From Ignatzschineria sp. RMDPL8A (GTDB lineage: Bacteria > Pseudomonadota > Gammaproteobacteria > Cardiobacteriales > Wohlfahrtiimonadaceae): a DNA stretch of 64,000 bases. The stretch covers positions 620,001 through 684,000 of the forward strand of contig NZ_JAPPWA010000002.1 of NCBI RefSeq assembly GCF_029815055.1, given 5' to 3'. Below are positions 1 through 64,000 of the stretch, one piece after another (the stretch's first letter is position 1; every line of letters begins with the position of its first letter). The notes beneath the pieces were generated by a model. That model was not told the origin of the DNA and did no database searches. It worked only from the letters and a program-made list of their open reading frames with translations. The position numbers and the translations under genes were made by a program.

Positions 1-1745
1 CAGCGAAGGCGCGTAGTGATTTCGGCAAGGTTGATGTAAAGATCGAGCGTTGCCAGGGCATCACTTAAGAGGCGCAATTGGGCTTGATAGGGAATAATTT
101 TTTCAATCAGCTCATCCCAAAGCTCTTTTTCAAGGGCAAGAGCACGTTCTTTCGCGCTTAAAATCTTATTTTCAAACTCTTTGAGCTCGGGATAGATATA
201 ACGCTCCACATCTTTTAGCGTTTGACGGCGCACATATTCCGCGGGCATCTTGTCCGAATATTGTTTCGAAATCTCCACATAATAGCCGTGGACGCGATTG
301 TAACCGACTTTAAGGGTGGGGATATGGAGGCGCTCCCGTTCGCGGACTTCAAGGTCGAGCAGAAATTGATCGCCTTTCGTGCTCATGGTAATCAGCTCAT
401 CAAGTGCGTCGGAATAGCCAAGTGCGAGCACGCCGCCATCTCGGATCAGCACCGGGGGCTCTTCAATAATCGCCGTTTCAAGCAGGGTGCGAAGCTCGGG
501 AAGTTCTTCCAAAAATGAGAGCCAGAGCGGATTAATTTTAACGAGTGCTTCATTTTGAGATAGAAGCGTTTTTAGATCCGGAATCTGTTGTAAGGTGGTG
601 CGAATTTGGGTGAGATCGCGGGGGCGGGCACTTTTAAGCACAACGCGGGTCACTAATCGCTCAAGATCACCAATCGGTTTTAACAGCGATTTAATCGATG
701 TTTGATCCCCTTGAAAGGCTTCCACAAGATCAAGGCGCTCATTTAAGAGACGATGATCGCGAAGCGGGCGATTGAGCCAGCGCGACAGCAGCCGTGACCC
801 CATCGGCGTGATGGTATGATCGAGAAGATCGCGAACGCTATGCTTTTTCTCACCGGTGAGCGTCTTTTCAATCTCTAAATTTCGGCGCGTCGTCACATCT
901 AAAATCACCGCATCATTCAATGATTCTAGCGTAAGCGTATCGATGTAGCTGAGCGTATCTTTTTGGGTCTCTTTAACGTAGGTTAAGAGCGCGCCGGCGA
1001 CGCTTAGCATTGTATCGCCGGGGTGAAGGGAAAACCCTTGCAGACTTTGAACGCGGAAATGATCGCAAAGCAGATCGTAATTACGATTGATATCAAAATG
1101 CCACTCAGGAAAGGCAGTAATCGTTGACATATTGCGGATCGCCGGATGAATTACCTCCTCTTCAGGATGGATAATTTCCGAGGGTTTAATGCGAAGGAGT
1201 TCCGAGAGAAGCTCATCAAACGAGAGAAGCGGCATGAGCGAAAATGCAGCGCTGGATAGATTGAGCCACGCGAGCGCCCATTTTCCCTCTTTCGGGTTAT
1301 TTGAGGGCGCGTTGCCATCCTCTAAAGGCGCTTTAAAAATGGCGGCGGTAATGCTCTCAGAGCGCGCATCGAGGAGATAATCATCGGTGAGCGTTCCCGG
1401 AGTAATAATGCGCACCACATCCCGCTCAACGGGGCCCTTATTGGAAACCTCGCCCACCTGTTCACAGATCGCAACCGATTCCCCCATTTTAACCAGTTTC
1501 GCTAAATACCCTTCGGCGGCATGATAGGGAATCCCTGCCATCGGCACCGGCTCGCCAGCGGATTTTCCGCGCTTTGTGAGCGTGATATCAAGGAGGCGTG
1601 CGCCTTTTTTGGCATCATCGTAGAAAAGCTCGTAAAAATCACCCATTCGGTAGAAGAGAATCATCGAAGGATAACGCTGTTTGATGCTCCAATATTGCTG
1701 CATCATCGGGGTGTGTTCAGGATTGATTGTCATCGTTTGTGTCAT
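1..1745 (-). CDS. mutS: DNA mismatch repair protein MutS, N-terminal two thirds (runs off window)
   Basis: MutS binds mismatches and insertion/deletion loops as a dimer and recruits MutL. The ATG at 1745 opens a frame of about 581 residues with no stop before the window edge. The mismatch-reading Phe-x-Glu motif is at residues 37-39 (GDFYELF), followed by the connector, lever and clamp regions. The frame ends in LDLYINLAE, just before where the Walker A ATPase motif should begin, so roughly 270 residues lie outside the window. It is divergent from the TerC-family gene, with a 93-bp shared upstream region. Identity is firm from the N-terminal motifs; integrity of the ATPase part cannot be judged here. 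Confidence 0.96.
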
Positions 1746-1838
1746 TTATTGGTAATTTATCGACTATCAGAATAAAATAGGGGGAAATTTGTTTACATTT
1801 GATGTTGTGTTCGACCAAGAGCTATCAAAAGGAGCGCT

Positions 1839-3443
1839 ATGGAATGGTTGATGGATCCCTCGATTGGCCTATTTTCGCCGTCGGTATGGGTTTCCCTAGT
1901 TATTTTACTTCTATTAGAAGTGGTTTTGGGCATAGATAATCTCATATTTATCGCCATTTTATCAAATAAACTCCCGCCTCACCAACGCAGTCATGCGCGG
2001 TTTGCGGGGCTATCTTTAGCACTTTTAATGCGGATTGGGTTGCTCGCGATGATGAGCTGGCTCATTACGCTCACCGATCCTGTTTTTATCGATCCGATCT
2101 TCCATCATCCGTTTTCGTTACGGGATTTGATCTTGGTGTTCGGGGGCTTTTTCTTAATCCAGAAAGCCACGCGTGAACTCCATGAACGAATCGAGGGTAG
2201 CACTCATTTAGAAGGAAAATCGAAGAATTACGCTAAATTTTGGCCGGTGGTATTGCAGATCGTCATTTTAGATGCGGTCTTCTCCTTTGATGCGGTGATC
2301 ACTGCAACCAGTATCGCTAAACACCTCTGGGTGATGATCTTAGCGGTAACGATCTCGATGTCGATGATGCTCTTTGCAGCGCGTGCGCTGACGGAGTTTG
2401 TTAATCGTCATCCGACCGTCGTGGTGCTCTGTTTAAGTTTCCTTCTGATGATCGGGCTTAGCCTTGTGGTGGAAGGGTTTGGCTTTGAAGTGCCGAAGGG
2501 CTATATCTACGCTGCGATCGGATTCTCGGTCTTTATTGAGATTATGAACCAGTGGATTCATCGCCGCCAAGAGATTCTCCAAAATCAGATGTCGCGCCGT
2601 GAACGTACTGCTGACATGATTTTGCGTCTTTTAGGAACTAAACTCTACGACGATCATGAACATGATGAAGAGGAAGAGCACCCCGAGGAGCACGATCCGA
2701 TCGAGCTTTTTGGTGAAGAGGAACGCAACATGGTGAGTGGCGTTTTAACGCTAAGTGATCGGACAATTCGTTCCATTATGACACCACGAAATGAGATCTC
2801 TTGGATCAATATTAACGATTCAAAAGAGCAGATTCTTGAAAGCCTCGATGCCAATCCCCATAATCAATTTCCGATCTGTGATGGAACGCTCGATGATGTG
2901 AAAGGGGTCGCGCGCGCGAAAGATATCGCTACCGATTTGCTAGAAAAAGGGTATATCGATCTTGAGCATTCGGTGCGCCCAGCGCTCTTTTCTCACCGCT
3001 CAACAAGTGTGCTTAAGATGATGGATATTTTCCGTGAATCGAAAGTGCATATGGTGATTGTGACCGATGATTTTGGTGGGATTCAAGGGGTAATTACTCT
3101 TCTTGATGTCTTTGAGGCGATCGCAGGCGAATTCCCTGATGAGGACGAAACCTTATCGGTGGAAAAAGTCTCCGATACCGAGTGGAATATCGATGCGGGA
3201 TGTGACTTACTTATTGTGGAGCAAACCCTTGGGATTCGCGGGCTTGTCGATGATGACGATGATTATAGCTCGCTCGGCGGACTCCTCATTGATCGGCTCG
3301 ATGAGCTGCCACACGCAGGTGATTATTTAGATTCTAAAGGGTATCGATTTACCGTTACCGATGTGGACGATAAACGTATTTTAATGGTCAATGTCACTCC
3401 GATTCCTGAGAGTGACGACGAAGTAGAGGTTGTAGATGATTAA
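1839..3443 (+). CDS. TerC-family membrane protein with CBS pair and CorC/HlyC domain (YoaE/YegH type)
   Basis: 534 residues. The N-terminal ~245 residues form a seven-helix TerC-like membrane domain with the two acidic signatures of the family (EVVLGIDNLIFIA near residue 28 and ILDAVFSFDAVI near residue 145). A very acidic His-rich linker follows at about residues 270-286 (DDHEHDEEEEHPEEHD). Then come two CBS motifs (from about residue 300 to 430) and a C-terminal CorC/HlyC transporter-associated domain. Family members are inner-membrane proteins, some linked to metal efflux; the substrate is not known for this type. An AAGGAG ribosome site lies 4 nt before the ATG. The stop overlaps hslO by 8 nt, so the two are probably translationally coupled. 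Confidence 0.9.
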   Translation: MEWLMDPSIGLFSPSVWVSLVILLLLEVVLGIDNLIFIAILSNKLPPHQRSHARFAGLSLALLMRIGLLAMMSWLITLTDPVFIDPIFHHPFSLRDLILVFGGFFLIQKATRELHERIEGSTHLEGKSKNYAKFWPVVLQIVILDAVFSFDAVITATSIAKHLWVMILAVTISMSMMLFAARALTEFVNRHPTVVVLCLSFLLMIGLSLVVEGFGFEVPKGYIYAAIGFSVFIEIMNQWIHRRQEILQNQMSRRERTADMILRLLGTKLYDDHEHDEEEEHPEEHDPIELFGEEERNMVSGVLTLSDRTIRSIMTPRNEISWININDSKEQILESLDANPHNQFPICDGTLDDVKGVARAKDIATDLLEKGYIDLEHSVRPALFSHRSTSVLKMMDIFRESKVHMVIVTDDFGGIQGVITLLDVFEAIAGEFPDEDETLSVEKVSDTEWNIDAGCDLLIVEQTLGIRGLVDDDDDYSSLGGLLIDRLDELPHAGDYLDSKGYRFTVTDVDDKRILMVNVTPIPESDDEVEVVDD

Positions 3444-4329
3444 CGGCACAAGCCCAAAAACCGATTATTTAGATCGATTTATTTTTGACGAACTCCCGAT
3501 TCGCGGTGAGCGCGTGATTTTAGAGCATAGCTGGCAAGAATTGTTGCTTCGCCGTTCCTATCCTGACAATGTGAAAAAACTGCTCGGTGAATTGATGGCA
3601 ACGACGGCACTTTTAAGTGCCACCATCAAAATTGAAGGAAAGCTCACCGTGCAAGTGCAAGCCAAAGGCGCGCTCGATCTATTAGTGGTGCAAATTAGCC
3701 ATCTTAAAGGGGTGCGAGCGGTAGCGCGTTTTGATAAAGAAGGCGTCGCCGGTCTAGAGGGTTTAAAAGAACTTTGCGGGGAAGGGCATATCGTGATTAC
3801 GATCGATGCGCCGACCTTTAAAGAGCCCTATCAAGGCATTATTCCGCTTATTGATAACAGCATTAAAGAGGCGATTGAGCGCTATTTTGCCACCTCCGAG
3901 CAGCTCGAAACAACGCTCTATTTAGCTACAAGCGATCAAGCGGCGGCAGGGATGTTGTTACAACGTCTTCCCGGTGAAATGCCTGATGAAGATGCCTTTA
4001 ATCGGGTGAATCATTTAGCGGCGACGATGCAAGATGAGGAACTATTACAGCTTCCCACAAAAGAGCTGCTGTATCGCCTCTATTCGGAAGATGATATTCG
4101 CGTATTTGAGCCCGACTCCTATCATTTTGAGTGTACCTGTTCAAAAGAGCGGACCCTTAGCATGATCTATCAGCTCAATTTAGATGAGGTGAAATCGATT
4201 CTAGCGGAGCAAGAAGATGCCCTTTTTGTCGATTGTGAATTTTGCGGTAAACGCTATCTCTTTAAAGAGTCGGACCTTGATTTCTCACTCTTTAAATCGG
4301 AAGAATCAGAGAGCGGTGCATCAGATTAA
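3436..4329 (+). CDS. hslO: Redox-regulated chaperonin Hsp33
   Basis: Hsp33 is a cytoplasmic holdase switched on by oxidation. The 297-residue length matches the family (about 290). The C-terminal zinc switch is intact: C233-x-C235 (ECTCSKE) and C267-x-x-C270 (CEFCGK). The N-terminal chaperone domain begins about residue 10 ([15 protein letters not shown]). The start lies inside the end of the TerC gene, and the TAA stop shares an A with the ubiX ATG at 4329. This places the gene in the middle of a tightly coupled operon. Confidence 0.97.
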
Positions 4330-4967
4330 TGATTAAGATGAAAGATCGCATTACCATCGCCTTAACCGGCGCATCTGGGGCGCAGTATGGACTACGCCTC
4401 ATTGAGGTTTTGCTTAAAAAAGGGCTCGCAGTGAACGTGCTCTTTTCGCAAGCGGCGCTGGTGGTGTTGGCCCTTGAGATGGATCTTGGATTAGGGAAAA
4501 CTACCGCGTTACAAAAGGCGCGTCTTTTAGAGCTGTTTGGCCTTGGTGAGGAAGCGAGTGCGCTTTTAAATGTTTACGGCGAAAAAGAGTGGACATCGCC
4601 CTTAGCCTCTGGCTCAAATACCCCTCGGCATATGGTGGTTTGCCCGTGCAGTATGGGGAGTTTGGCGGCGATCGCAACCGGGCAATCGAATAATCTCATT
4701 GAGCGAGCCGCGGACGTTATTTTAAAAGAACGGCGCAACTTAATTTTAGTGGTGCGCGAGACGCCATTTCACACCATTCATCTTGAAAATATGGTAAAAC
4801 TAAGCCAAATGGGCGCGCTCATTATGCCGGCCAATCCAGGGTTTTATCATAAACCGACATCGGTGGATGCGATCATCGATTTTATGGTGGCACGAATTTT
4901 AGATCAGCTCGATATTGAGCACAATTTAATGATGAAGTGGGGCGAAAAAGACCCCGCAACGAAATAG
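4329..4967 (+). CDS. ubiX: Flavin prenyltransferase UbiX
   Basis: UbiX joins a dimethylallyl group to FMN to make prenylated FMN, the cofactor of the UbiD decarboxylase in ubiquinone synthesis. Family landmarks are visible: [14 protein letters not shown] at the N-terminus for FMN binding, [17 protein letters not shown] in the middle, and the late [15 protein letters not shown] and [11 protein letters not shown] segments. The length of 212 fits. Starts are possible at 4329 (overlapping the hslO stop) or at 4338 (MKDRI); the coupled start is preferred. No ubiD is present in this window. Confidence 0.95.
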
Positions 4968-4974
4968 AGGGAAC

Positions 4975-5988
4975 ATGTCAAAGAAATATCAGGTTCAATT
5001 TAGCGGAAAACTCTCCGACGGCATTTCAGAAGCGGAAGCGATTCGTCGTGTTGCGGCGGCGTACGAGGTCGATGAGGCCGAGATCGAAAAATGGTTTACC
5101 GGCGAAGCAATCACTCTTCGTGAAGAGGCAAACGAGGCGGAAAAAGAGGAGATCGTTGAGTTTTTAAGCTATTTTGGTCTGGTATTGGAAGTGATCGAAC
5201 TCGATGGCGCGACAGATAAAGCAGCAGACGAAACCGTGGATGATGCGGCTGATGAAAAACCCGAGGAAGATGAGCCCGAGGAAGAATCGATCTGGACACG
5301 CCCACGTAATGAAAATAGAGAGAGTGATGAGAATCTTCCCCCTGAAGCTGCTGATTTTAAGCGTGATCTTCAATCGGCAGAAGAGGCACTTGCTGATTCC
5401 TTAAATGCGTTAAAAGAGGCGATCGAAAAGAATCCCAATGCGATGATTTTCCGCCCCGCACCACTGCATAAACGTTTTTTTGCTTATGTGATCGACATGT
5501 TTATGGTGGGTATTATCTTCTCGTTTTTGCTCTCCTATGTCTTTATTCCACTGGGATTTATGAGCGAAGAGACCATTCAGCTCATCACCAATATCTATTT
5601 TGAAGAGGCGCGCCCCTCTGATGAGGAGATTCAAGAGGCGCTCGGCGCGATCTATTACACGGTGATTCCGCTGATGATGGCGGTTTATTGCGGTTACTTC
5701 ATCATTTTAGAAGGGGTGATGCGCGGCAATAATAGTCTTGGAAAACAATTTTTAAATATCCGAATCTATTCGGTAGCATCGCCGGTACCAACGCTCTATC
5801 AAATTACGCTACGCACGGTAACGCTTGCGGTAGTGATGATGGTGCTTCAAGGATTGTTGGATTCTATGATTCCTATGCTCGGCTCGCTCCTTTTTCTAGC
5901 GAGTTTAGGGATGGCGCGCTTTGATAAGAGCGGTTTGAGCCAAACATTTTACGACCGGATTGCCGGAACTTGCGTGGGAGAGCGTTAA
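4975..5988 (+). CDS. RDD-family membrane protein with acidic N-terminal domain
   Basis: 337 residues. Residues 1-75 form a soluble domain (YQVQFSGKLSDGIS at the start) resembling the short N-terminal domain on some proteobacterial RDD proteins. Residues 80-150 are a highly acidic low-complexity linker. From about residue 160 the RDD membrane domain follows, with the RFFAYVIDMF signature, about four hydrophobic segments and the NSLGKQFLNIRI motif. RDD proteins are of unclear function; some have been linked to ion exchange. The ribosome site AGAGGGAA is 5-8 nt upstream and the gene sits 7 nt after ubiX. The RDD call is good; the role is not known. Confidence 0.8.
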   Translation: MSKKYQVQFSGKLSDGISEAEAIRRVAAAYEVDEAEIEKWFTGEAITLREEANEAEKEEIVEFLSYFGLVLEVIELDGATDKAADETVDDAADEKPEEDEPEEESIWTRPRNENRESDENLPPEAADFKRDLQSAEEALADSLNALKEAIEKNPNAMIFRPAPLHKRFFAYVIDMFMVGIIFSFLLSYVFIPLGFMSEETIQLITNIYFEEARPSDEEIQEALGAIYYTVIPLMMAVYCGYFIILEGVMRGNNSLGKQFLNIRIYSVASPVPTLYQITLRTVTLAVVMMVLQGLLDSMIPMLGSLLFLASLGMARFDKSGLSQTFYDRIAGTCVGER

Positions 5989-5991
5989 TCG

Positions 5992-6666
5992 ATGACCGAC
6001 ATTGTCAATTTAGGATCTGGAAAAGTGCTTGTTTATCGCGAACTTGGCGCTGATGCACTTGCAGAACACGCCTTTAATCTCTTTTTATATCAAGGTCGGC
6101 ATGCACTCGGGGCGAAACTTATTTATGAAGCGCTCCGCCAAGATCCTTATCATGTGCTCGCCCTTCGCTGTTTAGCTGATCTTTTGGAACAAAAAGGCAC
6201 GGAAATATTTTCCGCGATTGTGCTTGAATATGCGCGGATGTATGCCACAATTGTCGAAGAATCGGAGCTTGATGCGCTGGAAGAGATCCTCTTTATCTCA
6301 AAATGGAGTTGGGGATTTGCGCGCCATGCGTCGGGGAAAACGGAATTGTCGATGGCGGACTTTGCCGATCGCAGCCAATTTATTACCGATCATGAGCGTT
6401 ATCAAACCTTTTTAGATGAGATTTTTACACGGACGGAATCTTTAGAGACGGGCTTTCAAGCGGCGCACAGAGTCTGCGGACTGATGGCGCAATTTGTCGA
6501 GCATAAAGAGGGGATTGATGCGGCGTCTCAATTTGAGGCAATCTTTAATCCTCAGAACTTTGTTATGAGCGATGCGCACGAGGCGTGGCTCGATAGTTAT
6601 GATCCGGTACTCGATGAATTGATGCTAAAACGGGTTGCGGACGATGTAAGTCAATTAAAATCATGA
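5992..6666 (+). CDS. TPR-like protein of unknown function
   Basis: 224 residues, starting 3 nt after the RDD gene, so it is the last gene of that operon. Residues 20-65 read like a TPR or solenoid pair (AFNLFLYQGRHALGAKLIYE, then DPYHVLALRCLADLLEQKG): alternating small and hydrophobic positions and an Asp-Pro turn. The rest is predicted mainly helical with no membrane segment and no recognisable catalytic motif. I do not recognise a named family. Its coupling to the RDD membrane protein suggests a partner or scaffold role, which is inference. Confidence 0.65.
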   Translation: MTDIVNLGSGKVLVYRELGADALAEHAFNLFLYQGRHALGAKLIYEALRQDPYHVLALRCLADLLEQKGTEIFSAIVLEYARMYATIVEESELDALEEILFISKWSWGFARHASGKTELSMADFADRSQFITDHERYQTFLDEIFTRTESLETGFQAAHRVCGLMAQFVEHKEGIDAASQFEAIFNPQNFVMSDAHEAWLDSYDPVLDELMLKRVADDVSQLKS

Positions 6667-6699
6667 GCTTGTTGAATGCTTAAGATTTTTTCACAGAGT

Positions 6700-6710
6700 T
6701 TGTTTATAAT
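6700..6710 (+). promoter_or_regulatory. Likely -10 element upstream of zipA
   Basis: A perfect TATAAT lies at 6705-6710, 32 nt before the zipA ATG, with only a poor -35 match at the proper spacing. It suggests that zipA can be transcribed apart from the preceding hslO-ubiX run. Confidence 0.4.
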
Positions 6711-6742
6711 GATTTGAATATTTTTAAGGTAACAGAGTAATT

Positions 6743-7645
6743 ATGACAACGGCTATTTTAGTGCTTGCACTGCTTTTAGTGGCAGGAACCATTGGATTGT
6801 GGATTTTCCTTGAGCGCAAGTTTAAAGAAGAAGAGTTTGTGGAGCGGGTTGAACCGGATCTGCAAGATATGTTTGAAGAGATCACCGTTCAAAAAACGGA
6901 GGTGGATCTTAAAGTAGATCGATCAGACAATCCTCCGACTGCTGAGATAGACGTTGAGTATGAAGAGCGCTCGTATACAGGCCCCGTGCCCGATCCGTTT
7001 GCCGAAGAGAATGAGGCCGATGATACCACTGCAGGAAATGCCATTGATACTACGCCAACCCCATTAAGACGCCTTACCGAAGAGGAGCCTTCGAATATGT
7101 TTTCTAAAATTAAGAGCCTCTTTAAGCGAAACAAAGATGAAGAGTATACTACTCACCCCGATGAGCATTTAGAAGCGCTCGTTCGCCCAGCGGCCGTTCG
7201 TACGGTGGCTTTTTTACTCAAAGCGCCGGAAGATCAGCCCTACACCATCCGCGAGATTTTAGAAGTCGGTGCCGAGCAGCAGCTTCTTGTGGGCGAAGAG
7301 GGTTATCTCGATTATTTAACCACAACGCTCTATGGCGATGAGCCGATGTATAGCGTTGCCCACCTATTAGAGCCAGGCAGTTTCCGTGAAGGGGGCGAGA
7401 TTATTCGTGACCTTGAGCTTGAAGTGCCGGGCATTTTGCTCTTTTCACAAATTCCAGGGCCCGATCCTGAAATTTCAACGATCGATAGTCTGATTCGTGC
7501 GGCGGCTCATTTTGGTAACGCGCTGGGCGGGACACTTTATGATGAGACGCAACGTCCTGTCGATCGTGAAGGGTTAGCGGCCATTCGTGAAGAGATCGCA
7601 GAACTTGATAAACGCGAATGGGATCGCGCACTCAACCACTATTAA
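6743..7645 (+). CDS. zipA: Cell division protein ZipA
   Basis: ZipA anchors and bundles FtsZ at the division site. The 300-residue protein has the expected plan: a single N-terminal membrane helix at residues 3-24, a charged then Pro/Asp/Glu-rich linker (about 25-155), and a C-terminal FtsZ-binding domain from about residue 160 (AFLLKAPEDQPYTIREI) to the end. Linkage to ligA immediately downstream is the classic gammaproteobacterial arrangement and supports the call. The start has a TATAAT about 30 nt upstream and an AAGGTAAC ribosome site. Confidence 0.93.
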   Translation: MTTAILVLALLLVAGTIGLWIFLERKFKEEEFVERVEPDLQDMFEEITVQKTEVDLKVDRSDNPPTAEIDVEYEERSYTGPVPDPFAEENEADDTTAGNAIDTTPTPLRRLTEEEPSNMFSKIKSLFKRNKDEEYTTHPDEHLEALVRPAAVRTVAFLLKAPEDQPYTIREILEVGAEQQLLVGEEGYLDYLTTTLYGDEPMYSVAHLLEPGSFREGGEIIRDLELEVPGILLFSQIPGPDPEISTIDSLIRAAAHFGNALGGTLYDETQRPVDREGLAAIREEIAELDKREWDRALNHY

Positions 7646-7680
7646 TCGGCGGATTAGAGCGATTCCAGTAGACATTAAAG

Positions 7681-7711
7681 AAAGTGCTTTTACTCACAAA
7701 GCACTTTTTTT
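7681..7711 (+). terminator. Intrinsic terminator after zipA
   Basis: A perfect 10-bp stem (AAAGTGCTTT / AAAGCACTTT) with a 7-nt loop runs into a T-tract at 7705-7711. It separates zipA from ligA, 36 nt before the ligA ATG, so ligA depends on read-through or on a promoter of its own. Confidence 0.85.
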
Positions 7712-7719
7712 ATTCCTAG

Positions 7720-9798
<2,079 letters not shown>

Positions 9799-9856
9799 GA
9801 CGCTGATTAAATTGAGTCGAATCGATTCGAATCAAATTGAAAAGAGGAGAGAGACG

Positions 9857-10348
9857 ATGAAAGTAACGAAATCCACAAACAACGTAAGTGAGCGCTGGCA
9901 GACACGTTTTCAGTTTTTTGATCAGCATGGCGGGCCGATGCGAAGTGAAGCGAAGCAAGCAATTATGGAGCGTCCTGAAAAAGAGCGTTTTCTAATTCTC
10001 TTTAATTTGGGGTCGTTTTTCTTGCCGGTGATTCACTTTTTAATGCTGGGGCTGTGGAAAAAAGCGTTAACGCTCCTTGTTGCGACGATTATCACGGTTT
10101 TAGTCTTTGATATGCCGTTACGCATGTTTGGCATTAACGGTTATTGGCTCCTGATTTTGGTGCCCTTTTTCTTCTCAGCGATGGCCAATTACAGCTATTA
10201 CTTAAAAGAGGTGAAAGGCGTGCAAGGTTGGAACCCCTTTGAATATCTCTCGGTGAATCTCAATGCACCAAAAGCGCCAGAGAGGGAAGCGGAAGAGTCC
10301 GAAGCAGAACAGCCAGAATTGGAAGAGCCGGAAAACGAGAAGGAGTAA
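9857..10348 (+). CDS. Small membrane protein, DUF2628-like
   Basis: 163 residues from the ATG at 9857, which has a good purine-rich ribosome site (GAGGAGAGAG); a longer frame from 9785 overlaps ligA and is less likely. Residues 45-115 hold two or three hydrophobic segments (FNLGSFFLPVIHFLMLGLW and following). The C-terminal tail is strongly acidic (EREAEESEAEQPELEEPE). The pattern of a short cytosolic start, membrane pair with LGLWKKAL and aromatic turn is like DUF2628 proteins, whose role is unknown. The trmO start follows 4 nt after the stop. Confidence 0.65.
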   Translation: MKVTKSTNNVSERWQTRFQFFDQHGGPMRSEAKQAIMERPEKERFLILFNLGSFFLPVIHFLMLGLWKKALTLLVATIITVLVFDMPLRMFGINGYWLLILVPFFFSAMANYSYYLKEVKGVQGWNPFEYLSVNLNAPKAPEREAEESEAEQPELEEPENEKE

Positions 10349-10352
10349 TCAG

Positions 10353-11054
10353 GTGGAGATTGATCCCATTGCCCACATTAAAGGTTGTTATCCGGAAAAG
10401 TTTGGCATTCCTCGTCAGCCAAGTTTAGTGCCGGAGGCGGAAGCGACCATTATTTTTGAAAAGCCGTATCGTCATGAAAATTTTATCCGCGGCATTGAGG
10501 CGCATTCCCATCTGTGGCTCACCTTTGGTTTTCATAAAAACACTTGGCATGAAGGGCAGGCGATGGTGCGCCCACAGCGGCTTGGCGGGAATAAAAAGAT
10601 GGGGGTCTTTGCAACGCGCAGCTCCTTTCGCCCGAATGGATTAGGGCTATCAGCGGTAAAGATTAAACGGGTTGATTATGAGCGCGTGGAGATTGTTATT
10701 TCAGGCCATGATCTTGTCAATGGTACGCCGATCTACTGCATTAAACCCTATATTCCCTATAGCGATTCAATTTTAGATGCCACGAGCGATTTTGCTGAAG
10801 AGGCGCCGCCTAAATTTAATGTGCGCTTTAGCGATGAGGCGGAAAAAACGCTCACGATTTTAGCGGGGCGCTATCCTCAGTTAAAACCTTTAATTGAAGG
10901 GGTGGTTGCGCAAGACCCAACGCCTAAATTCCATAAAGATCCGGAGCGGATTTATGGCGTGTTACTTTATGAGTTTAATATTCGCTTTAAGCGCGATCCT
11001 TTAGATGAGATGGACGGATTTTTAGTCCTTTCCATTGAGCGCAATCTGAAATAG
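10353..11054 (+). CDS. trmO: tRNA (adenine(37)-N6)-methyltransferase TrmO
   Basis: TrmO (TsaA/YaeB) methylates N6 of threonylcarbamoyl-adenosine at position 37 of tRNA-Thr using SAM. The protein opens with IDPIAHIKGCYPEKFGIPRQ and carries the family block RLGGNKKMGVFATRSSFRPN plus GHDLVNGTPI and IKPYIPYSDS. The chosen start is GTG 10353, seven nt after AGGAG. Any start further upstream would lie inside the preceding gene. The 233-residue length fits the family. Confidence 0.92.
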   Translation: MEIDPIAHIKGCYPEKFGIPRQPSLVPEAEATIIFEKPYRHENFIRGIEAHSHLWLTFGFHKNTWHEGQAMVRPQRLGGNKKMGVFATRSSFRPNGLGLSAVKIKRVDYERVEIVISGHDLVNGTPIYCIKPYIPYSDSILDATSDFAEEAPPKFNVRFSDEAEKTLTILAGRYPQLKPLIEGVVAQDPTPKFHKDPERIYGVLLYEFNIRFKRDPLDEMDGFLVLSIERNLK

Positions 11055-11117
11055 ATCAATTTAGCGCCGTTCTTCTGAAAATAATCAGGAAATTAGGTGA
11101 AGTTGCGTGTTGAACCT

Positions 11118-11126
11118 TGCTATACT
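11118..11126 (+). promoter_or_regulatory. Extended -10 promoter candidate for relA
   Basis: TGC directly followed by TATACT (-10 at 11121-11126) forms an extended -10 about 80 nt upstream of the relA start. The -35 region is poor, as is usual for extended -10 promoters. The resulting leader holds an inverted repeat, TTACGCC at 11142-11148 and GGCGTAA at 11159-11165. Confidence 0.45.
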
Positions 11127-11203
11127 GCCATGTAAAGCCGATTACGCCGGATCGTTATGGCGTAAATAACGAGATCTATTTTGAGGATATTTAGGAATTT
11201 GCC

Positions 11204-13306
11204 GTGTCTAAAACGATTACACTAGCTGACCTACAAAGCTGGTTGGCAGAGCAGAAAACAGAGTGGAAACCAGAACATTACGATTCGATTATCACCTACG
11301 CTGAGCACCCGCTCTATAAGCGCGCGCTGGAGACGGCGTATTTGCTTGATCGAATGCATGTCACCACGGTTCCGCAGGCCTCTGCGATTTTTTTCGTTTT
11401 AGGGATTCCTCAAGAGGAACAGCCGGAGGATCTGCGCAAATTTATTGATAATCTCTTTACGTTAAATAAATTGAGTTCATTTTCAACGCTTCAAGAGCGC
11501 TCAAAATCTCAAGAGACGTTGCGTAAGATGTTGCTCGCGCTGGCCGATGATGTTCGGGCCATTGTGGTGATGATCGCCTATCAGGTGATCTTAATGCGAA
11601 ATGCGCGGGATTTTGATCCTGAAACCCAGCGCCTCATTGCAAAAAATACCGCCGCAATTTTTGCGCCGCTTGCTAATCGTCTGGGCCTTGCTCGCTTAAA
11701 GTGGGAGCTTGAGGATTTTAGCCTGCGTTTTTTAGAGCCCGATACCTATAAGCAACTTGCGTCAAAACTCGACGGTAAGCGGAAAGATCGGGAAGCCTAT
11801 ATCGAGAAAATTATCGAACGACTTAAATCGCTCCTAGGTGAAAATGGCATCGAAGGCTCGGTATCCGGGCGGGTAAAACATATCTACAGCATCTGGAAAA
11901 AGATGACGAAAAAGAACATCGATTTTGATGAGCTGTTTGATGTGCGTGCGGTGAGAATTATGGTGGACGATGTGGCCACCTGTTACGCTGTTTTGGGGCT
12001 TGTGCATGAATTGTGGACGCCGATTCCCAAAGAGTTTGATGACTATATCGCTAACCCTAAACCCAATGGATATCAATCTCTGCATACGGCCGTTTTGGGG
12101 CCTGAAAATAAAACCCTTGAGATCCAGATTCGGACCTATCAAATGCATGAAAATGCTGAATTAGGGGTGGCGGCTCATTGGCGCTATAAAGAGGGTAGTG
12201 GTGCGTCGATCGATCAAAAACATCTCAATTGGTTCCGCGATTTTCTCCATAAAGAGCTCGAAGAGCACGAGGAGATTAATGAAGATGAGCTTGAAGAGGG
12301 TGTATTTGACGATTATGTCTATGTGATGACGCCAGCGGGTGAACCGATCGAATTGATGCGCGGGTCAACGCCACTTGATTTTGCTTATAAAATCCATACC
12401 GATCTTGGGCATCGTTGCCGTGGGGCGAAGGTCAATGGCAAGATTGTGCCGCTTACCTATGTGCTCAATAATCAAGACAAGGTGGAGATTTTAGCGGGGA
12501 AACAGCTTCAGCCAAGTCGCGATTGGATGTCGCCTTATTTGGGCTATACCTTTTCCAATCGTACGCGGGCAAAAGTACGCGCGTGGTTTAAAGCACAGCA
12601 CCAAGAGAATAATCTTCAAGCCGGAAAACAGATGCTTGAAAAAGAGCTCACGAAACTCAATATTCATCTCGCGCCTGAAGAGTTGCAGCGCCTTGCGAGC
12701 CGACTTCATTTTGGTGGAGTGAATGAACTCTATTCCAATATTGGCTCTGGCGATGTGACACTCAATCAGGTGTTAACGCGTCTTCCTTCCTTTGATAAAC
12801 AGAAAAAAGAGGAAGTGACACCGGATTCCATTGTTCGTCCGAAATCGAAAGATATGGATACCCAAAAGGGTGTTCAAGTGCGAGGCGTGGGGAGTCTGCT
12901 CATCAATATGGCGACCTGTTGCCGTCCTGCGCCGCCGGATTTGATCGGGGGCTATATCACGCTCAACCGCGGGGTGAGTATTCACCGAATTAACTGTTCG
13001 AACTATCAAAATATGCTTGAGCAAAATCCAGAGCGCCGCATTGATGTTGATTGGGGACTTGAGAGTGAGCAAACCGTGCTCGCGAATCTCCACGTGACTG
13101 CTGCGCCCTCATCGGATGTATTAAAAGAGGTGAGTGTGCTTGCGTCAAACGAGGGGCTTAAAATTACCGGCATGACGATGAAGAGCGACCAAAATGATAG
13201 TCTATTACTTGATTTTACCCTTGAGATTAGTCATTTAGATCAGCTAAGCCGACTCTTGGAGCGCTTAATGCAGATCCCCGATATTATTGAAGCATATCGA
13301 ACGTAG
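11204..13306 (+). CDS. relA: Monofunctional (p)ppGpp synthetase RelA
   Basis: RelA makes (p)ppGpp on stalled ribosomes. The N-terminal pseudo-hydrolase region lacks the His-Asp metal site of SpoT-type enzymes. The synthetase domain has GRVKHIYSIWKKM and, at residues 277-280, the EFDD form typical of monofunctional RelA (bifunctional enzymes have RxKD), followed by NPKPNGYQSLHT. TGS (from about residue 388), a zinc-finger block (ATCCRPAPPDLIGG near 565) and a C-terminal ACT domain complete it. At 700 residues it is a little shorter than the E. coli protein (744). It stands alone between a promoter and a terminator. Confidence 0.95.
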   Translation: MSKTITLADLQSWLAEQKTEWKPEHYDSIITYAEHPLYKRALETAYLLDRMHVTTVPQASAIFFVLGIPQEEQPEDLRKFIDNLFTLNKLSSFSTLQERSKSQETLRKMLLALADDVRAIVVMIAYQVILMRNARDFDPETQRLIAKNTAAIFAPLANRLGLARLKWELEDFSLRFLEPDTYKQLASKLDGKRKDREAYIEKIIERLKSLLGENGIEGSVSGRVKHIYSIWKKMTKKNIDFDELFDVRAVRIMVDDVATCYAVLGLVHELWTPIPKEFDDYIANPKPNGYQSLHTAVLGPENKTLEIQIRTYQMHENAELGVAAHWRYKEGSGASIDQKHLNWFRDFLHKELEEHEEINEDELEEGVFDDYVYVMTPAGEPIELMRGSTPLDFAYKIHTDLGHRCRGAKVNGKIVPLTYVLNNQDKVEILAGKQLQPSRDWMSPYLGYTFSNRTRAKVRAWFKAQHQENNLQAGKQMLEKELTKLNIHLAPEELQRLASRLHFGGVNELYSNIGSGDVTLNQVLTRLPSFDKQKKEEVTPDSIVRPKSKDMDTQKGVQVRGVGSLLINMATCCRPAPPDLIGGYITLNRGVSIHRINCSNYQNMLEQNPERRIDVDWGLESEQTVLANLHVTAAPSSDVLKEVSVLASNEGLKITGMTMKSDQNDSLLLDFTLEISHLDQLSRLLERLMQIPDIIEAYRT

Positions 13307-13346
13307 CGTTCGGGAGAGTTTCATTAAATATTAATTACGGGCATTA

Positions 13347-13380
13347 AAAAACCTCGATCGTTATGACCGAGGTTTTTGCT
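13347..13380. terminator. Bidirectional terminator between relA and glyA
   Basis: A 10-bp perfect stem, AAAAACCTCG at 13347-13356 and CGAGGTTTTT at 13368-13377, with A and T runs on both sides. It can end relA on the + strand and glyA on the - strand. Confidence 0.85.
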
Positions 13381-13410
13381 TTTCGTATTAAGAAAAATGC
13401 TAATGATTAA

Positions 13411-14661
13411 TTAGTTTTCGTATACGGGGAATTTACGGCAAAGACCCTGTACATTTTTCGCGATGTGTTCGATCACTTCGTCGTCGTTCACATTGTCTAA
13501 TACGTCACAGATCCAGTTGGTTAAGAGTTCGGTTTCTTGCTCTTTAAATCCGCGAGTAGTGATAGCTGGCGTTCCAACGCGAATGCCTGAGGTCACAAAT
13601 GGAGATTGTGGATCGTTAGGTACGCTGTTTTTGTTCACAGTAATGTGCGCGCGACCAAGGGCTGCGTCCGCTTCTTTACCGGTTAAACCGCGATCGATGA
13701 GATCAACGAGCATGAGGTGATTTTCAGTGCCGCTTGAAACGATTTTATAACCGCGTGATTGGAATACGGTGGCCATCGTTTTAGCGTTTTTGATCACTTG
13801 TTCTTGATAGGTTTTAAATTCAGGCTGAAGCGCTTCTAAGAATGCTACCGCTTTGGCTGCGATCACATGCATTAAAGGACCGCCTTGAATGCCAGGGAAT
13901 ACCGCTGAGTTAAGTTTTTTCTCAATCTCAGGATTGGCTTTCGCAAGAATCAGACCGCCACGTGGACCGCGAAGGGTTTTGTGCGTGGTGGTTGTCACAA
14001 CGTCTGCAAAGGGAACAGGGTTTGGATAGAGGCCTGCGGCGATTAAACCGGCAACGTGTGCCATATCCACAAAAAGGTATGCGCCAACTTTATCAGCGAT
14101 CTCGCGGAAGCGTGCGAAATCAAGTTTTTGAGAGTATGCAGAGAAGCCTGCCACGATCATTTTAGGTTTGTGCTCAAGTGCGAGGGCTTCAAGCTCATCG
14201 TAATCGATTAACCCTTCATCGTTAATGCCGTATGATACTGCATTGTAGGTACGGCCTGAGAAGTTTACTTTTGCGCCGTGCGTTAAGTGACCACCGTGAT
14301 CAAGGCTCATGCCTAAAACCGTATCACCAGCGTTTAAAAGCGCTAAATAGACCGCGCCGTTTGCTTGTGAACCTGAGTGAGGTTGAACGTTTGCATAATC
14401 CGCTCCGAAGAGTTTTTTCGCGCGTTCGATCGCTAGGCTTTCTGCAATATCCACAAATTCACAACCGCCGTAGTAGCGTTTGCCAGGATAGCCTTCGGCA
14501 TATTTGTTGGTTAATTGAGAGCCTTGGAGCTCCATTACGAGGGGTGAACAGTAGTTTTCTGAGGCAATCAGTTCAACATGGTCTTCTTGGCGTTGGTTTT
14601 CGTTGATAACTGATTGATAGAGTTCCGGATCAAACTCATTTAGAGAGCGTTTTGTAAACAT
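13411..14661 (-). CDS. glyA: Serine hydroxymethyltransferase
   Basis: GlyA interconverts serine and glycine with tetrahydrofolate, the main one-carbon source. The PLP lysine is K228 in [16 protein letters not shown]. The ELIASENY motif near the N-terminus and [11 protein letters not shown] are intact. I choose ATG 14661 (MFTKRSL), giving 416 residues, the usual family length; AAGGA lies just upstream. A second ATG immediately before it (14664) is also possible. A longer in-frame extension reaching 14736 has no ribosome site. Confidence 0.96.
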
Positions 14662-14772
14662 CATACTTCCTTCAAAAACAGATACGTTGATAAAAAGGGC
14701 TGAATTAAGTTTAGTGGCTTTGGGAAAAGCTTTCAAGACATATTATTGCATTTATCGAATAATTATTATGAT

Positions 14773-14801
14773 TTAATCTTTAGCGATTATGGTAGTATAC
14801 T
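14773..14801 (+). promoter_or_regulatory. Promoter candidate for the Pcm-like gene
   Basis: -35 TTAATC at 14773-14778, a 17-bp spacer, and -10 TATACT at 14796-14801, about 50 nt before the ATG at 14853. It lies in the AT-rich divergent region shared with glyA. Confidence 0.45.
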
Positions 14802-14852
14802 ATGGAGATAGCTTTACATTATCAAAGAGAACGATAACGAGAGGAATGTACT

Positions 14853-15521
14853 ATGCAGGTAGAGAGAAAATATGATGCAGATGAAGCTCAAGCGAACATG
14901 ATTGAGCAGCTGTTAAGACCTTGGAATGTCTTAAACCAACGGGTGTTGGATGTTTTTAAAATTATCCCACGTGACCGATTTGTGCCAGATGAGTATCTAC
15001 CTATTGCCTATTCAGAAATGCGCATTCCTCTGAATGAAAAAGTGAAAATGCTCTCACCGATTATCGAAGGTCGTTTACTGCAAGAACTTCGCATTGATCA
15101 TCACGATCGTGTGTTAGTGATTGGTTCAGGAAGCGGTTTTTTAACGGCGTGTTGCGCAACGTTAGGCGATCATGTTGTAGCAGTCGATCTTGATCTTAAA
15201 ATGCACGACACCGCGAAAAAAGCCTTTGAAGAGTTAGACGTTGAAAATGTTGAGCTGAAAATTTTAGATGTCTCAAAATCGGTAGATGGCTTAGGTCAAT
15301 TTGATGCGATTTTGGTCACCGGTTCACTTTCAGAAGTGCCGGAAGAGTGGTATTCTCTACTTCGCGAAGGCGGCCGTTTGCTTGCGGTTGTGGGTCAAGA
15401 GAACGCAATGAGTGCCACCTTACATTACAAATATGCCGATGACATTCGTAAAGAACCGGTATTTGAAACCCAATTAGAGCGCTTAGTCGGCTTTGAAGAT
15501 AAGGAAGAATTTGTATTCTAA
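14853..15521 (+). CDS. Protein-L-isoaspartate methyltransferase-like protein
   Basis: 222 residues. The SAM-binding motif I is clear (VLVIGSGSGFLTACCA, about residues 89-104), followed by acidic motif VVAVDLD and a motif II-like FDAILVTGSL. The N-terminal MIEQLLRPWNVLNQRVLDVF and IPRDRFVP are typical of the Pcm superfamily. The usual catalytic-loop Ser/Thr motif (GQTIS) is not seen; the equivalent stretch reads NEKVKMLSP. So this may be one of the Pcm-like relatives without repair activity. It is a single-gene unit with promoter and terminator. Confidence 0.82.
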   Translation: MQVERKYDADEAQANMIEQLLRPWNVLNQRVLDVFKIIPRDRFVPDEYLPIAYSEMRIPLNEKVKMLSPIIEGRLLQELRIDHHDRVLVIGSGSGFLTACCATLGDHVVAVDLDLKMHDTAKKAFEELDVENVELKILDVSKSVDGLGQFDAILVTGSLSEVPEEWYSLLREGGRLLAVVGQENAMSATLHYKYADDIRKEPVFETQLERLVGFEDKEEFVF

Positions 15522-15544
15522 TCCTCTTTTATGAGTCAGCGCGC

Positions 15545-15579
15545 AAAACCCATCGAATCAACTATGATGGGTTTTTTTT
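15545..15579 (+). terminator. Terminator after the Pcm-like gene
   Basis: Stem AAAACCCATC at 15545-15554 pairs with GATGGGTTTT at 15566-15575 and runs into eight T residues. It lies just before parC. Confidence 0.85.
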
Positions 15580-15614
15580 ATCGTAGAGAAAAATAGGTAG
15601 TTAATTAGGAAAAT

Positions 15615-17864
15615 ATGGGAAGTTTAGCGAATCAAAACTATGAAGTTCGTTCCATGGCAGAATTTGCCGAAGAAGCATATCTCGATTACTCGATGTATGT
15701 GATTTTAGACCGTGCATTGCCCTATATTGGCGATGGTCTAAAACCGGTACAGCGCCGGATTATCTATGCCATGAGTGAGCTCGGTTTAAGCGCGAGTTCA
15801 AAGCATAAAAAGTCCGCGCGGACGGTCGGGGATGTGCTTGGTAAATATCATCCTCACGGCGACAGTGCCTGTTATGAAGCGATGGTCTTGATGGCGCAAC
15901 CTTTCTCCTATCGTTATCCGCTTGTCGATGGGCAAGGAAACTTCGGTTCGCTCGATAATCCCAAATCCTTTGCGGCGATGCGGTATACCGAATCAAAGCT
16001 CTCTCCTTACGCTGAACTTCTCTTAAAAGAGCTCGGCGAGGGAACGGTTGATTGGGTGCCAAACTTTGATGGTTCTCTCGATGAGCCCTCATTATTGCCG
16101 GCGCGTGTTCCCAATATTCTCCTCAATGGCGGATCGGGAATTGCAGTGGGAATGGCGACCGATATTCCCCCTCATAATTTAAATGAGGTGGTGAAGGGTA
16201 CCTGTGCGCTGCTTGATAATCCTGAGCTCACGCTAAAACAGCTTACTAAATATATTCCAGCTCCGGATTATCCGACGGGCGGTGAGATCATTACGCCGAA
16301 AGAGGACCTCTTAAAAATTTACGAGCGCGGAATAGGTTCGGTGCGGGTGCGGGCGCGCTATCGCATTGAAGAGGGCGCGATTGTGATTTATGAGCTCCCG
16401 TATCAGGTTTCAGGAGAGAAAATCCAGCTCGATATTGCCGCGCAAATGCAGGCGAAAAAGCTGCCGATGATTGATGATATTCGCGATGAATCGGATCATG
16501 ATGAGCCGGTACGCATTGTGTTAATGCCTCGATCAAATCGGGTTGATACCGAGATGGTGATGAATCATCTTTTTGCCACCACTGATCTTGAAAAATCCTT
16601 CCGCGTGAATCTTAATATGATTGGCCGCGATCTGCGTCCACAAGTGAAAGGATTGCTCTCGATCTTAACGGAATGGATCGATTTTCGCCGTGATACGGTG
16701 ATTAAACGCCTTAATTTCCATCGCGAGCGCATTGAGAAACGGCTTCACCTACTTGAAGGACTCTTAATTGCGTTCTTAAATATTGATGAAGTGATCCAAA
16801 TTATCCGCTTTGAAGATGAGCCAAAAGCGGCCTTAATGGAGCGCTTTGCACTAACGGAAACGCAAGCAAACTATGTGCTTGAAACGCGCTTACGCCAATT
16901 AGCTCGCTTAGAAGAGATGAAGATTCGCGCGGAAGAAGATGAGTTACGCCGTGAACTTGAAAATATTATGGCACATCTTAATAGCCCGCAAAAAATCAAT
17001 GAATTGATTAAATCTGAATTGGTGGCTGATGCGGAGAAATATGGTGATAAACGCCGCTCGAAATTGGTGGAGCGGGAAGCCGCGGAAGCGATTGATGAAG
17101 CAGCGCTTGTTTCCAATGAACCGGTGATGGTGGTGATGTCGAAAATGGGGTGGGTGCGCGCAGCAAAAACCCTCGATATCGATCCAGAAGGGCTCAATTA
17201 TAAGACGGGCGATGGTTATCTCACCTCGTGCATCGGGCGTAATAATCAGCAGCTCGTACTCTTTGATAGTACCGGTAGAAGCTACAGCACCGAAGCCTAC
17301 ACGCTCCCAACGGCGCGAAGTACTGGCGAGCCGATCACAACGCGAATTAATCTCGATGATGGGGCGAAAATTGAGCAGGTAATTCTCGATCAGCCCGATT
17401 CTCACTATCTGTTATCTTCGACGAGCGGTTATGGGTTTGTGTGCCAATATGAGGATATGCTCACCCGCCAGAAAAATGGTAAATCGCTCATTAACCTTGA
17501 TAAGGGTGCCGTGCTACTTCCACCACGGAAAGTCACCGATCTTAACAATCAATATGTGATGGCGATTAGCGATACTGGTCGCGTGTTGGTGGTGAAAATG
17601 AGTGAGATCCCGGTGATGGCGCGCGGTAAGGGTAATCAGATGATTCATATGCCTGGCGCGGTTTTCAAAAAAGGGAAAGATCATTTAGCCGCATCGATCG
17701 TACTTTCTGAGGGCGACTCGGTGACGATTGAATATGGTAAACGCCAATTTACCATGCCACCGTCTGAGTGGTTAACGCTTCTCGATGAGCGCGGAAAACG
17801 CGGGAAAGAGATCCGGATGAATCTCAAAGTAAAAGCGATTTATATTGCAAATCCAGAAGGATAA
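15615..17864 (+). CDS. parC: DNA topoisomerase IV subunit A
   Basis: ParC with ParE decatenates daughter chromosomes. The start [20 protein letters not shown] and the catalytic tyrosine Y124 (AAMRYTE) mark the subunit. The quinolone-determining region is [10 protein letters not shown], with Ser84 and Glu88 (E. coli Ser80 and Glu84), i.e. the sensitive-type residues. The length of 749 and the shortened C-terminal beta-pinwheel fit ParC rather than GyrA. No parE is nearby. A promoter for the next gene lies inside the final codons. Confidence 0.95.
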
Positions 17865-17873
17865 GATTATAAT
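17845..17873 (+). promoter_or_regulatory. Promoter for rplY-pth-ychF
   Basis: -35 TTGCAA at 17845-17850, an ideal 17-bp spacer and a perfect -10 TATAAT at 17868-17873, overlapping the end of parC. Transcription would start near 17880, so the mRNA begins just before the hairpin at 17887-17921. Confidence 0.75.
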
Positions 17874-17886
17874 ATCTTGCCTTAAA

Positions 17887-17921
17887 TGTGGGCGCTGGTC
17901 GCGGTGTCCCACACATTTTTT
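17887..17921 (+). promoter_or_regulatory. Hairpin in the rplY leader (attenuator or L25 leader candidate)
   Basis: TGTGGG at 17887-17892 pairs with CCCACA at 17908-17913, and a T run follows at 17916-17921. Flanking AAA/TTT can extend the stem with a bulge. It lies between the rplY promoter and its ribosome site (GGAG at 17931), so it could end parC transcripts, attenuate rplY, or both. Ribosomal-protein leaders in front of L25 genes are known in gammaproteobacteria; whether this matches that fold needs a covariance search. Confidence 0.5.
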
Positions 17922-17945
17922 ACCAATTTTGGAGTAAATTAAATT

Positions 17946-18617
17946 ATGTCAAATTATATTTTTGAAGGTACCTTACGTGGTGACTTAGGGAAAGGAGCGA
18001 GCCGCCGCCTACGCCGCGAAGGGAACATTCCTGCGATCGTTTATGGTGCGGATAAAGACGCTGTAAGCATTGTTTTAAACCACAACGAAGTTTTAAAATG
18101 CTTCCGTGCAGAAGATATCTTCACAAGCATCGTAACGATTAAAGTTGACGGTCAAGAAGATAAAGCGATCTTAAGAGATGTTCAACGCCATCCATTCAAA
18201 CCATTAATTACACATCTTGACTTCATGCGCGTACGTGCTGATGAAGCAATCGTGGTTGAAATCCCTGTTGTATTCTTAAACGAAGAGAAAGCACACGGTG
18301 TGGTTCACGGTAACGGACAAGTGTTACAGCACTTAGCATCAGTGGCTGTTTCATGTTTACCGCTTGACCTTCCAAACGTAATCGAACTTGATATCGAAGC
18401 GTTAGAATTAGATGGTATCCTTCACATTTCAGACCTTCCAAAACTTGAAGGTGTTGAGTATGTTGACATCATGAACCCTGAAGAAATGAACGACCAACCT
18501 GTTGTGTCAATCGTTGAAGCACGCGTTTATGAAGATGCAGATGATGAAGAAGCAGACGACGCAGACGCGGAAGAAGCTGATGACGCAGAAGAAGCATCAG
18601 AAGAGGATGCAGAGTAA
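17946..18617 (+). CDS. rplY: 50S ribosomal protein L25 / general stress protein Ctc
   Basis: L25 binds 5S rRNA in the large subunit. This is the long two-domain Ctc/TL5 type (223 residues): an RNA-binding beta-barrel (residues 1-95, with GDLGKGASRRLRREGNIPAIVYG) and a second beta domain (about 100-190). The last 30 residues are a nearly pure Asp/Glu/Ala tail. It begins an operon with pth and ychF, a common bacterial order. Confidence 0.95.
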   Translation: MSNYIFEGTLRGDLGKGASRRLRREGNIPAIVYGADKDAVSIVLNHNEVLKCFRAEDIFTSIVTIKVDGQEDKAILRDVQRHPFKPLITHLDFMRVRADEAIVVEIPVVFLNEEKAHGVVHGNGQVLQHLASVAVSCLPLDLPNVIELDIEALELDGILHISDLPKLEGVEYVDIMNPEEMNDQPVVSIVEARVYEDADDEEADDADAEEADDAEEASEEDAE

Positions 18618-18644
18618 TTTTTAACTCTGGAGTAATCTTTCAAA

Positions 18645-19205
18645 ATGATTAAACTAATTGTTGGACTGGGCAATCCCGGTCCCGATTATACGAAAACCCG
18701 CCATAATGCGGGTTTTTGGTTTATAGATGCGATCAGAAATAGTGATCTTTCCCCGAGTAACCGTTTCAAAGGTTCGGTCGGCGAGATGATGATTGGATCG
18801 CAAAAAGTCTACCTATTAACGCCGGATACCTACATGAATAAAAGTGGGGAGTCGGTGTTAGCGCTCGCGCATTTTTATAAAATCTTACCAGAAGAGATTT
18901 TAGTGGTGCACGATGAGCTTGATCTCCCTCCTGGAACGGTACGTTTTAAGCGTGGCGGCGGGCATGGCGGTCATAACGGTCTTAAAAGCATTGTGAGTCA
19001 TTTAGGCTCAAACAACTTCCTGCGTCTACGCATTGGGATTGGGCATCCCGGGCACGCCTCGATGGTGGCCAATTATGTGCTCAAAAAAGCGCCTAAAGAG
19101 GAAGAAGATCAAATTTTCGATAGCATCTATCGAGCAAGACAACTGCTTGCGGATTTTGTAAGCGGGAATTATGAACAGGCGATGAATGAGCTTCATCGTA
19201 AGTAA
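18645..19205 (+). CDS. pth: Peptidyl-tRNA hydrolase
   Basis: Pth releases tRNA from peptidyl-tRNA that has dropped off ribosomes. The catalytic His is in RHNAGFWFID near residue 22. Further family motifs are TYMNKSGESV, VHDELDLPPG and GGGHGGHNGLKSI. The 186-residue length is standard. It follows rplY by 27 nt with a GGAG ribosome site and precedes ychF by 15 nt. Confidence 0.97.
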   Translation: MIKLIVGLGNPGPDYTKTRHNAGFWFIDAIRNSDLSPSNRFKGSVGEMMIGSQKVYLLTPDTYMNKSGESVLALAHFYKILPEEILVVHDELDLPPGTVRFKRGGGHGGHNGLKSIVSHLGSNNFLRLRIGIGHPGHASMVANYVLKKAPKEEEDQIFDSIYRARQLLADFVSGNYEQAMNELHRK

Positions 19206-19220
19206 ATTAGAGGAAAAATT

Positions 19221-20315
19221 ATGGCGATTCAATGTGGTATTGTCGGATTACCGAATGTTGGTAAATCAACACTCTTTAATGCGTTGACCAATGCGGGAAT
19301 CGATGCAGAAAACTATCCATTCTGTACGATCGAACCGAACGTTGGGCGTGTTTATGTTCCCGATCCACGCATTCAGCCGCTTGTTGACATTGTTAAACCT
19401 GAGCGTGTTCAGCAAACCTATATGGATTTCGTGGATATCGCAGGACTTGTTGCGGGCGCGTCAAAAGGGGAAGGGTTAGGTAACCAGTTCCTAGCAAACA
19501 TTCGTGAAACCGATGCGATTGCTCACGTGGTTCGCTGTTTTGAAAATGATGATATCGTGCACGTTGCCGGTAAAATCGATCCAATCGCTGATATCGAAGT
19601 GATCAATACTGAGCTTGCACTTGCAGACTTATCTTCCGCTGAAAAAGGGCTTCAACGTCTTGAGCGTGTGGCAAAAGGCGGTGATAAAGAGGCGATTGCG
19701 CAAGTTGAAATTCTGCGCGATAAAGTGATTCCAACGCTTGATGAGGGCAAAAGCATTCGCTCTCTTGATCTAAGCGCGGAAGAGAAATTGTTAATTCGTG
19801 ATTTCCACTTTTTAACCATCAAACCGATCATGTATATCGCAAACGTGAACGACGATGGATTTGAAAATAATTCTTTCCTTGATCGCGTTGAAGAGTATGC
19901 GAAAAATGATAACTCATTCGTAGTGCCGATTTGCGCCGCGATTGAAGCTGAAATTTCGCAACTTGAGGAAGAAGATAAGGAGATGTTCCTTGAAGATATG
20001 GGCTTTGATGAGCCGGGTCTTCACCGCGTAATTCGCGCAGGATATGCGCTTTTAAACTTAGAAACGTACTTCACCGCAGGCGTTAAAGAAGTGCGCGCGT
20101 GGACCATTAAAAAAGGCTCAACAGCGCCTCAAGCTGCTGGTGTAATTCATACTGACTTTGAGCGCGGCTTTATCCGTGCAGAAGTGATCGCTTATGATGA
20201 TTACGTGGCCTTTGGCGGCGAATCCGGTGCGAAAGAAAAAGGTAAAATGCGCTTAGAAGGAAAAGAATATATCGTGAATGATGGCGATGTAATTCACTTC
20301 CGTTTTAACGTGTAA
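19221..20315 (+). CDS. ychF: Ribosome-binding ATPase YchF
   Basis: YchF is an Obg-family P-loop protein that prefers ATP over GTP. The Walker A ([14 protein letters not shown]) and switch DIAGLV are intact. The usual NKxD specificity motif is replaced by ANVND, the known reason for ATP preference. A coiled-coil hairpin lies mid-protein and a TGS domain at the C-terminus. The 364-residue length is typical. It ends the rplY-pth-ychF operon with a strong terminator. Confidence 0.96.
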
Positions 20316-20366
20316 TCCGAATCAAAAATCATTCAATCCCCGTTTAATACAGGGATAAATTGAAAC

Positions 20367-20415
20367 GCCTTGAACGGTTCTCTTATTAAGCTAAGAGAGG
20401 GTTCAGGGCTTTTTT
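20367..20415 (+). terminator. Terminator after ychF
   Basis: A long imperfect hairpin: GCCTTGAAC pairs with GTTCAGGGC (20401-20409), and an inner TCTCTTA/TAAGAGA pair is capped by a short loop. Six T residues follow at 20410-20415. Confidence 0.85.
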
Positions 20416-20471
20416 ATGTCCAGTTTTATATGAAATAAAAGACGAATAAAAAAACAAGATCGATAAATAAT

Positions 20472-20500
20472 TAGGCAATTACCTTTTTTCGCGCTATAGT
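20472..20500 (+). promoter_or_regulatory. Promoter candidate for the 52-codon gene
   Basis: -35 TAGGCA at 20472-20477, a 17-bp spacer and -10 TATAGT at 20495-20500, 36 nt upstream of the small ATG. The same -35 hexamer recurs at the tkt promoter. Confidence 0.5.
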
Positions 20501-20535
20501 GAAATGGTGTTTAATAACAGAGGAACTGTGTTTGT

Positions 20536-20694
20536 ATGTGGCCACGATTAGATAAACGTCATCGTTTACCTTTAATAGCAGGGGTATTGATCTTGCTGTC
20601 GTTTATTCCATTTTTTATGGCTGAGGCTGCGCCTCAAACAATTCTCTCCGATAATGCGCAGGCAGACACGATTTCCACGGTTGTTGAGCCATAA
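20536..20694 (+). CDS. 52-residue exported or membrane miniprotein, OapA N-terminal-like
   Basis: The ATG at 20536 opens 52 codons ending in TAA at 20694. The product starts MWPRLDKRHRLPLIAG, followed by a hydrophobic segment (residues 13-29) and an Ala-rich AEAAPQ that could be a signal-peptidase site. The tail is hydrophilic. The cationic K/R-H-R lead into a hydrophobic helix is like the OapA N-terminal motif found at the front of cell-envelope opacity-type peptidases, but no peptidase follows. AGAGGAA lies about 11 nt upstream. It has its own promoter and terminator, which argues for a real gene. Function is unknown. Confidence 0.6.
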   Translation: MWPRLDKRHRLPLIAGVLILLSFIPFFMAEAAPQTILSDNAQADTISTVVEP

Positions 20695-20726
20695 TAATAT
20701 CTATTCCGTATAGTTAATAAAGCGTA

Positions 20727-20766
20727 AAAAAGCTCAATTCTCAGATTATTTGAATTGAGCTTTTTG
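20727..20766. terminator. Bidirectional terminator between the miniprotein gene and crcB
   Basis: A 14-bp stem, AAAAAGCTCAATTC ending at 20740 and GAATTGAGCTTTTT starting at 20752, with A and T runs on either flank. It serves the + strand small gene and the - strand crcB. Confidence 0.85.
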
Positions 20767-20800
20767 TATTTAAGTGTTTAAAAAACAGTTGATTCCTACG

Positions 20801-21178
20801 TTAGGAAAAGCACGATTTAGCGAGCCAAAACCCGAAAAGCGTTGCACTGACAGAGCCCACTAAATGCATTAAAGCGACGGTTCCCGCAAGAGCGATCTGG
20901 CCAGTTGTGAGATGCTCCATCACTTCCAACGAAAAGGTTGAAAAGGTGGTGAGCCCGCCACAAAAACCGGTGATTAATAGCAGTTTTAACAGAGAGTGTT
21001 CGCTGTGAGCGGTAAAATAATAGGCGAGCATCCCGATGAGTAATCCGCCCAAAAGATTGACGCTGAGCGTGCCTAGCACAAAGGGAAGATCGGCTCTACT
21101 TTGCCAAAAGGTGATGCCGTAACGAAGTGCACCCCCGATGGCAGAGCCGAGCGCGACTACCAAAACATTAATAATCAT
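20801..21178 (-). CDS. crcB: Fluoride exporter CrcB (Fluc)
   Basis: A 125-residue four-helix channel that exports fluoride as an antiparallel dimer. Family motifs GSAIGGALRYG near the start and GFCGGLTTFSTFSLE (about residues 71-85) are present. It begins 6 nt after the ddpX-like gene, so they form one transcript. No fluoride riboswitch consensus was seen before crcB or before ddpX. Confidence 0.94.
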   Translation of the reverse strand: MIINVLVVALGSAIGGALRYGITFWQSRADLPFVLGTLSVNLLGGLLIGMLAYYFTAHSEHSLLKLLLITGFCGGLTTFSTFSLEVMEHLTTGQIALAGTVALMHLVGSVSATLFGFWLAKSCFS

Positions 21179-21184
21179 TGAGGA

Positions 21185-21763
21185 TCACCGCAGGTTTTCC
21201 CAATCATATTCATTGACGCCTAACCATTCATCGTCAACAAGCGGATAAGTTTCGCGCGCTTTAAAGAGTTGATAATGCCACCATTCGTGCTGATAATTAT
21301 CAAAGCCGGCGTTGGTCATAATGCCAAGCAAGATGAGGCGATTACGCTGCGCTTCACGGCTCACTTCATAATTATAGTGCCACGATTTTGGATCAAAACT
21401 ATCAAAGGGCGTGCCCATATCGAGGATCTCACCGGTCTTTTTATCTGCAAGAGTTAGATCGATGGCAACCCCGCGAGAGTGGGGCGAACCGCGATGAGGG
21501 TCAGCTAAAAAGTTAGGGTCAGGGGTATGGGACCAGAGGACAAACTGCGCTTTAGGCGGACGATACGCATCGTAAATGATAAACTGTAACCCTAAATTAT
21601 CCGCTTGTTCAATTGCATGATTGAGCATTTTTTCCGCATCGGGATGGAGAAAACAGCGGGGCGTTTGGTAGATCGGTTTGCCAGTAAAATTACGCTCATC
21701 GGCATAGTGAAGTTCGATTTTCACTGGGTGAGAACGTTCGGTAATTTCAACTAAAGACGTCAT
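21185..21763 (-). CDS. ddpX: D-alanyl-D-alanine dipeptidase (VanX/DdpX family)
   Basis: A zinc dipeptidase that splits D-Ala-D-Ala. The metal-binding motif S-x-H-x-x-G-x-A-x-D is seen as SPHSRGVAIDL, and the second site as HEWWHYQLF. The IIYDAYRPP block is typical of the family. It has 192 residues and no signal peptide, so it is cytoplasmic like VanX and DdpX. In this setting a recycling role is more likely than vancomycin resistance: no vanH, vanA or regulators are nearby. It heads a two-gene unit with crcB. Confidence 0.9.
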   Translation of the reverse strand: MTSLVEITERSHPVKIELHYADERNFTGKPIYQTPRCFLHPDAEKMLNHAIEQADNLGLQFIIYDAYRPPKAQFVLWSHTPDPNFLADPHRGSPHSRGVAIDLTLADKKTGEILDMGTPFDSFDPKSWHYNYEVSREAQRNRLILLGIMTNAGFDNYQHEWWHYQLFKARETYPLVDDEWLGVNEYDWENLR

Positions 21764-21908
21764 GAAGCCTCACAAATTATCTGGTTAAGAGAGGTTTATG
21801 ATGTGGCAAAACGGGAAAAACTTCAAGGGATGGGGCGGATTTCTTTAGATAGAGGAATCAGAGGCCACGATTTTAAGTAAGCTCATGAAGATGAGCAAGT
21901 AATACGAT

Positions 21909-22457
21909 ATGATGCAACAGAAACATGTGCCGATCGATGGGACGGCACTCCATTTTAAGCCCATCAGTGAGGTTGAATTAGAGCCTCTGTTTGCCCTTTG
22001 GTCGTGTCCGAGTGTCGGGAAATATATGAATACGGAGCTCTACACTACCTTCGATGAAGTGCGCACGATGATCCGCTATTTTCAGCAGGCGCCGGAGGTG
22101 ATTGGCAGTAGCCGGTATGCGATTTATTATGGCAATATCGTGATTGGTAGTTGCGGATTTGATCATTATTCGAAATGGGATCACCGCATTGAGATTGGCT
22201 ATGAGCTGCTTAAAACATGGTGGGGGCAGGGGCTTGGCTCTGAGGTGGTGCGCCAAATGGTGCGTTATGCACGGCGTGAGCTTAATTACCACCGCATTGA
22301 GGCGCTGGTGCATCCAAAAAACAGACGTTCCATCGCCCTTTTAAAGCATCAGGGATTTATCGAGGAAGCCTGCCTTCATGATTACGAAAAGATCGCGGAA
22401 GGTGAATTTTCCGATATACTACTCTTTGCAAAAATATGTGATGAAGAGGAGATGTAA
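21909..22457 (+). CDS. GNAT-family N-acetyltransferase (RimJ/RimL type)
   Basis: 182 residues with the RimJ/RimL-like pattern: [18 protein letters not shown] at the start, [21 protein letters not shown] in the core, the acetyl-CoA loop [11 protein letters not shown] and the late [16 protein letters not shown]. Substrate is unknown. Two adjacent ATGs (21909 and 21912) are possible and the ribosome site is poor. A perfect hairpin with a GAAG loop lies at 21881-21896 just upstream. ung begins 6 nt downstream. Confidence 0.85.
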
Positions 22458-22462
22458 CGGGT

Positions 22463-23128
22463 ATGACAGATTGGAAGTCGATCATTCAAGACGAGGCAAA
22501 AAAGCCTTATTATCAAGCGATGCGCGAATTTGTAAAAAGTGAACGTGATGCAGGGAAGATCATCTTTCCCAAAGATGAGTGGGTCTATAATGCCCTTTCG
22601 GCAACGCCCTTTGATAAGGTGAAAGTGGTGATTTTGGGGCAAGACCCGTATCACGGTGAGGGGCAAGCGCACGGGCTCGCATTTTCGGTGCAAAAGGGAA
22701 TTCTGCCGCCGCCATCACTGCGCAATATTTATCAGACGCTCAAACATGAATATCCTGAGTTTAATATTCCGAGTCACGGCAATTTAATGGAGTGGGCAGA
22801 GCAGGGTGTGCTTCTTTTAAACACTGTTTTGACAGTGGAGAAATCAAAGGCTCATTCCCATGCAAAAATTGGTTGGGAAACGCTGACTGATCGCCTGATT
22901 TTTGAGCTCAATGAGAAACGCGAACAGTTAGTATTTGTATTATGGGGCGCACACGCACAGAAAAAAGGGGCAAAAATCGACCGAAATCGCCACCTGGTGT
23001 TGACCTCGGTACATCCCTCACCGTTGTCAGCGTATCGCGGATTTTTTGAGTGTGGGCATTTTACAAAAACCAATCAATACCTTGTGGAGCACGGCCTTTC
23101 ACCGATTGATTGGTCGATTCGCGCTTAA
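22463..23128 (+). CDS. ung: Uracil-DNA glycosylase (family 1)
   Basis: Ung removes uracil from DNA. The catalytic motif is [21 protein letters not shown] (Asp and His water-activating loop) near residues 58-77, and the DNA-intercalation motif is [17 protein letters not shown] near residue 185. The length of 221 fits. It converges on the carboxypeptidase gene with only 7 bp between stops and no hairpin there. Confidence 0.97.
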
Positions 23129-23135
23129 TTCACGC

Positions 23136-24395
23136 TTAATTTACCGATGGATTTCTCACCACAAAACACGATGAGCGATAGCTTTTTAACAGCTCGCAGG
23201 TGCTATGGGCTTCGGTATTGGAAAAGCCGGTGAGCCACACTTTATATAGCCCGCCTTCATGAACGATCGAGATGCGATTAATCCCGGTACGGCGCTCCGT
23301 TAAACGCGCTTGGTTTTGGGCATCTTGATAGTGGGTAAATGCGCCCACTTGAACCGCATCGCCGGCGAGGAGCTCTTGGCGTTTAGCGATCTGCTGTTTC
23401 GTTGGAGCGGGGTTTGATTGCGGTTTGGCTGCAAGCTTAATCTGTGGACTTGGCTCAAATTTAGGCGTTTTAGATTTTACATCGCGGAGCACAGTTTTAT
23501 CGCTATTCACGCCTTTACGCGGGGTAAACAGTACCGTTTGATCCATCACCACGGCATAATCGATTTGTTGGCGATATTGACGTACTGGCGCAAAACTTTC
23601 CGTTAACAGCGATTCCATAATTCCATCACGTTCTTTAGTATTTCGACCGCCTAAAACCACTGCAAAGACGCGTTTACGCCCCTTTTTAGCACTCGATAAT
23701 AGATTTGATCCCGATTTGCGGATGTAACCGGTTTTTAAACCATCGGCGCCGGGAAACGTTTTGGTAATTTGGTTGTGCGATTTGTGGGTAATCCCACCAT
23801 AGCTGACGGTTTCGGTGGAAAAATAATCGTAATATTTAGGAAAATGCTCATAGATGGCAATGCCAAGCGTGGCAAGGTCGCGAGCGGTGGTAACTTGTTC
23901 CGCGTGGAAAAGTCCATGAGGATTGCGGAATGTGGTGTTGTGCATGCCGAGCTGTTTTGCTTTTTGGTTCATGCGTTTTACAAACTCTTTTTCAGAGCCG
24001 GCAAGGGTTTCGGCAACGGCAACGGCAACGTCATTGGCCGATTTTACAATAAGCGCATCGATGGCAAGCTTCATCGAGATGGAATCTCCCGCTTTGACTC
24101 CAAGTTTTGAGGGCTCAGTACTTGCGGCATAGGCGGAAAATTTCACCGGTGTTTTGAGGTTAATTTTCTTTTTCTTAAGATCTTCAAAAACGAGATAGAG
24201 CGTCATCACTTTGGTAATCGAGGCCGGATAACGCGGTTCATCGGCGCTATGCTCATAGAGAACGCGCTTGGTTTTATGCTCGACCACATAGGCGGAAAAT
24301 CCCGTGCTTGCCATAGCAAGCGGGGTAAGAATAAGAAACGCAAGGAGCATTAAAACGCCTTGCGCGAGAAAAGTTGTACGGTGTTGAATTCGCAT
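23136..24395 (-). CDS. D-alanyl-D-alanine carboxypeptidase with C-terminal SPOR domain
   Basis: A penicillin-binding protein that trims D-Ala from peptidoglycan stems. A signal peptide covers about residues 1-29. The catalytic motifs are S59-I-T-K62, S119-A-N121 and K221-T-G223. After the catalytic domain (ends about 265) there is a low-complexity linker rather than the PBP5 C-terminal beta domain. A SPOR domain (about 345-419, VQVGAFTHYQDAQNQA) follows. SPOR binds denuded glycan at the division septum, so septal targeting is likely. It starts 9 nt after the aminopeptidase gene. Confidence 0.9.
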   Translation of the reverse strand: MRIQHRTTFLAQGVLMLLAFLILTPLAMASTGFSAYVVEHKTKRVLYEHSADEPRYPASITKVMTLYLVFEDLKKKKINLKTPVKFSAYAASTEPSKLGVKAGDSISMKLAIDALIVKSANDVAVAVAETLAGSEKEFVKRMNQKAKQLGMHNTTFRNPHGLFHAEQVTTARDLATLGIAIYEHFPKYYDYFSTETVSYGGITHKSHNQITKTFPGADGLKTGYIRKSGSNLLSSAKKGRKRVFAVVLGGRNTKERDGIMESLLTESFAPVRQYRQQIDYAVVMDQTVLFTPRKGVNSDKTVLRDVKSKTPKFEPSPQIKLAAKPQSNPAPTKQQIAKRQELLAGDAVQVGAFTHYQDAQNQARLTERRTGINRISIVHEGGLYKVWLTGFSNTEAHSTCELLKSYRSSCFVVRNPSVN

Positions 24396-24404
24396 AGGTT
24401 TTAC

Positions 24405-25787
24405 TTATACTTCGTGTCGAAAATAGTCTAAAATGCCGTGATATGCCGCGCGAAGCCCCATTGCTTCACCGCCTTCAGGGCGACCTGTCCGGTTACGGAT
24501 ATTCCAAGCCATCACATCAATATGGGCAAATGGTTTGGATTTGTCTACAAAACTTTCTAAAAAGAGGGCTGCGGTAATTGCGCCACCTTGTGGTACAGAC
24601 GCGGAATTAACAAGGTCCACGGTTTTCGATTCGATCCACGCGCGATAGGGCGAATGAAGCGGCATCGGCCACATTAAATCGGAGAGTTCGCGACTCTTTT
24701 TAGTTAAAGACTGCGTCAGTGTATCATTATTTGAGAAAAGAGCGGGAACTTCCGGGCCGAGCGCTACGCGGGCAGCGCCGGTGAGCGTCGCAAAATTAAG
24801 GAGCGCATCATACTCTTTTTCCGTTGCGTAGGCGAGTGCGTCGGCTAGCACCAATCGGCCTTCGGCATCGGTATTATCAATCTCAACGGTAAGGCCATTA
24901 CGCGCTTTAACAATATCAGAGGGGCGCATTGAGCGATCGGAGACTGCATTTTCTGCAATGGGAATTAAGAGGCGAATTGCAAGCGGTGCTTCATTTTCAA
25001 TGAGCCATTTTGCAAGGGCCATCGCATGAGCCGCGCCGCCCATATCCTTTTTCATCAGGCGCATGCCCGATGAAGGTTTAAGGTCAAGTCCGCCGGTATC
25101 AAAGGTGATGCCTTTACCGACGAGCGTTAGTTTCGGGTGATTATCAAAGTCGCCATAGGTGATCTCAACAAGACGCGGATTATATTTACTGCCAGCACCG
25201 ACGGTGTAGATGAGCGGAAAATTATTTTTTAAGAGCGCTTCTCCTACGATTTCGGTCTGTTTAACCGGAAGGCCACTAAATTGGGCGCGGATTTCAGCAG
25301 AAAAATTATCCGGCGTTAAACTATTGGGTGGCTCATTAATAAGATCGCGCACCAGATAATGAGCGGAGATCGCGCGGTAAAGACGGGCTTTCATCGCAGG
25401 ATCGATCAAAAATCTCACCGCCTTGTCGTCCGATTTTTTATACCGGTCGTAACGATAAGCTCCAAGCGCGTAGCCCAATAAAAGCTCGAAGGTGTTATCG
25501 AGATCATCTTTTAAGAGATAATTTCCTGCAGGAAGCGCTTTATAGAGATTTCCAAGCGTAAAGAGCGGTTCATCGCGATTGTCACCGACGACAACGCCGG
25601 CAAGTTTTCCGCTCTCATTGGGAACTAGCCAGCTGTCACTCGGCGCCGGCTTCTCCTCTTTATAGCGTTCTTTTATCCAATTGGTAATAAAGGTGTTCGG
25701 GTGACTGAAGGCGGAATTTACAATTCGAACGGGAATTGCATTTGTCGCCTGAGTTGTAAAAAGCGCTTCAATCATCGTGGTATCCAT
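24405..25787 (-). CDS. Leucyl aminopeptidase family protein (peptidase M17)
   Basis: A two-metal aminopeptidase of 460 residues. The C-terminal catalytic domain shows VGKGITFDTGGLDLKPSSGM with metal ligands, KKDMGGAAH and the M17 hallmark NTDAEGRLVLADAL. The N-terminal domain is divergent, as in the non-PepA branch of the family. The start is ATG 25787 with AAGGAAC upstream. It lies 72 nt after ftsK. Confidence 0.9.
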   Translation of the reverse strand: MDTTMIEALFTTQATNAIPVRIVNSAFSHPNTFITNWIKERYKEEKPAPSDSWLVPNESGKLAGVVVGDNRDEPLFTLGNLYKALPAGNYLLKDDLDNTFELLLGYALGAYRYDRYKKSDDKAVRFLIDPAMKARLYRAISAHYLVRDLINEPPNSLTPDNFSAEIRAQFSGLPVKQTEIVGEALLKNNFPLIYTVGAGSKYNPRLVEITYGDFDNHPKLTLVGKGITFDTGGLDLKPSSGMRLMKKDMGGAAHAMALAKWLIENEAPLAIRLLIPIAENAVSDRSMRPSDIVKARNGLTVEIDNTDAEGRLVLADALAYATEKEYDALLNFATLTGAARVALGPEVPALFSNNDTLTQSLTKKSRELSDLMWPMPLHSPYRAWIESKTVDLVNSASVPQGGAITAALFLESFVDKSKPFAHIDVMAWNIRNRTGRPEGGEAMGLRAAYHGILDYFRHEV

Positions 25788-25859
25788 CTAAGTTCCTTTT
25801 TAATCGTGTTTCTGTTTGATCTTATCGGTTGTCGGCGTATTAACAAGAGGCAAGCGGGA

Positions 25860-28800
25860 TTAATCATCGCTAAAGGCTTTGATTAAAATATCGCGATTGC
25901 CATTGCCTAAATCTTCTGAAATAAAGCCAAGGCTCTCCATCTCTTCGATCATTCGAGCCGCTCGTTGGTAGCCAACTCGTAGACGTCTTTGCACATAGGA
26001 GATGCTCGCGCGCTGCGACTCCACGACGATTTTTACCGCCTCATCAAAGAGAGGGTCTTTACTATCATCGGGCGCAGCAACGCCGGCCGCTTCTTCGGAG
26101 AGTCCCGGAATTGGTTCCGTCGGTTCCCGTAGAATTTCTTCGATATAATCGGCAGGGCCGGTCTGTTTTAAGAATTCCACAATGCGATTGACCTCATGGT
26201 CATCAACAAATGCGCCATGAATCCGAATCGGTTGCGGGAGTCCCGGTGGAAGATAGAGCATATCTCCGTGGCCAAGCAGTGTTTCAGCCCCTTGCTGGTC
26301 TAAAATTGTGCGTGAATCGATTCGGCTTGAGACTTGGAACGCGATCCGCGAGGGGATGTTGGCTTTAATCAGTCCCGTGATTACATCAACCGATGGTCGC
26401 TGTGTCGCTAAAATAAGGTGAATTCCTGATGCGCGGGCTTTTTGGGCAAGGCGCGCAATAAGCTCCTCACATTTTTTCCCAACAAGCATCATCATATCGG
26501 CAAATTCATCGATCACAATGACGATAAAGGGTAATGGCTCAAGCGTCGGTGGAAGTGAATAGTCAGAAACTTCATTTTGACGATTCCACGTTGGATCGAT
26601 AAGCGGTTGGCCCGCATCGATCGCGTCTTGAACTTTTTTGTTATAGCCAGCAATGTTACGTACTTTTAGCTGACTCATAAGCTGATAACGGCGCTCCATT
26701 TCAGCCACGCACCAACGTAGGGCATTTGCTGATTCATTCATATCAGTGACGACCGGCGCTAAAAGATGTGGAATCTCGTTATAGACCGAGAGCTCGAGCA
26801 TTTTCGGGTCGATCAGAATGAGGCGAAGTTCTTCAGGGCGCGCTTTATAAAGAAGGCTCAAGAGCATCGTATTGATCCCAACGGATTTTCCCGAACCAGT
26901 CGTTCCTGCAACGAGTAGATGGGGCATTTTCGCAAGGTTCGCGACAACGTGATTGCCGGAGGTATCTTTCCCGAGAATCATCGTAAGCGGGTGAGTTGCT
27001 TCCCTGTAAACCTCTGAAGTGAGGCCATCTTTAAAGTAGACGGTTTCGCGATTTTTGTTTGGAATTTCAAGGCCGACATACGGTTTTCCCGGAATAATAT
27101 CCACTACACGAACGCGGGTTACCGATAAAAGACGCGCGATATCTTTCTCAAGATTGTTGATCTGCGCGACTTTTACGCCCGGGGCAAGATCAAGCTCAAA
27201 ACAGGTAATTACAGGGCCTGGCTCGATATTTTCCACTTTGACGCCAACATTAAAGTTCTTAAGCTGAGTTTCAATCAATTCAGCCATATCAAGCAATTCG
27301 TCATCGTCGTAAGCGGTAGTGTGCGGGGGCGGATCGCCTAATAGATCCGGTGATGGAAGTTGGCCTGCCATCGGATAGACTTTCGCTTTCTCTTTAGGAA
27401 TTGGCATGCCTGAACGAGGATCGACCTCAAAGCCATCAAATTGTGACGGCGGTGCAAATCCTTCGACGTGAACCGGTTGCGGACGGGTAGGACTTGGCGC
27501 GGGATCTGAGTAAGGCACCTCAAAGTCAGGCTCATCATCAAAGGTGGGTTCATTCTCAAAATGAGGCGCGTTATCCGGCGCAACATTTAAAGAAGGCTCG
27601 TTAAATGAAGGCTCACTAAAGGGATCATCGCCGAAGGCATTATTAAAGGCAGAGTCATCGAAGGCTGGCGCGAAGTCGTCGCCATCGTCCTCGTTATCAC
27701 TCTCATAGGCCTCAGTGGGGAGATCAAGTTCTGCAAGGGCACTCGCATACTCTTCATCAAATGAGGGTTCGCGATTAAAGTTTGGCTCATCATCCAAATT
27801 GAGAATAGTAGGTTCCGAATTATCCACTGAAAACTCAGGCGCATTTTCGTCTAAATTAAGCGTAAAGGCGGGAGTGATCGGTTTGCTTTGATGAGGCGTG
27901 TAATCATGGCTCGGCGCTTCGATGGGTGCGGTGAATTCGTCTGCACTAAAGGCAGGCGTTTCAAAATTCATCGGCGGCTCAATTGGCGCGTCAAAATCAG
28001 GCGCTTCAAACTCAAATGGATCATCAAGCGGGCGCATTTCGGGCGCGTTATCGAGCTCGATGTCACCATCGGCGCTAAAGGGGATTTCGTCGATCACCTC
28101 AATGGTCGGTCCTTGCGAATCGCCATTGATGAAATCATTCATAAAGCGCTGCGTATCAGGCGATTCTAAGTACGCAAGATGTGGGTTGTGGTGCTCAGGA
28201 TTTGAGTGATTGGATGTAGCGGTAAAACTGCTGACCGGTGCGTTTGCACTTGGTGTATGGGATTGATTATCGGCATTACTTCGAACAGGCGTCGTTGCGC
28301 TATTGCTCACCACAGGCTGAGTTGGGGCAGGGGCGTCATTGGCCCAGCGGTTAATCTCTAAGACCGTTTTGGTGGTATCGGGTTCATCAATAATGCTTGA
28401 CGTTCCGCCCGGGTGGCGGTGATTTTGCATAATGCTCGGAAGATCTTGAGGCGGTTCGTATGAAGGCTCGTGTACTTCTTCGGGCATCGTTTGAGCAGGT
28501 TGTTTTTGTTTAGGTAGCATCGCCATCGTCGGGATTTTATGCTCGGTTCCAGATGATTTTTCAGTCTGCTCTTTATGGGCTGATGCTTTTATGCCACCAA
28601 TGGTGGGGCGTGAGACTTCCGGTGCAGGCTCATCTGTTTTGGTAGTTTCAGTCGGAGTTGTAGTGCTTGTCTCTTCCGAACTTAAAGATTCAGACGAAAA
28701 TTGAGGTTCTTGCTTAAGATCGGCAAAGGGATCGAATGTCGTTTCATTTTCGGTAGTTTTAGGCGTTGCTTTACGGGCTTTCCCTTTGGACTTTTTAATC

Positions 28801-29579
28801 ACTGGCTCATCGGATTGATCCATAATCTCATCAATTTCGAGCGGTTTTGTAGCAAGATCGTCCTTAATGAAAAAAGAGGTGTCTTTCTCCATGAGATGTT
28901 TCACCGAATTGAGTTGTGGGCGATCGGGATCATTGAGCATATTGCCAGTGAGGCGCTCAATTAAGGCTAAAATTTTCCCGCCAAAATAGTCGAGCCAATA
29001 AAGGGGCGAGCGACCGGAGGCAAGGGCAACACCAAGAACAGTGAGCGCAATTAAAAAGAGTTGGCTAAAGCGATAGACAATTAATTTGCCATTATCGGCG
29101 CCTAATACTGCTTCAATCCACGAAAATGCGGTGACCACAAGTGAGCCAAAGAAGCTCCCGATAATGCCGCCGCTATTGCTAGTGAGATCTAAGAGCCCTG
29201 CAAAGAAAAAGATAGTGATCAAAATCCCAATGAGGCGACGAATCACCGTGATAGCATCGCTCTTAAGGATTTTACCAAGATAGATTAAATGGTACGCATA
29301 GATCCCTAAACAGAGCGGAATAAGCCATGCCGCTTTCCCTAAAATGGTGAGGCTAATGTCGGCAAAGTAGGCGCCTTTTTTGCCGAGCAGATTATGCACA
29401 TCGCTGTTTTGAAGCGCGCTTGTCCAGGCCGGATCTTCAGGATGATAGGAGTAAAGCGCTGCTGCGAGCGCGAGTGCGAAGAGTAAAACGATACCAAAGA
29501 TAATGGTGCGGATCCCTTTTGTTAGGAGTCCGACAATATCAACTTTCTCTTTGTGGGGTTTTAAAATAGCTTGTTGCAC
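25860..29579 (-). CDS. ftsK: DNA translocase FtsK
   Basis: FtsK pumps DNA through the closing septum and triggers XerCD at dif. There are four membrane helices in about residues 25-200, then a 500-residue linker rich in Asp, Glu, Pro and Phe. The motor follows from about 760 with Walker [14 protein letters not shown] (about 890) and Walker [11 protein letters not shown]. The C-terminal winged-helix gamma domain ([20 protein letters not shown]) is complete. I take GTG 29579 ([12 protein letters not shown]) as start, 1239 residues. In-frame codons upstream to 29717 lie in AT-rich promoter-like DNA and do not look FtsK-like. Confidence 0.94.
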
Positions 29580-29758
29580 GTTAGTTCTCGTACCTATAAC
29601 AACAGGGTTAAAGATTAAATAGTACCAAAAAAGCGCGATTCTGTTAATGCTATCGCGTGAATAAACAAGGCTTAGCCCAGAAATAAGAACGCTTGTGATC
29701 TCTATAAAAGACCACAAGCGCTCCTTAAATCATCGTTTTGTTTTCAAATGAGGCGAGG

Positions 29759-32620
29759 TTATGGATATCCTTCCTCATGAACGATCGCTTCTTTGTCTAC
29801 GACAGGCGGGAGGAGGTCCTCACGTTTTAAGCCTAAAATTAGCGCGCCGGCCGCGGCGATAAAGATTGACGAGTAGGTACCAACGACGATACCGATCAAC
29901 ATGATAAGCGAGAAGGTCTCGATCGCCGAACCACCAAAGAGGTAGAGCGCGAGCACCGCTAAGGCGGTTGATACGGAGGTCATAATGGTCCGCGATAAGG
30001 TCTGATTGATCGACATATTGACAATCTCAAACGGCGTTCCTGTGCGATGGGTGCGGAAGTTTTCACGGATTCGGTCTAAGACAACCACCGTATCATTCAC
30101 TGAGTATCCGATCACCGCTAAAATTGCCGCAAGTGAGGTAAGGTCAAACTCAAGCTTATCTTTAAAGAGTGAGAAGACCGCAACTACAATCACCGTATCG
30201 TGTACCGTCGCGAGAATGGTTCCAAGTGCGAGTTTACGCTCAAATCGAACCCAGATGTAGATTAAGATTAAGCTCACCGCAATGAGGGAAGCGACAAATC
30301 CACCGGTCACAAGTTCGCTACCGACTTTTGATCCAACAAAGCTGACGCGTCCAAGTTCAAAGGGATTATCGTCATTGTCGAGTGCTTTGATAATGGCATC
30401 ACTAATGCGGGCAATATCCGCTTCAGCCGCGGCTTCAGTATCGATATTTTCAGGCGTTTTAATGCTGATAATCACTTCATTACTTGCGCCAAAGTGCTGA
30501 ACGACGGCGGAATCAAATCCGGCTTCGGCTAATTGTTTACGAATGGTGTCGTTATCAACGGATTTTTCGTAAATTACGCCCACTTCGGTACCGCCAGTGA
30601 AATCAAGGCCAAAATTGAACTTGTTGCTCGCTGAAACGCTGATGCCCACAACAATTATCGCAATGCATGAAATCACCCAGAATTTGCAGAGTTTCATGAA
30701 GTTGTAGGTGGTGTCGCCACTTAAAATCGGCAGAAGTTCGCGGTGTCCAACGGAGAGACGTTTAATTTTACGGCCACCCCAGATGAGGTTGATGATCGCG
30801 CGGTTTAGATAAACAGCGGTAAAGACGGAAGTGATGATCCCGATTGAGAGCGTTACCGCGAAGCCTTTAATAGGGCCTGAGCCGATATAGAAAAGCGCTA
30901 GCGCTGCGAAAAGGCTCGTTAAGTTTGCGTCCATAATGGTGGCAAATGCACGTCCAAATCCGCTATCGATCGCATTTTGTGGGCTCGTGCCTTTTTTGAG
31001 TTCTTCACGCACCCGTTCATTAATGAGAACGTTTGCGTCAACGCTCATTCCAAGGGATAAAACAATCCCCGCAATCCCCGGTAAGGTGAGGGTCGCTTGC
31101 AGTACAGAGAGTGCCGCTAAGATTAAAATTAAGTTCGCAAAGAGCGCTACGTCCGCAACGACACCAAAGGCGCGATAGCGGAATGCCATAAAGGCCATCA
31201 CCATTAAAAGGGCATAGACCGCCGCTTTCATACCGCTGTCGATATTATCTTGTCCCGCGCTTGGGCCGACGGTGCGCTCTTCAATGATATGAATGGGCGC
31301 TGCTAGTGCCCCTGAGTTTAGGGTAATGGCAAGGTTATTGGCTTCTTCGAGTGAACTTAAACCGGTGATGGTAAAGTTCGAGAAGAGCTGAGTTTGAATG
31401 GTGGCAACGTTGGCGATCTCTTTCGTGGTGGTCGCTTCTTTCGTCTCATTGCCATCGGCATCGATCACAGTATTGACCACGTTTTCCATAAAGAGGGTCG
31501 CCATCGGTTTACCGACGTTTGCTTTCGTTGCAATACTGAATTTATCCGCACCTTTTGAATCAAGAGTGATATAGACAATCGCAGCGCCGACGGGGGATTC
31601 AGGATCGATCCCGGCGCTTGCTTTAACAATGGAGTCACCGGTTAATACCGCTTGACGTTTTAAGAGGTAAGGGTGGCCATCACGAGTGTAGTGAAGCTCA
31701 GTCCCAAGGGGCGCGCGTCCTGTGCGAGCCGCATCGAAGGCTTGCGTTGTTGAACGCTCGTCCACCATACGGAATTCTAATGTCGCAGTAGTACCTAAAA
31801 TCTCTTTTGCGCGAGCGGTATCTTGAACACCGGGAAGCTGTACCACGATTCGATTCGGGCCTTGTTGCTGAATCACAGGTTCGGCAACGCCCAGCTCGTT
31901 GACACGATTACGCAGGGTACGAATGTTTTGGGTGACGGTATTTTTGCGAATGGTGTTGATCTCATTATCGCCCATCACTACTTTAAGATTGTTGCCCTCT
32001 GAGCTAAAGCGAAGCTCTTGGTAGGCGCCTTGTTTGGTTAAAAACTGGAAGGCTTGATTCATCGCGATATCGTTTTCAAAACTGATCGTGATGGTATCGT
32101 CATCATTTAAGGAAACCGCTTTAAAACTGCGTTGTTCGTTCTCAAGTGAGGTGCGAATATTATCAGCATAACTCTCGGCAAGCTGGCTGATTAGGCCATC
32201 CATATCGATCTCAAGCAGGAAGTGAACCCCGCCGCGAAGGTCGAGCCCTAAATACATCGGTTGTAGACCAAGATTTGCGAGCCAATCGGGCATGTCAGGG
32301 GCTAAGTTAAGCGCCGTGACATACTCTTTTTTTAGTTCTTTGGCGATTAAATCTTTGGCCTTGAGCTGATCTTCTGTGTTGTTAAAACGAACGAGAAGCT
32401 GTTGCTCTTGCGCGAAATCAATGCGTTTAGGATCAAGATTGTTGGTGGTGAGAACATGTTCGACGCGCGCTTTTAAAGGCTCATCGATCACTGTATCGCG
32501 TGTTGCTGAGACCTGAACCGATGGGTCTTCCCCATATAAGTTCGGTAGCGCGAGAATCGTTGAAATGAGCAAAACGCCGAAAATCAGCAGATTTTTCCAT
32601 AAAGGATAACGATTAAGCAT
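29759..32620 (-). CDS. secDF: SecD-SecF fusion, protein translocase subunit SecDF
   Basis: SecDF uses proton flow to help pull proteins out of SecYEG. The 953-residue frame covers SecD to about residue 620 (first helix, GLDLRGGVHFLLEID, periplasmic P1 domain, then helices with GMSVDANVLINERVRE). It continues without a stop into SecF from about 635 (NFGLDFTGGTEVGV, GYSVNDTVVVLDRIREN). Most gammaproteobacteria keep secD and secF as two genes. It is preceded by yajC as usual, with a hairpin in the gap. The start ATG 32620 has only a weak ribosome site. Confidence 0.95.
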   Translation of the reverse strand: MLNRYPLWKNLLIFGVLLISTILALPNLYGEDPSVQVSATRDTVIDEPLKARVEHVLTTNNLDPKRIDFAQEQQLLVRFNNTEDQLKAKDLIAKELKKEYVTALNLAPDMPDWLANLGLQPMYLGLDLRGGVHFLLEIDMDGLISQLAESYADNIRTSLENEQRSFKAVSLNDDDTITISFENDIAMNQAFQFLTKQGAYQELRFSSEGNNLKVVMGDNEINTIRKNTVTQNIRTLRNRVNELGVAEPVIQQQGPNRIVVQLPGVQDTARAKEILGTTATLEFRMVDERSTTQAFDAARTGRAPLGTELHYTRDGHPYLLKRQAVLTGDSIVKASAGIDPESPVGAAIVYITLDSKGADKFSIATKANVGKPMATLFMENVVNTVIDADGNETKEATTTKEIANVATIQTQLFSNFTITGLSSLEEANNLAITLNSGALAAPIHIIEERTVGPSAGQDNIDSGMKAAVYALLMVMAFMAFRYRAFGVVADVALFANLILILAALSVLQATLTLPGIAGIVLSLGMSVDANVLINERVREELKKGTSPQNAIDSGFGRAFATIMDANLTSLFAALALFYIGSGPIKGFAVTLSIGIITSVFTAVYLNRAIINLIWGGRKIKRLSVGHRELLPILSGDTTYNFMKLCKFWVISCIAIIVVGISVSASNKFNFGLDFTGGTEVGVIYEKSVDNDTIRKQLAEAGFDSAVVQHFGASNEVIISIKTPENIDTEAAAEADIARISDAIIKALDNDDNPFELGRVSFVGSKVGSELVTGGFVASLIAVSLILIYIWVRFERKLALGTILATVHDTVIVVAVFSLFKDKLEFDLTSLAAILAVIGYSVNDTVVVLDRIRENFRTHRTGTPFEIVNMSINQTLSRTIMTSVSTALAVLALYLFGGSAIETFSLIMLIGIVVGTYSSIFIAAAGALILGLKREDLLPPVVDKEAIVHEEGYP

Positions 32621-32670
32621 AATATTTTCGTCTTAGGTTAAAAAAATAAAAAATAGAAAGGGCTTAAAGC

Positions 32671-32697
32671 AAAAATCGATCTTGCGAGAAGATCGAT
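32671..32697 (-). terminator. Hairpin between yajC and secDF, terminator or attenuator
   Basis: ATCGATCTT at 32675-32683 and AAGATCGAT at 32689-32697 form a perfect 9-bp stem with a 5-nt loop. On the - strand a run of five T residues follows. It would lower secDF transcription relative to yajC. Confidence 0.65.
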
Positions 32698-32711
32698 CTT
32701 TGTAGGCTCAA

Positions 32712-33062
32712 TTAGAGTTCGCCTTTCATTGTTCCGTTAGGAAGAAGGGCTACGATGCTTTGACGTTGTACACGTACCGTAACGTTGTTTGCAATTTCAA
32801 TTTCAACGTAGTTTTCGCCAAATTGTTTAACGCGACCAACGATCCCTGAACCAAGCATAACTTCGTTACCGGGTTTGATCGATTCTAAGAGCGATTTATG
32901 CTCTTTCATACGTTTGTTTTGTGGGCGAATGATGAAGAAATAGAAGATCAATACCATTGGTACGATCATGAAAAGGGTTTGCATCCATGGGTTTTGAACT
33001 TCCCCTGCTTGCGCAAATGCAGGCGTCATTAAAAACGGAATTAATAATGCGATGCGTGACAT
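32712..33062 (-). CDS. yajC: Sec translocon accessory protein YajC
   Basis: YajC joins SecDF in the holotranslocon. The 116-residue protein has an N-terminal hydrophobic lead and one membrane helix with the signature FYFFIIRPQNKRMKEH, then a small beta domain (IKPGNEVMLGSGIVGRV). The ribosome site AGGGAG is close to the ATG. The tgt gene that commonly precedes yajC is absent; tkt lies upstream instead. Confidence 0.96.
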   Translation of the reverse strand: MSRIALLIPFLMTPAFAQAGEVQNPWMQTLFMIVPMVLIFYFFIIRPQNKRMKEHKSLLESIKPGNEVMLGSGIVGRVKQFGENYVEIEIANNVTVRVQRQSIVALLPNGTMKGEL

Positions 33063-33371
33063 AAACGATCTCCCTGTTTAGAGTTTTTATAAAAATTAAA
33101 AATTTCAGTCGATAAGCGAACTATATTACCATTTATTATGCGTCTTGCGTACGATAACTTGTAAAAATTCGTGGCTTTTAAGAGTAATGAGGGCGGGGCA
33201 CTCGTTTTCAAGATCAATCGGCTAAAAGATCTTGGGAATAGGCGATGTAGGTCAATTTTTCATACGATGTCGACAGAGTCGGTGAGGCATTAAAAAAGCA
33301 GAGCCCCAAAAGGAAACTCTGCTTTGTGATAAATCTGCTAAAAACAGGATCTATCTAAAGAGATATCAGCA
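33063..33371. other. 309-bp intergenic region between yajC and tkt
   Basis: On the - strand it holds a TATAGT -10-like element for yajC at 33120-33125 without a good -35, and the tkt terminator at 33292-33325. A 7-bp inverted repeat (CAAGATC at 33209-33215, GATCTTG at 33228-33234) sits in the middle. I see no open reading frame of note and no RNA gene. Confidence 0.6.
33292..33325 (-). terminator. Terminator after tkt
   Basis: On the - strand AAAGCAGAG pairs with CTCTGCTTT across a 13-nt loop and continues into a T-run (33292-33297 as A on +). Confidence 0.85.
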
Positions 33372-35339
33372 TTAGCCGATCATGCTTGAAGCGATTTTCA
33401 CTACGTTTTCTTTTGTGAAACCGAAGTGTTTGAAGAGATCGCCTGCAGGAGCCGATGCACCAAATTGATCAAGACCGATCACTTTGTCCGCAAATTCATA
33501 CCAGCCGCGGGTGGTGCCTGCTTCAATCGCAAGTACTTTGCCGTCGCCTAAAACGCTGGCTTTATACGCTTCATCTTGTGCTCGGAAAAGCTCAACACAG
33601 GGCATTGATACAACGCGAACGCCTTCCATTTCAGCCGCAGCTTCCATCGCAAGCGCAACTTCTGAACCGGTTGCAATGATGGTGAGTTTCGCATTGTCCG
33701 CTTCTTTAAGCACATAGCCGCCTTTAGTGATGTTGGCGAGTGTCGCTTCAGAGCGTTCTTGGTGCGGTAATCCTTGGCGTGAAAGAGCAAAGAGCGATGG
33801 AGTCTCTTTTGCTTGAAGGGCGTGTCCCCAAGCAGCCATCGTTTCAACAGCGTCACAGGGTCTCCAAACATTTAAGTTTGGAATGAGGCGAAGTGATTCA
33901 ACGTGCTCGATCGGCTGATGGGTTGGGCCATCTTCACCAAGACCGATGGAATCGTGCGTCATTACATAGATTACGCGTTGACCCATTAGGGCGCTCATGC
34001 GAATGGCGTTACGCGCGTAATCAGAGAAGACTAAGAAGGTCGCGCCGTAGGGGATAAATCCGCCATAAAGTGCAAGGCCGTTTAAGATCGCTGACATACC
34101 AAATTCACGCACGCCAAACCGGACGTAATTCCCTTTACCGCTAGCGATATCAAGGTCGACACTGCCTTTGAAGAAGGTGTTATTTGATGGGGTTAAGTCT
34201 GCCGATCCACCCACAATTTCGGTTAATTCCATGCAAAGCGCATCAAGGGCTTTTTTACTTGCCGCGCGGGTCGCAACTTTTTCAGCAGCGTCATTGGCGC
34301 CTTTAAGCGCATTTTGGAAGGTTTCCGCAAAGTTTTCAGGAAGTGCGTTGTGTTGGCGACGTAAGAAATCTTTGGCAAGTTCAGGGTTTTCAGACTCATA
34401 GGAAGCAAAAAGAGCATTCCAATTATTTTCAAGCTCTGCCCCTTTTTCAACGGCGTTCCATGCGTTATAGACCTCTTCAGGGACTTCAAATGGGCCGTGA
34501 TTCCAGCCAAGCGAGGCTTTTGTTGCGGCGATTTCATCATCCCCTAACGGTGAGCCGTGCGTTGATTCAGAGCCCTCTTTATTTGGTGAGCCTTTACCAA
34601 TTAAAGTTTTACACATGATGATCGTCGGTTTGTCTGAGGATTTTGCGTTTGCAACGGCGGCTTCAAGCGCATCAAAACTATGGCCATCCACTTCCGCGAT
34701 CACATTCCAGCCGTATGCTTCGAAACGTTTTGCGGTGTTGTCGGTAAACCAACCGGTGATATCGCCATCGATTGAGATGCCGTTATCGTCATAAAATACG
34801 ATCAATTTATTGAGTTTTAAGGTGCCTGCAAGAGAACAAACTTCGTGCGAGATTCCTTCCATTAAGCAGCCATCGCCTAAAAATGCGTAGGTGTAATGGT
34901 CGATCAAGGTGTGTTTTTTAGTGTTGTATTTTGCCGCCATCATGCGCTCAGCAAGGGCAAAACCAACGGCATTTCCGATGCCTTGTCCAAGTGGGCCTGT
35001 AGTGGTTTCAATCCCGTCAATAAAGCCATATTCTGGGTGGCCTGCGGTTTTTGAACCGAGTTGGCGGAAGTTTTTAAGATCATCCACTGAAACATCGTAA
35101 CCGGTTAAATGGAGGAGTGAATAGAGGAGCATCGATGCGTGACCGTTTGAGAGAACAAAGCGATCGCGGTTCGCAAATTTTGCATTTTTAGGATTGTGAT
35201 TGAGATGATTTTTCCATAAAACCGTCGCCATTTCGGCCATGCCCATCGGCGCGCCGGGGTGACCTGAGTTGGCTTTTTGAATAGCATCCATACTAAGTGC
35301 GCGGATTGCATTAGCACAGTGTTGATTGATCGAGACCAT
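33372..35339 (-). CDS. tkt: Transketolase
   Basis: Transketolase moves two-carbon units in the pentose phosphate path using thiamine diphosphate. Family landmarks: [14 protein letters not shown] at the N-terminus, the ThDP site with [18 protein letters not shown], and the late [18 protein letters not shown]. The 655-residue length is typical. It forms a single-gene unit divergent from pyrG, with promoter and terminator. Confidence 0.97.
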
Positions 35340-35380
35340 AATTAACCTTTATTTAGAATAAACAATAATTCGACCTCCTG

Positions 35381-35409
35381 ATTATAAACATTTACAGCGC
35401 GGATGCCTA
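35381..35409 (-). promoter_or_regulatory. Promoter candidate for tkt
   Basis: On the - strand -35 TAGGCA (35409-35404), a 17-bp spacer and a perfect -10 TATAAT (35386-35381). The leader to the tkt ATG is about 35 nt and holds a strong GGAGG far upstream of the start. Confidence 0.6.
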
Positions 35410-35531
35410 CTTTCTCATGTGAAAGTTCATAAGTTTTGCCACAAAAAAGAGTGGAAGGGCACACAAAGCGACGGTTCACCAAAATCAGGATTTGTAAAGC
35501 GATTTTTTAGCGTAAAAAAAGTATTCGGTAG

Positions 35532-35560
35532 TCGAATTCAAAACACTTTTAGGCTATAAT
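35532..35560 (+). promoter_or_regulatory. Promoter candidate for pyrG
   Basis: A perfect TATAAT at 35555-35560, 53 nt before the ATG, with a weak -35 (TCGAAT at 35532-35537) at 17-bp spacing. Confidence 0.5.
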
Positions 35561-35612
35561 GATCACCCTTGAAGCCATTTATTATTTCATCTATTTTTCA
35601 AGGAAAGCTTTC

Positions 35613-37223
35613 ATGACGCGTTTTATATTTGTCACGGGTGGTGTTGTGTCATCTCTCGGTAAAGGAATCGCTGCGGCCTCGCTCGGCGCAATTTTAGAAT
35701 CACGTGGCCTAAAGGTTACGATGATGAAGTTGGATCCTTACATCAATGTCGATCCAGGCATGATGAGTCCTTTTCAACACGGCGAAGTGTTTGTGACAGA
35801 AGATGGCGCGGAAACAGACCTCGACTTAGGTCACTATGAGCGCTTTATTCGTATGACCGCTTCACGCAAAAACAGTGTGAGTGCAGGGCGCGTCTACAAA
35901 ACCGTCATCGAACGTGAGCGTAACGGGGAATACCTCGGCAATACCGTTCAAGTGATCCCCCATATTACCGACGAAATAAAACATCGCATCACCTCTGTTG
36001 CAGAAGGGGCGGATGTGGCGATTATCGAAATTGGTGGAACCGTTGGGGATATCGAATCACTGCCATTTTTAGAAGCGATCCGTCAGCTTAGAACCGAGCT
36101 TGGCGTGCGCAGCTCACTCTTTATGCATTTAACGTTGGTGCCCTACCTTCGCGCATCCGGTGAGATTAAAACTAAACCGACCCAACATTCCGTTAAAGAG
36201 CTTCGCTCGATCGGAATTCAGCCAGATATCTTAGTTTGCCGTACTGAAGAGGCGCTCCCTCTTGATGAAAAACGCAAGATTGCGCTCTTTACCTCAGTGC
36301 CGAATGAAGCGGTTATTTCATGTGTCGATGCCGATTCAATCTACAAAATCCCTCTTCTTCTTCATGATCAAAAACTCGATGATATTGTGCTCGATTTCTT
36401 CAATATGGAAGCGCCCGAAGCGGATCTTTCAGAATGGCAGAAAGTGATCGATAATATCGCCTCTGCGACTGAACGGGTAAATATCATGCTCGTCGGTAAA
36501 TACGTTGAGTTAACCGATACTTATAAATCAGTCAATGAAGCGCTTTTCCACGCAGGAATCAATACGCTTACTGATGTAAAAATCAATTATGTCGATGCGG
36601 TTGAGCTTGAAGAGATGGATGAGGCGGCACTTAACGCACGCTTTAAGAATATGCACGCGGTGATCGTTCCGGGCGGCTTTGGTGAGCGCGGGATTGAGGG
36701 CAAAATTCGTGCAATTACCTATGCTCGTGAGCACAACATTCCTTTCTTTGGTATCTGTTTAGGGATGCAATTGGCGGTAGTTGAGTATGCGCGCAATGTG
36801 TTAAAACTTAAAAATGCGAATTCGACCGAAGTCTTTGGGGATACCGATTATCCGGTAATTGAACTTCTTGCGATGAAAGATGTGGCGGGTGAATTAAAAG
36901 GGGAAATGTACCTTGGTTCGCGCGATATCAAATTAAAAGAGGGCTCAAAAGCGGCTGATATCTACGGTAGAACAGACATTACTGAGCGTCACCGTCACCG
37001 TTATGGCTTTAACAATCAATTTAAAGATCAATTTAACGACGGGGAATTTATGATTTCCGGCGTTACTGGTGAAAATAATTTTGCCGAATTTGTTGAGCTT
37101 AACAGTCACCCATGGTTTGTGGCAACGCAAGCGCATCCTGAGTTTAAATCAAACCCACGGGATGCCCATCCTCTCTTTGTCGCGTTTGTGAAAGCGGCGC
37201 TTGAGTACAAACATCAAAAATAA
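35613..37223 (+). CDS. pyrG: CTP synthase
   Basis: PyrG aminates UTP to CTP using glutamine. The N-terminal synthetase domain begins [18 protein letters not shown] and includes [16 protein letters not shown]. The C-terminal class I amidotransferase has the nucleophile in [14 protein letters not shown] and the late His-Glu (THAHPEF-like: TQAHPEFKS). I choose ATG 35613 with AAGGAAA upstream, giving 536 residues; an upstream start at 35559 sits in the promoter. Unlike many relatives, kdsA and eno do not follow. Confidence 0.97.
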
Positions 37224-37265
37224 TTGAGCGTTGTAATAATGCTTGATTTATATTGAATTGATTCG

Positions 37266-37304
37266 CCGTGAAGCTTGTTACACTATGAGCTTCACGGTTT
37301 TTTT
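37266..37304 (+). terminator. Terminator after pyrG
   Basis: Perfect 10-bp stem CCGTGAAGCT (37266-37275) and AGCTTCACGG (37288-37297), followed by seven T residues. Confidence 0.9.
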
Positions 37305-37335
37305 ATTGCATTAAATAAATGAGGAGAGAATCAAC

Positions 37336-38166
37336 ATGTGGCGCAAATTGAGCGTACTTTTGGTGGGATCTGTGTTGGCAGGCTGCGTGACAACGGATGG
37401 CGCATCTGAACGAGAAACGAAAGCCGGTAAAGTACAAGTAGATGATGCGGATGCGTTAGAGGCGGCAGCGAAAGACCATCTTGAATCGTGGCAGTTTTTA
37501 GGTGAAAAACCGAGTTTTTGGCGCGGAACTCTGTCCGGGCGATCCTTTAATCTTCAAGCGGTTGGCGTGAGTGAAAGCCGCAGCGTCAATTGGAAGATTC
37601 GCACTGAGGGCGAGCGCAAAATCTTCACCACGGCGCGGGGCGATTTAACACTCACCTTTACCAAAAGCACATGTGAGGCGGAAGGGCAACAATATCCCTA
37701 TACCGCGGTAATTGAAACCCGTCAATTAACTCATAAAGGGTGTGCAATTGATCTTAGTAGCGGGGCCGCGTCTGATGCGATGAAAACGCCGGGAGCGGAT
37801 TTAGCCATTGGCTCGATTGATCACAGTATGCCGATCGATCCGGTACAAAAAGCGAAAGCGAGTGCAAAGGTTGCGGCACCAACCTCCATTGATGCTACCA
37901 ATATGAATTGGCAATTTGCCGGTGAAGGGCGTGAGGCGTGGAGTGCGACCATTCGTGGGCGACAGTTTCAATTTAGCAGTATGGCAGCGTCAGAGAGCCG
38001 CCGAATGGGGTGGAGCGTCGAGGGCGGAAATCGTCTGCGAGCATCAACGGGGGATGTGGTGATCGATCTGACTAAAACCCGCTGCAGTGCCAATGGTGAG
38101 AGCTATCCCTATACGGTGGTACTTAGTATGAACGGATCACGTTATCAAGGATGTGGGAAACAGTAA
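37336..38166 (+). CDS. Lipoprotein with two tandem COG3650-like repeats
   Basis: 276 residues. Lipobox VLAGC with Cys17. Two related units follow: residues 52-137 and 192-273. Each starts WQF-x-GE, has a GR-S/Q-F strand, an SESR motif, a Cys (113 and 250), a YPYT block and a closing GC (136 and 273). The C-x-G-x-x-YPYT...GC pattern is like the C-terminal domain of small envelope proteins of the COG3650 kind. The paired cysteines could form a disulfide in each unit. Function is not known. The stop overlaps the trmL start. Confidence 0.75.
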   Translation: MWRKLSVLLVGSVLAGCVTTDGASERETKAGKVQVDDADALEAAAKDHLESWQFLGEKPSFWRGTLSGRSFNLQAVGVSESRSVNWKIRTEGERKIFTTARGDLTLTFTKSTCEAEGQQYPYTAVIETRQLTHKGCAIDLSSGAASDAMKTPGADLAIGSIDHSMPIDPVQKAKASAKVAAPTSIDATNMNWQFAGEGREAWSATIRGRQFQFSSMAASESRRMGWSVEGGNRLRASTGDVVIDLTKTRCSANGESYPYTVVLSMNGSRYQGCGKQ

Positions 38167-38639
38167 TGAGCCGATTATCAATTATTTTATACGAGCCAGA
38201 AATTCCGCCCAATACCGGGAATATTATTCGTCTTTGCGCTAATACCGGAGCGAAACTTCATCTGATTAAACCGCTTGGATTTAAGCTTGAAGATAAGATG
38301 CTTAAACGGGCAGGGCTCGATTATCGGGAGTGGATGGATCTACAGGTGTGGGATTCGCTCGATGAGTGTTTGCAAGCAATTGAGCCGACGACCGTCTACG
38401 CGATGACGACAAAAGGCAGTCGTAACTTTTTTGAAGCCAATTTCAAAGATGGTGATGCGCTTCTCTATGGACCTGAAACCCGCGGTCTTCCTGCCGATGT
38501 TTTAGATCGATTTAGTGGTGAAACGCGGTTACGTCTCCCGATGGCCAATAACGAAGGGCGAAGCCTCAATCTCTCCAATACCGTCGCCATTGGGATTTAC
38601 GAGGTGTGGCGTCAAATGGGCTTTGACGAGATGCTTTAA
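38166..38639 (+). CDS. trmL: tRNA (cytidine/uridine(34)-2'-O)-methyltransferase TrmL
   Basis: A SPOUT enzyme that methylates the wobble 2'-OH in tRNA-Leu isoacceptors. The start SIILYEPEIPPNTGNIIRLC, the mid YGPETRGLP and the knot LRLPMANNEGRSLNLSNTVA are family hallmarks. I take ATG 38166, sharing its A with the lipoprotein stop; an ATG 15 nt upstream is in frame but gives an atypical N-terminus. The length is 157 residues. Confidence 0.95.
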   Translation: MSRLSIILYEPEIPPNTGNIIRLCANTGAKLHLIKPLGFKLEDKMLKRAGLDYREWMDLQVWDSLDECLQAIEPTTVYAMTTKGSRNFFEANFKDGDALLYGPETRGLPADVLDRFSGETRLRLPMANNEGRSLNLSNTVAIGIYEVWRQMGFDEML

Positions 38640-38644
38640 ATGCA

Positions 38645-38701
38645 AAAGCCTTCAGGATTGTTGGGAAACTTAGCGTAACCTATCTCAATCGTGAAGGCTT
38701 T
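38645..38701. terminator. Long imperfect hairpin between trmL and rnfH
   Basis: A 16-bp stem with one mismatch (38645-38660 with 38686-38701) around a 25-nt loop, flanked by short A and T runs. It lies between convergent genes and may end both transcripts, though the T-tracts are weak. Confidence 0.55.
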
Positions 38702-38716
38702 ATACAGCTTACAGAC

Positions 38717-39040
38717 TTATTTTAGCTCTGTCACTTGCGTGGAACGAATTCCGGTAGGATTGCGTTGTGCGCGAATTTTTCGGGCTTGCTTAGGATCGAT
38801 CTCCAGCGGGCGATAGACCTCAATGCGATCGCCATCTTGCAATTCATAATCATCATTAACGACCTGATTGAAAACGCCATAGACAGGGTTTTCAATCTTC
38901 ATCTTTGCTTGACGATCAAGGCGAAAAAAGGGGATTGCTTCTTTTAGGGTAATTCCTTGCTGAAATTGCTGAATCTCGCACTGCTGCTCATATTTGAGCG
39001 CGAGCGCATATTCCACATTGATGGTGTCGATCTTAGCCAT
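38717..39040 (-). CDS. rnfH: RnfH-family ubiquitin-like protein
   Basis: 107 residues of the UPF0125/RnfH family, a small beta-grasp fold. Landmarks: INVEYALALKYEQ at the start, the GITLKEAI segment and YELQDGDRIEVYRPLEIDPKQARKIRA split across the C-terminal half. Role unclear. It overlaps ratA by 8 nt, the conserved ratA-rnfH pair. Confidence 0.9.
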   Translation of the reverse strand: MAKIDTINVEYALALKYEQQCEIQQFQQGITLKEAIPFFRLDRQAKMKIENPVYGVFNQVVNDDYELQDGDRIEVYRPLEIDPKQARKIRAQRNPTGIRSTQVTELK

Positions 39041-39464
39041 AAATCACCTTTGCGCGCTCACTAAAGGCGACGATCATTGATGAGGCGATGCTTTCAAAAA
39101 TCGGCGTCAAAACGAGCTTTGCTGGGCCAAAGGCGAAATCAAAATCGATGTTGCAGAAGATCTCAGAGCCTCCTTCGGGGCGATCTTTAAACTCCCAAAT
39201 GCCGCGGAGATGTTTAAAGGGGCCTTTGACAAGCGCCATCTCAATCCGCTCTCCGGGGATCAATTGGTTTTTGGTGGTGAACCACTTATTTAAAGGGCCT
39301 TTCGCCATTAAAATTGAGGCCTGCATCATGCGTTCGGTCTCAATTTCAACACGGCTATTTCTGCACCAAGGCAAGAATTTAGGGTAGCTCGCTACATCAT
39401 TGACGAGCTGGTACATCTGGTCCGCACTATAAGGTTCGATTTTATTTCGACGAATTACAGGCAC
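39033..39464 (-). CDS. ratA: RatA/Coq10-like START-domain protein
   Basis: 143 residues of the polyketide cyclase/START fold family related to E. coli RatA and yeast Coq10. RatA is reported to block 70S ribosome assembly; Coq10 relatives bind ubiquinone. Motifs: YSADQMYQLVNDVASYPKFLPWC and the amphipathic C-terminal helix. The start is GTG 39464 with AAGGA upstream. It begins 14 nt after pta ends, so it may ride on the ackA-pta transcript. smpB, the usual divergent neighbour, is not here. Confidence 0.88.
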   Translation of the reverse strand: MPVIRRNKIEPYSADQMYQLVNDVASYPKFLPWCRNSRVEIETERMMQASILMAKGPLNKWFTTKNQLIPGERIEMALVKGPFKHLRGIWEFKDRPEGGSEIFCNIDFDFAFGPAKLVLTPIFESIASSMIVAFSERAKVIYG

Positions 39465-39478
39465 AACAATCCTTTGTG

Positions 39479-41164
39479 TTAATTTTCTGTAGCGTGGGCT
39501 ATCGCTTGGATAGCAGTGATCGCAATAGTATACACGATATCGTCCACTAACGCACCACGGGAGAGGTCGTTCACAGGTTTGGCAAGGCCTTGTAACATTG
39601 GGCCAATGCTCACCACATTTGCACTTCGCTGTACCGCTTTATAGGTGGTGTTTCCGGTATTTAAATCGGGGAAAATAAAGACGGTCGCCTCGCCTGCTAC
39701 AGGACTATTGGGTGCTTTTTGCTTCCCAACAGATGGCACGCACGCCGCATCAAATTGAAGAGGGCCATCAATGGCAAAATGAGGCGCTTTCGCTTTTGCA
39801 AGTTCGGTCGCTTCAGCCACGGCTTCTACCGCAGGGCCTGCGCCAGATACGCCGGTTGAATAGGAGATTAGCGCGACTTTAGGATCAATGCCAAAGGCTT
39901 TTGCGGAATCTGCGGATTGAACGGCAATGTCGGCAAGTTGATGAGGCGTTGGCGTTGGATTGACGGCGCAATCGCCATAAACGTGTACTTGATCGGGCAT
40001 CAACATAAAAAAGATGCTCGAAACAATGCTTGAATGTTTATCGGTACCAATGAGCTGAAGGGCGGGGCGAATGGTGTCGGCGGTGGTGTGTACAGCGCCT
40101 GATACAAGGCCATCCACATCCCCTTCGGCAAGCATCATCGTACCAACGACCACAGAATCTTTAAGCGCTTCGCGCGCGGAGACTTCGGTAGCGCCTTTAT
40201 GTTCGCGTCGTTTAACAAACCCTGTGACATATTTTTCAGCTACCTCTACTGGATCAATAATCTCAATCCCGGTTTCAGGAAGGGTAAGCCCCTCTTTTTC
40301 TGCCACGGCTAAAATCGCTGCTTTGTTCCCGAGAAGCACGCAGTTTGCAATGTGTCGCTCGGCGCAAATAATGGCCGCTTTTAAGGTACGTGGCTCATCG
40401 CCTTCCGGTAATACAATGCGTTTATTGCCTTCGCGCGCTTTTTTAATTAAACCATAGCGAAATGCGGAGGGCGGTAATCGATCGGAGCGCTCTTCTTGCG
40501 CCCGCTCGATAAGCGAGATTAAGCTCATATGGTTTGCAATATGAGTATAGATCGCTTCACGGTTTTTAAGTGCGCCATCTTCCGGAATCATGCCTAGACA
40601 CTCGAGCGCTTTACCTTCCACGGTCATGCATGCATCGGCGATTGATGTTGGGTTTAAGGTGTCGGTCAGGCGGTTTAATAAGTAACCGGCAAACCAGGTG
40701 CAAGAACGCTGATAGAGTCGTCCGTAAAGATCGAGATAGTGGGCAATATTGGCAGGGGTATCGTTTCCGGCATTGCCTGCAAAGATAATCCCTGAGCAGA
40801 GTGTGCGTGAGATATCAATATTAAGCGCATTCATAAAGGGGTTGTCCGCGCTTGGAATTAGACCTTCAATCACGACGATATCCACATCACGGCTCGCCTC
40901 ATCAACTTTTCCCACCACCTCTTCAAGGATGTCATCGTAGCGATTATTGTTGATTAACGTGGTGACATGATGGGTTGAAATGGGGTGCGGTGCCGTGCGA
41001 TCAAAATGGGTTTTAACGGCTAAAATTGTCGCATCATCGCCTTGGCTAATGGGCTTTACAAAACCGACTTTAAGGCCTTGTTGCTTGAGCGATTCAATGA
41101 CGGCAAGCGAGATGGAAGTCAGGCTTTGGATGGCGCCGACCGGCGAAATCATAATTGTCTTCAT
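39479..41164 (-). CDS. pta: Phosphate acetyltransferase, short form without the DRTGG domain
   Basis: Pta converts acetyl-CoA and phosphate to acetyl phosphate. The catalytic PTA/PTB domain fills about residues 237-561 (GKRIVLPEGDEPRTL-like start, FIFPDLNTGNTTYKAVQRS near the end). The N-terminal ~210 residues match the BioD-like domain of the long Pta type, with the P-loop region degenerate (SPVGAIQSLTSISLAVIE). The middle DRTGG domain, about 120-150 residues in E. coli Pta (714 residues), is missing: LGMIPEDGALKN runs on into SDRLPPSAFRYGL. It follows ackA by 3 nt. Confidence 0.94.
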   Translation of the reverse strand: MKTIMISPVGAIQSLTSISLAVIESLKQQGLKVGFVKPISQGDDATILAVKTHFDRTAPHPISTHHVTTLINNNRYDDILEEVVGKVDEASRDVDIVVIEGLIPSADNPFMNALNIDISRTLCSGIIFAGNAGNDTPANIAHYLDLYGRLYQRSCTWFAGYLLNRLTDTLNPTSIADACMTVEGKALECLGMIPEDGALKNREAIYTHIANHMSLISLIERAQEERSDRLPPSAFRYGLIKKAREGNKRIVLPEGDEPRTLKAAIICAERHIANCVLLGNKAAILAVAEKEGLTLPETGIEIIDPVEVAEKYVTGFVKRREHKGATEVSAREALKDSVVVGTMMLAEGDVDGLVSGAVHTTADTIRPALQLIGTDKHSSIVSSIFFMLMPDQVHVYGDCAVNPTPTPHQLADIAVQSADSAKAFGIDPKVALISYSTGVSGAGPAVEAVAEATELAKAKAPHFAIDGPLQFDAACVPSVGKQKAPNSPVAGEATVFIFPDLNTGNTTYKAVQRSANVVSIGPMLQGLAKPVNDLSRGALVDDIVYTIAITAIQAIAHATEN

Positions 41165-41167
41165 AGG

Positions 41168-42370
41168 TTAAGCTTCCTTGAGTTCCGCATTTTGTAAAAT
41201 ATCGAGCGTATCGCGAGCGATCATGCCCTCCTCATCGGTACAGACCACTAAAATATCCCCAAAGACGGGGCTCGTGGCGATGGTTCCCTCGTAACCACCA
41301 AAACAGCGTAAATTCTCCTCTTCATTGAGTTCGTAGCGCATAAAGGCGAGCGAATCGATCACCTGTTTGCGTACATAACTTGAGTTTTCCCCGATACCGC
41401 CGGTAAAGACAAGCGCGTCGAGCCGTTCAAGGGGCACAAGATAGGCGGCAATCTGTTTTGCAATTCGGTATGAGAAGATTTCAAGCGCGAGCGCGGCTTG
41501 ACGATGCCCTTTTTGCGCGTGCTCTTGCAGTTGGCGGCAGTCGTTTGAAAGCTCTGAAAGACCGAGTAAGCCACTCTCTTTATTTAGAAATTGGTCAATC
41601 TCGTCAATACTGTAGTTGAGGTTTTTCTCAAGATATTTAAAAAGACCCGGATCGATCGATCCTGAGCGTGTTCCCATCACTAACCCTTCAAGGGGGGTAA
41701 GGCCCATGCTGGTGTCGACGGATTTGCCATCTTTAACGGCGGCAATGGAGGCACCATTTCCAAGGTGCGCGCTAATAATATTGAGCTCGTCCATTGGCTT
41801 ATCGAGGCGAATTGCTGCTTGTTCAGTGATAAAACGGTGGCTTGTGCCATGGAAACCGTAACGGCGAACATTATATTTGCGATAGATCTCCATCGGCAAT
41901 CCGTAGAGATAGGCTTTTTCTGGCATGGTTTGATGGAATGCGGTATCGAAAACGGCGACATGAGGATGGTTGGGTAAGACCTCCATCGCGGCTTTAATAC
42001 CGATTAAGTTCGCAGGGTTATGAAGGGGGGCAAGGGGGTTACAACGCTCGATCGCATCTAAGGTTGCTTGGTCGATTAACACGGAGGATTTAAAATATTC
42101 CGCTCCATGGACAACGCGGTGGCCGACCGCATCAATTTTTCCAGAGAGCCCAAACTCTTGCAAGTAAGTAAACATTTTCTTTGCCGCGCCGAAGTGATCG
42201 ACTTCAACGAGGGATTCTTCAAACTTTTCGCCATGATATTTTACGACGATCTTAGCGTAGTCAGAGCCTAATGGTTCAGCGACGCCCTCTAAAATAGTCT
42301 CATTGGTTGAGGCTTTGATTAGGGCAAACTTTAGAGAAGAGCTGCCGCAATTGATCACCAGTGAATGCAT
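41168..42370 (-). CDS. ackA: Acetate kinase
   Basis: AckA makes ATP and acetate from acetyl phosphate. Signatures: LVINCGSSSLKFAL at the N-terminus, FDTAFHQTMP, RRYGFHGTSH and the late VFTGGIGENSS. I take ATG 42370 with AGGAG five nt upstream; an in-frame GTG at 42376 is less likely. The 400-residue length is usual. It heads ackA-pta and probably ratA-rnfH. Confidence 0.97.
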   Translation of the reverse strand: MHSLVINCGSSSLKFALIKASTNETILEGVAEPLGSDYAKIVVKYHGEKFEESLVEVDHFGAAKKMFTYLQEFGLSGKIDAVGHRVVHGAEYFKSSVLIDQATLDAIERCNPLAPLHNPANLIGIKAAMEVLPNHPHVAVFDTAFHQTMPEKAYLYGLPMEIYRKYNVRRYGFHGTSHRFITEQAAIRLDKPMDELNIISAHLGNGASIAAVKDGKSVDTSMGLTPLEGLVMGTRSGSIDPGLFKYLEKNLNYSIDEIDQFLNKESGLLGLSELSNDCRQLQEHAQKGHRQAALALEIFSYRIAKQIAAYLVPLERLDALVFTGGIGENSSYVRKQVIDSLAFMRYELNEEENLRCFGGYEGTIATSPVFGDILVVCTDEEGMIARDTLDILQNAELKEA

Positions 42371-42515
42371 AATCACTCCTATTTGTCATTGTTTTTGGTT
42401 GAGTGCTCGGTTCTGCTTGCTGCAGAGTTTCATAGGCATACCTAATATAAAATTATTAAAGGATATTGCGTATAAAAGCAAGAGTTGTGCTTGATCTATG
42501 TTAGGCGAGCTTAGC

Positions 42516-42540
42516 AAAAAGGGCATCAAACGATGCCCTT
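42516..42540 (-). terminator. Terminator after the LysM gene
   Basis: AAGGGCATC (42519-42527) and GATGCCCTT (42532-42540) form a 9-bp stem with a 4-nt loop; on the - strand a T-run follows. Confidence 0.9.
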
Positions 42541-42573
42541 GTGCGATTTTTAGACGATTCCGAGAACCATCAA

Positions 42574-43641
42574 TTATTTTGCGTATTTTCCAGAAAATGG
42601 AGTGACCGCCATGTTGCCAAGTTTGATGCGATCTTTCGCATCCATTACTAATCCAAGGCTTGTTTGGTCAAATACTTCATAGATCATAATGGTGCCGAGC
42701 GCTTCTGATGGAAGTTTGACTTTTTCGCCGGTGTGCGGATCGTTTACATACTTCTCATTACTCTGAACAAGCAGGGTGTGTCCGCGCTCAAGGCCAGCAT
42801 CCATGCCACGATCTAATAGAACAGTGTAACGCTTGCTTGCATTTTGGAATGCGTTTGGAAGGTTGATGATTTCAGCTGCAACCCCATGAGGCGCAGGTTT
42901 TGGCTCAAAGAAGAAATCAACGCCGGCAGCGGGTTTTTCAATTAACCAGTTACCTGGATTGATGCCGCGACGATTGAGTGATTTAACGATCCCCGTTGAG
43001 GTCTCGCCTGATGGATCGATACGTTCGATTACAACTTCTCCTACTTTAATGATCTCTGTTCCAAGTTCAACAGTCCGGTTTTTACCTTTACGGTTTTGCG
43101 CGCCACGAACCGCTTTATGGGTTTCACCGCGTTCGTATACATCATAGGTTACGCCGGTTTTAAGTGGTTTGTTGATATAGACACGTTGGTTTTGAAGCGC
43201 GATTAAACGATTGTTTTCAGAAGCGATGACATAGGGAAGCGCTTTTACTTCGGCATCGGTAATTACTTTAATGTGCAATAGGGACGATTTAATTTTGTTG
43301 TAGCTCACCACAGGAATGCCTAAATCGATCGGCACTTCTTTCATTTCAGGGCTGAGTTTAACATGGCGCATACCGCCTTTTGAGCGCGTGATTGATAGGC
43401 GTCCATTTTGGAATGAAATCACATCGCCAGGGTAGATCAGATGAGGGTTTTTAATCTGTGGGTTACTTTTCCAAATTTCACCCCAGCGCCACGGTTCGTT
43501 AAGGTACATCCCGGAAATATCCCAAAGAGTATCGCCTTTTACAACCGTATAGGTGGTCGGCGCGTTGGACTTAATGGTTAATGCTGATGCAAAGGAAGAT
43601 AGCAAAAGCACTAACGAAATAAAAAGAACTCGAATATTCAT
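42574..43641 (-). CDS. Exported LysM-domain protein
   Basis: 355 residues with a signal peptide (about 1-20) and an N-terminal LysM domain (YTVVKGDTLWDISGMYL ... NPHLIYPGDVISF, about residues 32-80) that binds peptidoglycan. The rest is a beta-rich region of unknown role. Its position divergent from def matches the LysM gene next to def-fmt in pseudomonads. The start may be ATG 43641 or an in-frame TTG at 43647, which is better spaced from AAGGAA. Confidence 0.88.
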   Translation of the reverse strand: MNIRVLFISLVLLLSSFASALTIKSNAPTTYTVVKGDTLWDISGMYLNEPWRWGEIWKSNPQIKNPHLIYPGDVISFQNGRLSITRSKGGMRHVKLSPEMKEVPIDLGIPVVSYNKIKSSLLHIKVITDAEVKALPYVIASENNRLIALQNQRVYINKPLKTGVTYDVYERGETHKAVRGAQNRKGKNRTVELGTEIIKVGEVVIERIDPSGETSTGIVKSLNRRGINPGNWLIEKPAAGVDFFFEPKPAPHGVAAEIINLPNAFQNASKRYTVLLDRGMDAGLERGHTLLVQSNEKYVNDPHTGEKVKLPSEALGTIMIYEVFDQTSLGLVMDAKDRIKLGNMAVTPFSGKYAK

Positions 43642-43821
43642 AGCCAAAATTTATTCCTTAGTTGCACTCTTAAAATTGTTGTAAGATATCATAAATGTAA
43701 GTGTATTTATACTACATAGAGAGCAAAGAATCTCGTTTTTAGTATAAAATGGAGGCGGTTTTTGTACTAAATCATTTTTTAGTGCCCCAGATCAGTTTTT
43801 TTAATGGAATTAAGTTTAAAT

Positions 43822-44355
43822 ATGTCAAAATTAACAGTTATTACTGTACCACATCAGACACTTAGAGAAGTAGCACAGCCGGTGACGGAATTTAACGACG
43901 AGTTAAAAACCTTTGCAGACAATATGTTAGAAACGATGTATGCGGAAAAAGGGATCGGTTTAGCGGCAAACCAAGTTAATGAGCTTCGTCGCGTGATTGT
44001 AGTCGATGTTTCCGAAGAGCGCAATGAACCGATCGTCTTTGTGAACCCTGAGATTATTGAGGCGACCGATGAGTCCTTAGAATGCGAAGAGGGGTGTTTA
44101 TCACTTCCGAGCATGTATAGTGGCCCAATTCCCCGCGCGGCGAAAATTAAAGTCCGTGCCCAAGATGTAACCGGTGAGTTTTTTGAGCTTGTAGCGGACG
44201 ATCTTTTAGCTCGCTGTATTCAGCATGAAATTGATCATCTTGATGGGATTTTATTTATCGATTATCTCTCTCGATTAAAGCAAGAGCGCGTGCTTAAGAA
44301 ATTAGCCCGTCACCTGCGTGATCTTGAGAAAGAGAAAGAAGCGGTTAACGCATAA
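43822..44355 (+). CDS. def: Peptide deformylase
   Basis: Def removes the formyl group from new proteins. All three active-site motifs are intact: GIGLAANQV, EEGCLSLP and QHEIDHLDG. I take ATG 43822 (MSKLTVITVP); an ATG at 43804 would add six residues and has no ribosome site. The length is 177. A terminator lies between def and fmt, so the pair is only loosely coupled. Confidence 0.96.
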   Translation: MSKLTVITVPHQTLREVAQPVTEFNDELKTFADNMLETMYAEKGIGLAANQVNELRRVIVVDVSEERNEPIVFVNPEIIEATDESLECEEGCLSLPSMYSGPIPRAAKIKVRAQDVTGEFFELVADDLLARCIQHEIDHLDGILFIDYLSRLKQERVLKKLARHLRDLEKEKEAVNA

Positions 44356-44376
44356 TAAGCGCATTTAAATGTGCCT

Positions 44377-44427
44377 ACGCCAGCGCGAAATCAGAGAAAT
44401 AGTTCTGATGGGGGCGATGGCGTTTTT
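44377..44427 (+). terminator. Nested hairpin terminator between def and fmt
   Basis: Outer stem ACGCCA (44377-44382) and TGGCGT (44418-44423); inner stem ATCAGA (44390-44395) and TCTGAT (44404-44409); T-run at 44423-44427. It may reduce fmt expression from the def promoter. Confidence 0.65.
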
Positions 44428-44501
44428 AGTTTTAGAATTTTAGTTTTTCTTTCAAATGGCATAAATAAGTGCCGGCGAAAGACCTGTTTGAAAAGGATAG
44501 C

Positions 44502-45458
44502 ATGAGTATACGAGTCATTTTTGCGGGAACCCCCGATTTTTCCGTTCCAACGTTAGAAGTGCTGATTAATAGCCCTGAGATCGAGGTGGTCGCGGTTTAC
44601 ACGCAGCCCGATCGCCCTCGAGGACGCGGGAAAAAAGTTCAGGTAACGCCGATCAAAGCCGTGGCTGAGACTCATAATATCCCCGTAGTGCAACCGTTAA
44701 ATTTCAGAAATGAGGCAGATATTGAAGAGTTTAAAGCCTTTAATGCCGATTTGATGGTGGTGGTGGCCTATGGAATTATCCTGCCGAAAGCCATTTTAGA
44801 GGCGCCGAAATATGGCTGTCTGAATATTCATGCGTCTCTGCTTCCGCGTTGGCGTGGGGCGGCACCGATTCATCGCGCGATCGAAGCGGGGGATGCGAAA
44901 ACTGGCGTTGGCATTATGCAGATGGATGTTGGCCTTGATACGGGCGATGTGTGGAGCGAAGCGAGCATTGATATTACCGATGAGATGACAACGGGCGCGC
45001 TTCACGATGCGCTTAAAGAGATGGGTGCCGAGCTTTTATTAAAGACTATCCCTGCGGTAATTGAAGGTGAGAAATCGCCGACACCTCAACCGAATGAGGG
45101 CGTTACCTACGCTGAAAAAATTAGCCGTGAGGAGGCGGAGATTGATTGGACTGAATCACGTGAAACGCTACTGCGTAAAATTCATGCCTTTAATCCGGTT
45201 CCCGGGGCGTTTACCCACTTAGGGGAATCGTTTGTTAAGGTGTTTGATGTGCGATTTGCCGAAAGTGATGATTTGGTCGATCTCTCAGCGCTTACATCTG
45301 CAACCGCAGGCACGTTATGTGTCATCAATAAACGTCTTTTTGTTAAAGCGTCTGATGGCGTTTTAGAAATTTTAACCATTCAAGCCGCCGGTCGTCGCCG
45401 TATGGAAGCAGAGCAGTTTCTCCAAGGAAACGATGTCGATGGCGAGGTATTTAACTAA
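44502..45458 (+). CDS. fmt: Methionyl-tRNA formyltransferase
   Basis: Fmt formylates initiator Met-tRNA. Motifs: VIFAGTPDFSVPTLE at the start, YTQPDRPRGRGKK, and the catalytic block CLNIHASLLPRWRGAAPIHRAI. A C-terminal OB-like domain follows. I take ATG 44502 (MSIRVIFAG) with AAGGAT upstream, 318 residues. The TAA stop shares its last A with the rsmB ATG. Confidence 0.96.
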   Translation: MSIRVIFAGTPDFSVPTLEVLINSPEIEVVAVYTQPDRPRGRGKKVQVTPIKAVAETHNIPVVQPLNFRNEADIEEFKAFNADLMVVVAYGIILPKAILEAPKYGCLNIHASLLPRWRGAAPIHRAIEAGDAKTGVGIMQMDVGLDTGDVWSEASIDITDEMTTGALHDALKEMGAELLLKTIPAVIEGEKSPTPQPNEGVTYAEKISREEAEIDWTESRETLLRKIHAFNPVPGAFTHLGESFVKVFDVRFAESDDLVDLSALTSATAGTLCVINKRLFVKASDGVLEILTIQAAGRRRMEAEQFLQGNDVDGEVFN

Positions 45459-47002
45459 TGAGTTTTGATAAACCAAAATCTTCCCGCAATGCCGGATCAA
45501 ATCGTAACGAGCGCGGTGAAAATCGTCGCGACAATCGGAGTGGTTCTCGTCGTGATGATCGCCGTGGAGGCGGTTCGAAATGGGGCAGCCAACGAGATAA
45601 TCAACGCGGCAGACAAGGGGGATTTAATCGAGGTTTCAATCGAAATCGTCCTGTTAGAAAACCTGAACCGGTGAGCGATGTGTTGCCTTTTGAGACGCTC
45701 ATGACGATTCCGCGCTATGTAGCAGTCCATGCGCTTAGCCGAGTGCTCGGCGGTGATTCACTGGCTGATATTTTAGATCGTGTATCAGAGCAGCTGTCGG
45801 ATCAAGATCGCCGCTTTGCCCACCATCTTCTTTATGGTGCGCTCCGTGAGTATGATTATCTTGATGATGTGCTCGATGCGCTCCTTAAAACGCCGATTAA
45901 AGATCAAGAGCGCGAAGTGCGCGTTGCCCTTATTTTAGCGCTGTTTGAAGTGACCGAGATGGCAACGGCAGATTATGCCGGTGTTCATTCGTGGGTTGAG
46001 CTGCTTAAGGGAATGGATAAAGCGTGGGCGACAGGGCTCATGAATGCGATTTTACGCGGTGTGTTACGCGATGGAATGCCTGAGCCAAAAGGACGAGCAG
46101 GGCGCTATAATCTGCCCCAATGGCTCACCACCAAATTAGAGAAAAACTGGAAGCGCCCCAATTTAGAGAAAATGAGTGAGACCTATCGCGAACATGCGGT
46201 GATGACACTCCGAGTCAATCCACGCTTTTTCACTCGGGATATCTATCTCTTTATGCTGCGCGCGGAAGGGATTGAGGCCTATGCCCATCAATTTGTGAAA
46301 AGTGCAATTGTGCTCGATAGAGCGATCAATGTCCATGATCTTCCCCATTTTGATAAAGGCGCAGTAACGGTTCAAGATGCCTCAGCGCAACTCGCGGCTA
46401 CGCTTTTATCACCTAAAGAAGGGGAGACGATTTTAGATGCGTGCGCAGCACCGGGCGGGAAAACAACCGCACTTTTAGAGCTTGCAACGCCTGAAAAACT
46501 GGTCGCGATTGATCAATCGGAGCGCCGCTTAGTGCGGGTAAAAGAGAATATCATTCGTGCAGTCGGTGAATTGCCAGACTATGTTACGATTGAAGCGGCA
46601 GATGCCTCGCTTTACGAAAGTGACACGCTGTTTGATAAACTTTTGCTCGACGTACCCTGTTCAGCGACGGGAATTTTGCATCGTCACCCTGATATTAAAC
46701 GCCTGCGCAAAGAGAGTGATATTGCCGAGCTTGCCAAAACGCAACAGACGATTTTACAACATGCATGGACGTTACTTAAACCCGGTGGTCGCCTGCTTTA
46801 CGCGACTTGCTCGGTGTTAAAAGAGGAAAATGAAGCGCAGCTCTATCAATTTATGGAAGGCCGGACGGATGCGATCTCGGTGCCGATCAAAATCGATGGG
46901 GGCGAGGCGCAACATTACGGGGTGCAGATTCTTCCGGTCTATCTTGATAAAGCCGCGCGAATGGATGGGTTTTATTACGCGCTGTTAGAGAAAAAAGTGT
47001 AA
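45458..47002 (+). CDS. rsmB: 16S rRNA m5C967 methyltransferase RsmB with Arg/Gly/Asn-rich N-terminal extension
   Basis: RsmB methylates C967 of 16S rRNA. A NusB-like domain lies at about residues 85-215 and the SAM domain after 290, with ILDACAAPGGKTTALLE, LLDVPCSATGILHRHPD (catalytic Cys) and LLYATCSVLKEENEAQ. The first ~75 residues are an unusual low-complexity stretch rich in Arg, Gly, Asn, Ser and Asp (for example RRDDRRGGGSKWGSQRD). Typical RsmB is about 430 residues; this is 514. It is coupled to fmt by a TAATG overlap. Confidence 0.93.
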   Translation: MSFDKPKSSRNAGSNRNERGENRRDNRSGSRRDDRRGGGSKWGSQRDNQRGRQGGFNRGFNRNRPVRKPEPVSDVLPFETLMTIPRYVAVHALSRVLGGDSLADILDRVSEQLSDQDRRFAHHLLYGALREYDYLDDVLDALLKTPIKDQEREVRVALILALFEVTEMATADYAGVHSWVELLKGMDKAWATGLMNAILRGVLRDGMPEPKGRAGRYNLPQWLTTKLEKNWKRPNLEKMSETYREHAVMTLRVNPRFFTRDIYLFMLRAEGIEAYAHQFVKSAIVLDRAINVHDLPHFDKGAVTVQDASAQLAATLLSPKEGETILDACAAPGGKTTALLELATPEKLVAIDQSERRLVRVKENIIRAVGELPDYVTIEAADASLYESDTLFDKLLLDVPCSATGILHRHPDIKRLRKESDIAELAKTQQTILQHAWTLLKPGGRLLYATCSVLKEENEAQLYQFMEGRTDAISVPIKIDGGEAQHYGVQILPVYLDKAARMDGFYYALLEKKV

Positions 47003-47013
47003 CGAGGATCACG

Positions 47014-47577
47014 ATGAGAGAGCAGATTAGACAGGGGGTTTTAATGGTCATGCTCTCTCTTTTCGCCTTAAATTTTTTCGCAGTTGCGGCGGAATCGGAG
47101 CTTGTGATCAATAGCGTTGAGGCGAAAGCCTTGCCGAAAAACCGCATTCAACTCTCAGCGGATTCAACGATCACCATGAGCCGTGAGCAGATCGACATGC
47201 TCTATAACGGAATTCCGCTCACCTTTAATTACGAGCTAAAAGTCTCGGAGCTCTTGGTGTTAGGGCTGACCAATGTGGTGGCGGAACATAAATTTCGTTA
47301 CGCCCTTAAATATCACGCGCTTTCAAAGCAATTTGTGGTGCGCGATCTGATTAATAATACGCAATCGAGCCATCCGACACTGAGTCTGGCGCTTGCGCAA
47401 ATTTCTGAAATTCAAAATTTTAAATTTACCCTAGAGCGTGATGAGGATCGGCAATATCAAGGGCTTTTAAAGCTTTGGCTCGATATTGAAGCGCTCCCCG
47501 CACCGCTTCGTATTCCGGCCTATTTGTCGAGTCGTTGGGGATTAAATTCGGGCTGGTATCGCTGGAGTGTGCCGTAA
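47014..47577 (+). CDS. DUF4390 exported protein
   Basis: 187 residues with an N-terminal signal peptide (about 1-26, ending FAVAA). The rest matches DUF4390 by pattern and place: SELVINSVEAKA near the start and the ending LPAPLRIPAYLSSRWGLNSGWYRW. The family is found between rsmB and ntrY in many proteobacteria and its role is unknown. Its stop overlaps the kinase start (TAATG). Confidence 0.85.
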   Translation: MREQIRQGVLMVMLSLFALNFFAVAAESELVINSVEAKALPKNRIQLSADSTITMSREQIDMLYNGIPLTFNYELKVSELLVLGLTNVVAEHKFRYALKYHALSKQFVVRDLINNTQSSHPTLSLALAQISEIQNFKFTLERDEDRQYQGLLKLWLDIEALPAPLRIPAYLSSRWGLNSGWYRWSVP

Positions 47578-49730
47578 TGAAACTATTGAAGAAAAACGGA
47601 TTTGTCCCCTTCTTATTGCTGTCAGTCTTTCTCATTGTGATTTTAGCGCTGATGGCGCGTTCGATGGAATCGGTTGCTCTCTACACAAAAAATTACACCT
47701 GGCTTGTGATCGCCGGTGTGGTGCTCTTTTTACTGCTTCTTTTCCAGATTCTCTATTACCTATTGCAACTGGTGTCGAGCGTCCGCAAACGGCGGGTGGG
47801 TTCGCGTTTAAATGCGCGGATGATGCTCTTTTTCTCGGGGCTGTCGATCATTCCGATCGTGCTCTTTTTTGTCTTTTCAAGTGCGCTCTTAACACGCAGC
47901 ATTGATAGCTGGTTTGATGAATCGCTTGATAAAGGCTTTGATGATGCGCTCGCCCTTGCGCAATCGGCGCTGGAAACTCGGCGGCTAGATGCGTTACAGA
48001 TTACCCAATATGTGGGCAATCGCGTTGCTTATCTCTCCTATTTGGATTTGGCTTATCAAATTGAGAGCCTCCGCTCTGAGGTTAATGCGATGGATATCGC
48101 GGTGTTTGATCAGCATGGGCGTTATCTTGCCGCAAGCTCGAAAGATATTAATCAGATTTTGCCAGAACGCCCCGATAACGTTATTTTGATCTCGGTGATG
48201 CAGGGCATGGATTATGTCTGGCTTGAACCGCTTGTTAATGGCGATATGCGCGTTCGCGTGATTATTAAAGTGGGGCAGGACAATCCGCGCATTATTCAGG
48301 CCTTTTATGAAATTCCACAATATTACACAACGCTGGGCGAATCGACTCAGGAGTCCGTTGAAAAATATAAACAATATAAAGCGCTTCGAGGGCCACTAAA
48401 AGACAATATGCTATTCCTGCTCTCGATGGTGACTTTTCTCTCGATTTTACTCGCACTCGGGGGATCATTTTTTGCCTCCCGTCGCCTCGTTAATCCAATT
48501 ACACGGCTATCGCTTGCGACGAAATCGATCTCTGAGGGGCGCTTTCACCGCACAATTCGCGTTAAATCCAATGATGAGATCGGGTTTTTAACCCATTCGT
48601 TTAATGAGATGGTCTTAAAACTGCGGGAATCTCACGATGCGGAAAAAGCTTCCCAACGCCTCCTTGAAGCGCAGAGGGCTTACCTTGCGACGATTCTCTC
48701 AAACCTCTCATCGGGGGTTTTGGTGATTAGTAATCGCGGCTATATTCGGACCTTTAATGAGGCGGCGCTGTCGATTTTATCGGTGGATTCTGAGGCGCTC
48801 CAAGCGGTTCATGTCTATGAGCAAAAGGCGATTCCAGAGGGGCTTAGCAGCTTTATTGAGACGCTAGTGCAGCTCATTTCGAAAGTGGATACCAAAGAGA
48901 ATCAGCGTACTGAGATCACTCGCAATGTGAATGGAATGCTCCAGATTTTAACGATTCGCGTCTCAGAGCAGCGCGATTCTGAGGGCGTTTTAATTGGCTT
49001 TATTGTGGTGTTTGATGATATTACTCAGCTGATTAATTCCGAGCGGGAAGCCGCGTGGGGAGAGGTGGCGCGCCGTCTTGCCCATGAGATTAAAAATCCT
49101 CTCACGCCGATTCAGCTCTCCGCCGAGCGCATGCAACTTAAGCTTGCTGGTAAACTTGATGAAAAATCGGAAGCGCTCGTTGAGAAATCCACCAAAACGA
49201 TCATCACGCAAGTGAACGCTATGAAAGAGATGGTCAACGCCTTTAGCCAATATGCCCGTGCGCCGAAATTAAATCTCAAACAGCTTGAGATGAACCAGTT
49301 TGTGGAGGATGTCTTCTATCTTTATGAGGACTCACTTGCGAAAATTAGTACAAAGCTTATAAAATACCCTACGCCTCTGTATACCATTGGCGATGAAATT
49401 CGGTTGCGCCAGCTATTGCACAATCTCTTAAAAAATAGCGTCGAGGCGCTTGAAGAGTCCGGCGCGACCGATGGTGAAGTGGTCGTTTCGCTTGACCAAA
49501 TTGATGACAAAACGCTCGCACTTTCAGTGGCGGATAATGGGATTGGAATTAGCCAAGAGACCGCTGAAAAGATGTTTGAACCCTATGTCTCTTCAAAAAC
49601 CAAGGGAACTGGGTTAGGATTAGCCGTTGTGAAGAAGATTGTTGAAGAGCATAATGGATCGATTGCAATCCATTCTGGGGGCGAAAAACGGGGGACCACC
49701 GTTGAAGTGCATCTCCCATTACACTATTAG
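47577..49730 (+). CDS. NtrY-like membrane sensor histidine kinase
   Basis: 717 residues from ATG 47577. The N-terminus has several membrane helices (10-30, 43-68, 85-110) around a periplasmic part, and another near 280-300. A HAMP domain follows (NPITRLSLATKSISEGRF), then a PAS domain, HisKA with H503 (RRLAHEIKNPLTPIQ) and an HATPase domain with VADNGIGIS and GTGLGLAVVKKI. This is the NtrY architecture. The usual partner regulator NtrX is not next door: argH follows after 21 bp. Confidence 0.92.
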   Translation: MKLLKKNGFVPFLLLSVFLIVILALMARSMESVALYTKNYTWLVIAGVVLFLLLLFQILYYLLQLVSSVRKRRVGSRLNARMMLFFSGLSIIPIVLFFVFSSALLTRSIDSWFDESLDKGFDDALALAQSALETRRLDALQITQYVGNRVAYLSYLDLAYQIESLRSEVNAMDIAVFDQHGRYLAASSKDINQILPERPDNVILISVMQGMDYVWLEPLVNGDMRVRVIIKVGQDNPRIIQAFYEIPQYYTTLGESTQESVEKYKQYKALRGPLKDNMLFLLSMVTFLSILLALGGSFFASRRLVNPITRLSLATKSISEGRFHRTIRVKSNDEIGFLTHSFNEMVLKLRESHDAEKASQRLLEAQRAYLATILSNLSSGVLVISNRGYIRTFNEAALSILSVDSEALQAVHVYEQKAIPEGLSSFIETLVQLISKVDTKENQRTEITRNVNGMLQILTIRVSEQRDSEGVLIGFIVVFDDITQLINSEREAAWGEVARRLAHEIKNPLTPIQLSAERMQLKLAGKLDEKSEALVEKSTKTIITQVNAMKEMVNAFSQYARAPKLNLKQLEMNQFVEDVFYLYEDSLAKISTKLIKYPTPLYTIGDEIRLRQLLHNLLKNSVEALEESGATDGEVVVSLDQIDDKTLALSVADNGIGISQETAEKMFEPYVSSKTKGTGLGLAVVKKIVEEHNGSIAIHSGGEKRGTTVEVHLPLHY

Positions 49731-49751
49731 TTAAAAGGTTTTATTAAAATT

Positions 49752-51134
49752 ATGTCACAAAAAGTAAATACCCAGTGGGGTGGACGTTTCTCGGAGAGTA
49801 CCGATGCCTTTGTGCAGGCGTTCACAGGATCGGTTGATTTTGATCAGCGCATGTATGCCGAAGATATTGCGGGATCGCTTGCGCACGCAGAGATGCTCTA
49901 CACCCAAGGCATTCTTACGGAAGAGGATTTCAATCTCATTAAAGAGGGATTAGCGGCGGTAAAAGCTGAGATTGAAGCCGGGAATTTTAACTGGTCGATC
50001 GAGCTTGAAGACGTTCACATGAACGTTGAGGCGAGCTTAACCGATAAGATTGGCATTGCGGGAAAACGGCTTCACACCGGGCGCTCACGTAATGACCAAG
50101 TGGCCACCGATATCCGTCTTTGGCTGCGCAATCAGATCGATCGTGTCGATGCGGAATTAAAACGCCTTCAAGAGGGGATTTTAACCGTTGCTGAGCGTGA
50201 ATATGACACCATTATGCCAGGCTTTACCCATTTGCAAGTTGCGCAACCGATCACCTTTGGCCACCATTTAATGGCGTGGTTTGAGATGATTAAGCGCGAC
50301 CGTTCACGTTTTGCCGATTGCCGTCAGCGTATGAATCGCTCACCCTTAGGAGCGGCGGCTTTAGCGGGAACCACCTATCCGATCGACCGTCATTTAAGTG
50401 CGAAATTGTTAGGCTTTGATGGACCGACTGAAAACTCACTCGATTCAGTTTCCGATCGTGACTTTGCCATTGAATTTACCGCAGCAGCATCGATTTTAGG
50501 CATGCACTTATCACGTTTTTCTGAAGAGCTTGTATTATGGGCAACGCCGGCATTTGATTTTATCAATCTGCCCGATCGATTCTGTACCGGTTCATCGATC
50601 ATGCCACAAAAGAAAAATCCGGATGTGCCTGAATTAGTGCGCGGGAAAACAGGGCGTCTATATGGCCATCTCTTCTCGCTGTTAACACTGATGAAGAGCC
50701 AGCCGCTTGCGTACAATAAAGATAACCAAGAAGATAAAGAGCCGCTCTTTGATACCGTTGATACGGTGCTTGGTTCCGTGCGCGCCTTTGCTGATATGAT
50801 TCCGGCGATCTCAAGTAAAAAAGAGAATATGTACAACCGTACGAAACTTGGCTTTGCCACTGCAACCGACCTTGCCGATTACCTTGTGCGTAAAGGCATG
50901 CCGTTCCGTAACGCTCACGAAGTGGTGGGAAATGCAGTGCGTTTAGGCGTCGATACAAAACGCGATTTAGCGGAGATGAGCCTATCTGAACTGCAAGGCT
51001 TCTCGGATTTGATTGGCGATGATGTCTTTGATTATCTCACGCTTGAAGGCTCGGTTGCTGCCCGTGATCACTTTGGTGGTACGGCGCCCAAACAAGTGTT
51101 AGCTGCCATTGAACGTGCAAAAGAGGCGATCTAA
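49752..51134 (+). CDS. argH: Argininosuccinate lyase
   Basis: ArgH makes arginine and fumarate from argininosuccinate. The superfamily signature [15 protein letters not shown] is present near residue 280, along with [13 protein letters not shown] and [11 protein letters not shown]. The 460-residue length is normal. No other arginine genes are nearby. It ends with a hairpin at 51168-51189. Confidence 0.97.
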
Positions 51135-51167
51135 AAACGGTCGATCTGACAAAATCATAGAGAACTT

Positions 51168-51196
51168 AACGCATCTTTCGGGGTGCGTTTACTTTT
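51168..51196 (+). terminator. Terminator after argH
   Basis: AACGCATC (51168-51175) pairs with GGTGCGTT (51182-51189) with one G-T pair and a 6-nt loop; a broken T-run follows. Confidence 0.65.
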
Positions 51197-51220
51197 TGCG
51201 ATATAATAAAAGATTGGGTG

Positions 51221-51243
51221 TGCGTGAGTGGTTACCTCACGCA
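51221..51243 (+). repeat. Perfect 8-bp inverted repeat before the transglycosylase gene
   Basis: TGCGTGAG (51221-51228) and CTCACGCA (51236-51243) with a 7-nt loop, 30 nt before the ATG and with no T-run. A TATAAT lies just upstream at 51202-51207, so the hairpin would be at the front of the mRNA or act as an operator. Confidence 0.6.
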
Positions 51244-51272
51244 TAAAATGAGCAATAAACGCGGAGGAATAG

Positions 51273-52412
51273 ATGCGGACGTGGCAATTGTTATGCGCCG
51301 GAGTAGGGGCGCTGATTTTGATGGGGTGCAGTACGAAAGAGCCTCATTTTAGTGAGCCAAAATCGATGAAGCCGATGGTGACGTTTTGGGAAGATGTCTA
51401 CTCAAAATGGGATGAAGATACCGTTATTTTTCACGATCATACCTATATGGATCTTGTCTACGCGGCGGAAAAACTGCCTCGTTCTGAGAAGGTGGCGATT
51501 AGCCAAAAACGTGACGCGCTCTATAACACTCTATTAAGTTTAGAAGAGAAACAACACTCGAAAATTCCCCTAACACCGGACGAAGCGAAACTATTAAAGC
51601 TGATTAAATCGAAAGGGCATGGCGATAAACTCGATGGCATTGCCGATCGATTACGCACACAGCGCGGCCTGAAAAATTCCTTTAAAGCGGGATTAGAGGA
51701 GAGTTATTACTATCTCCCTCATTTTGAAAAACTCTTTGAAGAGGCCGGATTCCCCAAAGAGCTTGCCTATCTACCGCACGTTGAATCTTCGTTCCAAAAT
51801 CATGCTCGCTCAACGGTGGGCGCGGGTGGTATGTGGCAATTTATGCCGCGTACCGCGCAAAGTTATATGCCGATGTATCGCGGAACCTACGATGGACGTT
51901 TTGACCCATTTGTAGCAGCGAAAGGGGCAGTCAATTATTTAAAAGATTCTTATACAGTAGCTGAATCGTGGCCGCTTGCGATCACGTCATACAATCATGG
52001 TTTGGGCGGCGTTTTAAAAGCGCGTGATGCCCATGGCGATGATATCGGGGAGATTGTGTGGAACTATAAAGGGGATCGGTTTGGCTTTGCCTCACGAAAC
52101 TTTTATGCTGAATTTTTAGCGGCGAAGAAGATTGCAAAATCTCCAGAACGCTATTTTGCTGATATTAATCCAAAACACTATCCCGCGATTGAGGGGATTC
52201 GCTTAACAAAACCGATGACGGTGCAAGAACTCTCATCAAAAATCGGAATTGAGGATGCGGAATTGATTCGTTTAAATCCTGCGTGGCTTGCCAATATTCG
52301 CAATAATCGCCGCGTCATTCCCCCACAAACCGATATTTGGGTGCCGAAAGGGACGCACATTCAATTAGCCGATCGCTCATTTTATGAGCCTGGGGATTTC
52401 CACGATCTGTAA
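51273..52412 (+). CDS. Membrane-bound lytic transglycosylase, MltD-like
   Basis: 379 residues. Lipobox LILMGC with Cys19. The SLT catalytic domain (about 165-290) has YLPHVESSFQNHARS with the catalytic Glu, GGMWQFMP and the later SYNHGLGG. One LysM-like module lies at the C-terminus (about 315-370, MTVQELSSKIG ... DIWVPKGTH). E. coli MltD has two LysM modules. It cuts glycan strands in the periplasm. The unit has its own putative promoter and a terminator. Confidence 0.88.
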   Translation: MRTWQLLCAGVGALILMGCSTKEPHFSEPKSMKPMVTFWEDVYSKWDEDTVIFHDHTYMDLVYAAEKLPRSEKVAISQKRDALYNTLLSLEEKQHSKIPLTPDEAKLLKLIKSKGHGDKLDGIADRLRTQRGLKNSFKAGLEESYYYLPHFEKLFEEAGFPKELAYLPHVESSFQNHARSTVGAGGMWQFMPRTAQSYMPMYRGTYDGRFDPFVAAKGAVNYLKDSYTVAESWPLAITSYNHGLGGVLKARDAHGDDIGEIVWNYKGDRFGFASRNFYAEFLAAKKIAKSPERYFADINPKHYPAIEGIRLTKPMTVQELSSKIGIEDAELIRLNPAWLANIRNNRRVIPPQTDIWVPKGTHIQLADRSFYEPGDFHDL

Positions 52413-52441
52413 TTGGTATGCTCTATTCATATGCATTAATC

Positions 52442-52471
52442 GCCCTGTGAGCTCGCTTACGGGGCTTTTTT
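52442..52471 (+). terminator. Terminator after the transglycosylase gene
   Basis: A 10-bp stem with two or three G-T pairs from 52442 to 52465, capped by CTCG, followed by six T residues. Confidence 0.85.
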
Positions 52472-52583
52472 ATGGTCAAACGGGATGGAAAGATTGGCAG
52501 AGAGGCGTTCAATCGAGTACACTTTAAATTCATTGTCTGCCACGATTTGTGGCGATCGTTTATCAATAGAGGATAGAATTTTC

Positions 52584-53492
52584 ATGAAGATAGAACTCTC
52601 CAAACCTTTTTTTGTAGAGACGCTCTGTATTGTCGGGATTGGCTTGATCGGCGGGTCGCTCGCTAGAGCGCTCAAAAGCGCTAACGCAGTGGGAAAAGTG
52701 ATCGCCTATGATGCCAATGAAGAGGCGCTGTCGAAAGCGAAAGAGTTGGGAGTCGCAGATGAGATCTATACCGATTTAGCCGAAGCGGCGGCGCTCGCTG
52801 ACATTATTGTGCTCGCAACGCCGATCACCGTTATGGCGGAGGTGATGGCGACCATTATGCCGGTGGTAAAACCGGCGGCGGTAATTACCGATGTGGGCTC
52901 AACGAAAGGCTCGGTAGTGCGTGATATTGAGGCACGATTGGGGGAATTGCCAGGACGATTTGTCCCCGCTCACCCCATTGCCGGGACGGAAAAGCATGGC
53001 GTTGAAAACAGTTTTGATACGCTCTATCACGGGCGCCGTACGCTCATTATTCCGCATATTAATAACAATCATGAAGCGGTAACGATCATTCGCGATATGT
53101 GGAAAGCGGCGGGCTCAATCACCGAAGAGATGGGCGTAAAACATCATGATCAGGTATTGGCGGCAACCTCGCACATTCCCCATCTATTAGCCTTTAGTAC
53201 CGTCGATACGCTCGCAAATTTAGACGATCGGGCGGAGATTTTCCGGTTTGCGGCAGGGGGCTTTCGTGATTTTACTCGTATCTCAGCATCAGACCCTGCG
53301 CTCTGGGCAGACATCTGCCTGCAGAACCGCGAATCGATTTTGGAAGTTCTGGTGGCCTATCAGAAAAAGCTTGATACCTTAAAAGAGGCGTTAGATGAGA
53401 AAGATCGCGATACCATTTTAGAGATCTTTTCTCGGGCAAAACATGCGCGCGATAATTTCTATCAAGAGCCGGTTAAAAACTGCCAGGATTAA
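52584..53492 (+). CDS. tyrA: Prephenate dehydrogenase
   Basis: Converts prephenate (and possibly arogenate) to the tyrosine precursor with NAD. The Rossmann motif VGIGLIGGSLARAL sits near residue 16, and PAHPIAGTEKHGVE in the middle is the substrate-binding block. It is the stand-alone type, without a chorismate mutase domain. I take ATG 52584 with AGAGGA upstream, 302 residues; a longer frame from 52485 overlaps the preceding terminator region. hisC and aroA, common neighbours, are not here. Confidence 0.92.
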   Translation: MKIELSKPFFVETLCIVGIGLIGGSLARALKSANAVGKVIAYDANEEALSKAKELGVADEIYTDLAEAAALADIIVLATPITVMAEVMATIMPVVKPAAVITDVGSTKGSVVRDIEARLGELPGRFVPAHPIAGTEKHGVENSFDTLYHGRRTLIIPHINNNHEAVTIIRDMWKAAGSITEEMGVKHHDQVLAATSHIPHLLAFSTVDTLANLDDRAEIFRFAAGGFRDFTRISASDPALWADICLQNRESILEVLVAYQKKLDTLKEALDEKDRDTILEIFSRAKHARDNFYQEPVKNCQD

Positions 53493-53600
53493 CTCCTAAG
53501 CCATGTAAAAAATAAAAGAATATCGTATTAACAAGATAATACGGCGATTTTATAACAATTAAGAAAAGGCTTAATAATCTTTTTTGTGCTGATCGCAAAG

Positions 53601-53638
53601 AAAAAAGCACCCGCGTTTAGAACGACAGGGTGCTTTTT
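53601..53638. terminator. Bidirectional terminator between tyrA and the GntR gene
   Basis: AAAAAGCACCC (53602-53612) pairs perfectly with GGGTGCTTTTT (53628-53638), with A and T runs on both sides. Confidence 0.88.
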
Positions 53639-53701
53639 ATAATCCGCTTGGGATGTTTTGAGGTTGAAATTAAAATCAGAGCCTCGTCTTTTTCGGCCCA
53701 T

Positions 53702-54424
53702 TCACATGTTATTTACATAGTTACTAAAGATCAGCTCGGTGGCCTCTTTATGGTGCTGGATAAAGACCTTTTTAGCGCGATCAAAGTTGCGATTGCGGAG
53801 ATGTTCAACAATTGAAAAGTGCTGATCAAGCGCCTTACGAAGAACCTTTTCCCGGCTCTGATGCTTCATATAACTCTCATGTTGAATAAAGTTGATCGAG
53901 ACATAGTATGAGGGATACATATTGGTTAAAACGCGACTATTAGCGGCTTTAACGAGCTCGAAATGATAGAGATAGTTGTGCTGTGAGATATGATTAAGAT
54001 CGTCAAGATCGATCACCATCTGTTGGGCGTGATATTCCATCTTATCTAAAATGTCGGTGAGATCTTCGTTGTCTTCCACTTTTTCTAGTGCACGCACTTC
54101 GATATAGCGTTTAAAGGCATAAAGATCGAGGATCTCTTCGAGGTTGTGTTCATATAAAAATGTGCCTCGGTTCTCAATTTTATGGGCCACCCCTTCAGTA
54201 ATGAGCATCAAAATTGCTTCACGAACCGGCGCACGGCTCACTTTCAATTTTTTCGCATAGACCTCTTCGGTAATCTTCTCACCAGGCTTTAATTCGCCAT
54301 TTAAAATATCTTCGAGAATCGAATTTTTGATCTGTCCCGGCAACGAAATATATTGATTCTGTTCCATCAAGATAGGGTGTTTAATTTTGCCTTCGCGTAC
54401 CGTATTAGTTTTTTCCTCTGACAT
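53702..54424 (-). CDS. GntR-family regulator, FadR/FCD subfamily
   Basis: A transcription factor with an N-terminal winged helix (about residues 25-85, GELKPGEKITEEVYAKKLKVS, then RAPVREAILML) and an all-helical FCD effector domain (90-240) with His and Asp residues that often bind metal and organic acids. I take ATG 54424 (MSEEKTN), 240 residues; an in-frame GTG at 54478 would add 18. It lies upstream of nothing on its strand except the terminator, and downstream of the MFS gene end by 178 bp. Target and ligand are unknown. Confidence 0.85.
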   Translation of the reverse strand: MSEEKTNTVREGKIKHPILMEQNQYISLPGQIKNSILEDILNGELKPGEKITEEVYAKKLKVSRAPVREAILMLITEGVAHKIENRGTFLYEHNLEEILDLYAFKRYIEVRALEKVEDNEDLTDILDKMEYHAQQMVIDLDDLNHISQHNYLYHFELVKAANSRVLTNMYPSYYVSINFIQHESYMKHQSREKVLRKALDQHFSIVEHLRNRNFDRAKKVFIQHHKEATELIFSNYVNNM

Positions 54425-54581
54425 ATTCGTACTGTTTCCATTTTTTGCAATCGGTTTCAATAGACTCCCGTCTACCACATTTGACGACTGTATTTATTGT
54501 TATATCCGCTCACGATAAACGAGAATTAAGTGGGCGATTGTAATGTACGTCAAATTGTCGCCATTTTACCCTAATTTACCC

Positions 54582-54608
54582 AAATAGTGTAAGAGGCTTA
54601 CACTATTT
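54582..54608 (-). terminator. Hairpin overlapping the MFS gene stop
   Basis: A perfect 12-bp inverted repeat (54582-54593 with 54597-54608) with a 3-nt loop that contains the stop codon of the - strand MFS gene. Only a short T-run follows on the - strand, so it is a probable but weak terminator. Confidence 0.55.
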
Positions 54609-56066
54609 TACGTTCAAATATTGATCATTTTCAGGTAATTCCTCTAAATGTGATGCTTCAATCACCGATTTTACGAATTGATCATAACGGTAGGCTTCCG
54701 CAATCGGTACTAATGGGTAGCGTTCAGGTTTACGTTTCTCTTTTTCGATCTGCGCCTCTTCGATCTCGCCAAGGAGCACCTCTTTAATCTGTTGTGCCTC
54801 TTCGTTTTCCATATATTCTTTCACGGTATCTTCATCGATACGGGGGTCAAGCGCGGCTGAGATCGGCGATGTATGGCCATCGGGCATAATAACGTGGGGA
54901 AGGGCTTCTTCCGGGGCTTTTTCAAGACGGCGGCTCGCTTTAAGAAGGTTGAGCCCAATCACGCTAAAGGCACCAAAGAAGAAAAAGAGATAAAGCCCGG
55001 TACCGCCAAAGCGTTGCATAAAGTAGCTCGCAATGAGGGGGCCAATCCCGGCGCCAATCCCAAAGAGCACCAGTAAAATCGCACTTAACGAGACCCGCTT
55101 TTCCGCGCTGACGTTGTCATTTGCGATCGCTACAGAAAGTGGATAGAGGGTAAATAAGAGGGAAGCGGCCACAATGCCTAAAAACAAAATGAGGTAGAGA
55201 GGTAGCGGAATATGCAAAATCGGAAGGTTCATCGCCAGCGTTAATCCTGCAATCAAAAGCGAGATAAAGGTGATCAGACGCAGACGATTCACGCGATCCG
55301 AGAGATAGCCAAGAGGCCACTGAATTACAAAAGCTGCGCCGATACAGAGCGCCATATAAACCCCGGCCTCTTGCGTTCCAAGCTCCATACGGCTTGCAAA
55401 GAGTGGCCCCAATCCATAAAAAGAGCCGGTCAACATGCCAGCAACGGCGGTAATGATTAGTACCTGCGGAATTTGGCGGATAAAGTGAAAAATCTGTAGA
55501 GGTGCCGCTTTAAGGGGCGTTGGGTGAATGGCGCGGGTGACGGCAAGCGGAATAAGGCAGAGCGAAAAGAAGATCGATACAATCATTAAAATCCGCACAT
55601 CGATCGTATCAAAGAGCAGAAATACCAATTGGCCGAGCATCATCCCTAGATAGGTCGCCGCCATATAAAAGGCAAAGACGCGCCCGCGATTTTCAGGTTC
55701 CGCCTGATCGTTGAGCCAGCTTTCGATCACCATATATTGGCACATCATCACTAGCCCCGTAATAAAGCGAATCGCAATCCAAAAGGGGATGTAATCGATG
55801 AGCGCAATCATCAACACAGCCGCCGCCGTAACGCCCGATGCGGCGACATAACTTCGGATATGCCCAACGCGCGCAATCAATTTATGTCCAAACTTAGCGC
55901 CGATCACAAGGCCGGCATAATAGGCGGTGGTGAGGCTACTAATTAAGAGCTCACTCACCTCTTTTTGGCCAAGATCGAGGGCAAGATAGGTGGTTAATAG
56001 ACCATTACCAAACAGCATAAAAAGCGTGGCAATGTAGAGCGAAGAGAACGTCGCGAAGAGTTTCAT
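54603..56066 (-). CDS. MFS transporter (YcaD-like) with C-terminal cytoplasmic extension
   Basis: 487 residues from ATG 56066 (MKLFATFSSLYI). Twelve hydrophobic segments fill about residues 5-385. The motifs FGHKLIARVGHIRSY after helix 2, VMMCQYMVIESWLND and AEPENRGRVFAFYM are like the YcaD branch of the major facilitator superfamily. The last ~100 residues are a charged, helical tail (EIEEAQIEKEKRKPERYP) not found in YcaD (382 residues). Substrate unknown. An in-frame upstream extension to 56141 lacks transporter character. Confidence 0.85.
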   Translation of the reverse strand: MKLFATFSSLYIATLFMLFGNGLLTTYLALDLGQKEVSELLISSLTTAYYAGLVIGAKFGHKLIARVGHIRSYVAASGVTAAAVLMIALIDYIPFWIAIRFITGLVMMCQYMVIESWLNDQAEPENRGRVFAFYMAATYLGMMLGQLVFLLFDTIDVRILMIVSIFFSLCLIPLAVTRAIHPTPLKAAPLQIFHFIRQIPQVLIITAVAGMLTGSFYGLGPLFASRMELGTQEAGVYMALCIGAAFVIQWPLGYLSDRVNRLRLITFISLLIAGLTLAMNLPILHIPLPLYLILFLGIVAASLLFTLYPLSVAIANDNVSAEKRVSLSAILLVLFGIGAGIGPLIASYFMQRFGGTGLYLFFFFGAFSVIGLNLLKASRRLEKAPEEALPHVIMPDGHTSPISAALDPRIDEDTVKEYMENEEAQQIKEVLLGEIEEAQIEKEKRKPERYPLVPIAEAYRYDQFVKSVIEASHLEELPENDQYLNVK

Positions 56067-56269
56067 AAAAGTCGGCGGGCTCCTTAAATCGAGGGGTTGA
56101 AGCAAACACAGTGCCCATCGATTTAACGAGGTGACGGGCACGAGGTCTCATTATTGTAGCGCGGAATCGGAAATATTTTAAATTTCAAATTGTTAAGCTC
56201 TGCAAACATCGGCTTTACTCATTTACTTTCAGGCGATTATCTTCCATCGCGAATGGCGCATTAAATAAA

Positions 56270-56288
56270 TTAAATGAGATTCATTGCT
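56270..56288 (+). promoter_or_regulatory. Fur-box-like site 1, upstream of the tonB -35
   Basis: 19 bp with about 11 matches to the Fur consensus, built on AATGA-GAT-TCATT. It ends 7 bp before the -35. Confidence 0.55.
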
Positions 56289-56295
56289 ATTTGTA

Positions 56296-56324
56296 TTGAC
56301 AACTCAAGCAGAAATGTTAATAAT
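56296..56324 (+). promoter_or_regulatory. Promoter of tonB-exbB-exbD
   Basis: Consensus -35 TTGACA (56296-56301), 17-bp spacer and -10 AATAAT (56319-56324, five of six). It is the strongest sigma-70 match in the window, and its -10 lies under Fur-like site 2. Confidence 0.8.
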
Positions 56325-56334
56325 TCTCATTACC
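56316..56334 (+). promoter_or_regulatory. Fur-box-like site 2, over the tonB -10
   Basis: 19 bp (GTTAATAATTCTCATTACC) with 14 matches to the Fur consensus. Its place over the -10 is what an iron-dependent repressor site would need. Confidence 0.72.
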
Positions 56335-56398
56335 GTTAATAGAATGTAAAACGGAACGAATGTTTCATCTTTTATTAGGAACCTAAATAGGAATCATT

Positions 56399-57244
56399 AT
56401 GTTGACTGGTCAGCAAACTCGAATTCATAAAGCGCCGGTGATCCTCGCGATTTTAGCGGTATCGCTCTTTCATGGCGGGGTGATTTACGGCTTTACCACG
56501 ATGTCACCGTTTCATCAGGAAGAGGTGGTAATTTCCACCAATCCTTCTGGGCTTGTGATGCATACTATTACGCTTGCGGGCGTTGATTCGGCCGATGAGA
56601 TTACCCATCAACATGATGATGAAGAGCTCCTTAATGAGGCAAATCCAGAGGAGATGCGTGAGGATGACATGCCTCCTTTGGAGGAGCTTTTACCGGATGA
56701 ACCAGAAGAGCCTGAAGTGATCGATGAGCGAGTCGATGAGACGCCGCCGGAGCCGATTAAAGAGCCTGAGCCACTGCCTGAACCAGAACCGGTGATCGAG
56801 CCGAAAAAAGAGGAGATCATCACAACGGAAAAACCGACGCCTGAAGCGCCGAAAGTGGTGAAGCCAAAACAGGTGGTGAAAAAGGCAGAGCCGAAACCTA
56901 AAAAAGCGCAACCTAAACCCAAAACGGAGCAAAAACGCCAATCCAAACGGGTGGAAAATCGCGTGATCAGCGTCTCTGAAATGAAACTTCTCAATCAGCC
57001 CGCACCCAACTTTCCGCGAGCAGCAAAAATGCGCCGTATGTCGGGCGTGGTGAAACTTATCTTAAAAGTTGATGAGCGGGGACATGTGGCCGATGTGCAT
57101 CTTGCGCGATCATCAGGGCATGATATTTTAGATAAAGAGGCGATTCGCGTTGCCAAACAGGTGCGTATGAGGCCCTATATTGTCAACGGGGTGGCGCAAG
57201 CGATCTCGGTGAGTACCGAATATGAATTTAAATTACAGCGCTAA
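56399..57244 (+). CDS. tonB: Energy transducer TonB
   Basis: TonB passes the energy of the ExbBD proton channel to outer-membrane receptors. One N-terminal membrane helix (about 15-34, with the SLFHGGVIYGF face holding the conserved Ser-His) is followed by an acidic then EP/KP-rich spacer (about 70-190). The C-terminal TonB domain (200-281) has PNFPRAAKMRRMSGVVKL and the closing VSTEYEFKL. Repressed by iron if the Fur sites are real. exbB follows 92 nt downstream. Confidence 0.95.
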   Translation: MLTGQQTRIHKAPVILAILAVSLFHGGVIYGFTTMSPFHQEEVVISTNPSGLVMHTITLAGVDSADEITHQHDDEELLNEANPEEMREDDMPPLEELLPDEPEEPEVIDERVDETPPEPIKEPEPLPEPEPVIEPKKEEIITTEKPTPEAPKVVKPKQVVKKAEPKPKKAQPKPKTEQKRQSKRVENRVISVSEMKLLNQPAPNFPRAAKMRRMSGVVKLILKVDERGHVADVHLARSSGHDILDKEAIRVAKQVRMRPYIVNGVAQAISVSTEYEFKLQR

Positions 57245-57336
57245 CCTGTGCTTTAATTAACTGATTAATGAATCGATCAACCGATCAAAAACCAACCATT
57301 TTTAGTTTTACCATTATTTTTACTTAGGAACCCCTT

Positions 57337-58056
57337 ATGCAACCAGAAGTCGCAACCCTTGGATTTGAGCACTTTATCGCTCAATCAGATATTGTTACTA
57401 AATTTCTTTTTATCGTGTTGATCGCGATGTCGGTGATTTCGTGGCTTATCATTTTTCTAAAAAGCTTCCAAGGCTTGTATGATCGCTCGCGTACCAAGCG
57501 TTTTTTAATGCGTTTTTGGCATGCCCGTTCTGCGGATGAAGTGGCGGAGTATTTAAAAGAGCACTCGGCGGATAACTATCATGAAGTGCTGGCCGATGCG
57601 GGATTTGATGCGGTTGCGCACTATAAAGCCCATGAAGGAACGCTCCTTAAAAATTCCGGTTCCATTGATGATATTGTTACGCGTACTCTGCGTACAAAGC
57701 TCGATGAGATTCAGCTTCGCCGTGAAAATGGGGTAACAGCCCTTGCGTCAATTTCAGCGACGGCACCCTTTGTCGGACTCTTCGGGACGGTGTGGGGAAT
57801 TTATCACGCGTTAATTGAGATTGGCTCAACGGGCGCGGGTACGATCGATAAAGTCGCAGGCCCTGTCGGTGAAGCGCTTATTATGACCGGTGTCGGGCTT
57901 GCCGTTGCGATTCCGGCGGTTTTAGCGCATAGTTGGATCGCGCGCCGAAATCAGGTAAAAATGGGCTCACTCGATGCCTTTGCCTTTGAGCTGTTAAGCG
58001 TTCTTGGTACCGGGAAATCGGTAGCTGAGCAGAAAACCACCCAAGGGGGAGAGTAA
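57337..58056 (+). CDS. exbB: Biopolymer transport protein ExbB
   Basis: The proton-channel subunit of the TonB motor; MotA/TolQ/ExbB family, 239 residues. Three membrane helices: about 20-43, 138-165 and 180-205, with TAPFVGLFGTVWGI and the third-helix GEALIMTGVGLAVAIPAV. Its place between tonB and exbD favours ExbB over TolQ. AGGAACCCC serves as the ribosome site; exbD starts 1 nt after its stop. Confidence 0.94.
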   Translation: MQPEVATLGFEHFIAQSDIVTKFLFIVLIAMSVISWLIIFLKSFQGLYDRSRTKRFLMRFWHARSADEVAEYLKEHSADNYHEVLADAGFDAVAHYKAHEGTLLKNSGSIDDIVTRTLRTKLDEIQLRRENGVTALASISATAPFVGLFGTVWGIYHALIEIGSTGAGTIDKVAGPVGEALIMTGVGLAVAIPAVLAHSWIARRNQVKMGSLDAFAFELLSVLGTGKSVAEQKTTQGGE

Positions 58057-58057
58057 G

Positions 58058-58507
58058 ATGTCCTTTGGTCGTTTACGCGGTGAGAGCAGTGCGCCGAAGG
58101 CGGAGATCAATATGATTCCGCTCATTGACGTGATGCTCGTCCTGTTGGTGATCTTTATTTTAACGGCGCCTCTTGTGACGCAATCGGTGCAATTGACCTT
58201 GCCGGAAGCGGTGGATCTGAAAGAGAAGAAAGAGAGCATCGAAGAGAAAAAGCCCATTATGGTGGCGATTAATGGCGAGGGCGAAATTTTCGTGAATGAA
58301 GAGCTTGCGGAGAATGAAGAGGCGATGCTAACGCTGCTTGGCTCGGCGAAGATGGCATTTGATGAAACCCATCCCGGTGAGCGCCCAATGGTGCAACTCC
58401 ATATCGATACCAAAGTGCAATATGAGGTGGTAGCAAAAACGATTACCGGCCTCAGTAAAGTGGGCTTAAGTAATATCGGCTTTGTCACGCTCCCCGATGA
58501 GGAGTAG
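58058..58507 (+). CDS. exbD: Biopolymer transport protein ExbD
   Basis: 149 residues, one membrane helix (about 22-44) with the essential Asp in INMIPLIDVMLVLLVIFI, followed by a periplasmic domain. It completes the tonB-exbB-exbD operon. Confidence 0.95.
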   Translation: MSFGRLRGESSAPKAEINMIPLIDVMLVLLVIFILTAPLVTQSVQLTLPEAVDLKEKKESIEEKKPIMVAINGEGEIFVNEELAENEEAMLTLLGSAKMAFDETHPGERPMVQLHIDTKVQYEVVAKTITGLSKVGLSNIGFVTLPDEE

Positions 58508-58551
58508 TCGCTTCAAAAATTTCACGATCTTTAATTGATCAAAGAGAAAAG

Positions 58552-58574
58552 ACTCATCTACGGATGAGTTTTTT
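58552..58574 (+). terminator. Terminator after exbD
   Basis: ACTCATC (58552-58558) and GATGAGT (58563-58569) with a TACG loop and six T residues. Confidence 0.88.
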
Positions 58575-58682
58575 ATTGTCCGAGATTTATCCCTCGTGAT
58601 GTTTATACTGACTTTGTAGTAAGATCATAAAAGTGAACCGTTTAGGCGTAAATCAGAAAAGGGTTAAAGGGTAAAGTTACCG

Positions 58683-59453
58683 ATGCAGGAGCGAGAGAAA
58701 ATTAGTTGGGAGTTTCAGTTCTTGGAAAAAGTGGATGGGCCGGAATTTTCTGGGGAATCCTCCTTTCCGCGTTATCAAGAGATCCCCAATACTGTGCCTT
58801 CAGCGCGGGTAGCGCGGACGCTTTGCCATAAAGTTGTGCACGTTGACACGCTCTATCAAACGGCGCTAACACGCTTTAGTGAGTATCAAACATCGCCCAC
58901 AGAAAATGCGCTCTATCAATATGGATTTGCGCTCGATGGGCTCATTCTCTTTATGCGCAATATTCTCGATACCTTGGTGCAACTCACCTTTTTACTCACC
59001 AATCATGAGGATCTGCTTCGCGATCCCCATATTAAATTTAATGAGATTGGTAAATTTTTAAATCTACCGACGCTAGAGACCGATATTCAGCGGGTATTGG
59101 TTGGTGACGGGGATCATTATCTGCGCGACCCCAATTATGTGCGCATTGTGCGGGAAGTGATTTCGCGTAATGGGAAAGTGGCGGAGATGACGATCGAAGC
59201 GAATCACGCCCGCGGTTTTTTAGATGTGATCAATTCGCTCTCGAACAGTTTTAAACACTCCTTTATTCATGATGGGCTGTTTGGGGAGTCGGTTAATCGT
59301 GTAGAGCCCCGAGTGACGAGCTGTTTTGTAAAGTTTAATGCCTTTTATGAGCCACACATCTATCACGACCATCATCTAAAGGATCTCTATCTTGGATTTC
59401 AGAGTGAAGTAGTGCGTATTTTAGAAAATCAGCGCCGTTATTCTGTTTTATAG
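58683..59453 (+). CDS. Unrecognised 256-residue protein
   Basis: I do not recognise the family. The protein is predicted mainly helical and soluble. One long amphipathic-hydrophobic helix lies at about residues 80-103 (YGFALDGLILFMRNILDTLV), and a second landmark is INSLSNSFKHSFIHDG near 190. The combination of RN-x-x-D in a helix and a later N-x-x-KHS is reminiscent of HEPN-like helical proteins, but the RX4-6H motif is not convincing, so this is only a hint. It stands alone between the exbD terminator and a convergent acetyltransferase. An AAAGGG ribosome site precedes ATG 58683. Confidence 0.65.
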   Translation: MQEREKISWEFQFLEKVDGPEFSGESSFPRYQEIPNTVPSARVARTLCHKVVHVDTLYQTALTRFSEYQTSPTENALYQYGFALDGLILFMRNILDTLVQLTFLLTNHEDLLRDPHIKFNEIGKFLNLPTLETDIQRVLVGDGDHYLRDPNYVRIVREVISRNGKVAEMTIEANHARGFLDVINSLSNSFKHSFIHDGLFGESVNRVEPRVTSCFVKFNAFYEPHIYHDHHLKDLYLGFQSEVVRILENQRRYSVL

Positions 59454-59479
59454 CACGGTTATGAGGGGCAACATGAGCG

Positions 59480-59995
59480 CTAAAGTTTAACTTCCAGCGA
59501 CATCATATGGGGCGTAAAGCCTTCCTTTTTATAGAGCGCTTTAGCGGCCTCATTATTGGCTAAGACCGAGAGCTGGAGGCGTTCAAGTAACCGTTCGCGG
59601 CACCACGCTTTGGCCTCAGCAATTAGCGCCGTGCCGACTCCTTGATGACGATATGTTTCGGTAATGACAAGATCTATAATATAGCCGTAGCGAAGCGGGA
59701 CAAAGGTGTTATAAGGCGGCGTCGTACGCTCGGCAATTAATGCAAAACCGATCACCTCTTCACGCGGAGGCTCGGAAGTGTCGCCTTGTTTGATCGCAAG
59801 GAGAAAGTCCGCGTTGGGATTTTGAATCTTTTGGCGAATAAAGGTTTTGTCTTGCGATGCCCTTTGAAAATGCTCCGGATCGAGCGTTGCCATCACATCA
59901 AAAATCTCACGGTAGAGCGCCACAATCGCTTTGACATCTTTGTGTCGAGCGGGGCGAATGGTGAGCGGTGGCGTATCAGGCGGTTTAGCGTTCAT
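59480..59995 (-). CDS. GNAT-family N-acetyltransferase
   Basis: 171 residues with the GNAT core: LTIRPARHKDVKAIVALY at the start, IDLVITETYRHQGVGTALI as the acetyl-CoA loop (Q/R-x-x-G-x-G/A), and ANNEAAKALYKKEGF near the end. Substrate unknown. It starts 8 nt after radA, so they are co-transcribed. Confidence 0.88.
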   Translation of the reverse strand: MNAKPPDTPPLTIRPARHKDVKAIVALYREIFDVMATLDPEHFQRASQDKTFIRQKIQNPNADFLLAIKQGDTSEPPREEVIGFALIAERTTPPYNTFVPLRYGYIIDLVITETYRHQGVGTALIAEAKAWCRERLLERLQLSVLANNEAAKALYKKEGFTPHMMSLEVKL

Positions 59996-60003
59996 TTGGG
60001 GAA

Positions 60004-61371
60004 TTAAAAGAGATTGTCGATCACTTCAGAGATCTGCGCAACGCCAATCGCTTCCATGCCGGCAATCGGTTTTTTCGGGAGATTGGCTTTAGGCACAATG
60101 GCGCGTTTAAAACCGTGTTTGACGGCCTCTTTAAGGCGCTCTTCACCGTGTGGAACAGGGCGAACTTCGCCGGATAACCCAATCTCACCAAAGACGATTA
60201 GGTCCGATGGGAGAACTTTGTTTTTAAAGCTCGAATAAGCGGCTGCAATGACCGCAAGATCAGAGGCGGTTTCGGTCACCTTCACGCCACCAACCGCGTT
60301 GACATAGACATCTTGATTGCTCATCGCGATCCCTGCGTGACGGTGAAGGACGGCTAGTAGCATCGTCAGGCGATTTTGCTCAATCCCGAGTGTAACTCTT
60401 CGAGGGTGACCGCCAAAGGATTCATCAACAAGTGCCTGAATTTCAATTAAGAGCGGGCGCGTTCCTTCGCGGGTGACCATAATCACGCTTCCCGCGCCAA
60501 GCTCATCAAAACGGGAGAGAAAGATCGCAGAGGGGTTATTAATGGGGCGAAGCCCAAGATCGGTCATGGCAAAGACGCCGATTTCGTTCACTGGTCCAAA
60601 GCGGTTTTTATAGGAGCGCATAATGCGAAAACGCGAATCCACTTCCCCTTCAAAGTAGAGTACTGCATCCACCATATGTTCGAGTACGCGCGGGCCGGCA
60701 ATGGAGCCATCTTTCGTCACGTGGCCGACCAGAAAGATCGAGGTGCCGGTGCGTTTGGCAAAGCGGGTTAAAAGCGCGGCACTCTCCCGTAATTGCGCGA
60801 CATTTCCAGGTGCTGAGGTTAGATTTTCGGTAAAGATGGTTTGAATTGAGTCAACCACCATCACATCGGCTTTTAGGGGCTCTGCAGTATGGAGAATTTT
60901 CTCAACGGAGGTTTCCGATAAGAGCTGGAGTTTATCCCCTTTTAATTGGAGACGCTCGGCACGAAGGGCGATTTGGCTCGGGGATTCTTCGCCGGTGACA
61001 TAGAGAACATTTTGCCCTGTTTCGCTTAAGTGAATCATGGTTTGCAGTAAAATCGTTGATTTCCCGATCCCCGGGTCGCCGCCAATTAATACGACCGATC
61101 CATGAACAAGGCCGCCGCCTAAAACGCGGTCGAGCTCGTTGAGCCCTGTGGTAAAGCGGGCGTAGGTCTCTTTTTTCACCTCACTTAAGAGCTGAACGCC
61201 GGCAGTGCCAGAGGTGCCTGCGTAGCCGGAGAGACGATCGGGCACTTTGGTGGTGGAAACGGTCTGTTCTTCAATGGAGTTCCATGCTTTACAGTCGAGG
61301 CATTGGCCCGACCATTTCGGGGCGATGGCGCCACATTCTCGGCAAACAAACTGGGTTTTCACTCGGCTCAT
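60004..61371 (-). CDS. radA: DNA repair protein RadA
   Basis: RadA is a RecA-like branch-migration helicase. The four-Cys zinc finger (CRECGAIAPKWSGQC) opens the protein, Walker A is GGDPGIGKSTILLQ, the RadA-specific KNRFG motif is at SYKNRFGPVNEIGV, and a Lon-like C-terminal domain closes it. 455 residues is the standard length. The ribosome site is AGAGAG. Confidence 0.97.
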   Translation of the reverse strand: MSRVKTQFVCRECGAIAPKWSGQCLDCKAWNSIEEQTVSTTKVPDRLSGYAGTSGTAGVQLLSEVKKETYARFTTGLNELDRVLGGGLVHGSVVLIGGDPGIGKSTILLQTMIHLSETGQNVLYVTGEESPSQIALRAERLQLKGDKLQLLSETSVEKILHTAEPLKADVMVVDSIQTIFTENLTSAPGNVAQLRESAALLTRFAKRTGTSIFLVGHVTKDGSIAGPRVLEHMVDAVLYFEGEVDSRFRIMRSYKNRFGPVNEIGVFAMTDLGLRPINNPSAIFLSRFDELGAGSVIMVTREGTRPLLIEIQALVDESFGGHPRRVTLGIEQNRLTMLLAVLHRHAGIAMSNQDVYVNAVGGVKVTETASDLAVIAAAYSSFKNKVLPSDLIVFGEIGLSGEVRPVPHGEERLKEAVKHGFKRAIVPKANLPKKPIAGMEAIGVAQISEVIDNLF

Positions 61372-61485
61372 AGGTCTCTCTTTTTTAGTGGATGAAAGGG
61401 GCTTTAGTATAGCGCGTTTCCCTTATTCATAAAAATAGGCATAAAAACAGGTGTAAAATAGGGCGGGGAATGGCAATAAAATAGA

Positions 61486-62007
61486 TTAGGATTGATCGCC
61501 CCAGATCGATTTTAAAAAGGCTTTACGTAAACCGCTCGATAGGGCGTAGCGTGCCGGATCTTTTTTATAAAAGGCTTGATGATACTCTTCGGCGGGGTAA
61601 AAGTGCTTTGCTGGCTCAATGGTAACCACGATCGGATCACGGTAGATTCCCGAGTGTGCAAGTGCTTCTTTACTCTTTTCAGCGAGGGTTTGTTGCGTTT
61701 CATTGAGGTAAAAAATCACAGGGCGATAACTCTCTCCGCGATCTTGAAATTGGCCAAAGGCATCGGTGGGATCAGTTTGTTGCCAATAGATCTCTAAAAG
61801 CGTCTCATAGCTAATTTTGCTTGGATCAAAGATAATCTCAACCGCTTCTGTGTGCCCGCTACCGCCCATGCAGACCGTTTCATAGGTAGGATTTTCCGTA
61901 TGGCCACCGGTATAGCCTGAGAGGACCGATTCAACGCCCTCCATCGTCTCAAAGGGTTCGACCATGCACCAAAAGCATCCGCCGGCAAAGATTGCACGCT
62001 CTAACAT
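61486..62007 (-). CDS. msrA: Peptide methionine sulfoxide reductase MsrA
   Basis: Repairs methionine-S-sulfoxide. The catalytic Cys11 is in [10 protein letters not shown]. Further motifs are [26 protein letters not shown] and the late YHQAFYKK. I take ATG 62007 with AAGGAG six nt upstream, 173 residues; an in-frame ATG at 62064 lies upstream of that ribosome site. It lies downstream of the prfB terminator. Confidence 0.95.
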
Positions 62008-62101
62008 TCTATTCTCCTTGGGGTTTGTTTCATTGTATGAATTGTTCATGATGAATCTCTTCAAGAATTAATGTAGCACAGGGCAGGAATATGACAGGCA
62101 T

Positions 62102-62140
62102 AAAAAAGGAGTGTCATCTAAACAATGAAACACTCCTTTT
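62102..62140. terminator. Terminator after prfB
   Basis: AAAAGGAGTGT (62104-62114) and ACACTCCTTTT (62130-62140) form an 11-bp stem with A and T flanks; on the - strand it ends prfB. Confidence 0.88.
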
Positions 62141-62166
62141 AATCAATTGGGTTTGATCGGGCTGAA

Positions 62167-63268
62167 TTAAAGCCCCATCTTTAAGCTCGCTTCAATAAAG
62201 GGATCGAGATCCCCATCGAGAACCGCTTGGGTATTACCAGTTTCGTGCCCGGTACGCAGATCCTTAATGCGCGCCTGATCGAGCACGTAAGAGCGAATTT
62301 GGCTTCCCCAACCCACATCAGCTTTAGTGTCTTCAAGGGCACTTGAAGCTTCCGCACGCTTTTGCAATTCAAGCTCATAGAGTTTTGAACGAAGTTGCGC
62401 CATAGCGGTATCACGGTTACGGTGCTGTGATCGGTCGTTTTGACACTGGGTCACAATGCCGGTGGGAATATGGGTAATTCGCACCGCTGATTCCGTTCGG
62501 TTAACGTGCTGACCGCCCGCGCCCGATGCGCGATAGACATCGATTTTAAGATCCGATGGATCGATTTCAATGTCGATATTATCGTCAATTTCAGGGGAAA
62601 CAAACACAGAGCAAAATGAGGTATGACGCTTGTTATTGGAGTCAAAGGGCGATTTTCGTACTAAACGATGCACGCCCGTTTCGGTTCTGAGCCAACCATA
62701 CGCATATTCACCAATAAATTTAATGCTCGCCGATTTAATGCCGGCCACATCCCCATCGGATACCTCAAGCACCTCTGTTTTAAAACCTTTATCTTCACCC
62801 CAGCGCAGATACATTCGCAAAACGATCGAGGCCCAATCTTGAGCTTCCGTTCCGCCGGCTCCGGCTTGGATATCGATATAGGCATTCGCGCTATCCATCT
62901 CACCGCTAAACATGCGTTGAAACTCAAAGCGCTCGATGAGTTTGGTGCACTCATCAAGATCGAGAGCGATCAATGAGACCGCTTCCTCGTCTTCTTCCAT
63001 TTTGGCAAGGTCCAATAGATCTTTTGAGTCAGTAAGACGGTCGCGAAGCGCTTCCATGCCGCTCACAAAATCATCGAGTCTTGCTCGTTCTTGCCCAAGT
63101 TCTTGGGCGTGTTCAGGATTATCGTTCCAAATATTGGGATCTTCTAGCTCCATTAAGACTTCATCAAGGCGCTCCTTTTTTTGATCGAAGTCAAAGATAC
63201 CTCCGAAGTAGGGAGGCGCGTTCAGTTAAGTCATCAATGATATTATTTAAGCTATTTACTTCTTCCAT
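62167..63268 (-). CDS. prfB: Peptide chain release factor 2, with programmed +1 frameshift
   Basis: RF2 ends translation at UGA and UAA. The zero frame starts at ATG 63268 and gives 25 codons ending RRYL before an in-frame TGA (63193-63191). Shifting +1 at CTT-TGA-C continues as [12 protein letters not shown] and on to the stop, for a total of 366 residues. The slippery CTT and the internal Shine-Dalgarno GGAGG (63204-63200) are as in the E. coli autoregulatory site. The stop-reading SPF motif (VRKSPFDSN) and the catalytic GGQ (SGAGGQHVN) are intact. lysS, its frequent partner, is not next to it. Confidence 0.97.
63191..63204 (-). promoter_or_regulatory. RF2 programmed frameshift signal
   Basis: Reading the - strand: GGAGG, then TAT, CTT, TGA, C. 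The Shine-Dalgarno-like GGAGG is 3 nt before the slippery CTT, which slips to TTT in the +1 frame. Low RF2 favours the shift and so raises RF2. Confidence 0.96.
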
Positions 63269-63314
63269 GGAACGATAATTCTTCTCTATTTAAAAACAGT
63301 TCAATTGTGTGAAC

Positions 63315-63647
63315 TTAGATGCGTTTTACCACACCTTCAACAAAATCCACTAATTGAGCTTTGCTTAAAAGACCGGCGTGTTGTGCTTCAACGTTTCCTT
63401 TGTTGAACACATAAAGTGCTGGAATCGCGCGGATTTGGTATTTGATCGCCATTTGCTGATTATTTTGTACGTCAAATTTAACCACTTTTACTTTACCTTG
63501 ATATTCGGCAGCAAGCTCTTCTACAAGTGGGCCAAGCATACGACAAGGACCACACCATTCTGCCCAAAAGTCTACTAATACAGGAAGATCTGAATTAAGA
63601 ACTTCTGCTTCAAAAGTTGCGTCTGTCGCGTGTACTACGTGGCTCAT
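63315..63647 (-). CDS. trxA: Thioredoxin 1
   Basis: A 110-residue protein disulfide reductant with the active site WAEWCGPCRM (Cys32 and Cys35), the buried Asp in VLVDFWAEW and the cis-Pro in IRAIPALYVF. AGGAG lies upstream of the ATG. It is divergent from rhlB, a conserved gammaproteobacterial pairing. Confidence 0.97.
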   Translation of the reverse strand: MSHVVHATDATFEAEVLNSDLPVLVDFWAEWCGPCRMLGPLVEELAAEYQGKVKVVKFDVQNNQQMAIKYQIRAIPALYVFNKGNVEAQHAGLLSKAQLVDFVEGVVKRI

Positions 63648-63835
63648 TATATATACTCCTATTGCGTTTTTAAATTACGATTTGGTTTTTTTGATGTAAA
63701 ATAAGATAATGTATGTTTTATTTAACCCGATTGAGGGGTAAATAACAAGCGAAAGCATAGATTAAATCTTTCAACGACAACAATAGTATATTTTTATAGA
63801 AATTCGAATAAGAGAGCATTTTTAGGTCATTTAAT

Positions 63836-64000
63836 ATGGGAAAACCACACTTAACTTCCACTAAGTTTTCAGATTTAGATCTTCACGATTCACTGAAAGA
63901 GAGCTTAGAGGATAATCAATATGAATACTGTACAGCGATTCAAGAAAAGACTCTGCCTAAGCTCTTAGCGGGAAAAGATATCACAGGACAAGCACAAACT
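63836..64000 (+). CDS. rhlB: ATP-dependent RNA helicase RhlB, N-terminus (runs off window)
   Basis: 55 codons from ATG 63836 to the window end. The start MGKPHLTSTKFSDLDLH, the Q motif (CTAIQEKTLP) and the beginning of motif I (DITGQAQT) match RhlB, the degradosome DEAD-box helicase. Divergence from trxA supports RhlB over other DEAD-box proteins. Confidence 0.92.
   Translation, partial: MGKPHLTSTKFSDLDLHDSLKESLEDNQYEYCTAIQEKTLPKLLAGKDITGQAQT

Follow-up and report, generated by a model that had tools for sequence, protein, structure and literature searches.

Between exbD and radA, the window (the whole 64,000-nucleotide stretch of DNA that was analysed) carries an orphan gene of an undescribed family. 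The genes and features of the interval are as follows.

58058..58507, plus strand: exbD (PF02472), the upstream neighbour
58552..58569, no strand assigned: stem-loop, likely a bidirectional terminator after exbD (7-bp stem, 4-nt loop, T's on the plus strand, T-rich on the minus strand)
58683..59453, plus strand: orphan gene, complete open reading frame from ATG to TAG, 256 aa
59480..59995, minus strand: GNAT acetyltransferase gene, the convergent neighbour
60004..61371, minus strand: radA, the anchor of the interval

The terminator scan reported the hairpin at 58552-58569 in its minus-strand form. exbD and radA are convergent, and just the orphan and the GNAT gene lie between them. The original prediction had placed the orphan between a terminator and a convergent gene, and this is the arrangement found, with the hairpin on one side and the end of the GNAT gene at 59480 on the other. 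Judged by reading, the sole basis for naming them, the other genes of the window resemble housekeeping genes; neither a tRNA nor an integrase or any further mobile gene was recognised anywhere in it. One of these genes, prfB (62167-63153), has a frame without its usual first codons, presumably as expected under the programmed frameshift of RF2.

In the sister genus, the interval was compared in six genomes with exbD and radA on one stretch (G003, G005, G009, G011, G014 and G016), sister genomes in which they lay far from each other or on separate contigs being left out. All six intervals contain MFS, LemA and TPM-domain genes, which are absent from the window, and none of the six contains the orphan or the GNAT gene. 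Both genes are thus local novelties of the genus or species, and they may have arrived together. In one sister interval (G005), the LemA and TPM genes are separated by an inserted open reading frame of 3987 aa (L138 3707-15670) that carries an ESPR signal (type V secretion).

The orphan is matched in a second genome of the same species (G774, locus L002, record JAAZCI010000040.1) by a copy with 93% amino acid identity. The start is the same in both, there is no indel across the 256 codons, and the second copy extends ten codons beyond the window copy at the 3' end. Between the two there are 34.2 synonymous and 19.8 non-synonymous changes (dN 0.034, dS 0.231, dN/dS 0.147). As change is mostly synonymous, the orphan is a selected coding gene; it is under purifying selection and evolves faster than radA (dN/dS 0.005 in the same genome pair) and prfB (0.015), so that the predicted complete 256-codon gene is a real one. 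Eleven of the 17 amino acid differences fall in residues 1-70 and six in the other 186. The adjacent GNAT gene, which shares with the orphan its absence from the six sister intervals, has a close dN/dS of 0.143.

The absence of a recognisable family, also part of the original prediction, is confirmed. Searches of Pfam, NCBIfam and PADLOC with the orphan protein returned nothing at E up to 10, and the clear match to a housekeeping family that would have spoken against it was found in neither Pfam nor NCBIfam. PHROG gave two weak matches (E 0.029 and 0.4), neither to a family of known function. Among PDB sequences, phmmer found one match at chance level for the protein, and the family profile described below found zero. 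Phage and plasmid records contained no relatives (sole match at E 2), and none were found in viral contigs, where the pattern INxxxNSFKH selected 21 and 32 stretches, none of them reading as a relative and mostly in short frames; their profile scores stem from the motif used to choose them. In the literature, the motif letters led to unrelated papers only. The family is undescribed in the protein libraries.

Relatives of the orphan and their integrase neighbours

Two divergent proteins from other lineages are related to the orphan, one certainly and one probably. P0002 (278 aa, genome G746) is identical to the window protein at 64 of 248 positions (26% identity, pairwise E 3e-18), and it scored 50.6 bits against a two-row profile built from the window gene and the copy in the second genome, far higher than any of 3000 shuffles or the decoy open reading frames. 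By sequence comparison, P0002 is certainly a true distant relative. P0003 (321 aa, genome G079) scored 14.6 bits against the same profile, barely above the decoys (13.9), which comprised 578 frames, including loci chosen as weak matches; the window copy scored as expected and was not counted as a decoy. Against a three-row profile P0003 reached 19.8 bits, compared with 11.1 for the best of 3000 shuffles and 13.2 for the best decoy. Its comparison with P0002 gave an E of 2e-5, and both conserved motifs are collinear with those of the rest of the family. On the grounds of the pairwise E, the shared motifs and the profile scores, P0003 was accepted as a probable distant relative. Residues 10-69 of P0003 (gene at L037 8749-9714) also weakly match a tail-fibre-assembly profile (phrog_105, E 0.011), a match absent in the other members.

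The family is found in few genomes; as the samples of the separate searches overlap, the counts are not additive. Within its order, the orphan occurs in two of 32 genomes, namely the two of its species compared above, and the other two of the four matches (E 0.05 and 0.11) were discounted. The search of 369 genomes of the class matched 36, of which 34 (E 0.0175 to 0.65) were rejected as relatives; the remaining two were the genome of the window (G000) and, weakly, G079, whose E of 0.0015 is reachable by chance in 369 genomes. Similarly, five of the seven matches among 398 genomes of the phylum (E 0.01 to 0.05) were discounted, leaving its own genome and G746 (E 1.1e-6). Open reading frames were read at four weak-match loci (L006, L018, L024 and L030). 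A four-sequence profile, which its training members match by construction, matched three of the 369 genomes, two of the 398 and two of 106 relatives of G079. The third match of the 369 (G139) was rejected as a frame with four stops, and the second among the G079 relatives (G907) as a short, weak match of 47 positions. In 146 genomes searched around its host, P0002 occurred only in its own.

The surroundings of P0002 in G746 are as follows.

L036 7359-7433: tRNA-Arg
L036 7416 and 10286: 16-nt exact repeat of the tRNA-Arg 3' end
L036 7546-7947: tyrosine integrase, first part only, after the tRNA-Arg
L036, between the integrase fragment and P0002: IS3 transposase gene set
L036 9239-10075: P0002, on the strand opposite to the preceding genes

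The repeat-bracketed stretch of 2.9 kb (L036 7359-10301) thus holds the integrase fragment, the IS3 genes and P0002, the sole visible cargo, and an ABC-transporter gene lies beyond the repeat at 10286. The stretch bears the marks of a small integrated element, possibly a minimal one made up of integrase plus cargo.

The surroundings of P0003 in G079 are as follows.

L037 7802-8602: DUF6387 gene, next to P0003
L037 8749-9714: P0003
L037 9707-10960: complete tyrosine integrase, beside P0003
L037 11135-11223: tRNA-Leu, adjoining the integrase

On the side away from the integrase, P0003 is flanked by DUF6387, Toprim/primase, DUF3987 helicase and small-terminase genes. No tRNA-end repeat of at least 13 nt was found within 19.5 kb. 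Two papers that name DUF6387 both concern genomic islands, as far as their titles indicate. At both loci the integrase hits the same NCBIfam model, NF007246, with a score under the curated cut-off, and no known defence gene was recognised adjoining either relative.

The distribution and neighbours of homologues had been named in the original prediction as a check. The distribution proved sporadic, and both distant relatives, unlike the window copy, adjoin a tyrosine-integrase gene at a tRNA gene. A rare, horizontally scattered family best explains this pattern.

Conserved residues and the HEPN superfamily

Conservation among the window protein, P0002 and P0003 is concentrated in two elements of the orphan gene.

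58956..58976, plus strand: codons 92-98, RNILDTL, a (R/K)xxLDxL element with L95, D96 and L98 the same in all three divergent members
59232..59258, plus strand: codons 184-192, NSLSNSFKH, with N184 and NSFKH invariant in the three members

The residues common to all three include L95, D96, L98, F179, L180, I183, N184, N188-H192, F194, D197, G238 and F239, and position 92 is basic (R/K) throughout; a GDG at 141-143 is common to the window protein and P0002. The original prediction had singled out an RN-x-x-D helix and a later KHS motif as faint reminders of HEPN-type folds. Of the former, R/K92 and D96 are kept and the N is not, being R in both relatives. The KHS region is well chosen, as K191 and H192 are kept in all members within the invariant NSFKH.

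According to PMC3710099, proteins of the HEPN superfamily form a bundle of four helices. An insert separates helices 2 and 3, helix 2 bears an acidic residue, and helix 3 ends with an Rx4-6H motif in which the residue after R is mostly N, D or H. By the same account, some HEPN families are without the R or the H and possibly use other residues instead, and the Parep1/8 family keeps the HEPN fold with its active site changed. In the orphan family the canonical Rx4-6H is absent: the R position is S, F or H in the three members, and H192 is invariant and kept together with a polar N directly after the lost-R position. The window protein does have a single Rx4-6H, R42-x6-H49, which neither relative shares. 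With the R lost, the strict test for HEPN membership fails, but as the H and the following polar residue are kept, a site of HEPN-like type can be imagined. None of the three members (window protein, P0002 and P0003) was matched by a HEPN model of Pfam. Further, hhalign of the family alignment against one AbiV protein, from the single genome of 31 in which AbiV (PF18728) was located, gave a probability of 0.1% (P-value 0.72).

AlphaFold modelled the window protein alone at pLDDT 37 and together with the same-species copy at pLDDT 43 (pTM 0.51). The low-confidence model is all-helical, which agrees with the helical protein originally predicted, and its predicted helices span residues 41-70, 79-107, 170-196, 204-222 and 230-254. 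In this model, R/K92 and the invariant D96 fall in the helix 79-107, and N184, N188, K191 and H192 in 170-196; the insert that separates these helices is variable. Foldseek found no match to the pLDDT 43 model at E 0.001 or below. The matches listed by Foldseek/VIA-align (best Z 8.5) are long helical bundles, namely HIP1R, F-BAR, CAP1 and McpZ, with no HEPN chain among these; such matches count as a common arrangement according to the tool note and come from a weak model. The proposed structure search against HEPN and AbiV thus gave only unrelated helical bundles among the matches listed, from models too weak to judge the fold. Of the HEPN hint, the predicted helices and the kept D96 and H192 stand and the Rx4-6H does not; the hint itself is neither borne out nor refuted.

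Candidate roles

The family is likely cargo of integrative elements, and the integrase neighbours of its two relatives suggest a cargo gene for phage defence. According to PMC9122126 and PMC10121019, defence genes are carried in slots next to the integrase in satellites and tRNA islands, and because such slots are known for these genes, anti-phage activity is judged the likeliest single role. As a counterweight, what such elements carry need not be a defence gene, and two relatives are few. The best overall explanation, given slightly less than even confidence, is a helical cargo family of small integrative elements at tRNA genes that acts in defence or inter-element interference. A defence role, taken by itself, is given about the same, somewhat under an even chance.

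In the mechanism proposed, the family would ride next to the integrase in satellites or small integrative elements located at tRNA genes. The window copy would persist between exbD and radA in one species, without a recognisable element; its ancestor was quite probably mobile. The likeliest role would be a single-gene anti-phage one, of the abortive-infection type, or inter-element interference. The likeliest chemistry would be RNA cleavage or binding by a cluster of (R/K)92-D96 and N188-K191-H192, which would resemble the HEPN active site minus the motif arginine, with other conserved basic residues in place. RNase chemistry of this HEPN-like kind is fairly unlikely.

Among the nearest known systems, beside the HEPN superfamily, is the integrase-adjacent cargo described for P4-like satellites and tRNA islands in PMC9122126 and PMC10121019. 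P0002 and P0003 resemble it in adjoining an integrase at a tRNA, and P0002 in being the only cargo seen in its stretch. Around the window copy, however, there is no element, and the elements of the relatives are without a recognised defence gene. The best addition made here is to connect the family with integrase-borne elements; at present the family is well defined, and its putative function is a testable guess. If the explanation is true, the cargo found next to integrases in satellites and small islands gains an undescribed protein family, a concrete residue set is available for testing, and the window offers an example of such cargo persisting alone amid housekeeping genes.

Less likely than the element-borne reading, and the leading rival to it, is an accessory gene of the host with some physiological function (e.g., stress or envelope) that was moved by elements in two other lineages and has no part in defence. 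The position of the window copy among housekeeping genes, purifying selection similar to that on the adjacent GNAT gene and zero defence-model matches for the family members (window protein, P0002 and P0003 against the PADLOC library of 2023) all speak for it, but the very sparse distribution and the integrase neighbours at both relatives do not fit it.

Membership of the HEPN superfamily in the strict sense, as a true RNase toxin, is a decidedly doubtful alternative. The family shares with the superfamily (Abi-type proteins, AbiV included) its predicted helices, an acidic residue in an earlier helix and an H in a later one, as well as a suspected role in phage conflict. The invariant H192, the polar N after the lost R, the invariant D96 and the variable insert between the motif helices of an all-helical prediction recall the layout in the text of PMC3710099 that was available. 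However, the arginine of Rx4-6H is lost in all three members, HEPN profiles match none of them, and the fold is known only from low-confidence models with unrelated helical bundles among the structural matches listed. A minor Pfam match of P0002, to TLDc (E 0.002, below the cut-off), was judged to be chance, as were other minor Pfam matches.

Improbable, too, is a satellite or prophage function, in which the protein would hijack, block or regulate a helper phage and be kept after decay of the element. The gene set around P0003 is satellite-like and includes a small-terminase gene, and P0003 has the weak tail-fibre-assembly match at its N-terminus (E 0.011), but P0002 and the window protein are without that match, and the window copy is under selection without any element.

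Finally, the most detailed version of the preferred element-borne reading, a single-gene anti-phage family on minimal integrase-plus-one-cargo elements at tRNA genes with a HEPN-like bundle in which an arginine-free N-x3-H site and the conserved R/K-D pair of another helix form an alternative RNase centre, is likewise improbable.
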